34,317 bases of DNA from a virus: positions 1 to 34,317 of IMG/VR virus record IMGVR_UViG_3300032220_000556; one strand, written 5' to 3'. The notes under the pieces are model-generated. The model saw only the letters and a program-made list of their open reading frames with translations. It was not told where the DNA came from and ran no database searches. Every line of letters begins with the position of its first letter. Positions within the stretch are counted from its first letter, which is position 1. The translations under genes were made by a program, and so were the position numbers. Below, one piece after another: positions 1 through 34,317 of the stretch.

Positions 1-123
1 TGTAAATAAATTAAACTTTGGAGATACATTAGATACTGATTATATTTCACAACAATTTGCTAAAGCTGCAAATAGAGAATATGGTAAATCATATTATGTG
101 GATACTGCTAACTTTTTCTCACA
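1..123. repeat. Left copy of terminal direct repeat
   Basis: Bases 1-123 are identical to bases 34195-34317. The repeat lies inside a tail gene whose reading frame continues correctly across the join, so it marks a circular or terminally redundant molecule rather than a duplicated gene. The most likely cause is assembly overlap of a circular map; a true short terminal repeat of the virion DNA is less likely because no packaging feature is visible here. Confidence 0.95.
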
Positions 124-499
124 AGGTGAGTTTAATGTTAAAACTACATTTGCATCTGACCCATTAGTTAGAATTGCAGGAACAGGTTTATCAGGTAGTG
201 TTAGTGGATTAAATCCTCAACCAATAGCATATCAATTACCAGGTCAATATGCAATTTCACAAAATACCAATCCATCATATGTTTGTAATGGTATTGCAAA
301 TCAAACAATATTCTCATCTACGGGTGTATTAGAAGATAGTGCAGTATTATACTTTGATGCATATGGAGTTACTCCATTGACAGGATATAAATGGATTCTA
401 GATTATAATACTTGTGAATTATTCTCAATAAACACTTCAACTGCAGTTGCAACAGATACAGGAGATACTTGTTCAACTTATGGATATCCTTGTTTATAA
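1..499 (+). CDS. Tail-tip protein, 3' part (continues from 32657)
   Basis: This is the C-terminal part of a 678-residue protein that begins at 32657 and crosses the circular join; base 1 is the third base of a codon and the frame opens at base 2. It ends at TAA 497-499. The C-terminal 95 or so residues are Cys-containing, beta-rich and end in Cys-Leu, as does the next protein (510-2036). An internal ATG at 98 begins only a fragment and is not the true start. See the entry at 32657 for function. Confidence 0.85.
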   Translation, partial: VNKLNFGDTLDTDYISQQFAKAANREYGKSYYVDTANFFSQGEFNVKTTFASDPLVRIAGTGLSGSVSGLNPQPIAYQLPGQYAISQNTNPSYVCNGIANQTIFSSTGVLEDSAVLYFDAYGVTPLTGYKWILDYNTCELFSINTSTAVATDTGDTCSTYGYPCL

Positions 500-509
500 A
501 TAAATTATT

Positions 510-2036
510 ATGAGTCAAATTATACCAATATACATACCCACTTTTATTAGTGACCAAAACTTCAATCCAAGCAGAGTTTTACCACATATCTATTTTTACA
601 ATGGATTGATAGATTGTGAGCAGTGGTGGATGGAAAGTGGCAGTTTAACTAATTCTGGTGTTACTTATGCACAAAATGCATTTCCATATTTTGACAACTA
701 TAATGTAGTAACTGGTAGCTTTCCAACAACAAATAGTGATAGTTTGCTTTTTAATAATGAAGCTGCAGCGTATGGAGAAATACCAACCGGTAGTCTTTAC
801 ACAAATTATTGGGAAACTTATATTTCACTGCTTTATAATCCTAAAACAAGATTATTAAATTGTGAAGCAATTATACCTTTAGCTGATTATATTAAAATGG
901 AATTGAATGATGTAGTAAACTTTAGAGGTAACTATTATCATTTAAGAGCAATAAACGATTATTCATTGAAAGATGGTAGTTGTCAATTACAATTATTAGG
1001 GCCAATCATTGGTGATACATTGAGTGATTTACAACCTATACCAACACCACCAACTGGTAGCACTGCATATGCAACTGCATCAATTCATTTGGAGGAATAT
1101 AACGCAAGTCCGGCTGCATTCATTGATGCAAACTTAATTGTATCTGGAACGGCTTATTATTTTAGTGGTGACTTTACACAAAGTATTTCTGGTGGAACAA
1201 TTGCTAATGTAGTTATGGAAGGTAAAGATGGTGGTTCAACTGTTTGGGGTGGATATACAACTGCATCTGCAACATTGACAACTTTGGATAACGGAACTTT
1301 AATTACAAGTTCAACACAATACATTTATTCAGGTAGTGGTGATACAGTTATAACATTCCCAACAACATTTACAGCAGGACATAATATTACAATTTCAGGT
1401 AGCACTGCGGTTATACCAACTGGAAGTTGTTGCACACCTACAATAACTACTGCATCAGTTAGTGGAGGAAATATTAGTATTTTCTTTACAACAGGTAGTG
1501 GATGTTCTGGTTGCACTGCAACAACAATAGAAAGGTCATCAGATGGTTCAACATGGGGTGGAAGCAATACTGCAGGATGTAATTCTCCAAGAGTAATTAC
1601 TGCACCTACTGCATCAACATATTATAGAATGTATGAAACTTGTGGAGCATTAACATCATCATTCTCTAACTCATATTATTATGTTAGTGGGTCGGGAACG
1701 GCAACATTAGCTTGGTCATTTAGTGAAACAGGTGGAGCAGTTGGAACTATGGATTTATATGTAAACGGGTCAATTGTTGTAAGTAGAAGTTTCACATCAA
1801 GTGGAACATATACAGTAAATGTTGGTGATACAATCAATGTTGAAGTAAATTGTAATACATGTGGTTCACCTGATACTTATTCAAATGTAGAATGCACAGG
1901 TATTATAAGTGATATAGATTGTGTTAATAATGGAATAGCAAATATATTTACATCAGTTTATACAGTTCAATTAGCTGATGTTGGAACTACACTTAATTTA
2001 GATAATTTTGCAGCATGTGGTGGTGCTTGTTTATAA
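510..2036 (+). CDS. Tail-tip / minor tail protein with beta-sandwich C-terminus
   Basis: A 508-residue protein directly after the preceding tail gene (10-bp gap). Residues 1-175 contain motifs I associate with tail-tip proteins of Bacteroidota phages: a YNVVTGSFPTT stretch, YNPKTRLLNC, a D-Y-x-K-M-E-L-N-D run and NYYHLRAINDYSLKDG. The rest is Thr/Ser/Gly-rich with paired cysteines and looks like Ig- or fibronectin-type beta-sandwich modules, perhaps for surface adhesion. It may be the natural continuation of the previous protein, with the two forming one tail-tip structure; that is inference. Ends in Cys-Leu. Confidence 0.65.
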   Translation: MSQIIPIYIPTFISDQNFNPSRVLPHIYFYNGLIDCEQWWMESGSLTNSGVTYAQNAFPYFDNYNVVTGSFPTTNSDSLLFNNEAAAYGEIPTGSLYTNYWETYISLLYNPKTRLLNCEAIIPLADYIKMELNDVVNFRGNYYHLRAINDYSLKDGSCQLQLLGPIIGDTLSDLQPIPTPPTGSTAYATASIHLEEYNASPAAFIDANLIVSGTAYYFSGDFTQSISGGTIANVVMEGKDGGSTVWGGYTTASATLTTLDNGTLITSSTQYIYSGSGDTVITFPTTFTAGHNITISGSTAVIPTGSCCTPTITTASVSGGNISIFFTTGSGCSGCTATTIERSSDGSTWGGSNTAGCNSPRVITAPTASTYYRMYETCGALTSSFSNSYYYVSGSGTATLAWSFSETGGAVGTMDLYVNGSIVVSRSFTSSGTYTVNVGDTINVEVNCNTCGSPDTYSNVECTGIISDIDCVNNGIANIFTSVYTVQLADVGTTLNLDNFAACGGACL

Positions 2037-2067
2037 TCACTAATTTATAATAAAAAGATTGTTTTTA
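2037..2067 (+). promoter_or_regulatory. Weak copy of late promoter motif
   Basis: The second box is TTGTTTTTA at 2059-2067, one base from the GTGTTTTTA of the strong copies. The first box (2037-2048) matches ATAACTATTTTT at only about half its positions. The box ends 4 bases before the ATG at 2072, the same spacing as the strong copy before 4343. It probably drives the small gene and tape measure. Confidence 0.4.
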
Positions 2068-2071
2068 AGAT

Positions 2072-2224
2072 ATGATAAAAGGTATAATTGAATTATTGAA
2101 TACAGGAGAACATTATAACATTTCTGATAGGGTTGAAATAGCAAAAGGTAAACATAAATTGCCAACAACATGGAGAGATGTATGGTATAAAATAAAAAGA
2201 CACGCATGGCAGACAAACAAGTAA
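2072..2224 (+). CDS. Small hypothetical protein overlapping tape measure start
   Basis: Fifty residues, starting MIKGIIELL and ending at TAA 2222-2224, overlapping the tape measure start by 19 bases. It follows the late-type promoter box with only 4 bases between, and its length exactly fills the gap between box and tape measure. I do not recognise it. It contains a basic, Trp-rich end (TTWRDVWYKIKRHAW). In many siphophages the gene before the tape measure is a tail assembly chaperone, but this is too short to be a typical one. Confidence 0.55.
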   Translation: MIKGIIELLNTGEHYNISDRVEIAKGKHKLPTTWRDVWYKIKRHAWQTNK

Positions 2225-4311
2225 AAGTAAAGGTTGATGTAGAAACCAATGTAGAACCATCTATTGCTGCTCTTAAAGAACTTAAAAAGCAATTGAAGGA
2301 AACTGCTGCTGGCTCAAATGAGTTCAAAATACTACAACAACAAATTAATGATACAGAGGATGCAATCAAATCTGCAAGAACTGGTGCATCTAACTTTACG
2401 GAAGTATTAGGACAATTACCAGGACCTATTGGTGAAATTGGTAACAAAGTATCAGGTGCAGTTAATACCTTAAAACAATTTGGTGGATTAAAATTTGCTG
2501 ACTTAAAAGCATCATTTGTTGAATTAGGAAAAGATTTAACAGATGCAGCAAAAGGTTTAGGTGAACTTACAGGTATCACAAGAGCATATACTGTCTTAAA
2601 CGGATTTTTAGCTAAATCATTTGTTCAGGTTGGAGTTGGTGAAGCTGCTGCAGCCGCAGGAGCAAAAGCATTATCTGCTGCATTGATTGCAACTGGTATT
2701 GGTGCATTGGTGGTATTATTAGGAACTGCAGCATCTGCATTATATGAAATGGCAACGGGTGAAAAAGAAGCAGCAGCTGCAGCGGATGTATTAAATAGAG
2801 CATTAGAAAGACAAAACGAATTATTAGAATTAAATGCAGCAGATACAAATAGACGAAATAAAGTTGAATTAGCTAGATTAAAATCACAAGGTGCTGATGC
2901 ACAAAAGATTAGAGAAACTCAATTTAGACAGGCTAAAGATACATACGAACAGGCATATAAAGATGAGCAAGAAGCTGTAAAATTATATAATGATAATTTA
3001 GGTAAAGCAGATGCAGAAGGTCTTAAAAAGTTAGGAGATAATTTAACTAAAAGACAACAGGCAACAAAAGATGCATATGCAACTGCACAAGAAGTAGGAT
3101 TAAATAATAAAGCAGATGAGTTAAAAGAAGAGGAAGCAAAGAATAAAGAGCTAGCTGGTAAAAATAAAGTTGCAAGTGATAAGAAGATAGCTCAGAAACA
3201 AAGAGAGTTAGATGAATTAAAAAGATTAAGAGACCAAGAATTAGGTGAAGTTAGAAAAGGTGAAGAAGAGGCATTCAAAGCAACTTTGGATGAAAGAGAT
3301 AGAACTGAATATGAAATAAATCAAAAGTATGCTGCATTAATTGCAACTGCTACAAAGTATAAGCAAGATACTACAATATTAGAAACAGGTCTTCAGGCAG
3401 AACTTGCTACAATGAGAAAGAAGTTTGCAGAAGAAGATGCTGATAAGAAGAAGGAATTAGATGAAAAAGAAACTGAAAGACTTAAAAAGAAAGGTGAGGA
3501 TGAAAGAGGTATTGTATTATTAGGATTACAAACTAAATTAGAAGCATTAGATGCTGAAAATAAAAAGATTGATGGTGACTTTGAAGCTGACTTACAAAGA
3601 TTAACACAACAAAGAGATATCCTTAAAGAACAAGAAACTACTGAATTACAAAATACTGAATTAACTGAATTTGAAAAAACTCAAATCAGAAAGAAATATG
3701 CAGATGCTAGAAAGGATATTAGTGACCAAGAGATAGCAACAGAGAAAGCTGCAGCACAGGCCAAACAAGAAATCAATATGGCTTACCTACAATTGTTTGA
3801 ACAATTTGGTAATCTATTGAGTCAAGTTGCAGGTAAGAATAAAGCATTAGCAATTGCAGGTATTATTATATCACAAGCTGCATCAATAGGACAAATTGTG
3901 GCAAACACAGGTATAGCAAATGCAAAAGCAGTTGCTGCATCTCCACTTACATTTGGAGCACCTTGGGTTTTAATTAATACTATATCAGCAGGTTTAAGTA
4001 TTGCATCAACAATTGCATCAGCAGTTAAATCAATACAACAAATTAATTCTGCAGCATCACAAGCCGGTGTAACTGGTGGAGGTAGTGGAGGTTCGGTTGG
4101 AGCAGCACCAAATATACCAACACCAAAAGTTGGTGGAGCAGCTGCACCTACAATAAATGTTAGTGGTGGACAAAATCCATCTACTGCAATTGCACAATCA
4201 ATTAACAAAGCACAAGCTCCCCTGAAAGCTTATGTGGTGAGTGGTGAAGTTTCATCACAACAAGCATTAGATAGGAGGACTAGTAGAGCAGCTACATTTG
4301 TTGGGGGATAA
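2206..4311 (+). CDS. Tail tape measure protein
   Basis: A 701-residue protein rich in Ala, Lys, Glu and Gln. Residues 1-60 are charged and helical; about 140-185 is a hydrophobic Ala/Gly/Leu segment; about 190-530 is long coiled coil with many K/E heptads; about 535-620 is a second hydrophobic region; the end is Gly/Ala/Pro-rich. This alternation is characteristic of siphophage tape measures, which set tail length and sit in the tail lumen. At about 0.15 nm per residue (the lambda relation) a tail near 100 nm is predicted. Unusually, it lies downstream of the tail-tip genes and far from the tail tube gene at 25210. Confidence 0.85.
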   Translation: MADKQVKVKVDVETNVEPSIAALKELKKQLKETAAGSNEFKILQQQINDTEDAIKSARTGASNFTEVLGQLPGPIGEIGNKVSGAVNTLKQFGGLKFADLKASFVELGKDLTDAAKGLGELTGITRAYTVLNGFLAKSFVQVGVGEAAAAAGAKALSAALIATGIGALVVLLGTAASALYEMATGEKEAAAAADVLNRALERQNELLELNAADTNRRNKVELARLKSQGADAQKIRETQFRQAKDTYEQAYKDEQEAVKLYNDNLGKADAEGLKKLGDNLTKRQQATKDAYATAQEVGLNNKADELKEEEAKNKELAGKNKVASDKKIAQKQRELDELKRLRDQELGEVRKGEEEAFKATLDERDRTEYEINQKYAALIATATKYKQDTTILETGLQAELATMRKKFAEEDADKKKELDEKETERLKKKGEDERGIVLLGLQTKLEALDAENKKIDGDFEADLQRLTQQRDILKEQETTELQNTELTEFEKTQIRKKYADARKDISDQEIATEKAAAQAKQEINMAYLQLFEQFGNLLSQVAGKNKALAIAGIIISQAASIGQIVANTGIANAKAVAASPLTFGAPWVLINTISAGLSIASTIASAVKSIQQINSAASQAGVTGGGSGGSVGAAPNIPTPKVGGAAAPTINVSGGQNPSTAIAQSINKAQAPLKAYVVSGEVSSQQALDRRTSRAATFVGG

Positions 4312-4338
4312 CTATTTTTAATCTTAAAAGTGTTTTTA
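4308..4338 (+). promoter_or_regulatory. Late promoter motif before protease gene
   Basis: ATAACTATTTTT at 4308-4319, a 10-base spacer, then GTGTTTTTA at 4330-4338. It overlaps the last codon of the tape measure gene and ends 4 bases before the next ATG, so a transcript from it would be leaderless or almost so. The same two boxes with the same spacer length recur at 18203, 23275 and 25832. Confidence 0.65.
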
Positions 4339-4342
4339 ATAT

Positions 4343-5404
4343 ATGAAATTGTATGAACTTAAAGTTGAAGAGGATGGTGTTGATGAAGTCTTTGCTATTA
4401 GTTTAGTTGAGGCTCCAGCAATAGAAATGGATTGGATTGCTTTTGATAAAGAAGAAGTAATGTTTGCATCTGTTGATAAAGACCAACAAATGTTAATTGG
4501 CCCAATCTTAATACCTGATAAAAAGATATTAAGAGTAGATGGTGAAGGTCAACCTTATCATGTATTCCTAACAAAAGATACGATTAAAACCGTTGCTCAA
4601 AATTACTTAATGAAAAAGTATACGGATAAAGCAACATTAGAACATGATAAAAGTATCAAAGGAGTTCATTTAGTTGAGAGTTGGATTAAAGAAGGAAAGT
4701 TAGATAAGAGCAGTAGATATGGTTTGAATGTGCCTGAAGGAACTTGGATGGGTATGTTTAAGATTAGTGATAATAACTTATGGAATGATTATGTTAAAAC
4801 TGGAAAGGTAAAAGGATTTTCTATTGAAGGTTTATTTGAACATAAATTAATTCAGGCATCAAAAGAAGAAATCTTACTTTCTAAAAATATTGAAGAATTG
4901 ACAGATGAAGAAGCATTAGTTGTATTATCTTATATGAAAAATATAATCAAAAAAGATAGTAGATATAAAGCAGGTAAGAGAGTAGAGATGGAAAGTTATT
5001 CAGACTATCCAGATGGTGTTAAAAGTAATGCTAAAGCAGCATTAAAATATGCAGATGATAATGGTTGGGGAAGTTGTGGAACTCCTGTTGGAAAACAAAG
5101 AGCAAATCAATTAGCAAAGGGTGAACCAATTAGTGTAGATACAATAAAGAGAATGTATTCTTTTTTAAGTAGACATGAAGGTGATTTACAAAGTTCAAAA
5201 TCATTTACGGATGGTTGTGGATATCTTATGTATATGGCTTGGGGTGGAAAGAGTGGATTGGGTTGGAGTAGGAATAAGTTAAGAACATTAGGTTTATTAA
5301 CTGAAACCGAAGCAATGCCGTCTATACCAAGCAGTTCATACGCAGGAGAACCGGCAAAAAAGAAAGATAAAAAAGATTTAATTGTTGCACCAGCATTGAT
5401 ATAA
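4343..5404 (+). CDS. XkdF-like prohead protease with C-terminal accessory domain
   Basis: A 353-residue protein. Residues 45-170 resemble the XkdF family of putative phage serine proteases: LIGPILIPDKKI, a YHVF segment, TLEHDKS with His101, KGVHLVESWI, and KGFSIEG with Ser160. His101 and Ser160 are the likely catalytic pair. Residues 219-316 form a separate domain (SDYPDGVKSNAKAAL, NGWGSCGTPVGK, RHEGDLQSSKS) known as an add-on in other phage structural proteins. The tail is Lys-rich and carries an SSYAGE hexapeptide also found at the start of the major capsid protein. It should cleave scaffold and capsid during head maturation, yet it lies far from them. Confidence 0.7.
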   Translation: MKLYELKVEEDGVDEVFAISLVEAPAIEMDWIAFDKEEVMFASVDKDQQMLIGPILIPDKKILRVDGEGQPYHVFLTKDTIKTVAQNYLMKKYTDKATLEHDKSIKGVHLVESWIKEGKLDKSSRYGLNVPEGTWMGMFKISDNNLWNDYVKTGKVKGFSIEGLFEHKLIQASKEEILLSKNIEELTDEEALVVLSYMKNIIKKDSRYKAGKRVEMESYSDYPDGVKSNAKAALKYADDNGWGSCGTPVGKQRANQLAKGEPISVDTIKRMYSFLSRHEGDLQSSKSFTDGCGYLMYMAWGGKSGLGWSRNKLRTLGLLTETEAMPSIPSSSYAGEPAKKKDKKDLIVAPALI

Positions 5405-5742
5405 TGAATAGTAACTCTTATCATAATAAACTTATCCAATTCAAAGGTATTGATATCAGTTTATCTGAATTTCAAGACTTATTAGAAAGTTCATCTCGTA
5501 ACAATAAGATAAGAGTTGAATGGACTACATTAGAAGGTAATGTGGATTATTATTATATGTGGTGGGATAGTGGAGCATATGTGGGTGGAGAGGCCGGTGG
5601 GTCTTCTACAAAAGCATCAGAAGGTATGTTTAACATAAAGACAACATTGAATAGTGAAACTGGTAGGTCACAATGGAGAACATTAGATTTACAAACAGTA
5701 TCAAAAGCAAGATTTGAAAATAAATTATATAAAATAAATTAA
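5404..5742 (+). CDS. Hypothetical protein
   Basis: A 112-residue protein whose ATG overlaps the stop codon of the protease gene by one base (TAATG), so it is translationally coupled. It has several aromatic residues (NVDYYYMWWDSG) and a Gly-rich turn. I do not recognise a family. Position between protease and decoration-like genes suggests a structural or accessory virion protein. Confidence 0.75.
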   Translation: MNSNSYHNKLIQFKGIDISLSEFQDLLESSSRNNKIRVEWTTLEGNVDYYYMWWDSGAYVGGEAGGSSTKASEGMFNIKTTLNSETGRSQWRTLDLQTVSKARFENKLYKIN

Positions 5743-5748
5743 ATTAAT

Positions 5749-6018
5749 ATGAGCAAAGTAATTAACTTGGGCGGTAATGTAGAAAATGGTCAATTTTCAG
5801 GTGGACAAACTGTAACAGGTTCAAATCCAATTGGTAGTTTACCATTTACTGCAACAGGATTGTATGTTGGAACACAAGGAAGTGGAACATCACAATTAGT
5901 AGCAAAGACTGTTGATGGTTCAGTATTGACATTTGTAAGTGCTAGTGGATTTATCCCTGGTATCTTTACTGCAATATCATCATCAACGACTGTAGGCAAC
6001 ATTATCGCATTAAGATAA
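5749..6018 (+). CDS. Small head-spike or decoration-like protein
   Basis: An 89-residue all-beta protein. The pattern GLYVGTQG, then a repeated T-x-DGS-x-LTF-V strand, then a G-x-I-P-x-x-x-T-A-I segment and a final ASSTTVGNIIALR-type strand is what I know from small phage spike-base or decoration proteins that end in a hydrophobic -ALY/-ALR strand. Exact role is inferred. Confidence 0.55.
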   Translation: MSKVINLGGNVENGQFSGGQTVTGSNPIGSLPFTATGLYVGTQGSGTSQLVAKTVDGSVLTFVSASGFIPGIFTAISSSTTVGNIIALR

Positions 6019-6030
6019 AAATAAAAGAAT

Positions 6031-6633
6031 ATGTTGTATTTAAGAAATACTAACCAAGTCCAAACTCTTGCACAAGCAATTGAGAGAGGAACTTCTGTAA
6101 CACCACCAGTGCCACCTGTAACAGGAAGTTATTTTAATGGTTTAGGTAGGACACAATATCAACCTGGATTTGGTGGACAGGGTGCTCCTGCAATGACACC
6201 ATCATCATTTACAGGTTCGCAGTATCAAATAGGAACTGCAATTGCAGATAGTGGGTCATTACAACCGACATTCTTAACATCAGGTAGTATTAATACAGGT
6301 AGTGCACAATGGTTAGGATATTTCTTACCATCAACAACTGAAACATATAGTTTCTATTTGAACTCTGATGATACATCTTATTGGTGGGTAGGTAATGCAG
6401 CAACTGCATCTTTACCTTTAACATCATCTGCATTAGTATCAAACATACCACCATATACTGGTTATACAGGTAGTATTGCATTAACATCAGGAAGTTATGT
6501 TCCAGTTAGAATACAATATACAGGTGTAGCAGGTCCTGATTATTTCAGTGCAAGTTTCTCAACACCAACAATTACTAAAACAACCGACTTTACAAATTAC
6601 ACATTCTGTAATACTGCATCGTTAGGTTTCTAA
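6031..6633 (+). CDS. PA14/GLEYA-like adhesin
   Basis: A 200-residue protein. After a short linker with Pro-rich turn (residues 24-31), residues about 90-195 carry WLGYFLPSTTETYSFYLNSDD and a following WWVGNAA: a strand ending in an Asp-Asp pair and a Trp-Gly step, characteristic of the PA14/GLEYA carbohydrate-binding fold. It probably decorates the virion and binds surface glycans. Placed in a run of small late genes with only short gaps. Confidence 0.55.
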   Translation: MLYLRNTNQVQTLAQAIERGTSVTPPVPPVTGSYFNGLGRTQYQPGFGGQGAPAMTPSSFTGSQYQIGTAIADSGSLQPTFLTSGSINTGSAQWLGYFLPSTTETYSFYLNSDDTSYWWVGNAATASLPLTSSALVSNIPPYTGYTGSIALTSGSYVPVRIQYTGVAGPDYFSASFSTPTITKTTDFTNYTFCNTASLGF

Positions 6634-6644
6634 AATTATAAATT

Positions 6645-6710
6645 ATGGGATACACAACATCTTGCACAGAACAAATAGTAGGACAATCAATAACAATATT
6701 AAAGAAATAA
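6645..6710 (+). CDS. Very short ORF (21 residues)
   Basis: Starts MGYTTSCTEQ, ends TAA at 6708-6710, one base before the next gene. The spacing fits a packed operon, but at 21 residues it could be chance. No family recognised. Confidence 0.3.
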   Translation: MGYTTSCTEQIVGQSITILKK

Positions 6711-6711
6711 T

Positions 6712-7035
6712 ATGCCAATTCCAAAACCACAAGGTGGAGAACAAGAGGACAAATATATCAGCAGATGTATTTCTGAAATTGGAAGTGAATACGATGTAGA
6801 AGGTCAAGCTTATGCAGTTTGTAAAAGCACTTACGATAAAGATAGGATGTCTAAAATAACCGACACTATGGGTAAGGTAATGGCAAGAGTGGCATACGAT
6901 ACAAAGTTTAGAGGAATAAACCTATTAGCAACTGGATTAGAAGATGCTTGTTGGGAAGGTTACGAGGCAATTGGAACAAAAGATATGGATGGTAGAGAAG
7001 TCCCTAACTGTGTTCCTATTTCAGAACCAAAATAA
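6712..7035 (+). CDS. Conserved phage protein with two Cys-bearing modules
   Basis: A 107-residue protein. The N-terminal MPIPKPQGGE...ISRCISEIGSEY...AVCKSTYDK module is a short motif often fused to phage head or portal-associated proteins; the C-terminal module GLEDACWEGYEAIGTKDMDG...VPNCVP is a second such motif. Here the two occur together in a small stand-alone protein. Function is not established; a virion-associated role is inferred from the late-region position. Confidence 0.65.
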   Translation: MPIPKPQGGEQEDKYISRCISEIGSEYDVEGQAYAVCKSTYDKDRMSKITDTMGKVMARVAYDTKFRGINLLATGLEDACWEGYEAIGTKDMDGREVPNCVPISEPK

Positions 7036-7041
7036 AATAAC

Positions 7042-7227
7042 ATGATGCACTTATTCCGAAAGGAAAAGTTTGACTACAATCTTTATGATTTGCAGTTAAA
7101 AGTAGAGGCACAACAAAAACAAATTGATGAATTAAGAGAATTAATTTTACAATTATCAAAAGACATAAACTCATTACAAATTGAAGTGAATTATTTATCA
7201 AATCAAAAATACGGAAAGGGATTATAA
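7042..7227 (+). CDS. Small coiled-coil protein
   Basis: Sixty-one residues, with a heptad pattern of Leu/Ile over residues 14-53. A second ATG three bases later could equally be used. Its stop overlaps the start of the next gene (TAATG), so the two are coupled. No family recognised. Confidence 0.6.
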   Translation: MMHLFRKEKFDYNLYDLQLKVEAQQKQIDELRELILQLSKDINSLQIEVNYLSNQKYGKGL

Positions 7228-7343
7228 TGGCAAAAGGATTATCACCTGTGAAAGCAGTTAAAACTAAAAAGAAAGGAAAAGCCAAAAAAGGGAACGGGCC
7301 AAAAGATAAACCAACTAAAAAATATGTTGGACAAGGTAAGTAG
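7227..7343 (+). CDS. Lys-rich small basic protein
   Basis: Thirty-eight residues, nearly 40% Lys, ending KKYVGQGK before TAG 7341-7343. Start overlaps the previous stop. Short Lys-rich proteins ending this way occur in other phages next to late genes. Nucleic acid binding is plausible but unproven. It is the last gene of the late block before a terminator. Confidence 0.6.
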   Translation: MAKGLSPVKAVKTKKKGKAKKGNGPKDKPTKKYVGQGK

Positions 7344-7360
7344 TCAAAATCCCCACAAAA

Positions 7361-7399
7361 TAGGTTATAACCTAATTTAAGAGACTTTATTTGTAAAGT
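7361..7399. repeat. Palindrome plus hairpin in 3' untranslated region
   Basis: TAGGTTATAACCTA at 7361-7374 is a perfect 14-bp palindrome; ACTTTA/TAAAGT at 7384-7389 and 7394-7399 forms a 6-bp hairpin with loop TTTG. Together with the terminator at 7424 this makes three symmetric elements in under 100 bases. The palindrome could be an operator; the hairpin could stabilise the late mRNA. Confidence 0.5.
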
Positions 7400-7423
7400 A
7401 AGGATAATATACCAAAAGTAACT

Positions 7424-7448
7424 AAACCCTCAGGAATGGGGGTTTTTT
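7424..7448 (+). terminator. Terminator of the late transcription unit
   Basis: AAACCC (7424-7429) pairs with GGGTTT (7440-7445), followed by more T to 7448. It separates the late genes from the host-type promoter at 7462. Confidence 0.75.
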
Positions 7449-7461
7449 AATGCACTTACTT

Positions 7462-7492
7462 TTTGGCAATATCAATATTTATTTGTATATTG
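7462..7492 (+). promoter_or_regulatory. Early promoter, Bacteroidota housekeeping type
   Basis: TTTG at 7462-7465, exactly 20 bases, TATATTG at 7486-7492. This fits the known -33 TTTG and -7 TAnnTTTG pattern of Bacteroidota. The predicted transcription start coincides with or lies just before the ATG at 7499, so the transcript should be leaderless or nearly so. The same spacing occurs at 11456, 12801 and 12998. Confidence 0.75.
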
Positions 7493-7498
7493 TAGTAT

Positions 7499-8656
7499 AT
7501 GAAATTTTGGGATAGTGAAATAATAGAAAAGGATTTTAACTTTAATAAGAATAAGGAATTACTTATTCAAAACTTAAATGAATTAAGTAGTATGTCAGTT
7601 GAAGAAAGCACACTCTATAAAAAGTGGGGTGAGTTTAATGATGACTTACATACATCAATGATGAGATTGCCGGTATTACATTCATACATTGGTAGTCTAT
7701 GGAGACCTACCGATATAATGGACAAAGACTTAACTATTGCAGAAATCAATTCTTTGCAACCTTACATAGAGATTACAGACGAAACTACTAAATGGACTGA
7801 TGTTAGGATGTTGATTAGTTCTATGGAGTTTACTGCAAACCCAGGTAGAAATATTAAAGCATTTGTCAAAGATAGAGTAAGTGGTAAATTGTTAGGAGTA
7901 ATTGCATTAGGTTCGGACATATCTAGTTTAGGTGTTAGAGATAAGTTTATAGGTTGGACTAGAGATAATAAGTTTAAGGATGGTAAGTTAAACAATACAT
8001 GTATTGGAACGGCTATTATACCAACACAACCATTAGGGTTTAATTTCTTAGGTGGTAAGTTAATTGCTGCACTAACTACATCTCCTGTATTTAGAAAAGA
8101 ATGGTTTGAAAGATATAACGATACATTAGTTGCAGTAGAAACTACAGCATTATATGGTGGGAGTAGTCAATATAATAGTATTCCTCATTTCAAAGGATTA
8201 GGACATTCATCAGGGTTAGTAAAGATAAAACCAGACGATTGGATTTATAACATTTGGAAAGACTATATTAAAGAGAAGTATCCAGAGAAGTATAAACAGG
8301 CACAATTGAAAACTGGCCCTAAACAAAATGTAATAAATTTAATATTCAAAGAATTAGGTATTAAAGGTAATTCATATTTTCACGGATATAAAAGAGGTGT
8401 TTACTTTGCATCCATATATGAGAATGGTAATGATTATCTTTGTGGTAAAATTGAAGTGAAAGATTTGAAGATGAAAGATAAGTTTATAGAAGGTGATGAT
8501 TATACTATTCGTTGGTGGAAAGATAAAGCAATTAAACGATATACAACCCTACATACCGAAAATAGGTTAAAAGATGAAACTCTATTCTATTCAAACATAA
8601 TTGGTATGACATGGAATGATTGTAAAGAGAAATACCTAAAAGATGTAGGTAGGTAA
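7499..8656 (+). CDS. DruA-like (DUF4338) protein
   Basis: A 385-residue protein. The core, residues 104-225, has the pattern of DUF4338/DruA: a V-S-G-K-L-L-G-V-I-A-L-GSD stretch, LGVRDKFIGWTRD, LNNTCIGTAIIPTQP, FNFLGGKLIAAL and TTALYG. The end has LFYSNIIGMTWNDCKEKYL and VGR. DruA is one of the proteins of the Druantia anti-phage system, but relatives are common in phages, where their job is unknown. It stands alone here, with its own promoter and no other Druantia gene nearby. It lies directly beside the iteron region, which makes a role in origin recognition or replication worth considering. Family match from memory of motifs, not a search. Confidence 0.65.
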   Translation: MKFWDSEIIEKDFNFNKNKELLIQNLNELSSMSVEESTLYKKWGEFNDDLHTSMMRLPVLHSYIGSLWRPTDIMDKDLTIAEINSLQPYIEITDETTKWTDVRMLISSMEFTANPGRNIKAFVKDRVSGKLLGVIALGSDISSLGVRDKFIGWTRDNKFKDGKLNNTCIGTAIIPTQPLGFNFLGGKLIAALTTSPVFRKEWFERYNDTLVAVETTALYGGSSQYNSIPHFKGLGHSSGLVKIKPDDWIYNIWKDYIKEKYPEKYKQAQLKTGPKQNVINLIFKELGIKGNSYFHGYKRGVYFASIYENGNDYLCGKIEVKDLKMKDKFIEGDDYTIRWWKDKAIKRYTTLHTENRLKDETLFYSNIIGMTWNDCKEKYLKDVGR

Positions 8657-8708
8657 AAAACGAAGTGAAAACTGTGTGTTTTTATACATAGTAAAAAATC
8701 ACTATATA

Positions 8709-9036
8709 TAACTCGTTGATAACATAATAAATTCCCCTATTTTTCCTAACTTATTGATAATCAACGAGTTATGCATTTTAACAAAAATTTAACATATTTT
8801 TAGCTAATCAATTGATAATCAATGAGTTAAGCAAAATCTGTCATATATGGTAAAAATATATGTATAACTCGTTAATACTCAATAAAGAATTTTTTGCATT
8901 TTGACAAATCGTCTCATAAAGCCCATTGCCGGAGTAAAATATTGTCGTATCTTTATGTATTGGGTCGAGAGAGTATAGAGGTGGATATGTAATAGGTTGA
9001 TTATCAACCATTTATATCTAACTCATTGATACTCAA
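8709..9036. repeat. Iteron array, five 18-bp copies in both orientations
   Basis: Consensus TAACTCGTTGATWNTCAA. Forward copies: 8709-8726 (less exact at its end), 8865-8882 and 9019-9036. Reverse copies: 8754-8771 and 8812-8829. The reverse complement of the copy at 8754 is TAACTCGTTGATTATCAA. A related odd palindrome GGTTGATTATCAACC lies at 8995-9009, holding the TTGATTATCAA core twice. Two copies flank each other head to head at 8709 and 8754. The last copy and the palindrome lie downstream of the promoter at 8926, so a bound protein could also repress that promoter. Confidence 0.8.
8926..8955 (+). promoter_or_regulatory. Promoter for the small-gene operon at 9096
   Basis: TTG at 8926-8928, 19 bases, TATCTTTA at 8948-8955, close to the Bacteroidota TTTG / TAnnTTTG pattern. 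The transcript would start near 8962 and carry about 130 bases of leader that include the palindrome at 8995 and the iteron at 9019, suggesting feedback control by the iteron-binding protein. Confidence 0.5.
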
Positions 9037-9095
9037 TCGGTTACAAAATTATCAACAAAACCTCCCATATGTGAGAAAATACATATAAAAGTAAA

Positions 9096-9464
9096 ATGAC
9101 TAAAAAAGTTATGACAAACGAAGTAGACAACAATTTAATTAAAGACAAACAATTTACGGAAGAATATTTGTGGTTTCTTGCACAAATTCATCCCGACCAA
9201 TTTAATGAAAAAATGACGGATTGGTGTGATTTAATAGAAAAATATCCTACATTTAATAATGTGTATGATATGGTAAATGATTTGTTATGTATCACCAATG
9301 ATAATGGAAAGGTTATTCCTGGTCCTAAATTATTTAAGAAAGTATACAAAGTCCATGAATGGACTAATACTCCGTCTAAAAAACTTAGTATGGAAAAAAA
9401 CTATCAAAAGGTTAAAACAATTTGGTTACAATCCCTTTGTGAAAAACTTAACATTAGTAAATAA
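9096..9464 (+). CDS. Hypothetical protein, paralogue of 9535-9837
   Basis: A 122-residue charged protein. Residues about 49-75 (the KYPTFNNVYDMVNDLL segment and the T-N-D-N-G-K-V that follows) and the C-terminus (WLQSLCEKLNISK) align with the next gene, whose matching parts read KYPTFDNAYDYMNDIL and YLESICKEYNIGK. The two arose by tandem duplication. No known family. First gene after the iteron region, so likely expressed very early; such small early phage proteins often act on host functions. Confidence 0.75.
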   Translation: MTKKVMTNEVDNNLIKDKQFTEEYLWFLAQIHPDQFNEKMTDWCDLIEKYPTFNNVYDMVNDLLCITNDNGKVIPGPKLFKKVYKVHEWTNTPSKKLSMEKNYQKVKTIWLQSLCEKLNISK

Positions 9465-9472
9465 TCAAAATA

Positions 9473-9498
9473 GGGGAAGTGAAATATCTTCCCCTTTT
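9473..9498 (+). terminator. Terminator or attenuator hairpin
   Basis: GGGGAAG (9473-9479) and CTTCCCC (9488-9494) form a 7-bp stem with loop TGAAATAT, followed by TTTT. It lies between two paralogous genes and may reduce transcription of the downstream ones. Related hairpins are at 11684 and 25155. Confidence 0.65.
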
Positions 9499-9534
9499 AA
9501 TAAACAAACAAAAATATAATATAAAAAAAAAGTT

Positions 9535-9837
9535 ATGAAAAACAAATTGACAAAAAAACAGATGAAAGATTTAGGGTATGATAAAATGACAAAAAAACAG
9601 CTGCAAGATTTGAGAAAAGATGATTGGGAAAATCAACAAAAAATTCTTTATTGGAAAGATTTGTTATCTAAATATCCTACATTTGATAATGCATATGATT
9701 ATATGAACGATATACTTTCTTATACGGATGAAAATGGAGTTGTTAGAAAAAGACCCTCTGCATCAGAAAAAGAGAGTCAAATCATTAGAAAATATTATTT
9801 AGAAAGTATTTGTAAGGAATATAATATCGGTAAATAA
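9535..9837 (+). CDS. Hypothetical protein, paralogue of 9096-9464
   Basis: A 100-residue protein with a repeated N-terminal motif (KKQMKDLGYDKM, then KKQLQDLRKD) and a C-terminal half alignable with the previous gene. The doubled TKKQ-x-x-DL element may be an internal repeat. Function unknown. It follows a hairpin, with a start preceded by an A-rich tract instead of a Shine-Dalgarno sequence. Confidence 0.75.
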   Translation: MKNKLTKKQMKDLGYDKMTKKQLQDLRKDDWENQQKILYWKDLLSKYPTFDNAYDYMNDILSYTDENGVVRKRPSASEKESQIIRKYYLESICKEYNIGK

Positions 9838-9863
9838 TTAATTAAAATATAAAAAAAAGTAAA

Positions 9864-10070
9864 ATGACAAACAAAGTAAAAACAGTAAAAATGAGTAAAA
9901 AACAAGAATTAGAAAATGTATGGTTTGATGCCTACGATTTATTATCAAACGCAGGTTTTGATATTTTAATTGACGAAAATGGTGATAATTCTATGACGGT
10001 TTTCCATAGAGATTATCAAATGGTTTTTGGTAAAAATGGTATGACATTAAAAAAAGATACAAGTAAATAA
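9864..10070 (+). CDS. Hypothetical small protein
   Basis: Sixty-eight residues. The 12 bases before the ATG and the first codons (AAAGTAAAATGACAAACAA) nearly repeat those of 9096 and 10086, so the start region was copied with the genes. The protein has an alpha/beta look (LSNAGFDILIDENGDNSMTVF) but no recognisable family. An in-frame ATG ten codons later is possible. Confidence 0.65.
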   Translation: MTNKVKTVKMSKKQELENVWFDAYDLLSNAGFDILIDENGDNSMTVFHRDYQMVFGKNGMTLKKDTSK

Positions 10071-10085
10071 TATAAAAAAAGTAAA

Positions 10086-10391
10086 ATGACAAAGAAAGTA
10101 AATGTGATTGAAAATGTATTTGAAATTATTTGGGACAAATGGTTTGAATATATTAAAAAAAGAAGTAATTCTCAAAAGTATATTAAGTGTGAATTTGACA
10201 ATTATATTTGGTGGAATAGAGATGAAGCTGATTGGATGAATGCACCTTATTTTGAAGATTACTTTGACAATAAAGATTATTGGATTAAAAAGTATTCAAA
10301 TCCAAAATACTTTGATAAGGAAGCAAAAGAGCAATTTAAGAATTACTTTGATGAAATGTATTCTTCGTATAAAGAAAATGGGTATGTATAA
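10086..10391 (+). CDS. Hypothetical aromatic-rich protein
   Basis: A 101-residue acidic protein with unusually many Trp, Tyr and Phe residues (FDNYIWWNRDEADW, YFEDYFDNKDYWIKKY). Same A-rich start cassette as 9864. Small acidic proteins of this kind are often early host-takeover or anti-defence factors, but nothing in the sequence shows a specific role. The next gene starts one base after its stop. Confidence 0.7.
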   Translation: MTKKVNVIENVFEIIWDKWFEYIKKRSNSQKYIKCEFDNYIWWNRDEADWMNAPYFEDYFDNKDYWIKKYSNPKYFDKEAKEQFKNYFDEMYSSYKENGYV

Positions 10392-10392
10392 T

Positions 10393-10536
10393 ATGAGTAA
10401 AGAGATAACATTGGAAAGATTGGCTAAAGCAATCATTGAAACAAAAAAAGAAGTAATGCATCTTAAAGCTGAATTAGAGAAAGTTCAGTCGTATTTAAGA
10501 GAGCAACACAAATTAAAAAATCAATTAAAAAAATAG
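10393..10536 (+). CDS. Small coiled-coil protein
   Basis: Forty-seven residues, one amphipathic helix with Leu heptads (residues 5-40) and a Lys-rich end. The frame is open upstream to 10240, but that would lie inside the previous gene; the ATG at 10393, one base after the previous stop, is the better start. No family recognised. Confidence 0.6.
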   Translation: MSKEITLERLAKAIIETKKEVMHLKAELEKVQSYLREQHKLKNQLKK

Positions 10537-10537
10537 T

Positions 10538-10630
10538 ATGATAATATTCAAATTACTTACATTCGTTTTACCGATGACGATAATAATATTCGGTATAAAT
10601 AAAATTTATAAAAAAATCAAAAACAAATAA
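10538..10630 (+). CDS. Small membrane protein (30 residues)
   Basis: Reads MIIFKLLTFVLPMTIIIFGI followed by a Lys-rich tail. One membrane-spanning helix with a positive cytoplasmic end. It fits exactly between its neighbours, starting one base after one stop and ending one base before the next ATG. A holin-like or single-gene lysis role is possible, since no lysis gene is otherwise evident. Confidence 0.5.
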   Translation: MIIFKLLTFVLPMTIIIFGINKIYKKIKNK

Positions 10631-10631
10631 A

Positions 10632-11294
10632 ATGAAAGAAAGTATAACTATGGAATTACAAAATCAAACTAAATTGTTTGAATTATTCAAAGTGAAAAAG
10701 ACCTTACCTAAAAAAGAATGGCCTGCTGAAGCATTATTAAATTCAGCAATTTCAAAATGTGTATTTGATAAAGATAAAGGACATTATGTATATCTTACTT
10801 TAAGTGAAGAAAAGTATGCAAAAGCTATAACACATTTCATAAGTAAGTTACAAGATATTGAATTTGGTATTGCTAATGCAGCTCTTAATTACGACCAAAT
10901 CATTTATGTTCCTACGGATACTGAAAGTGATAAGATGGCTAAACTACCTTTCTTCGGTGATATCCTTCAAATTAAAAATGATGATTTTCAATTATTGTTA
11001 GTTCCATATGCAAAAGGTATTATGATACATGGTATAAATGTAAATAAGAAATTACGAAATAAAGGATTAGGTAGTAAGATATTAAATCTATTATATGATG
11101 TAAGTGAAGAATTGGATATACCATTATTCCTTACACCTTACCCAGATGATGATGATGTTCCTAAAAAACAAATATGGAATGTAATCAATCGTTTAAGAAA
11201 TTACTATACAAGATTAGGATTTGGCCCATTGAAAAAGATGCCTTTACTATGGAGTAATTATGAGGACAAATATAGTAATGAAATTTTAATGTAA
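10632..11294 (+). CDS. GNAT-family N-acetyltransferase-like protein
   Basis: A 220-residue protein. Residues 129-200 carry the GNAT signature: a strand (GIMIHGINV), then R142-N-K-G-L-G-S with the helix SKILNLLYDVSEELD that binds acetyl-CoA pyrophosphate, then a strand PLFLTPYP and a final L-R-N-Y-Y-T-R-L-GF motif. The N-terminal 110 residues are not recognised and may set the target. Phage GNATs can modify host proteins or nucleic acids. An alternative start six codons later exists. Confidence 0.7.
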   Translation: MKESITMELQNQTKLFELFKVKKTLPKKEWPAEALLNSAISKCVFDKDKGHYVYLTLSEEKYAKAITHFISKLQDIEFGIANAALNYDQIIYVPTDTESDKMAKLPFFGDILQIKNDDFQLLLVPYAKGIMIHGINVNKKLRNKGLGSKILNLLYDVSEELDIPLFLTPYPDDDDVPKKQIWNVINRLRNYYTRLGFGPLKKMPLLWSNYEDKYSNEILM

Positions 11295-11300
11295 AATAAT

Positions 11301-11366
11301 TTGTTTGATAAACAAGTTGTGTAAAAACAACACACCCCATTGGATTTATTTCCTTTGGGGTTTTTT
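11301..11366 (+). terminator. Terminator region with three hairpins
   Basis: TTGTTT/AAACAA (11301-11315, loop GAT), GTTGT/ACAAC (11316-11331), and ACCCCA/TGGGGT at 11334-11339 and 11356-11361 followed by a T tract to 11366. The last is a typical intrinsic terminator that closes the 9096-11294 operon. Confidence 0.75.
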
Positions 11367-11382
11367 CATGCTCAAAAAAAAG

Positions 11383-11391
11383 TTATCCACA
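11383..11391 (+). other. Perfect DnaA box
   Basis: TTATCCACA matches the DnaA consensus TTATNCACA exactly. It is followed by about 65 bases that are almost pure A/T (11392-11455), and it lies upstream of the operon with the DUF1376-like replication protein. A single box is not proof of an origin. Confidence 0.5.
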
Positions 11392-11455
11392 TTTTATGTT
11401 TTCACTTTTGTTTTATATATTTATTTACATATGAATAATATATCTTTAAGATATG

Positions 11456-11486
11456 TTTGGTAATATCAAAAATTATTCGTATATTG
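11456..11486 (+). promoter_or_regulatory. Early promoter, Bacteroidota housekeeping type
   Basis: TTTG at 11456-11459, 20 bases, TATATTG at 11480-11486. Thirty-one aligned bases are very close to the promoter at 7462, including a shared AATATCAA in the spacer. Transcript should start near 11493, giving a 34-base A/C-rich leader. Confidence 0.75.
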
Positions 11487-11526
11487 TATATACAATAACA
11501 AATTAACAAACACAAAAACAAAAACT

Positions 11527-11676
11527 ATGGAAGAAATTACACAAAAAGAATTTGAAAAATTACCAATGAATGAACAAATGTTTAGATGGCAATTATTCAT
11601 TGAAAGTGAAGGTTATAAAAAAAATCTTACAAAGAAAAGAATAACTGAACTTAAAAAGAAATTCAAAGTAGACTAA
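11527..11676 (+). CDS. Hypothetical small protein
   Basis: Forty-nine residues, charged and helical, starting MEEITQKEFEKLP and ending with a Lys-rich tail. It is the first gene after the promoter at 11456 and is followed by a strong hairpin, so it may be made in excess over the genes downstream. No family recognised. Confidence 0.65.
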   Translation: MEEITQKEFEKLPMNEQMFRWQLFIESEGYKKNLTKKRITELKKKFKVD

Positions 11677-11683
11677 AACAAAA

Positions 11684-11701
11684 GGGGAGAGAAATCTCCC
11701 C
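11684..11701 (+). terminator. GNRA-capped hairpin, partial terminator
   Basis: GGGGAGA/TCTCCCC with loop GAAA: a 7-bp GC-rich stem closed by a GNRA tetraloop. No T tract follows, so it may be an mRNA-stabilising or processing element instead of a full terminator. Confidence 0.5.
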
Positions 11702-11725
11702 ATTACTAATATAAAACAAAAGAAA

Positions 11726-12232
11726 ATGGCAAAAGACCCAGCAGTATTATTTTACACAAGTGATTTCCTAACAGGAACATTCACAATGAATTACGAACAA
11801 AGAGGTAAGTATATAACTTTATTATGCTTACAACATCAACAAGGTTTTCTTACTGATGAAGATTTGAAAAATGTATTAGAAGATACTGATATGAAAATAT
11901 TCAGCAAGTTTGAAAAACTATCTGATGGATTATTCTACAATATTAAATTAAAAAATGAAAGTGAAAGAAGAAAATCTTATACTGAAAGTAGAAGAAGTAA
12001 TAGACAAGGAAAGACAAAAGATAAGATTGATATATCAAAATCATATGATAAACTAATGGAAACTGTAACTGTAACTGGAACTGTAACTGATACTGTTGAA
12101 CTAGAACTTGTAACTGGAACTAAAGCTGAAAGACAAGATATGCTTGCAGAAGTTATTACAGGTAGTTTAGATAAAGAACAAAAACAAATGATGAATAAGT
12201 TTGACAATTTATTTGCAGATGAAAAACAATAA
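11726..12232 (+). CDS. DUF1376/YdaU-like replication protein, short form
   Basis: A 168-residue protein. Residues 1-75 match the DUF1376 start seen in phage replisome-organiser proteins: PAVLFYTSDFLTGT, then MNYEQRGKYITLLCLQHQ and a short winged-helix-like part ending with FEKLSDGLFYNIKL. Residues 95-145 are a low-complexity linker with alternating Thr and Val (TVTVTGTVTD), typical of such proteins. The C-terminal domain is very short. It probably helps load host helicase at the phage origin. The next gene starts 3 bases downstream. Confidence 0.65.
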   Translation: MAKDPAVLFYTSDFLTGTFTMNYEQRGKYITLLCLQHQQGFLTDEDLKNVLEDTDMKIFSKFEKLSDGLFYNIKLKNESERRKSYTESRRSNRQGKTKDKIDISKSYDKLMETVTVTGTVTDTVELELVTGTKAERQDMLAEVITGSLDKEQKQMMNKFDNLFADEKQ

Positions 12233-12235
12233 AAT

Positions 12236-12796
12236 ATGAAACAAGAAAAATGGAAATGCATTCCTGGATATAGTAAGTATATTGCATCAAACACAGGAAA
12301 GATAATGAGACTACCTGAATTAGCACCAATCCCATCAACATCAGTAACAGGTAAAACAAATGGTAGATGTGGTTTAGTATTATCACCAAGACCACTACCT
12401 AGTCAGGGACACTTACAAGTTTGTATTGCAAATGATAATGGTCAAAGAATGATGGAATATGTGCATAGATTAGTTGCATTGGCTTGGATAAAGAAAAGAC
12501 CAGGTAAAGAATTAGTCCTACACAAAGACGACAATCCTAATAATAATGAAGTAACTAATCTAAAGTGGGGAACTCATTATATGAATTCACAAATGATTAC
12601 TGTAAGAAATACAGCAAAGACAAAAGGAAAGTATATGGATAGTATGGAAAGAGTGGTTAAATTATATTATACTAATAAAGGTTCATACTCAGGTAAAGCA
12701 AAAGACTTGGTTAAAGAGATTGCAAACGATTTAGGTATTAGTGTTGCATATGTTTACTCATTGATATATCATCCTAAAGCAAAACAATTTATATAA
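12236..12796 (+). CDS. HNH homing endonuclease with NUMOD4
   Basis: A 186-residue protein. Residues 5-25 form a NUMOD4 motif (W-K-x-IPGYSKYIASNTGKI). Residues 75-121 form the HNH part: VHRLVALAW with H77, VLHKDDNPNNN with H96, then N-LKWGT. Residues about 145-180 look like a DNA-binding helix-turn-helix (EIANDLGISVAYVYSLI). It is free-standing, not in an intron. It probably cuts phage or host DNA and spreads itself between phages. Confidence 0.85.
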   Translation: MKQEKWKCIPGYSKYIASNTGKIMRLPELAPIPSTSVTGKTNGRCGLVLSPRPLPSQGHLQVCIANDNGQRMMEYVHRLVALAWIKKRPGKELVLHKDDNPNNNEVTNLKWGTHYMNSQMITVRNTAKTKGKYMDSMERVVKLYYTNKGSYSGKAKDLVKEIANDLGISVAYVYSLIYHPKAKQFI

Positions 12797-12800
12797 ATGT

Positions 12801-12831
12801 TTTGGAGAAGTGAAATATTTTAACTATATTA
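12801..12831 (+). promoter_or_regulatory. Promoter of the small RNA gene
   Basis: TTTG at 12801-12804, 20 bases, TATATTA at 12825-12831. Same boxes and spacing as the promoters at 7462, 11456 and 12998. Its predicted start, near 12837, coincides with the first base of the outer helix of the RNA that follows. Confidence 0.7.
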
Positions 12832-12836
12832 CATTC

Positions 12837-12958
12837 ATAATATGTTTTTATATAAGGTAGGTTAAAAAATACTTCATCGCTATTCAGCATTACATATATG
12901 AAGTCCTACTCAACATATTATAACCCAGCCGTTTTTTGTCATTCGTGCTGGGTTTTTT
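12837..12958 (+). ncRNA. Structured small RNA of unknown class, about 122 nt
   Basis: Flanked by its own promoter (12801) and terminator (to 12958), with no credible coding sequence. Three nested helices: ATAATATGTT (12837-12846) with AACATATTAT (12912-12921), 10 perfect pairs; GGTAGG (12856-12861) with CCTACT (12905-12910), 6 pairs including one G-U; ACTTCAT (12871-12877) with ATGAAGT (12898-12904), 7 perfect pairs. On the 3' side the second and third helices abut, while on the 5' side they are separated by a 9-base A-rich bulge. The apical loop (12878-12897) contains a possible 3-bp hairpin GCT/AGC. The terminator hairpin follows the outer helix directly. I do not recognise the class; a regulator of host or phage genes, a protein-binding decoy or an anti-defence RNA are all possible. 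Confidence 0.75.
12922..12958 (+). terminator. Terminator of the small RNA
   Basis: AACCCAGC (12922-12929) pairs perfectly with GCTGGGTT (12947-12954), 17-base loop, T tract through 12958. The strongest intrinsic terminator in this region. Confidence 0.85.
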
Positions 12959-12997
12959 GTTGCTTTGGGCCGGGAATTAATATATATTGTTATACGA

Positions 12998-13028
12998 TTT
13001 GGTAAATTAAAATATTTTTCGTATATTA
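12998..13028 (+). promoter_or_regulatory. Early promoter before second HNH gene
   Basis: TTTG at 12998-13001, 20 bases, TATATTA at 13022-13028. Fourth member of the set with identical spacing. It drives the operon 13052-15755, including the sigma factor. Its presence shows that the ATG at 13052, not one upstream, starts the HNH gene. Confidence 0.75.
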
Positions 13029-13051
13029 CATTAGTAACAAAAACATATAAA

Positions 13052-13525
13052 ATGGCAAAAACAATGACAAAAAAACAAATAGTTTTCTTTAGAGATTTAG
13101 AAAACTTAAAAGCAACTCTTCAACCTAGGTCTCAACAAATCCTTAATAATTTACCATTAGAGTCTGATTTGAAAAGACACCCAGTATTTACAACTTACGC
13201 ATCGGACAAAGATGGTAACATTTATTCTCTTAAATTTAATAAGGTTAAACAAATCAGTAAGGTTAATCACACAAGAGGATATCAACAATTTTGTATACAT
13301 GAGAATGGAGAAGGTAGAATGTATCTAGCACATCGTTTCGTATATGAATGCCACAATGGAATGATACAAAATGGTTTACAATGTCATCACATAGACCATG
13401 ACAAACATAATAATACATTGGATAACTTAAAGGTAGTAGACCAATTAGATAATATGAAATACGGAATAGAAGCAGGAGTATTATATGGTGCTGCAAATCC
13501 AAAACACCCACAATATAGAAATTAA
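13052..13525 (+). CDS. HNH endonuclease
   Basis: A 157-residue protein. Residues 90-135 carry the HNH core: YLAHRFVYECHNG with H94, LQCHHIDHDKHNN with H112-H113 and D115, then TLDNLKVV. The frame is open back to 12965, but that would cover the promoter, so ATG 13052 (MAKTMTKKQ) is preferred. It is a second free-standing homing-type nuclease, different in N-terminal sequence from the one at 12236. Confidence 0.8.
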   Translation: MAKTMTKKQIVFFRDLENLKATLQPRSQQILNNLPLESDLKRHPVFTTYASDKDGNIYSLKFNKVKQISKVNHTRGYQQFCIHENGEGRMYLAHRFVYECHNGMIQNGLQCHHIDHDKHNNTLDNLKVVDQLDNMKYGIEAGVLYGAANPKHPQYRN

Positions 13526-13529
13526 TAAT

Positions 13530-13727
13530 ATGAAATGGATTAAATTAGGAACATGGTTAGAATTTATTATAGATGTAATAAGTTTAGGAACAGGTGAAAT
13601 GATTGCATTATGGATTGCAAAAACATTTTTTAATAGTGATAAGTGTTATTGTTGTGAACGCAAACAATGGCTGAATAGATTAACAAACAAAGATTACAAT
13701 GGAAATTGTGGAATGATTAAATTATAA
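13530..13727 (+). CDS. Small Cys-motif protein
   Basis: Sixty-five residues, with a hydrophobic helix (residues 8-34) and then a K-C39-Y-C41-C42-ERKQWLNRL motif and C at 60. Short proteins with a C-x(1-2)-C-ERK-x-WLN motif occur in phages of Bacteroidota; their function is unknown. May bind a metal and associate with membrane. Confidence 0.6.
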   Translation: MKWIKLGTWLEFIIDVISLGTGEMIALWIAKTFFNSDKCYCCERKQWLNRLTNKDYNGNCGMIKL

Positions 13728-13730
13728 ATT

Positions 13731-13985
13731 ATGATAGAAATAATACAAGAAGTAGAAACGGATTGGTATCTTATCCACTTAAAAGATACAAGACATTATC
13801 AAATTTGGAATAAGTGGGATTTATATTCAACTCTATTGAATGCAACATCAATAGATTTAACAAATCCAAAACCATATAGAAGTTTATATGATGAAGATTT
13901 TCCAATACCTCAACAGGGTTTGAATGATATGGTAAGTGAATTAAAAAAGATTAAAGAAGAAAACAATAAAAAATACAATAATTAA
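13731..13985 (+). CDS. Hypothetical protein
   Basis: Eighty-four residues, with a mixed N-terminal part (DWYLIHLKDTRHYQIWNKWD) and a Lys/Glu-rich helical end. Three bases separate it from each neighbour, so it belongs to the tightly packed sigma-factor operon. No family recognised. Confidence 0.65.
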   Translation: MIEIIQEVETDWYLIHLKDTRHYQIWNKWDLYSTLLNATSIDLTNPKPYRSLYDEDFPIPQQGLNDMVSELKKIKEENNKKYNN

Positions 13986-13988
13986 AAC

Positions 13989-14276
13989 ATGAAAAAAGAC
14001 GAAAGGTTTGGTTACACAACAGAAGGAACATCAATTAGTTTAGCAATTGACGAAAGTAAAATAGACAAAGAAGCTCTATACTTTATTGATTGGCAGAAAG
14101 TAAAGAATGTAAATGATTTATTATTAATCATTGCATCATTAGGTATGTCATTTAGTCCGACACATCCAGCATGGGAACAAATTAAGTATCTAGCAGATTT
14201 AGATAGACCAATTAAACAAGGACAAGTTGCACCAGAAATGAAAGAACTTAAATTACCGAAACTTAAAGTAAAGTAA
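13989..14276 (+). CDS. Hypothetical protein
   Basis: Ninety-five residues. The middle (residues 28-67) reads YFIDWQKVKNVNDLLLIIASL and a following SPTHPAWEQIKYL; the end is basic and Pro/Lys-rich. No family recognised. The next ATG follows the stop immediately, indicating translational coupling. Confidence 0.65.
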   Translation: MKKDERFGYTTEGTSISLAIDESKIDKEALYFIDWQKVKNVNDLLLIIASLGMSFSPTHPAWEQIKYLADLDRPIKQGQVAPEMKELKLPKLKVK

Positions 14277-14492
14277 ATGTTATCAGAAGTTGAATTTAAT
14301 GAACTGAAAGCAGTAATGAATACTATCACTACGCACATACCCGAACATCAAACAGGATACATTTGGGACATGTATAATAAGATAGATGGTAATCATGGTG
14401 CAAGACCATGCACTTGTTCATCAGCTGCAAAGTATTGGAAAGCAGCGGTAGATACACTTAACAATTATATAAAAGTAAATGATAACAGGTAG
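14277..14492 (+). CDS. Hypothetical protein with CTCSS motif
   Basis: Seventy-one residues. Contains GARPCTCSSAAKYWKAAVDTL; small phage proteins with a R-P-C-x-C segment before an aromatic helix are common, function unknown. Overlaps the sigma factor gene by 14 bases. Confidence 0.65.
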   Translation: MLSEVEFNELKAVMNTITTHIPEHQTGYIWDMYNKIDGNHGARPCTCSSAAKYWKAAVDTLNNYIKVNDNR

Positions 14493-15033
14493 TTTATCTT
14501 TGGAGTGTGAACAAAGGTTAACCAATTTATACATTAATAGTAACGATTGGTTAATCAAACACGCTAAAAAGATTACAAAGAATAAGGAAGAAGCTGAAGA
14601 CCTTGTTCAAGAACTTTACGAATACCTACATAAGAAATGTAATCCAAAGATATTTTATGGTGTTTCCTATCATATGTTTTATTGTTATAGATTTTTGGAA
14701 AGTAGATGGATTAACAAAACCAAAAAGCTAAACCGAATAGTATACAAAGAAGAAATTCAAAGTGAAGATGTTTTTGAAGAATATGATACAGACAAAGACC
14801 AAGAGTTAGAGAAGGCACATAGAGAAGTAATTGATGAACTACAAAAGTTATCAGCAACAAGAATGTGGGCACCAGCAAAGATATTTGAACTATATTGGAT
14901 GAGTGACAAAACTTTGGATGAAGTAGCAAATGATATAAAGATTAGTAAGAGCACAGTTTTCTTATCGGTTAAAAAAATAAGGAAGTATTTAGAAATGACA
15001 TTAGACAATCCATTCAAAGTAGATAAAGAATAA
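14479..15033 (+). CDS. Phage RNA polymerase sigma factor
   Basis: A 184-residue sigma-70 relative. Residues 20-55 fit region 2 (HAKKITKNKEEAEDLVQELY), which binds core polymerase and the -10 element. Residues 143-170 fit region 4, a helix-turn-helix (KTLDEVANDIKISKSTVFLS, then KKIRKYL) that contacts the -35 element. Length and two-domain form resemble ECF-type factors. It likely redirects host polymerase to the two-box motif found before the structural genes. It is located in the middle of the early operon, as expected for a switch. Confidence 0.8.
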   Translation: MITGSLSLECEQRLTNLYINSNDWLIKHAKKITKNKEEAEDLVQELYEYLHKKCNPKIFYGVSYHMFYCYRFLESRWINKTKKLNRIVYKEEIQSEDVFEEYDTDKDQELEKAHREVIDELQKLSATRMWAPAKIFELYWMSDKTLDEVANDIKISKSTVFLSVKKIRKYLEMTLDNPFKVDKE

Positions 15034-15036
15034 GTT

Positions 15037-15489
15037 ATGGTAGGAGGATTATGGGCTAGAAAGTTTGACCACAAGAATGGTGAAGATAGGATATGTAAAG
15101 AATGTGGTTCTGCATATCATACAATGAAACCAATTAACAAATGTAGATTATGTGTTAATAAAGCACAAAAAGTAATTGAAGAAAAAAGAAGAGCAAAACG
15201 TCCTCTAAAAAAACCATATCCTTTTAATAATAGAACAAATGAAGCAGGTGCAAGATTTTGTAGTATAAGAACTGCTTTAAGTAATGCATGGAAAGAATAC
15301 AATAAGACCGGTGATAAGTCTTATGTTCTTGCACACTATGAGAAACAATTAAAAGAAGCTAAAGAATTAGGTATAATGGAATGGATATTTGATAGAAAGG
15401 TGCCAAGAGAAAGAAAAGATAATAATCTAAAGACAAAGAATATGATTAGAAAAGAATATCCTGATACTCGCGGACACTATGAAGACTAA
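15037..15489 (+). CDS. Zinc-ribbon-type hypothetical protein
   Basis: A 150-residue basic protein. C20-x2-C23 and C36-x2-C39 (RICKECGSAYH, NKCRLCVNK) form a probable zinc site. The rest is rich in Lys and Arg (EEKRRAKRPLKKPYPF) with a helical domain. Phage zinc-ribbon proteins of this kind can be nucleases or transcription regulators, but no catalytic motif is clear. Sits between sigma factor and terminase genes, so a transcription or packaging accessory is plausible. Confidence 0.65.
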   Translation: MVGGLWARKFDHKNGEDRICKECGSAYHTMKPINKCRLCVNKAQKVIEEKRRAKRPLKKPYPFNNRTNEAGARFCSIRTALSNAWKEYNKTGDKSYVLAHYEKQLKEAKELGIMEWIFDRKVPRERKDNNLKTKNMIRKEYPDTRGHYED

Positions 15490-15667
15490 CTACCATTCAA
15501 TAGATTATAAATATGTTTACTTTGAATTTGATTGGAACTGGATTAAAGATAAGCAGATTATACATAAAGGAGATGAGATTAGTGGAGCACTTTATATTTT
15601 AGATAGTGAAGGTAGATTAGTAAGAGGATATGGATACGATTTAATAGACATAAATGAAAAAGAATAA
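15479..15667 (+). CDS. Hypothetical small protein
   Basis: Sixty-two residues, beta-rich with several aromatics (YKYVYFEFDWNWIKD). Overlaps the previous gene by 11 bases and the next by 14, so translation is coupled. No family recognised. Confidence 0.65.
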   Translation: MKTNYHSIDYKYVYFEFDWNWIKDKQIIHKGDEISGALYILDSEGRLVRGYGYDLIDINEKE

Positions 15668-15755
15668 AGACATAGACGAAATATACCTACTCATTGTTGC
15701 ATATCTCCTCACCATTGGATTAATTATTGCATGGAGTGTGTTTACTAACAAATAA
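15654..15755 (+). CDS. Small membrane protein (33 residues)
   Basis: Starts MKKNKDIDEI, followed by a single hydrophobic helix (YLLIVAYLLTIGLIIAW) and a short tail. The start overlaps the previous gene. Like the protein at 10538, it is a candidate for holin or lysis function, but could be any inner-membrane peptide. Confidence 0.5.
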   Translation: MKKNKDIDEIYLLIVAYLLTIGLIIAWSVFTNK

Positions 15756-15801
15756 TATAAGATGTGTTTATATAATAGTAAAATACAATTAAAATACAAT
15801 A

Positions 15802-16122
15802 ATGGCGTTCGTTAAAGGAGATAAAAGAATAAATGCTAATGGGAGACCAAAGGGAGCATTGAATAGAACCACAGAACAAATGAGGTTGACTATAAATCGT
15901 GCAGTTAATAACACACTATCCACAATACAGGCAGATTTAGAAGAACTAAAAAAGAAAAACCCAGAGAAAGCTATAGAGTTATCAATGAGGTTATTAGAAT
16001 ATGCAATGCCGAAGATGAGAAGCATAGATGTGAAAGGAACAATGGAAGTCAATGCAAAGATACAATCAATCAACCTAAACATAGTAGATGGAACTAAACA
16101 TAACCACATCAAAGACATATAG
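15802..16122 (+). CDS. terS: Terminase small subunit-like protein
   Basis: A 106-residue protein directly upstream of and overlapping the large terminase by 35 bases. It begins with a basic GRPKGALNRTTEQ segment typical of DNA-binding N-termini in small terminase-like proteins, followed by a helical oligomerisation part (residues 25-75). Expected to recognise the packaging site and hand DNA to the large subunit. Assignment rests mostly on position and N-terminus. Confidence 0.65.
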   Translation: MAFVKGDKRINANGRPKGALNRTTEQMRLTINRAVNNTLSTIQADLEELKKKNPEKAIELSMRLLEYAMPKMRSIDVKGTMEVNAKIQSINLNIVDGTKHNHIKDI

Positions 16123-17272
16123 GGATATTGATGAGAGTAAAAAGATATGTATACTGCAGGGTGGAACTAGAAGCAGTAAATCATATTCTGCTTTACAATG
16201 GATATTAGTTCATTGTTTAATGGAGCCTAACATCGTAGTATCAGTAGTAAGAAAGTCTTTTCCATCTATGAGAGTTAGTATTATGAGAGACTGGCAAACA
16301 ATACTGAAAGATTTAGAGATATGGTCTGATGATAACTGGTCTGCTACTGAACACATCTATACATTTGATAATGGAAGTATGGTTGAGTTTATGTCAATTG
16401 ATAGTTCGGAAAAGAGAAAGGGTAGTGCAAGAGACTATTTGTTTATAGATGAGTGTAATGAATTAAGTAGAGAGGATTACTTTCAGTTGTTTATTAGAAC
16501 AAGAAAGAAAACTATTATAGCGTATAACCCATCTTTCGGAACTAACCACTATATCTTTAATGAAATACAAACACACCCTGAGAGCAGTTTATATATCAGC
16601 ACCTTTTTAGATAATCCTTTTTTAGAGAAGTCTATTGTAGATGAGATTGAAAGATTAAAGTATGTTAACCCTGAATACTATAAGATATATGGATTAGGTT
16701 TACCAGGCAATAATGTAGGAACAATCTTTAGTGCAGAGTTAGTAGAAGTGATACCTGATGAGGCAGAGTTTGTTGCATTTGGTATGGACTTTGGTTTTAG
16801 TATTGACCCTACAACATTAGTAGCAGTATATAAATGGAGAGAGAACTTATACTTTGAAGAACTGCTTTATAAGAAAGGTTTAGTCACATCGGAAATAGTA
16901 GCTGAATTAAATCAGTTAGATGTAGAGAGAAATCCAATATGGGGAGATAGTGCAGAAGGCAGATTGATAGAGGAGATATATAGAGCAGGATATAATATAA
17001 AGCCTGTTAGGAAAGGTAAGGATAGTATTAAAATGGGAATTGATATCATGCACCAACATAAACTACACATCCTTAAAAGCAGTGTTAATATCGTTAGAGA
17101 GTTTAGTGAGTATGTGTGGACTGTAAATAAGAATGGTGACTTTGAAAACATACCCGTTGATTACTCTAACCACGCAATAGATGCAATCCGTTATGTTTGC
17201 ATGGAACAATTAAATCAAAAGAAAATACAAGCAGGTAAATATGCAATATCAATCGGAAGACATAAATACTAA
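16088..17272 (+). CDS. terL: Terminase large subunit
   Basis: A 394-residue terminase of the Terminase_3 (PBSX) type. Walker A is GGTRSSKS (25-32), Walker B YLFIDE (117-122) with catalytic Glu122, and the coupling motif IIAYNPS lies at 143-149. The nuclease domain has the three acidic positions D234 (FGMDFGFS), D287 (WGDSAEG) and D365 (NHAIDAIRY). It is a motor that packages DNA into the prohead and cuts it. It is full length and intact; the C-terminal 32 bases overlap the next gene. Confidence 0.95.
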   Translation: MELNITTSKTYRDIDESKKICILQGGTRSSKSYSALQWILVHCLMEPNIVVSVVRKSFPSMRVSIMRDWQTILKDLEIWSDDNWSATEHIYTFDNGSMVEFMSIDSSEKRKGSARDYLFIDECNELSREDYFQLFIRTRKKTIIAYNPSFGTNHYIFNEIQTHPESSLYISTFLDNPFLEKSIVDEIERLKYVNPEYYKIYGLGLPGNNVGTIFSAELVEVIPDEAEFVAFGMDFGFSIDPTTLVAVYKWRENLYFEELLYKKGLVTSEIVAELNQLDVERNPIWGDSAEGRLIEEIYRAGYNIKPVRKGKDSIKMGIDIMHQHKLHILKSSVNIVREFSEYVWTVNKNGDFENIPVDYSNHAIDAIRYVCMEQLNQKKIQAGKYAISIGRHKY

Positions 17273-17462
17273 TCAAAAGCAATGGAACGAGACCGAAATT
17301 AGAGACTTGATACTCTACGCTAAGAGTTTACAGCAAGATAATGAGGATTTGAGAGCAAAAATGATAATGATGAATACTGCTTTAGAAAGAGAAGAAAAGA
17401 AAGTAATTAGATTAAACAACATGATAAAATTTTTAACAAATGGTGCAGGAACTAACAATTAA
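17241..17462 (+). CDS. Small coiled-coil protein
   Basis: Seventy-three residues, with a long helix (residues 18-66) of Leu/Ile/Met heptads. Starts within the terminase gene and ends within the next, both in different frames, a strong sign of coupling. No family recognised. Confidence 0.65.
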   Translation: MQYQSEDINTNQKQWNETEIRDLILYAKSLQQDNEDLRAKMIMMNTALEREEKKVIRLNNMIKFLTNGAGTNN

Positions 17463-18206
17463 CATACCACAATCTTATGAGGACATTACCTTAAAGAAAT
17501 GGTTAGCATTACAAACTGAAATGGAAAACTATAAAGATGATGAAGAAGCAGTTACTGCTGTTATCTTTTATCACTTATGTGGATTAGACCCTAACCAATT
17601 AAAAGGTTTATCATTAGAGGATTACACAAACATTAAAAAAGATATAGAGGACTTTATAGGTAAAACAGAATTACCATTGCAGAAGTTTGTAACGATAGAT
17701 GGTATTGAGTATGGCTTTGAACCTAACTTATCTCAAATGACTTATGGTGCATATGTGGATATTACAAAGTTTGACACATTTACTATTGATAAGAACTGGC
17801 AAAAGATAATGAATATATTATATAGACCTATTGAAAGAAAGAAAGGTGATATGTATTCTATTAAACCTTACATACCAAACGATGATGATGGTAAATGGTT
17901 AGAGGTTGGCATGCATGTTCACTTTGGAGCTCTCTTTTTTTTTGTTCATTTGTCAACCGACTTGTTGAGTTCTATCCTGAAATCTACGATGGAGATGGAG
18001 TTACCTCACAATATCAGGCAAATTTTGGTAAGAAGTGGAGAGGTTATGCAGCCATTCACGAACTCGCCAATGGGGATATTACAAAATACAAAGAAATAAT
18101 TAATACACCATTAGAAGAGTGTCTATTGTATCTGTGTTATAAATCAGATAAGAACATGATGGAAACGATGATGCACAATGAGGCAATGAAAAGAAGTAGG
18201 TCATAA
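17440..18206 (+). CDS. Frameshifted protein, possible tail assembly chaperone
   Basis: The zero frame runs 17440-18099 (219 residues). A T run (17935-17943) provides the slippery heptamer T-TTT-TTT at 17937-17943; a -1 shift there continues from 17943 to TAA 18204-18206, giving a 255-residue fusion (168 + 87). The -1 part reads like a real domain (FGKKWRGYAAIHELANGDI, then TPLEECLLYLCYKSDKN), whereas the zero-frame end after the run looks less ordered. Siphophage tail assembly chaperones use just such a -1 shift, and their genes make two products. Against that, it is not beside the tape measure. A sequencing error in the T run or loss of function are the alternatives. Confidence 0.6.
17937..17943 (+). 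other. Slippery heptamer for -1 frameshifting
   Basis: Seven T residues in phase T-TTT-TTT at the end of a nine-T run. The sequence fits the X-XXY-YYZ rule. The -1 frame is open 88 codons, including the stop, past this point, and the zero frame 52. Confidence 0.55.
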
Positions 18207-18233
18207 CTATTTTTCCGTTAATTGGTGTTTTTA
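18203..18233 (+). promoter_or_regulatory. Late promoter motif before fibre cassette
   Basis: ATAACTATTTTT at 18203-18214, 10-base spacer, GTGTTTTTA at 18225-18233. The ATG at 18247 is 13 bases downstream of the second box. The first box overlaps the end of the preceding gene's -1 frame. Confidence 0.7.
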
Positions 18234-18246
18234 TTAAAATGAAACT

Positions 18247-18528
18247 ATGAGTGGTAAGTGGTCTAACAGTCGCAATGGTAATCTTCGTTATTCTGTCAAT
18301 AGAGAGAATGCGTCGGGAGTATACATTGGGCCAACTAGAGGATTAAGTTCACCAAAGAATAGCAGAAGAGGATGTCTATGTTTACATAGTGATACCTATG
18401 ATGTTGCATGTTGTAAAGGTGCATTGATGCAGCAAGGTATTGGTAACATACAATTTGCTCCTGAAGCAGTAGTGCTTACAGGTCCATTCTCTTCAGGCTT
18501 TAGCTCAGGTTTTGAAATTACGATATAA
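18247..18528 (+). CDS. Small Cys-rich protein upstream of fibre
   Basis: Ninety-three residues. Basic N-terminal half, then RRGCLCLHSDTYDVACCKGAL with four cysteines (43, 45, 55, 56) and QQGIGNI. Small proteins with this RGCLC...CC-x-G-x-L-x-x-QGIGNI pattern occur beside tail fibre genes in aquatic phages. Probably a virion or baseplate component; function unproven. First gene after a late promoter. Confidence 0.65.
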   Translation: MSGKWSNSRNGNLRYSVNRENASGVYIGPTRGLSSPKNSRRGCLCLHSDTYDVACCKGALMQQGIGNIQFAPEAVVLTGPFSSGFSSGFEITI

Positions 18529-18541
18529 ATAAAATAAAGAT

Positions 18542-21500
18542 ATGTCAATATTAACTAAAAATGCATTATCCGCTTCTAATCAGGCATCCTTTCCAAACAA
18601 TACAACGGGTGCGATAACACCACAAATCCTTCGTAACTTCAACCAAGATGTAATTGATACATTGGTAGATAGTTTGAATACTGGTAGTTATGCTATTACA
18701 ACAGGCAGTAATGATTTTACTCAACCAAATAACTTTACATCTATCTCTGCTTCATCATTTGTTTCGGCAAGTCAATTCGTAGGAGATGGTAGCAAATTAA
18801 CAAACATAACTGCATCAGTTGCGTTACCTATATCTGACGAAGGTATTTTATTAGGATATGCAACTCAATTAAATTTTAGTGGTTCAAACATTAGTGCAAG
18901 TCTTCAAGCTGGTATCGCAACTATATCTGTTAACACAAACAATTTAGTAACGACATCTTCTTTTAATTCTTTGACTGCTAGTGTTAATCAATTTACATCT
19001 AGCACAAATCAATTTACTGCATCACAAGAAACAAAAGATGCAACACTTGCAAATGTAACTGCATCACTAAACGCTTATACTTCATCTAATAATACAAAGT
19101 GGAGCAATTTGGGAACACAATCTGGTAGTTGGGTAACTGAAACCGAAAGTGGTTCATTCTTAATTACTGCTAGTGTAAACTTAAATACATTAACTTTTAC
19201 CAAAGGTGATAATACAACATTTGCAGTAACTGTTAATACAGGTAGTGCACAAACAACTGATATTACATCATTAAATGCATTTACTGCATCACAAGATACA
19301 AAGAACTCTACACTTGCAACTTATACAGCAAGTGTTGATACAAAGTTTACTGCGGTAGGTGTAAGCACATCATCTTTGAATACTTTTACCGGCTCACAAA
19401 ATACAAAGAACTCTACTCTTGCTACATACACTGCAAGTATTGATACAAAGTTTGCTACATTAGGAACTCAATCAGGTAGTTGGATAACAGAGAGTGAGAC
19501 AGGTAGTTTTGCTAGAACAAATGTTAACAATACATTTTCAGGTGTTCAAACATTTCAAAGTATATCGGCATCAGGTGATATTAAAGGTAATTATTTTCAA
19601 GGTGAGGTATATACTGATGTTATCAAAGATGGATTAGGAACTATTATTGGTGTAGTAGGTGTATCAGGGTCTTTAAGTGTAACTAATGCATTTTCTGCTT
19701 CTTTACAACAAGGATATGTGTGGGTTGGTGATAGTAACAATAGAACAACATTAGTTGCTACATCTTCTTTTGCAGGAACTCCAACTAATATTACATCTCT
19801 AAATGCATTTACTGCATCACAAGATACGAAGAACGCAACTCTTGCAAATGTAACTGCATCTTTACAACAACAATTAACAAACATAGGTGGGCAATCTGGA
19901 AGTTGGATTACTGAAAGTGAAACTGCTTCTTTTGCAAGAACGAATGTAGATAATAATTTTAGTGTTAATCAAACATTCACAAACATAACTGCAGTATCTG
20001 CATCATTTCAATATGTTCAAACAACTTATGAAACTTCTAGTATAATTTATTCTAGTGGTAGTAACCAATTCGGAGATGAGTTATCAGACATACAAACTCT
20101 TTCGGGTAGTGTTAAGGTGCAAGGTAGTTTAACAATTAACGGACTTCCAGTAGCGACAGGGTCAACTGATATTAGTTCTCTTAATGCTTTCACTGCTTCA
20201 CAAGATACAAAGAACTCAACATTAGCTACTTATACTGCAAGTGTAAATAGTTCATTGACTAACATAAATAGTTTTACAGCAAGTAATGGTAACACATCAT
20301 TAAACTCTTATACTGCATCTAACGATACTAAATGGAGTAACTTAGCAGGACAAACTGGAAGTTATGTAACATCTGCAATCACTGCAAGTTCATTAGTAAC
20401 TGCTTCGGTAAATCTTAACACAATTACATTTACAAAGGGTGATGCATCTACATTTAACATTACAGTTAATACAGGTAGTGGTGGTGGAACAAGTGACTTA
20501 ACTTCTCTAAATGCATTTACTGCTTCACAAGAAACAAAGAACGCAACATTAGGTTCATTGACTGGAAGTTTTGCAACTACTGGCAGCAACACATTTGTAG
20601 GAACTCAAACGATTTCATCTTCACTATTCATTAGTGGTAACATTAATATGGTGAATGGTGCTGATTTAGTAACCCACCATGTTAAAGCAGCAGGAAGTAA
20701 TGGATTGGAATTACAAAACGCATCATCAGGCATTATAGTTTCAATGGGAGCAGGTGGAGGAACACAAGCATCATTTGTAGGAGCAGTAACTGCAAACTCT
20801 GTATCGGCATCTTCATTCACAGGTTTAGGTAACTTAACAACTTACTCAACATCGGTAGATAGTAGATTAGATAGTTTAGAAGCAGCAACTGCATCATATG
20901 TAACATCTACAATTACTGCAAGTTCATTGATAACTGCATCATTTAGTGGAAACACATTAACATTTACAAAAGGAGATGCATCAACATTTGGTGTAGTTAT
21001 CCCTGATGTGAGTGGTTCTACAATCAATACAGGTAGTTTTGCAACAACGGGAAGTAATTCATTTTTTGGTATAAACTCATTTAGTGGAGCAGTATCATTT
21101 ACAGGTAGTGCACCGACAATATTAAGTTCTTCATTTAGTGGTAGCCTTATTACAAACTTAACTGATGTTTACACAGATGTGTCAGCAGTTAATCAAATTG
21201 TAACTCTAACTTCTGCATCTTATGCAGCGTTAGTAACTGGTAGTTTGACTAATACAAATACATTATATATTGTATCTGGAAGCACACAAGTTAATCCTGC
21301 ATTCCCTTATACAGGTAGTGCATCTATAAGTGGTAGCTTAATCCTAACGGGTAGTGCAAAAGGCAATGTGGTATCAATGAGTATAACTTCTAATACTGCA
21401 TCTATGGATTTTAATAGTGGTAACTACTTTGAATTAACTGCAAGTGTATCTCCTATTAGAATTGAGGTAAGTAATTTAAGTGGTGGTGTAACATCTACAT

Positions 21501-21667
21501 TAGCATTGAATGGTGTAACATCATCTACAATTAATTTTAGTTCAAATGTATTACAACCATCAGGAAGTGCATATACTGCATCTGTGAGTGGTTCAAATGA
21601 TATCTTATCGTTTGTAGCATTTAACTCTAATAAAGTGAATGTAGTATCAACATTAAAAATGATATAA
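18542..21667 (+). CDS. Large repetitive tail fibre protein
   Basis: A 1041-residue Ser/Thr/Asn-rich protein, the longest in the genome. Six variants of a roughly 25-residue repeat built on SLNAFTASQDTKNSTLATYT begin near residues 144, 240, 277, 417, 544 and 653. Other modules are GSWITESETGSFARTN, the pattern FATTGSN-x-F-x-G-x-Q, and an IIYSSGSNQFGD region. The last 105 residues (from GNVVSMSITS) form a beta domain also found at the end of the 432-residue protein at 28937. Typical of a trimeric fibre with coiled and beta parts. Start MSILTKNALSASNQ is preceded by AAAGAT. Confidence 0.8.
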   Translation: MSILTKNALSASNQASFPNNTTGAITPQILRNFNQDVIDTLVDSLNTGSYAITTGSNDFTQPNNFTSISASSFVSASQFVGDGSKLTNITASVALPISDEGILLGYATQLNFSGSNISASLQAGIATISVNTNNLVTTSSFNSLTASVNQFTSSTNQFTASQETKDATLANVTASLNAYTSSNNTKWSNLGTQSGSWVTETESGSFLITASVNLNTLTFTKGDNTTFAVTVNTGSAQTTDITSLNAFTASQDTKNSTLATYTASVDTKFTAVGVSTSSLNTFTGSQNTKNSTLATYTASIDTKFATLGTQSGSWITESETGSFARTNVNNTFSGVQTFQSISASGDIKGNYFQGEVYTDVIKDGLGTIIGVVGVSGSLSVTNAFSASLQQGYVWVGDSNNRTTLVATSSFAGTPTNITSLNAFTASQDTKNATLANVTASLQQQLTNIGGQSGSWITESETASFARTNVDNNFSVNQTFTNITAVSASFQYVQTTYETSSIIYSSGSNQFGDELSDIQTLSGSVKVQGSLTINGLPVATGSTDISSLNAFTASQDTKNSTLATYTASVNSSLTNINSFTASNGNTSLNSYTASNDTKWSNLAGQTGSYVTSAITASSLVTASVNLNTITFTKGDASTFNITVNTGSGGGTSDLTSLNAFTASQETKNATLGSLTGSFATTGSNTFVGTQTISSSLFISGNINMVNGADLVTHHVKAAGSNGLELQNASSGIIVSMGAGGGTQASFVGAVTANSVSASSFTGLGNLTTYSTSVDSRLDSLEAATASYVTSTITASSLITASFSGNTLTFTKGDASTFGVVIPDVSGSTINTGSFATTGSNSFFGINSFSGAVSFTGSAPTILSSSFSGSLITNLTDVYTDVSAVNQIVTLTSASYAALVTGSLTNTNTLYIVSGSTQVNPAFPYTGSASISGSLILTGSAKGNVVSMSITSNTASMDFNSGNYFELTASVSPIRIEVSNLSGGVTSTLALNGVTSSTINFSSNVLQPSGSAYTASVSGSNDILSFVAFNSNKVNVVSTLKMI
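18960..20570 (+). repeat. Degenerate repeats encoding fibre shaft modules
   Basis: The fibre's 25-residue modules are also similar at the DNA level, for example AAATGCATTTACTGCATCAC recurring near 19276 and 19801. Such repeats allow length change by recombination between copies and can also collapse in assembly. Confidence 0.6.
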
Positions 21668-22401
21668 TGATATTTCAAAACTTTGGATTTAATAGACAGG
21701 CGATTAAAGTAGCTGCACCGGCACCAGGAGGTGGAGTTGTGACTACCGGATTGATTGCATATTATGATATTGGTAATCCTGCATGTTGGACAAGTGGAAC
21801 AACCCTTACCGATTTAAGTGGTAATGGTAATGATGGAACTTTGGTAGGAAGCGGTATTGCATATTCAGGAAGTAATGGTGGCGTTCTATCAAAGGATACA
21901 ACATCATCATATATTCAAGTACCTACATCAGCTGCAACATCTCTTAATGCAGGAACGGATGCAACGATAATGCAGTGGATTAAATTAGCACAATCACCAC
22001 CACCTACGGATGCACAAGTTGGTTTTATCTATATGACAAATATGACTAATGATATTGGTCTTGGATATCCATATACAGATAATAATATTTATTCAAATCT
22101 ATTTAGAGATGATAGACCAAGTTATGGTAATCCTGTTTCTAATTTAGCAGTATGGCATGTAATGACTACATCAACATCACCTGGTTCTGGTAATTGGAAA
22201 ATGTTTATCAATATGACATCACAAGCAACTGATACAGGTACATCCGATATCAATCTATTTAATAATAGAATAAGGATTGGAGTATCGGGTGGAGGAAGTG
22301 AACCATTAGTAGGAGCATTAGGCCCAACTTTAATTTATACACAACAATTATCAACAGGTGATATGCAAACTAATATAGATTACTTTGCAAGTAGATTTTA
22401 A
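21667..22401 (+). CDS. LamG/concanavalin A-like adhesin
   Basis: A 244-residue protein whose ATG overlaps the fibre stop. Residues 27-60 (GLIAYYDIGN, then LTDLSGNGNDGTL) are the usual opening of a LamG-type jelly-roll; strands continue to the end (GALGPTLIYTQQLS). Probably the receptor-binding tip that sits on the fibre. Two of the three GTAC sites I saw in the genome lie in it, which may mark recent acquisition. Confidence 0.7.
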   Translation: MIFQNFGFNRQAIKVAAPAPGGGVVTTGLIAYYDIGNPACWTSGTTLTDLSGNGNDGTLVGSGIAYSGSNGGVLSKDTTSSYIQVPTSAATSLNAGTDATIMQWIKLAQSPPPTDAQVGFIYMTNMTNDIGLGYPYTDNNIYSNLFRDDRPSYGNPVSNLAVWHVMTTSTSPGSGNWKMFINMTSQATDTGTSDINLFNNRIRIGVSGGGSEPLVGALGPTLIYTQQLSTGDMQTNIDYFASRF

Positions 22402-22415
22402 CAATAAACTATGAT

Positions 22416-23261
22416 ATGTCAATATATTTAGGAAATACAGAAATTGGAAATGGAAACTATTTAGGAAACATGTGGATGCCTGATGGCAATATATTCATGT
22501 CACAATCAGTTGCACCTCCAGCACCAACGTGGACACCGGCTGACTTTGTAGGATTAAAATATTATTTTACTGCAGGAGCAGGTATTACATTAAGTGGAGA
22601 TTATGTAACTACATGGACAGACCAAGTATCTAGTGTTGCATTGACAGCTACTACGGCAAATAATTCATATAGACCTTTATATAGTGCATCAGTATCAATT
22701 GCAAATAATAAACCTGCATTATATTTTACTAACACAGGTGCACCTTACCAAAGATTACAAAACCAAGTTTCTACCGGTCTTTCTACATCTGATGATTTTT
22801 CAATTATAGGTATTATGATACCAACTACAAGTGGTGTAGCTGATTATCAAATTTATGGTGGTATAGGTGCCGGTGGTGATAACTTTGAAAATGCAATGCA
22901 AACTTCAAATCCAAGTGTAGCAGACCAATTTGCAACTTATTTAGGGGCAGGTGCTGGAAATTCAACAACAGGTGTTACTAATAATTCTGGTGTGGCTAAC
23001 TGGCACGCAGTAACATATAAAGCATCTAATGGTGAGGTTAAACAATATGCAAATTCAACAACTGCTGCGGTTACTACTTCAAGGTCAGCTAATGCAGCTA
23101 AATCATCTATTAAGATAATAGCAGGTGATTATTCCGATGGTAGTGATATCGGTGGTATAGGATTACGAAATGGATGGATAATGGAATTAATTTATCTAAA
23201 TGCAATACCTACTCCAACTGAATTAAGTGACTTAAATAATTATGTAAGCACATATTATTAA
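22416..23261 (+). CDS. Second LamG-like adhesin or tail-tip protein
   Basis: A 281-residue protein. Residues 1-30 carry an YLGNTEIGNGNYLGN motif common at baseplate attachment ends. Residues 42-275 resemble the LamG-like domain with WTPADFVGLKYYFTAGAGI, TTWTDQVSS, NNKPALYF and a final LIYLNAIPT-like strand. A second ATG at 22411 is out of frame. Likely also a host-binding component. Stands at the end of the fibre cassette, before the scaffold promoter. Confidence 0.65.
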   Translation: MSIYLGNTEIGNGNYLGNMWMPDGNIFMSQSVAPPAPTWTPADFVGLKYYFTAGAGITLSGDYVTTWTDQVSSVALTATTANNSYRPLYSASVSIANNKPALYFTNTGAPYQRLQNQVSTGLSTSDDFSIIGIMIPTTSGVADYQIYGGIGAGGDNFENAMQTSNPSVADQFATYLGAGAGNSTTGVTNNSGVANWHAVTYKASNGEVKQYANSTTAAVTTSRSANAAKSSIKIIAGDYSDGSDIGGIGLRNGWIMELIYLNAIPTPTELSDLNNYVSTYY

Positions 23262-23274
23262 AATAAAACTAAAA

Positions 23275-23305
23275 ATAACGATTTTTTTAACAAAAGGTGT
23301 TTTTA
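23275..23305 (+). promoter_or_regulatory. Late promoter motif before scaffold and capsid
   Basis: ATAACGATTTTT at 23275-23286 (one change from the consensus), 10-base spacer, GTGTTTTTA at 23297-23305. ATG 23327 is 21 bases on. Drives the genes made in the largest amounts. Confidence 0.65.
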
Positions 23306-23326
23306 CCTTATATAAACAATTAAAAT

Positions 23327-24082
23327 ATGAACTCAAAGACAGTATTAAGTAAGATATTAGGACTTTTATCAAAAGATGAAGTAGAAATGACTTACGCTAA
23401 ATTAGCTGATGGAACAATTGTAGAGTCTGCAACATTTGATGTTGGTGAAGACTTGTTTGTAGTTTCAGAAGATGGAACAAAATCTCCAGCACCAGACGGA
23501 ACACATGACTTAATGTTGAAAGACACAGAAGGAAATGAAACCATGCTTAAAGTAATTTCTAAAGACGGCAAAATCGTTGAAAGAGAAAATGTTGAGATGG
23601 CTGATGTTGATGCCGACATGGTTAAGACAGAACCTATCCCTGCAGTTGGTAACGAAGACAAAGAGAACGTGATGCCTGACTTAAAAGGTCAAGTAACATC
23701 TGGAACTCTAAAGATGGCTGAAGAAACTGATGAGGTAATGCCTCTACCAGAAGATACAGAAGCTAAAGATGAAGCAGGTGAAGACAAAGAAGTTGAAATC
23801 AATTTAGGTAAGAAAATGGAAGAAATGGTTTACCGAATTGAAGAAATGGAAAAGAAAATGATGAAGATGGAAGAAGCAATGATGCCACCATTATCATCAG
23901 AAGTAGCTCAAGAAGTAGATGGTATTAAAATGGCTGAAGTTGACGAAGAAGAGTTACCTAAATTAGATGGTGCTCCAATTGAAGATGCAAATACTATCAT
24001 GAAGTTTGAAGCAAATAGAAAAAATTATGGTAAGAAAATACAAGACCCACAAAGTTCTTTCTTATCTAAACTTTATAATTAA
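23327..24082 (+). CDS. Head scaffolding-like protein
   Basis: A 251-residue very acidic protein with an N-terminal beta part (residues 20-85), an acidic unstructured middle and a Met/Lys/Glu coiled coil (about 160-190, MEEMVYRIEEMEKKMMKMEE). It lies 29 bases upstream of the major capsid gene, the classical scaffold position, and has the composition of a scaffold. It should be removed by the protease encoded at 4343. Confidence 0.65.
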   Translation: MNSKTVLSKILGLLSKDEVEMTYAKLADGTIVESATFDVGEDLFVVSEDGTKSPAPDGTHDLMLKDTEGNETMLKVISKDGKIVERENVEMADVDADMVKTEPIPAVGNEDKENVMPDLKGQVTSGTLKMAEETDEVMPLPEDTEAKDEAGEDKEVEINLGKKMEEMVYRIEEMEKKMMKMEEAMMPPLSSEVAQEVDGIKMAEVDEEELPKLDGAPIEDANTIMKFEANRKNYGKKIQDPQSSFLSKLYN

Positions 24083-24111
24083 AATAATTAAAAAACAAAA
24101 AACGAATTAAC

Positions 24112-25140
24112 ATGAACAAAATTCAAAAATTCGGCACAATGCCAGAAGGTATCGGCCCAACCGGTAACTCTTCATACGCAGGTGAAGCCGCAAGTGGATA
24201 TATCGCAGCAGCGTTATTATCTGCAAACACATTGGATAAGAAGTTAGTTACGATAATGCCAAATGTAAAATTTAAGAGCGTTATCCAAAAATTAGCCTTA
24301 TCTTCTTTAATCTCTGATGCATCTTGCGATTTTAACGCAACTGCAACAGCATCAATCTCTGAACAGGTTTTAGTTCCTGAAGAGTTTCAAGTTAACTTAC
24401 AATTATGTAAGCAACAATTCGTAGATAGCTGGAACGCCTTACAATTAGGTTTCTCTGCTTTTGATGAAATTCCTAAAAACTTTAACGATTTCCTTATCTC
24501 TTATGTAGGTGGTAATGTAGCTCAAGCTATTGAACAATCTATTTGGGCAGGTAACGGAGCAACAAATGGTGAATTTGATGGTTTCCAACTTATCCTTTCT
24601 GCTTCAGTAGCAGCGGGTGGAGCAACTGCAGTTTTACCTGCAAGAAGCACAGGAAGTGGTTCTGCTATCATCTCTGGTAGTATTACATCTGCGAATGTAA
24701 TTTCTAAATTACAATCAGTAGTTGACACTATCCCTGATACAGTTTATGGTAAGCAAGATTTAGTTATCTATGTTCCTACGAATGTAGCTAAAGCTTATCA
24801 ATTAGCATTAGCAGGAAATACTTCATTAACAAATGTTGCTAATTCTACAACTAATGGTGGTGCTAATGGTTACCAAAATCAATTTACAGTTGGTGAAAAA
24901 CCATACAACTTCAATGGTATTGATTTAGTATTATGTCCAGGTATGACTGCATCTAAATTAGTTGCAGCTCAAAAATCTAACTTATTCTTCGGAACAGGTT
25001 TGATGTCTGACACAAATGAAGTTAAGGTGATTGATATGGCTAACATTGATGGTTCTCAAAATTACAGAATTATCATGAGATACACTGCTGGTGTTCAGTT
25101 TGGTGTAGGTCAAGACATCGTTTACTACGGAGCTTACTAA
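24112..25140 (+). CDS. Major capsid protein
   Basis: A 342-residue HK97-fold-type capsid protein. I recognise the VLVPEEFQVNLQLCKQQF segment (about residues 87-104), the E-loop region and a long C-terminal beta part (FNGIDLVLCPGM, MRYTAGVQFGVGQDIVYYGAY) as typical of Bacteroidota phage capsids. The N-terminus carries GNSSYAGEAASG, with the same SSYAGE as the protease. It is followed by a hairpin. More G/C-rich and more C-ending codons than its neighbours fits high expression. Confidence 0.85.
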   Translation: MNKIQKFGTMPEGIGPTGNSSYAGEAASGYIAAALLSANTLDKKLVTIMPNVKFKSVIQKLALSSLISDASCDFNATATASISEQVLVPEEFQVNLQLCKQQFVDSWNALQLGFSAFDEIPKNFNDFLISYVGGNVAQAIEQSIWAGNGATNGEFDGFQLILSASVAAGGATAVLPARSTGSGSAIISGSITSANVISKLQSVVDTIPDTVYGKQDLVIYVPTNVAKAYQLALAGNTSLTNVANSTTNGGANGYQNQFTVGEKPYNFNGIDLVLCPGMTASKLVAAQKSNLFFGTGLMSDTNEVKVIDMANIDGSQNYRIIMRYTAGVQFGVGQDIVYYGAY

Positions 25141-25154
25141 AAAATAATTAATAT

Positions 25155-25176
25155 GGGGTGATGAAATACTCACCCC
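25155..25176 (+). terminator. Hairpin after capsid gene
   Basis: GGGGTGA (25155-25161) pairs with TCACCCC (25170-25176), loop TGAAATAC. No T tract, so it may stabilise the capsid mRNA end or weaken read-through to the tail tube gene. Confidence 0.55.
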
Positions 25177-25209
25177 ACTATTTAACAAACAAAACTAAAA
25201 ATTAATAAT

Positions 25210-25770
25210 ATGGCTTACACATCAGGACAATGTACAGTTACCCTAGGTAGACAAGAAGTCTGCAAGGAGTCGGTTGGTGGTTTACAAGGTGTATACTTTA
25301 TAAACTATTTCACAGGTTCAGCGACTGTCGGTGCAAACGACCAAGTAACAGCATTAGGAAACCCAAGTGGTAGTTCAATATATTATTATGAACTTAAAGG
25401 AAATTCTTCTTACACAGAGACTGTTAACTCATCTAGAGATAACGGAACTACATTCTTTCAACAAGAATTAACTCTTAACTTAAAGAAGTTGACTAACGAA
25501 ATGACTACTCAATTAAAATTGATGGCATACGGTAGACCAAAGATAGTAATTTGGACATTAAATGGTGAAGCATTACTTATTGGTAACAAAGAAGGAGCAG
25601 ATGTAACTGCAGGAACTATTCAAACAGGTGGAGCATTGGGTGACCTTTTCGGTTATTCAATCACTCTTACAGGTTTAGAAAAAGAGCCGGCTTACTTCTT
25701 ATCTGGAAGCACAGTAAATAATCCTTTCGCTGGTTTAACAACACAACCAACTATTGTATATGGTTCGTAA
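25210..25770 (+). CDS. Major tail tube protein
   Basis: A 186-residue all-beta protein. The region GNSSYTETVNSSRDNGTTFFQ, followed by QELTLNLKKLTNE and KIVIWTLNGEALLIGNKEGAD, and the L-F-G-Y-S-I-T-L-T-G-L-E-KEP strand resemble tail tube proteins of Bacteroidota siphophages. It stacks around the tape measure. Its gene follows the capsid gene and ends before a strong terminator, forming a unit for the most abundant virion proteins. Confidence 0.75.
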   Translation: MAYTSGQCTVTLGRQEVCKESVGGLQGVYFINYFTGSATVGANDQVTALGNPSGSSIYYYELKGNSSYTETVNSSRDNGTTFFQQELTLNLKKLTNEMTTQLKLMAYGRPKIVIWTLNGEALLIGNKEGADVTAGTIQTGGALGDLFGYSITLTGLEKEPAYFLSGSTVNNPFAGLTTQPTIVYGS

Positions 25771-25795
25771 TTAATATAACGAATTCTAAAATATT

Positions 25796-25825
25796 AAACC
25801 CTTACAGAGATGTAGGGGTTTTTTT
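25796..25825 (+). terminator. Terminator after tail tube gene
   Basis: AAACCCTTACA (25796-25806) with TGTAGGGGTTT (25811-25821), an 11-bp stem with one G-U, loop GAGA and a T tract to 25825. Ends the scaffold-capsid-tube transcript immediately before the next late promoter. Confidence 0.85.
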
Positions 25826-25831
25826 ATTGTC

Positions 25832-25862
25832 ATAACTATTTTTAGATAAAGTGGTGTTTTTA
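25832..25862 (+). promoter_or_regulatory. Late promoter motif before portal operon
   Basis: ATAACTATTTTT at 25832-25843, 10-base spacer, GTGTTTTTA at 25854-25862, then TTATATAAATTATAGATA and ATG 25881. Perfect matches in both boxes; placed right after a terminator, which is the best evidence that the motif is a promoter. Confidence 0.75.
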
Positions 25863-25880
25863 TTATATAAATTATAGATA

Positions 25881-26252
25881 ATGCAGAGTTATTATATCTC
25901 ACAAAGCAACTCATATACCTTTAGAACCGAGCCAACAGCATCTACATTGAATGAATTTACAATGTCTTTGACTGATATGACTACATTGCAAACATTTACT
26001 GCTTCAATGACAGATATCACTTATGAAGGATACCAAAGTTATATAGGGTTTACTGCAAGTATAAGTGGTGCAATTGTTGCATCAGAATATCGTGCAGTAT
26101 TATATAACGGAACTCCAACAGGTAGTGTTGATATATGGAGAGGTTCAGTTCAAGTATATGCATCTCAAAGTATAGATAAATCCGTATATGAAAACCAAAT
26201 ACCTCCAATCACTTCACACGTAAGTGAAAACAAATACATAATAATGAACTAA
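25881..26252 (+). CDS. Small beta-sandwich virion protein
   Basis: A 123-residue Ser/Thr-rich protein with alternating strands (TFRTEPTAS...FTMSLTDMTT, GYQSYIGFTASISG, SVDIWRGSVQVY). Looks like a small Ig-like or decoration protein. First gene of the portal operon; start is 18 bases after the promoter box. No exact family. Confidence 0.6.
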   Translation: MQSYYISQSNSYTFRTEPTASTLNEFTMSLTDMTTLQTFTASMTDITYEGYQSYIGFTASISGAIVASEYRAVLYNGTPTGSVDIWRGSVQVYASQSIDKSVYENQIPPITSHVSENKYIIMN

Positions 26253-26253
26253 T

Positions 26254-27537
26254 ATGAAAGGAAAACAAAATTTCGCAATTGTAAATGTAAATAATAATCA
26301 ACTTCCAATAATTACGGAAGATACAAGAACTCGTTACACATGGATACCATTTGGTGTTTATGGACAAGATGATTTCTTTGATGCAATGATTGCTGCATAC
26401 AATGTATCAACTACAAATGCAGCATCGGTAGAAGGTATTGCTGATTTAATATTTGGTAAAGGAGTTTATTCTAAAAATGAAGCCTTTAACGAAACATTAC
26501 AAAAATTAGTTCCACAAGAGGACTTAAAAAGAGTAACATTTGACTTAAAGTTATTTGGTAATGCAGCGTTTCAAGTATATTGGAACGATGACCACACAAA
26601 GATTAAAAAGATGTATCATATTCCAGTGCAAACACTTCGTGCTGAAAAACTATATGGTAATCCAAAGATAGAAAACTATTATTATTGTGTTGATTGGCAT
26701 GATAACAGAAAGATTAAAGAGAAAAAGAAGATACCTGCTTTTGAAACATCAGAAGAAAAGTTAGAAATACTTTACATTAAGAATTATTGTCCAGGTTTAT
26801 ACTATTATTCCCTTCCTGATTGGATTAGTTCTTTACAATTAGCAATTTCAGAAGGTGAGATAGCTAATTTACATTACAATAACATTACTAATGGTTTCTT
26901 ACCAGCAGTAATGATTAACTTTAATAATGGAGTTCCTGCACCTGAAGAAAGAGAAACTATTGAAGATTTAATTCAAGCAAAGTTTACAGGAACGGATAAC
27001 GCAGGTAGATTTATGTTATCATTCAACGATGACCCTGCAACTAAACCTACAATTGATGTAATTAATATTGAAAACTTACATGAGAAATACGATTATGTTG
27101 CAGATTATGTTCAAGATAGAATATTAGTTTCACATAGAGTAACTTCTCCTTTATTATTTGGTATTAGAACAAAGAATAATGGTTTCAGTTCACAAAGTGA
27201 GGAAATGAAAACAGCATTTAGCATCATGCAAACAATGACTATTGCTCCATTCCAAAACTTAATCTTAAATACATTAGATTACGCATTAACTTGTTCAGGA
27301 TATACGGATACTGAATTATACTTTGAACAATTAACTCCATTAGTAATTTTATCACAAACTGCAGAAGAAACTGGTAAGACAGTAGGACAGGTTGAAGATG
27401 AAACTAATAAATCAATGGAAAATCCTGCATCAACCGATGATGGACAAGATGCAAATGTAGTAGACCCATTACCAAATGAAAAGTTTTCTATGTTAGAAGT
27501 AAATAACTCACAATACGAAATATATAATAAAAAATAA
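26254..27537 (+). CDS. Portal protein
   Basis: A 427-residue protein. Clues: an N-terminal part with VEGIADLIFGKGV, a TFDLKLFGNAAFQVYW strand-helix core, a P-V-Q-T-L-R-A-E-K motif, the C-P-G-L-Y-Y-YSLPDWISSL wing and SPLLFGIRTKNNGFSSQSEE in the stem region, followed by the acidic tail. Portal dodecamers form the DNA channel of the head. Start is adjacent to the previous stop. Confidence 0.85.
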   Translation: MKGKQNFAIVNVNNNQLPIITEDTRTRYTWIPFGVYGQDDFFDAMIAAYNVSTTNAASVEGIADLIFGKGVYSKNEAFNETLQKLVPQEDLKRVTFDLKLFGNAAFQVYWNDDHTKIKKMYHIPVQTLRAEKLYGNPKIENYYYCVDWHDNRKIKEKKKIPAFETSEEKLEILYIKNYCPGLYYYSLPDWISSLQLAISEGEIANLHYNNITNGFLPAVMINFNNGVPAPEERETIEDLIQAKFTGTDNAGRFMLSFNDDPATKPTIDVINIENLHEKYDYVADYVQDRILVSHRVTSPLLFGIRTKNNGFSSQSEEMKTAFSIMQTMTIAPFQNLILNTLDYALTCSGYTDTELYFEQLTPLVILSQTAEETGKTVGQVEDETNKSMENPASTDDGQDANVVDPLPNEKFSMLEVNNSQYEIYNKK

Positions 27538-27539
27538 CT

Positions 27540-28058
27540 ATGTCATACGCATTATTCATAAACAGAAACGATATTATAAAGAACACTCCATTGCAAGGTG
27601 CAATTGATGCTGATGCTTTATTGCCATTCGTTAGAACTGCACAAGATAAATACTTAAAGAACTTATTAGGAACTGTTCTTTTTGATTTCTTACAAGACCA
27701 AATAACTGCTGGGACTGTATCACAATTGACTGTATATTATCAGGACTTATTAGATGATTACATTAAAAATACTTTAATATGGTATTCATCAGTTGAATAT
27801 ATTCCATTTAGTTCTGTTCAATTCAAATCTAATGGTAGTGTTAAACAACAAAGTGACCAAGGAACGGCACCTTCTAAAAGTGAGATTGATTATTTGTTAG
27901 CTAAAGCATTATCAAATGCTGACTATTATGCATTAAGATTACAAAACTATCTAATTGCATATTCTGCAAACATTCCTCAATACTTACAATCAGTTGGTAA
28001 CCAAACACAAATCTATCCTGACCAAAGTAATCAATACTTCGGCGGTATACAATTATAA
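27540..28058 (+). CDS. Head-tail adaptor protein
   Basis: A 172-residue helical protein two bases after the portal gene. It has RTAQDKYLKNLLGTVLFDFL, a YYQDLLDDYIKNTLIWYSSVEYIPF helix-turn, and a Tyr/Gln-rich end. Short all-helical proteins like this follow portal genes in Bacteroidota phages and act as connectors closing the portal (DUF6712-like). Function from position and pattern. Confidence 0.65.
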   Translation: MSYALFINRNDIIKNTPLQGAIDADALLPFVRTAQDKYLKNLLGTVLFDFLQDQITAGTVSQLTVYYQDLLDDYIKNTLIWYSSVEYIPFSSVQFKSNGSVKQQSDQGTAPSKSEIDYLLAKALSNADYYALRLQNYLIAYSANIPQYLQSVGNQTQIYPDQSNQYFGGIQL

Positions 28059-28066
28059 TTAAAACT

Positions 28067-28921
28067 ATGGCAGCAATCGTTCATAATTCTGGTATAAATT
28101 ACTCACTTTATTATAATATTTTGAATTATTTCAAAACTATTATGACAAACCACCCTTCTATCATGATGGTATCACAGGGTGCATTGAGTGATTTTGACTA
28201 CGATGAATTTCCAAATTATCCAGTAGGTAATGTAGTAATTCTTAATGCTAATTGGGGAACATCAACAACAGACTATCAAATACAATTAATAGTAGCAGAT
28301 AAAGTTAAAAATAAAAATAACGAAAGTGACCCGACAAACAATGAAATAACTATTCCATTTTACAAAAGAGATGATTTAGTTGATATTCATGCAAACACAT
28401 TCAGTATCTTAAATGATTTAACTTCATACACACAAAGGAGTGTAGATGGATTTGAAATCAATACGGAGATTGTATGTGAGCCGTTTAGTGATAGGTTCAA
28501 CAATGGATTAGCTGGGTGGAGTGCAACATTCACACTCACTACTCACAACGATAAAAACCGTTGTCTTTTTTTTTTAATTGACCCGAACTTTTTAGGATAT
28601 AGAATAAATGATTGTATTACTGGTATACCATATAACGCAATCATATCTGTCGGTGAGGGTCAGAACATAGGTGGAGCATTTGCAACTAAAATAAACACAT
28701 CATTGCCGGCTGATTATGGTAATTTGAAATGTTTTAGTGTAGGTGAGGGATTAGAACAAGCTAATTGGCAATTTGTAAATATTCCAATGGTGAATTGGCC
28801 TCAATCTAATCTAATCAATTGTAATATTTGTGAATTATGGATTGAACCAAAGATATGGAATACAACACCAGCAACATGGGCAGGTGATTATAGTGATTTT
28901 AGAACATGGATAACAGATTAA
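28067..28921 (+). CDS. Tail terminator-like protein with possible slippage extension
   Basis: A 284-residue product in the uninterrupted frame. Residues 1-168 look like a tail-terminator or tail-completion protein: NVVILNANWGTSTTDYQIQL, LVDIHANTFSILNDLTSY, F-NNGLAGWSATFTLTTHND. At residue 167 the gene meets a run of ten T (28566-28575), with heptamer T-TTT-TTA; a -1 shift gives an immediate stop (AAT TGA) and a 171-residue product of the usual length. The extra 113 residues (GYRINDCITGIPYNAIISVGE and on) are unlike such proteins and could be an appended domain. Either product may be functional. Confidence 0.65.
   Translation: MAAIVHNSGINYSLYYNILNYFKTIMTNHPSIMMVSQGALSDFDYDEFPNYPVGNVVILNANWGTSTTDYQIQLIVADKVKNKNNESDPTNNEITIPFYKRDDLVDIHANTFSILNDLTSYTQRSVDGFEINTEIVCEPFSDRFNNGLAGWSATFTLTTHNDKNRCLFFLIDPNFLGYRINDCITGIPYNAIISVGEGQNIGGAFATKINTSLPADYGNLKCFSVGEGLEQANWQFVNIPMVNWPQSNLINCNICELWIEPKIWNTTPATWAGDYSDFRTWITD
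28570..28576 (+). other. Slippery heptamer T-TTT-TTA
   Basis: Preceded by six more bases, five of them T, to make a ten-T run. Heptamer T-TTT-TTA is one of the best known -1 slippery sequences. Here it would end translation two codons later, the reverse of the arrangement at 17937. Transcriptional slippage on the run would have the same effect. Confidence 0.5.
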
Positions 28922-28936
28922 AAATAAAATAATAAT

Positions 28937-30235
28937 ATGGGAAATTTAAGTAGTCAATATATCTCACAATCGTTTCAATCTCTATTACATTTAGGGAGTG
29001 ATAATACTGCATCTGTAACTTTTGCAGAAATACAAGATGCATTGGGTAATGGTGTAGGAGTATTTGTAAATACCACAGGTAATTTAAGAGTAACAAATGC
29101 AATATCTGCTTCTGCAGTTAGTGCATCAACAATAAGTGGATTTGGTAATCCTGTTAGTTATTCAGCATCTGTATCTGACCAATTAAGGACATTAGAAAAT
29201 ATAACATCTTCTTTAATAAACAAAACTGGAAGTTATGCAACAACCGGTAGTAACAACTTTATTGGAAATCAAACAATATCAGGTGATTTAGATGTTAGTG
29301 GACAATTAAGAGTATCAAGCATCTATACAACACAAGAAACTGCTTCTATCATATTCTCATCAGGGTCTAATATTTTGGGAGATAGTATTTTAGATACACA
29401 AACACTCAACGGATTAGTTAGAGTCTCAGGAAGCAGTCAAATAACCGGTTCTATGGGTATTTCTGCTAACCTTGAAGTAAAGAGTGCAATAAGTTCTTCT
29501 ACAATTACAGGTATGGGTAATGTTACAAATTATTCTGCATCTGTATTTAATCAAATTTATGCATTAAATCAATATGATGTTAACAATGATACCAAATGGT
29601 CAACATTACTACCAGTAACACAATCTTTAATAAACCAAGTTTATTCTCTTGAATTATTTACTGCGAGTGCACAAACAAACTTAAATCAATTAAATCAAGC
29701 ATCAGCATCTACCGCTTTAACAAATCCATTTACGGCAAGTGTTAATACCAAATTTTTAACATTAGCATCTTATACAGGAAGTAATGATACAAAGTGGACA
29801 ACATTACAAAGTTATACTTCAAGTGTTAATACTAAATTTACAACATTAGGAAATTTAACAGGTAGTTTTGCAACTACTGGTAGTAATTCATTTACAGGTA
29901 GTCAGAGAATAACAGGAAGTGTTTATGGAAATATAATACCATTAACTTATACTGGCCAGACTGCAAGTGTTGATATGAGTAAAGGTAATTTCTTTACATT
30001 AAATGTATCTGGAAACACATATATTTCTGCAAGCAATATAAATCTAGGACAGACATCAAATTTATTATTAACACAAACGGCAACATCAGGTAATGTTGTT
30101 TTTTCAACGCAATTCAAATTACCAGGTGGATTTGCTTTTAGTTCATCTTTAGCAAGTGGTTCACAGGACATCATAACATTTGTTGCATTTACAACATCAA
30201 GTTTATATACAGCATACATTAAAAATTTATCATAA
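28937..30235 (+). CDS. Second tail fibre protein
   Basis: A 432-residue Ser/Thr-rich fibre with the same modules as the 1041-residue fibre: ATTGSNNFIGNQTISGDLDV, IIFSSGSNILGD, SVNTKFLTLASYTGSNDTKW, and a C-terminal domain (about residues 330-432) that aligns with that of the longer fibre (GNIIPLTYTGQTASVDMSKG, then DIITFVAF). It is followed by a Gly-rich protein, as the other fibre is followed by LamG proteins. Likely a trimeric fibre with a distinct receptor. Confidence 0.8.
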   Translation: MGNLSSQYISQSFQSLLHLGSDNTASVTFAEIQDALGNGVGVFVNTTGNLRVTNAISASAVSASTISGFGNPVSYSASVSDQLRTLENITSSLINKTGSYATTGSNNFIGNQTISGDLDVSGQLRVSSIYTTQETASIIFSSGSNILGDSILDTQTLNGLVRVSGSSQITGSMGISANLEVKSAISSSTITGMGNVTNYSASVFNQIYALNQYDVNNDTKWSTLLPVTQSLINQVYSLELFTASAQTNLNQLNQASASTALTNPFTASVNTKFLTLASYTGSNDTKWTTLQSYTSSVNTKFTTLGNLTGSFATTGSNSFTGSQRITGSVYGNIIPLTYTGQTASVDMSKGNFFTLNVSGNTYISASNINLGQTSNLLLTQTATSGNVVFSTQFKLPGGFAFSSSLASGSQDIITFVAFTTSSLYTAYIKNLS

Positions 30236-31029
30236 TGAAGTTTTCAGCTTTTGCATTTGAGTCTTCTGTTGATAATATGTATTTATTAGAATATCTAGTA
30301 GTAGGCGGTGGCGGGGGTGGTTCGTATCAAGGTGCTGGCGGAGGAGCTGGTGGTTTACAATCTGGAAGTTTTTTAGTATCTGCATCTTTATCATTACCTG
30401 TAATTGTTGGTAGTGGTGGAACCGGTTCCAATCAACCTGACACTGTTGGTGGTAATGGTCAATCATCTTCATTTTATGGAGTTATATGTTTAGGGGGTGG
30501 TGGTGGCGGCCCTTATAATAGCACTGGTAGTAATGGTGGTTCTGGTGGCGGTAATTATGGTAGCGGTAGTGTTGGCCAAGGTAATAATGGTGGTGCACCA
30601 TGGTCTGGAGGTGTTAATGAAACTAAAACAGGTGGTGGTGGCGGAGCTAGCCAAAATGGTATAGACGGGCCAACTAGTGCAGGAGGTAGTGGTTCACTTT
30701 GGTTAAATGGAATATTCTATGCAGGTGGAGGAGGAGGTGGTTCTCTAAATGTGCAGCCTGGTCCAGGAGGTTCCGGTGGCACAGGTGGTGGTGGAACTGG
30801 AGGAGGTGGTTTTTTCGGTGCTACATCAGGTAGTGCAAATAGAGGTTCAGGTGGAGGAGGTGGAGGAAATTATAATGAAGGAATATCACCAGGTGGTAGA
30901 GGAGGTAGTGGTGTTGTAATAGTAAGATATAGAGGAGCCGGTAGAACAACTGGAGGAAATATATCATTTGCAAATGGATACACATATAACACTTTTATTA
31001 CATCATCTACATTTACTTTTAATCCATAA
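30235..31029 (+). CDS. Gly-rich receptor-binding protein
   Basis: A 264-residue protein. After an N-terminal helix and LLEYLVVGGGGGG, most of residues 20-230 are Gly runs divided by Ser/Asn, as in polyglycine-helix adhesins such as the T4-like gp38 type. It ends with RYRGAGRTTGG and a short beta tail. ATG overlaps the stop of the fibre gene. Probably the tip or host-range determinant of that fibre. Confidence 0.7.
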   Translation: MKFSAFAFESSVDNMYLLEYLVVGGGGGGSYQGAGGGAGGLQSGSFLVSASLSLPVIVGSGGTGSNQPDTVGGNGQSSSFYGVICLGGGGGGPYNSTGSNGGSGGGNYGSGSVGQGNNGGAPWSGGVNETKTGGGGGASQNGIDGPTSAGGSGSLWLNGIFYAGGGGGGSLNVQPGPGGSGGTGGGGTGGGGFFGATSGSANRGSGGGGGGNYNEGISPGGRGGSGVVIVRYRGAGRTTGGNISFANGYTYNTFITSSTFTFNP

Positions 31030-31439
31030 TGGCTACAATAAACGACATAACTAAAAAGGCAAAAACGATTACTGATGTGCTTGTTAGACAGGTTGCCAAT
31101 AAAGCACCATACAAAACAGGTAGATTAAGAAAAGCTTTAATTAAAGCAAATACTATTAATACTGTTTTTGATGTGCAAGGTTCAACTTCAAAGGTAATTC
31201 CAATACAATCATTTGAATTTTCAATCAATGTTGCACCAGATGATGCACCATATGGTAGATGGTGGAATGACCCAACTGTTGCAAAGAATATCAGAAATGG
31301 TAACACATCAAATATACCTAATGCAATAAACTTCGTAGATAAAGCAATCTATACTCCTGAATTTCAAAGAGGATTAGATGAGTTGTTAGATTTAATAGGC
31401 GAAACAGTTGCAACAAATATTGTAAATGAAATAGAGTAG
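31029..31439 (+). CDS. Neck / HK97 gp10-like protein
   Basis: A 136-residue protein. The PYKTGRLRKAL motif (residues 27-37) and the PYGRWWNDP segment are typical of small neck or head-completion proteins that join head and tail. It overlaps the previous stop by one base and ends with TAG 31437-31439. Function from motif and length. Confidence 0.6.
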   Translation: MATINDITKKAKTITDVLVRQVANKAPYKTGRLRKALIKANTINTVFDVQGSTSKVIPIQSFEFSINVAPDDAPYGRWWNDPTVAKNIRNGNTSNIPNAINFVDKAIYTPEFQRGLDELLDLIGETVATNIVNEIE

Positions 31440-31443
31440 GGTA

Positions 31444-31474
31444 TCACATACTTTTTTGAATTTAGTGGTTTTTA
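31444..31474 (+). promoter_or_regulatory. Weak late-type motif before tail gene
   Basis: TGGTTTTTA at 31466-31474 lies at the right spacing from an imperfect first box (31444-31455, about 7 of 12 matches). ATG 31492 is 17 bases on. Possible, but less certain than the four strong copies. Confidence 0.35.
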
Positions 31475-31491
31475 TATAAAGGAAAAAAGAA

Positions 31492-32655
31492 ATGTCATTA
31501 TCGTTTACACAAACACCAGCAACAGCATCTTTAGCTCAATCTCCAATAATATTTTCATTGTTAGAGAGCACACCCGTATATACATCATCTTCATTTCAAT
31601 ATTTTGGAGATTTATACTATTGGACTGGCTCCGTATCAAATTCAGGAAGTGTTCCTGATTACACAATTGCAAAATTCCCAAATACTGCAAATGTAGGTAT
31701 CTTTGATTTGAATAGAATTATCAATTCAACTCTTACGGATTTAGCAATTGCTAACTCATCAAATGTAAAATACTTTGCAGTTGATTTTTATTATCAATAT
31801 TTAAGTGGGTCAACATTCGTAACAGGCTCACATGTTAAATCAAATGTTTATAAAGCATTAGATGGATATGGTTTATTTCAACAACCAATCGGACAACAAT
31901 TATTTACATCGTCTGTTTATTGGCCATTGATGACTGATGGGCCAGTTACACAAAGTTGTTTTGACTCAAATGTTGGAACATCAGGTGTATATGTTGGTAA
32001 TGTGGGTGGAACAAGTCCAACAAAGGTAGTTTATACTTCTAATTTAGGTTCTGCTGATTATGCAGTTAGTGGTAACACATCTTCATCTGCACAAATTGCA
32101 ACATATCCAATAGGGCCAACTCAAAGTGGTTTCCCTCTTTCAACAATAGGATTAGAATGGTTTGCTGTTCAAGCATATAACGGAGCAAGTCCATTAGGAA
32201 CTTCTATTCGTTATGATTTAACTTGCCAACAAAAATATCCAAATGTAAGAATTAAGTGGAAAAATAGATATGGACAATTTGATTATCTAAACTTTAATAT
32301 GATAAGCAAACAATCTTTTGAAACTGAAAGAAGAACTTATCAACCACAATTAGGAACATGGGAAAGTTCAACACTATCCTATCAACCATACGACTCGGCA
32401 AATCTTGCATATATCGTAGATAGTAAACAAGGATTACAGGTAAATACAAACTGGTTGCCTGAAACTTATAATGATATTCTAAAACAATTATTAGTAAGTG
32501 ATGAGATTTATTGGGTATACAACGAAACAACTAATTCAGTAAGACCTATCACTATTGTTACACAAAATATCGTATTCAAAACTGGAGTAGTTGATAAGTT
32601 AATTCAATATCAATTTGATTTCCAATATGGACAACCTTATAAGTTAATAATGTAA
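31492..32655 (+). CDS. Minor tail protein
   Basis: A 387-residue beta-rich protein. It contains RIKWKNRYGQFDYLNFNMISK (near residue 255), a motif recurring in distal-tail proteins of Bacteroidota phages, and a C-terminal region with VSDEIYWVYN and FDFQYGQPYKL. Probably at the baseplate, next to the protein encoded at 32657. The next start is one base after the stop. Confidence 0.6.
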   Translation: MSLSFTQTPATASLAQSPIIFSLLESTPVYTSSSFQYFGDLYYWTGSVSNSGSVPDYTIAKFPNTANVGIFDLNRIINSTLTDLAIANSSNVKYFAVDFYYQYLSGSTFVTGSHVKSNVYKALDGYGLFQQPIGQQLFTSSVYWPLMTDGPVTQSCFDSNVGTSGVYVGNVGGTSPTKVVYTSNLGSADYAVSGNTSSSAQIATYPIGPTQSGFPLSTIGLEWFAVQAYNGASPLGTSIRYDLTCQQKYPNVRIKWKNRYGQFDYLNFNMISKQSFETERRTYQPQLGTWESSTLSYQPYDSANLAYIVDSKQGLQVNTNWLPETYNDILKQLLVSDEIYWVYNETTNSVRPITIVTQNIVFKTGVVDKLIQYQFDFQYGQPYKLIM

Positions 32656-32656
32656 T

Positions 32657-34317
32657 ATGGGTATAATATCAACACAAGCGTTTACTTTTAGATTAATAGC
32701 AAACGGAACAGAATTAGATATATTTCAAGACGAAGATATTAAGTTATCAAATAATGTAACGGGTCTATTTGATATAGGTCAGTTACCTTCTGATTTTACT
32801 CGTCAAATTACACTTCCAGGAACAAAAGTAAATAATGCTTTCTTTGAACATGTATACGATATTAGTATTACAAATCCATTTCTTTTTGCAACGAATATAA
32901 AAGTTCCTGCATACTTTGATTTTGACTCTGTGTATTTATCAAATGGATATATTCAGTTAAACAAAGTAAATGTAATTGCTAATAAATTTATTGACTCATA
33001 TGAGGTAACTATTTATGGAACTCTTTCTAGTTTTGGTAGAGATATCAATAGAAACTTCTTAACCGATTTAACATCGCTAGCTTCATATAATCACACTGCA
33101 TCTTACAATAATATTACAGCAAGTTGGAGTGGTAACTTATTCAATGGAGATATAGTTTATCCTCTTGCAGATTATGGTTCAGGATATGAATTTACACGAG
33201 GTAGTTATGAATTATTTGGAATGGATGACCAAGATGGTGCATTGACAGTTCAAAACTTCAAACCAGCAATTAGAGTAAAACCAGTATTGGATGCAATATT
33301 TTCAGAAGCAGGATATACATACTCATCATCATTTATGGCACAACCTATGATAGACGACATTTATATGATTTGTAATAACTCATTAAAATATCCTGAATTT
33401 GCTAGTGTTGATTTAGAAACTTATGGTAAGATAAAAGTAGGTGCAATATCAGGTAGTGGTATGACGGATATAACTCTTGCATCAGGTAGTTGGACAACTT
33501 TGCCTTGGTATAACAAATTATCAGACCCACAAAATTTCTATAATAACGGAGCATATACAGTTGATAAAAAAAGTAATCTAAAAGGTATATTAAATGTAAA
33601 TCTAAATGTAAGTTGTTCTGTCAATAATATGCCAGGTACACTTTCAGCAAATGGAACATGGCAAATCCGTATGTTAGAAACAGGTAGTTCAACACCTTAT
33701 TCAACTCAAGCAATACAATCTTATATCCTTTTCTTTAACCAACTACAAGAAAGTAGAGGTAGTTTTGGTATCAATACAACATATCAGTTAGAAACCGAAT
33801 TTAACTTAAATAGTATACCTGTTGGTAATTATTATTTTCAAATAAGGCAATCTCCAAACAATGCACCACCTACTGCTCAACCACTTGTAACATTAGACCC
33901 ACAATCAACAACTAAATCATTTTTAGAAATTAGACAAGTTAATTCAGCAGCTGATGGAAGAGTTATGGATATACCTTCTAATATGCCGTTTGGAACAGTA
34001 GGTATTAAACAAATTGATTTCATAATTGGATTACAAAGAAAGTTTAATTTAGTAATTTATCCAGACAAAACAAGATTAAATCAATTCATAATTGAAGAAT
34101 TTAATAATTGGTATAAGAGAGGTGAAGTAAAAGATTTTAATAGGTATATCAATTTAGATAAAAATATAGAAGTAATTCCAGCAAACAATCTTGCTGTAAA
34201 TAAATTAAACTTTGGAGATACATTAGATACTGATTATATTTCACAACAATTTGCTAAAGCTGCAAATAGAGAATATGGTAAATCATATTATGTGGATACT
34301 GCTAACTTTTTCTCACA
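32657..34317 (+). CDS. Tail-tip (distal tail/baseplate) protein, 5' part
   Basis: The N-terminal 553 codons plus two bases of a 678-residue protein; the frame continues at base 2 of the window to TAA at 497-499. Conserved features: NNVTGLFDIGQLPSDFTRQI near the start, NAFFEHVYDISI, INRNFLTDLTS, NMPFGTVGIKQIDFIIGLQ and KFNLVIYPDKTRLNQFII, and the NKLNFGDTLDTDYISQQFAKAA region. These match tail-tip proteins of Bacteroidota siphophages. It lies before the 510-2036 gene and probably forms the baseplate hub with it. Confidence 0.75.
   Translation, partial: MGIISTQAFTFRLIANGTELDIFQDEDIKLSNNVTGLFDIGQLPSDFTRQITLPGTKVNNAFFEHVYDISITNPFLFATNIKVPAYFDFDSVYLSNGYIQLNKVNVIANKFIDSYEVTIYGTLSSFGRDINRNFLTDLTSLASYNHTASYNNITASWSGNLFNGDIVYPLADYGSGYEFTRGSYELFGMDDQDGALTVQNFKPAIRVKPVLDAIFSEAGYTYSSSFMAQPMIDDIYMICNNSLKYPEFASVDLETYGKIKVGAISGSGMTDITLASGSWTTLPWYNKLSDPQNFYNNGAYTVDKKSNLKGILNVNLNVSCSVNNMPGTLSANGTWQIRMLETGSSTPYSTQAIQSYILFFNQLQESRGSFGINTTYQLETEFNLNSIPVGNYYFQIRQSPNNAPPTAQPLVTLDPQSTTKSFLEIRQVNSAADGRVMDIPSNMPFGTVGIKQIDFIIGLQRKFNLVIYPDKTRLNQFIIEEFNNWYKRGEVKDFNRYINLDKNIEVIPANNLAVNKLNFGDTLDTDYISQQFAKAANREYGKSYYVDTANFFS
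34195..34317. repeat. Right copy of terminal direct repeat
   Basis: Exact match to bases 1-123. Removing one copy gives a 34,194-bp circle. All other genes are intact at the join, which supports completeness of the genome. Confidence 0.95.

Follow-up and report, generated by a model that had tools for sequence, protein, structure and literature searches.

A predicted RNA between two endonuclease genes

Between two HNH genes of a phage (12236-12796 and 13052-13525) sits a predicted small RNA, and the question raised by this locus is what such an RNA would do there. The window analysed here is the whole of an IMG/VR virus record of 34,317 bases. The window terminase is 35–37% identical to those of phages of Flavobacterium, Bacteroides and Parabacteroides, so the host, which is uncultured, is likely a member of the Bacteroidota. 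The locus has the following layout.

12236..12796, + strand: HNH-1, the upstream HNH gene (Pfam HNH_3)
12801..12831, + strand: host-type promoter of the RNA, with TTTG at 12801-12804, 20 nt, and TATATTA at 12825-12831 (from the sequence and its conserved spacing)
12837..12958, + strand: predicted small RNA of 122 nt (from its fold and a covariance model match)
12837-12846 / 12912-12921, + strand: H1, outer helix, 10 bp
12856-12861 / 12905-12910, + strand: H2, 6 bp
12862..12870, + strand: 5' bulge between H2 and H3, consensus UUAA-n-n-AAU
12871-12877 / 12898-12904, + strand: H3, 7 bp
12879..12888, + strand: H4, apical 3-bp hairpin GCU AUUC AGC
12922..12958, + strand: intrinsic terminator, a hairpin (12922-12954) and a T run to 12958
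12998..13027, + strand: second promoter, for HNH-2 (TTTG, 20 nt, TATATT; repeat D1)
13052..13525, + strand: HNH-2, the proposed target gene, an HNH_3 homing-type endonuclease (Pfam HNH_3, E = 2.9e-10; PHROG HNH endonuclease, E = 7.6e-24)

The host-type promoter (TTTG/20/TATATTA) claimed by a sequence-only reading of this DNA agrees with the sequence, and a TTTG..TATATT box has been found exactly 36 nt ahead of the RNA start in about 20 homologues. Several other homologues have a recognisable promoter 88–107 nt upstream, or none that can be recognised. As a result, the placement of the 5' end at the helix base, predicted at 12837 for the window, does not extend to every phage. A general sigma-70 scan returned promoter-like sites no more commonly than in shuffles, so the promoter claims rest on conservation. 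In the diverged copies L103, L108, L093, L042, L039 and L020, AATACTTTTTT- or CTTTTTTT-like stretches directly before the RNA replace TTTG/TATATT and are perhaps another promoter type.

The predicted folding energy of 12837-12958 is −29.9 kcal/mol, compared with −15.9 ± 3.1 kcal/mol for shuffles (z = −4.6; 0 of 200 shuffles as low), and the fold contains the nested 10-, 6- and 7-bp helices described before. The large bulges are all on the 5' side, save one near the apex, and the helices are stacked; in the window, the bulge at 12862-12870 has zero nucleotides opposite. The strong terminator placed at the RNA end is borne out by the hairpin and T run, and the stem sequence of this hairpin varies widely among homologues. 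The earlier statement that no credible ORF is present also holds, in that the + strand inside the RNA has no ORF of at least 40 aa. The description of the RNA as “stand-alone” is supported by its own promoter, its own terminator and the separate promoter of the downstream gene.

No tRNA or tmRNA was found, and none of 4227 Rfam 15 families scored above its gathering threshold for the RNA. A relaxed Rfam scan (12780-13060) gave no c4 match; the lone match at the relaxed threshold, to an insect miRNA family, was on the other strand and has been rejected as spurious.

Homologues and conservation of the fold

Loci were collected via the terminase and via a neighbouring protein, and about 15 copies were found by BLAST. 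A first covariance model was built from six copies with the window excluded. This model retrieves 12837-12921 at 86.6 bits (E = 8e-16) plus more than 40 others, and a second model, from 38 copies, reached diverged members. In total, about 45 homologues have been found in IMG/VR phages. The structure was set by hand and with the covariance model, as a plain MAFFT alignment misplaced the 3' arms for RNAalifold.

In the 38 structurally aligned copies, 94.9% of cells are paired, compared with 68.9% after shuffling and 27–49% with the arms slid, in an alignment that is fitted to the structure and hence favours paired counts. Compensatory double changes are seen in 24 of the 27 base pairs. They affect 9 of the 10 pairs of H1 (88.7% of cells paired), which is weak or absent in diverged members, and 5 of the 7 pairs of H3 (97.3% paired), while all 7 model pairs of H2 (99.6% paired) and all 3 pairs of H4 (96.3% paired) covary. 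The raw sequences show the compensations plainly, for example GGUAGG/CCUACU, GACAGG/CCUGUU and GGUAUCAC/GUGAUACU. It had been suggested that a covariance model be built and uncompensated helix changes sought; this has been done, and the opposite was found. The claim of a structured RNA is therefore strongly supported, and the sequence comparison likewise gives strong support to a folded shape that is kept across many relatives. An untranscribed chance or fossil hairpin is a reading to which we give almost no credence, since extensive compensatory change and the conserved promoter spacing and terminator speak against it.

The best conserved unpaired part of the RNA is the bulge UUAA-n-n-AAU, and its UUAA is present in 38 of 38 aligned copies. 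This invariant UUAA lacks a pairing partner, and it favours a reading in which the primary job of the body lies elsewhere (as a protein sponge, in RNA polymerase binding like 6S RNA, or as an anti-defence decoy) and the loop pairing described below is secondary. We consider such a role improbable. Apart from the spurious miRNA hit, the RNA has no Rfam match even at the relaxed threshold, and the gene maps examined show no defence-like context. The sequence-only reading had left the choice between regulator, sponge and decoy open; a regulator is now favoured, as the loop covaries with the start of the next gene, and no evidence has been found for a sponge or an anti-defence decoy.

Exactly one copy of the RNA is present in 13 of 16 phage records tested and none in the other 3; near-complete records with the RNA always have a single copy. 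A DNA homology search of an annotated phage collection gave only chance matches to AT-rich promoter stretches, and the same collection queried with two diverged homologues gave no match, so no isolate is known to carry the RNA. No relatives of the terminase were found in 84,980 prokaryote genomes. With the replication-type gene (described below) as bait, only two new RNAs were found in 80 loci, which shows that the RNA is not an obligate partner of this gene. The RNA is a structured family absent from Rfam and previously undescribed, in freshwater Bacteroidota-type phages.

A rearranged relative has been observed in L066 (about 1460-1790) and L068. Here the seed hairpin, which contains UGCCAU, precedes an H3-like stem, and the terminator follows both as a separate element. 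A TTTG..TATCTTTG promoter lies upstream of this relative, and the gene downstream of it is of GIY-YIG type.

Complementarity between the terminator loop and the endonuclease start

The main result, which goes beyond the earlier reading, is that the terminator loop is complementary to the start-codon region of the downstream endonuclease gene. Two segments of the window are involved.

12932..12943, + strand: proposed antisense seed UUUUUUGUCAUU in the terminator loop, a perfect 12-nt complement of 13063-13074
13051..13074, + strand: proposed target, comprising 13051-13061 (AUG 13052) and 13063-13074 (in-frame AUG 13064)

The seed can form 12 Watson-Crick base pairs with 13063-13074, over the in-frame AUG, and 11 base pairs (one of them G-U) with 13051-13061, over AUG 13052. 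Across the family, the loop segment that complements the area of the endonuclease start codon, in the gene immediately downstream, is 6–12 nt long. The loop is nearly always UGUCAU or UGCCAU, the reverse complements of AUG-ACA and AUG-GCA, while the stem varies freely. AUGAC starts are found where the loop is UGUCAU and AUGG starts where it is UGCCAU; two loci have a UGCUAU loop together with AUAGCA in the 5' UTR. Changes on both sides are seen between L138 (UGCCAUCGG/CCGAUGGCA for loop/target; UGCCAUCGGUU/AACCGAUGGCA with flanking bases) and L139, which is compensated relative to it (UGCCAUCUU/AAGAUGGCA). Between the two, three bases of the loop differ, and the target follows these changes. 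Further compensations are found in L129 and L102 (UUGCUAUU/AAUAGCAA) and, flanking bases included, in L114 (UGCCAUGUUU/AAACAUGGCA). Three loci were found after the hypothesis had been formed: L179 is changed on both sides (UAGUCAUU/AAUGACUA), L258 has a 10-nt match (UGCCAUCUUA/UAAGAUGGCA) that differs from its relatives on both sides, and L172 fits, with a loop type so frequent that this locus alone is not discriminating. Only a minority of the loop/target changes can be counted as independent events, and the loop/start pairs of L003, L103, L108, L109, L112 and L126 are weak.

The seed is predicted to be 95% unpaired in the window RNA, and the family mean is 84%, compared with 44% for the whole RNA. 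Inverted repeats in DNA would covary too, and I-TevI autoregulates via an operator over its own promoter (PMC2988022), so the paired elements could be imagined as inverted half-sites bound by the endonuclease for autoregulation. We regard such a DNA-level feature as very improbable: in nearly all loci the element occupies an exposed hairpin loop of the RNA and spans a start codon, the arrangement is common to unrelated endonucleases, and the conserved RNA body would be left unexplained.

The 5' end of the RNA (AUAUGUUUUU, 12840-12849, within the region 12837-12849) is also complementary, over 10 nt, to the HNH-2 5' UTR at 13039-13048. Family-wide, the pairing of this 5' end (AUGUUAU) with the endonuclease 5' UTR is only suggestive (z about −2.6).

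Swap test

The duplex energy of each loop with its own endonuclease start was compared with that of all swapped pairs, a procedure that conditions out the shared UGYCAU motif. The cognate mean is −10.55 kcal/mol versus −7.5 ± 0.42 kcal/mol for swapped pairs (z about −7; 0 of 20,000 permutations; n = 33), values in which the placing of the loop window by motif search and of start codons by eye leaves some bias possible, but a bias common to the swapped pairs. The signal persists when similar RNAs are collapsed (z = −6.3 for n = 19; z = −4.0 for n = 10), when one RNA is kept per distinct loop core (n = 14, z = −5.7), and in the GIY-YIG group alone (n = 11, z = −4.9). The smaller HNH groups are borderline, and significance is lost at the harshest collapse, to n = 4 (p = 0.08). 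With other segments of the RNA in place of the loop, |z| is 2.7 at most. Within its contig, the cognate site ranks in the top 3.7% of windows (median).

The covariation is specific to the endonuclease gene, in that the starts of 12 other gene families from the same phages show none with the loop (|z| ≤ 1.5). This bears on the idea that the RNA controls, in general, the translation of phage genes whose start reads AUG-RCA, with the endonuclease as one target of several. Many phage genes start ATGGCA or ATGACA, and the loop of the window copy pairs with the start of the gene at 11726, which is of replication type, at −13.9 kcal/mol versus −10.1 kcal/mol for the first HNH start; in two further loci (G005 and L061) the loop matches a replication-type gene by 9 bp. 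Nevertheless, the 11726 family is among those with which the loop does not covary (z = +0.6, n = 12), and a general regulator appears unlikely.

Proposed target genes and their orientation

The downstream genes encode HNH_3 endonucleases or zinc-ribbon proteins with a GIY-YIG signature that match PHROG homing endonucleases. A guide RNA for a nuclease of the IscB/HEARO type was considered and rejected, since the proteins encoded next to the RNA are small and belong to unrelated kinds (HNH_3 or GIY-YIG). In L052 (GIY-YIG) and L026 (HNH), the terminator loop is identical and both starts read AUGGYACAA, which indicates that the target site has outlived a change of gene family. Of 44 loci, 41 have an endonuclease in this position, so adjacency by itself is weak evidence. 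For 10 of these endonucleases no RNA was detected; 4 of the 10 loci were inspected, and no such RNA was seen just upstream.

Most of the endonuclease genes have their own promoter 12–27 nt ahead of the start, which would make their mRNA nearly leaderless and the RNA a separate transcription unit. A strict promoter match lies between the RNA and the endonuclease start in 27 of 33 loci, and in the window the stretches 12801-12840 and 12998-13037 share 78% identity.

Co-directional loci have the RNA and the gene on the same strand at a distance of about 80–130 nt, as would suit a cis-acting leader in which read-through transcripts fold and the terminator loop hides the endonuclease start, so that a trans RNA would be unneeded. 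There is precedent for this in I-TevI and SegB of T4 and in MobE of Aeh1, where cis hairpins in early/middle read-through transcripts hide the Shine-Dalgarno site (PMC2988022). A leader of this kind would make the conserved body, the strong terminator and the separate endonuclease promoter superfluous, and we hold it to be improbable. It also conflicts with G001, in which the adjacent HNH endonuclease is divergent, on the opposite strand, and its start pairs with the loop over 11 bp (two wobbles), a single case whose match ranks only third among gene starts.

G001 is one of a set of loci (G001–G005 and L061) in which the RNA points away from the neighbouring operon. Judged by its sequence, the G001 pairing would be usable only by a trans interaction, and trans action of the RNA is likely, on the strength of these few cases. 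In G005 and L061 the loop matches the adjacent replication-type gene in place of any endonuclease, and in G002–G004 the RNA is not beside an endonuclease and its match to the adjacent gene is weak. The target may therefore not always be an endonuclease.

Proposed mode of action

We consider it probable, from these comparisons, that the RNA is a phage antisense RNA that acts in trans and uses its terminator loop to prevent translation of the homing endonuclease next to it. The RNA would be transcribed from its own promoter and ended by its own terminator. The folded body (H1–H4 and the invariant UUAA bulge) would serve as a scaffold, probably for stability or protein binding, and the loop of the terminator hairpin as the antisense seed. 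We infer that the RNA is produced and that, in the cell, the seed pairs in trans, and not only within read-through transcripts, with the endonuclease mRNA, which has almost no leader. The pairing would cover the area of the start codon and repress the gene by stopping translation initiation. After replacement of the endonuclease gene, or drift of its start, loop and target would be matched anew by selection. A tentative extension, which we find conceivable without favouring it, is that one scaffold acts as a re-programmable brake, its loop being re-matched as unrelated HNH and GIY-YIG genes swap at a hot spot, and that it could silence the endonucleases of co-infecting relatives.

Relation to known systems

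RNA-OUT of IS10/Tn10 is an antisense hairpin whose loop pairs with the mRNA start of the mobile element's DNA-cutting enzyme. It is encoded opposite its target and overlaps it, which leads to long complementarity. The RNA described here is similar in that its loop is predicted to pair with the start of a mobile-element nuclease mRNA. It differs in its position, beside its target and usually on the same strand instead of opposite and overlapping the target 5' end, and in its shorter match of 6–12 bp.

The c4 RNA of P1/P7, about 77 nt long with three stem-loops, is cut by RNase P out of a transcript that also includes ant; its target is the antirepressor gene (PMC5320573). In both cases a small phage RNA lies upstream of its target and combines a conserved fold with variable specificity loops that pair, in the present family by prediction, with a translation start (PMC5320573, PMC12197685), and the variable loop of the present family is complementary to its target start, as the loop/start covariation indicates. 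Here, however, the seed lies in the terminator loop, the body is a single bulged rod, and the endonuclease target mostly has its own promoter. A transcript shared with the target, as in c4, is not indicated by the sequence (own terminator; separate target promoter in 27 of 33 loci). The Rfam covariance model of c4 gave no match at its gathering score in the window or in 11 homologue loci. By analogy, the RNA would act like P1 c4 or IS10 RNA-OUT and be a member of neither.

The T4-type hairpins also restrain translation of phage homing endonucleases through RNA (PMC2988022). They have no separate RNA gene, unlike the system described here, and the comparable cis arrangement would be possible for the co-directional loci and not for the divergent G001. 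In cyanophage S-PM2, CfrI is a non-coding RNA of about 225 nt that adjoins a homing endonuclease gene and is antisense to psbA (PMC12197685). It shares its setting with the present RNA but is not antisense to the endonuclease start.

A recent review of T4-type phages notes a lack of understanding of how translation is controlled in most free-standing homing endonucleases (PMC2988022). In the part of the literature that was searched, no trans-encoded RNA against the start of a phage homing endonuclease was found. If the proposed mode of action is true, homing endonuclease control would here fall to an antisense RNA dedicated to it, one that tracks its target through endonuclease replacement. 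Silencing of co-infecting relatives' endonucleases with a matching start would, if true, amount to RNA-based immunity in phage-phage competition. The family adds a structured RNA to phages whose hosts for the most part start translation without Shine-Dalgarno pairing. Its loop/target pairs, some matched and some mismatched, form a natural series open to testing by swaps of a few bases.

Neighbouring genes

In most homologous loci, the end of the preceding gene directly abuts the RNA promoter. In relatives, this is a replication-type gene that ends ...FDNLFGEVK and is followed immediately by the promoter. In the window and in L003, the HNH-1 ORF intervenes between this gene and the RNA and a promoter copy is retained; in the window, HNH-1 appears inserted at the extreme end of the replication-type gene (11726-12232, then 12236-12796, then 12801). 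HNH-1 is probably an insertion beside the RNA and outside the conserved module. The replication-type family (KDPA..., TMNYEQ motif) is very common, with at least 547 loci in IMG/VR, and its window copy (11726-12232) has no PHROG or Pfam match. Just before this gene, the minus strand carries a strong terminator-like hairpin, GGGGAGATTTCTCTCCCC, at 11701-11684.

Further downstream, 14479-15033 encodes a conserved protein with no relative in the annotated phage collection. It is weakly similar to sigma-70 region 2 and to the UPF0122/YlxM helix-turn-helix family, and might be a phage transcription factor.
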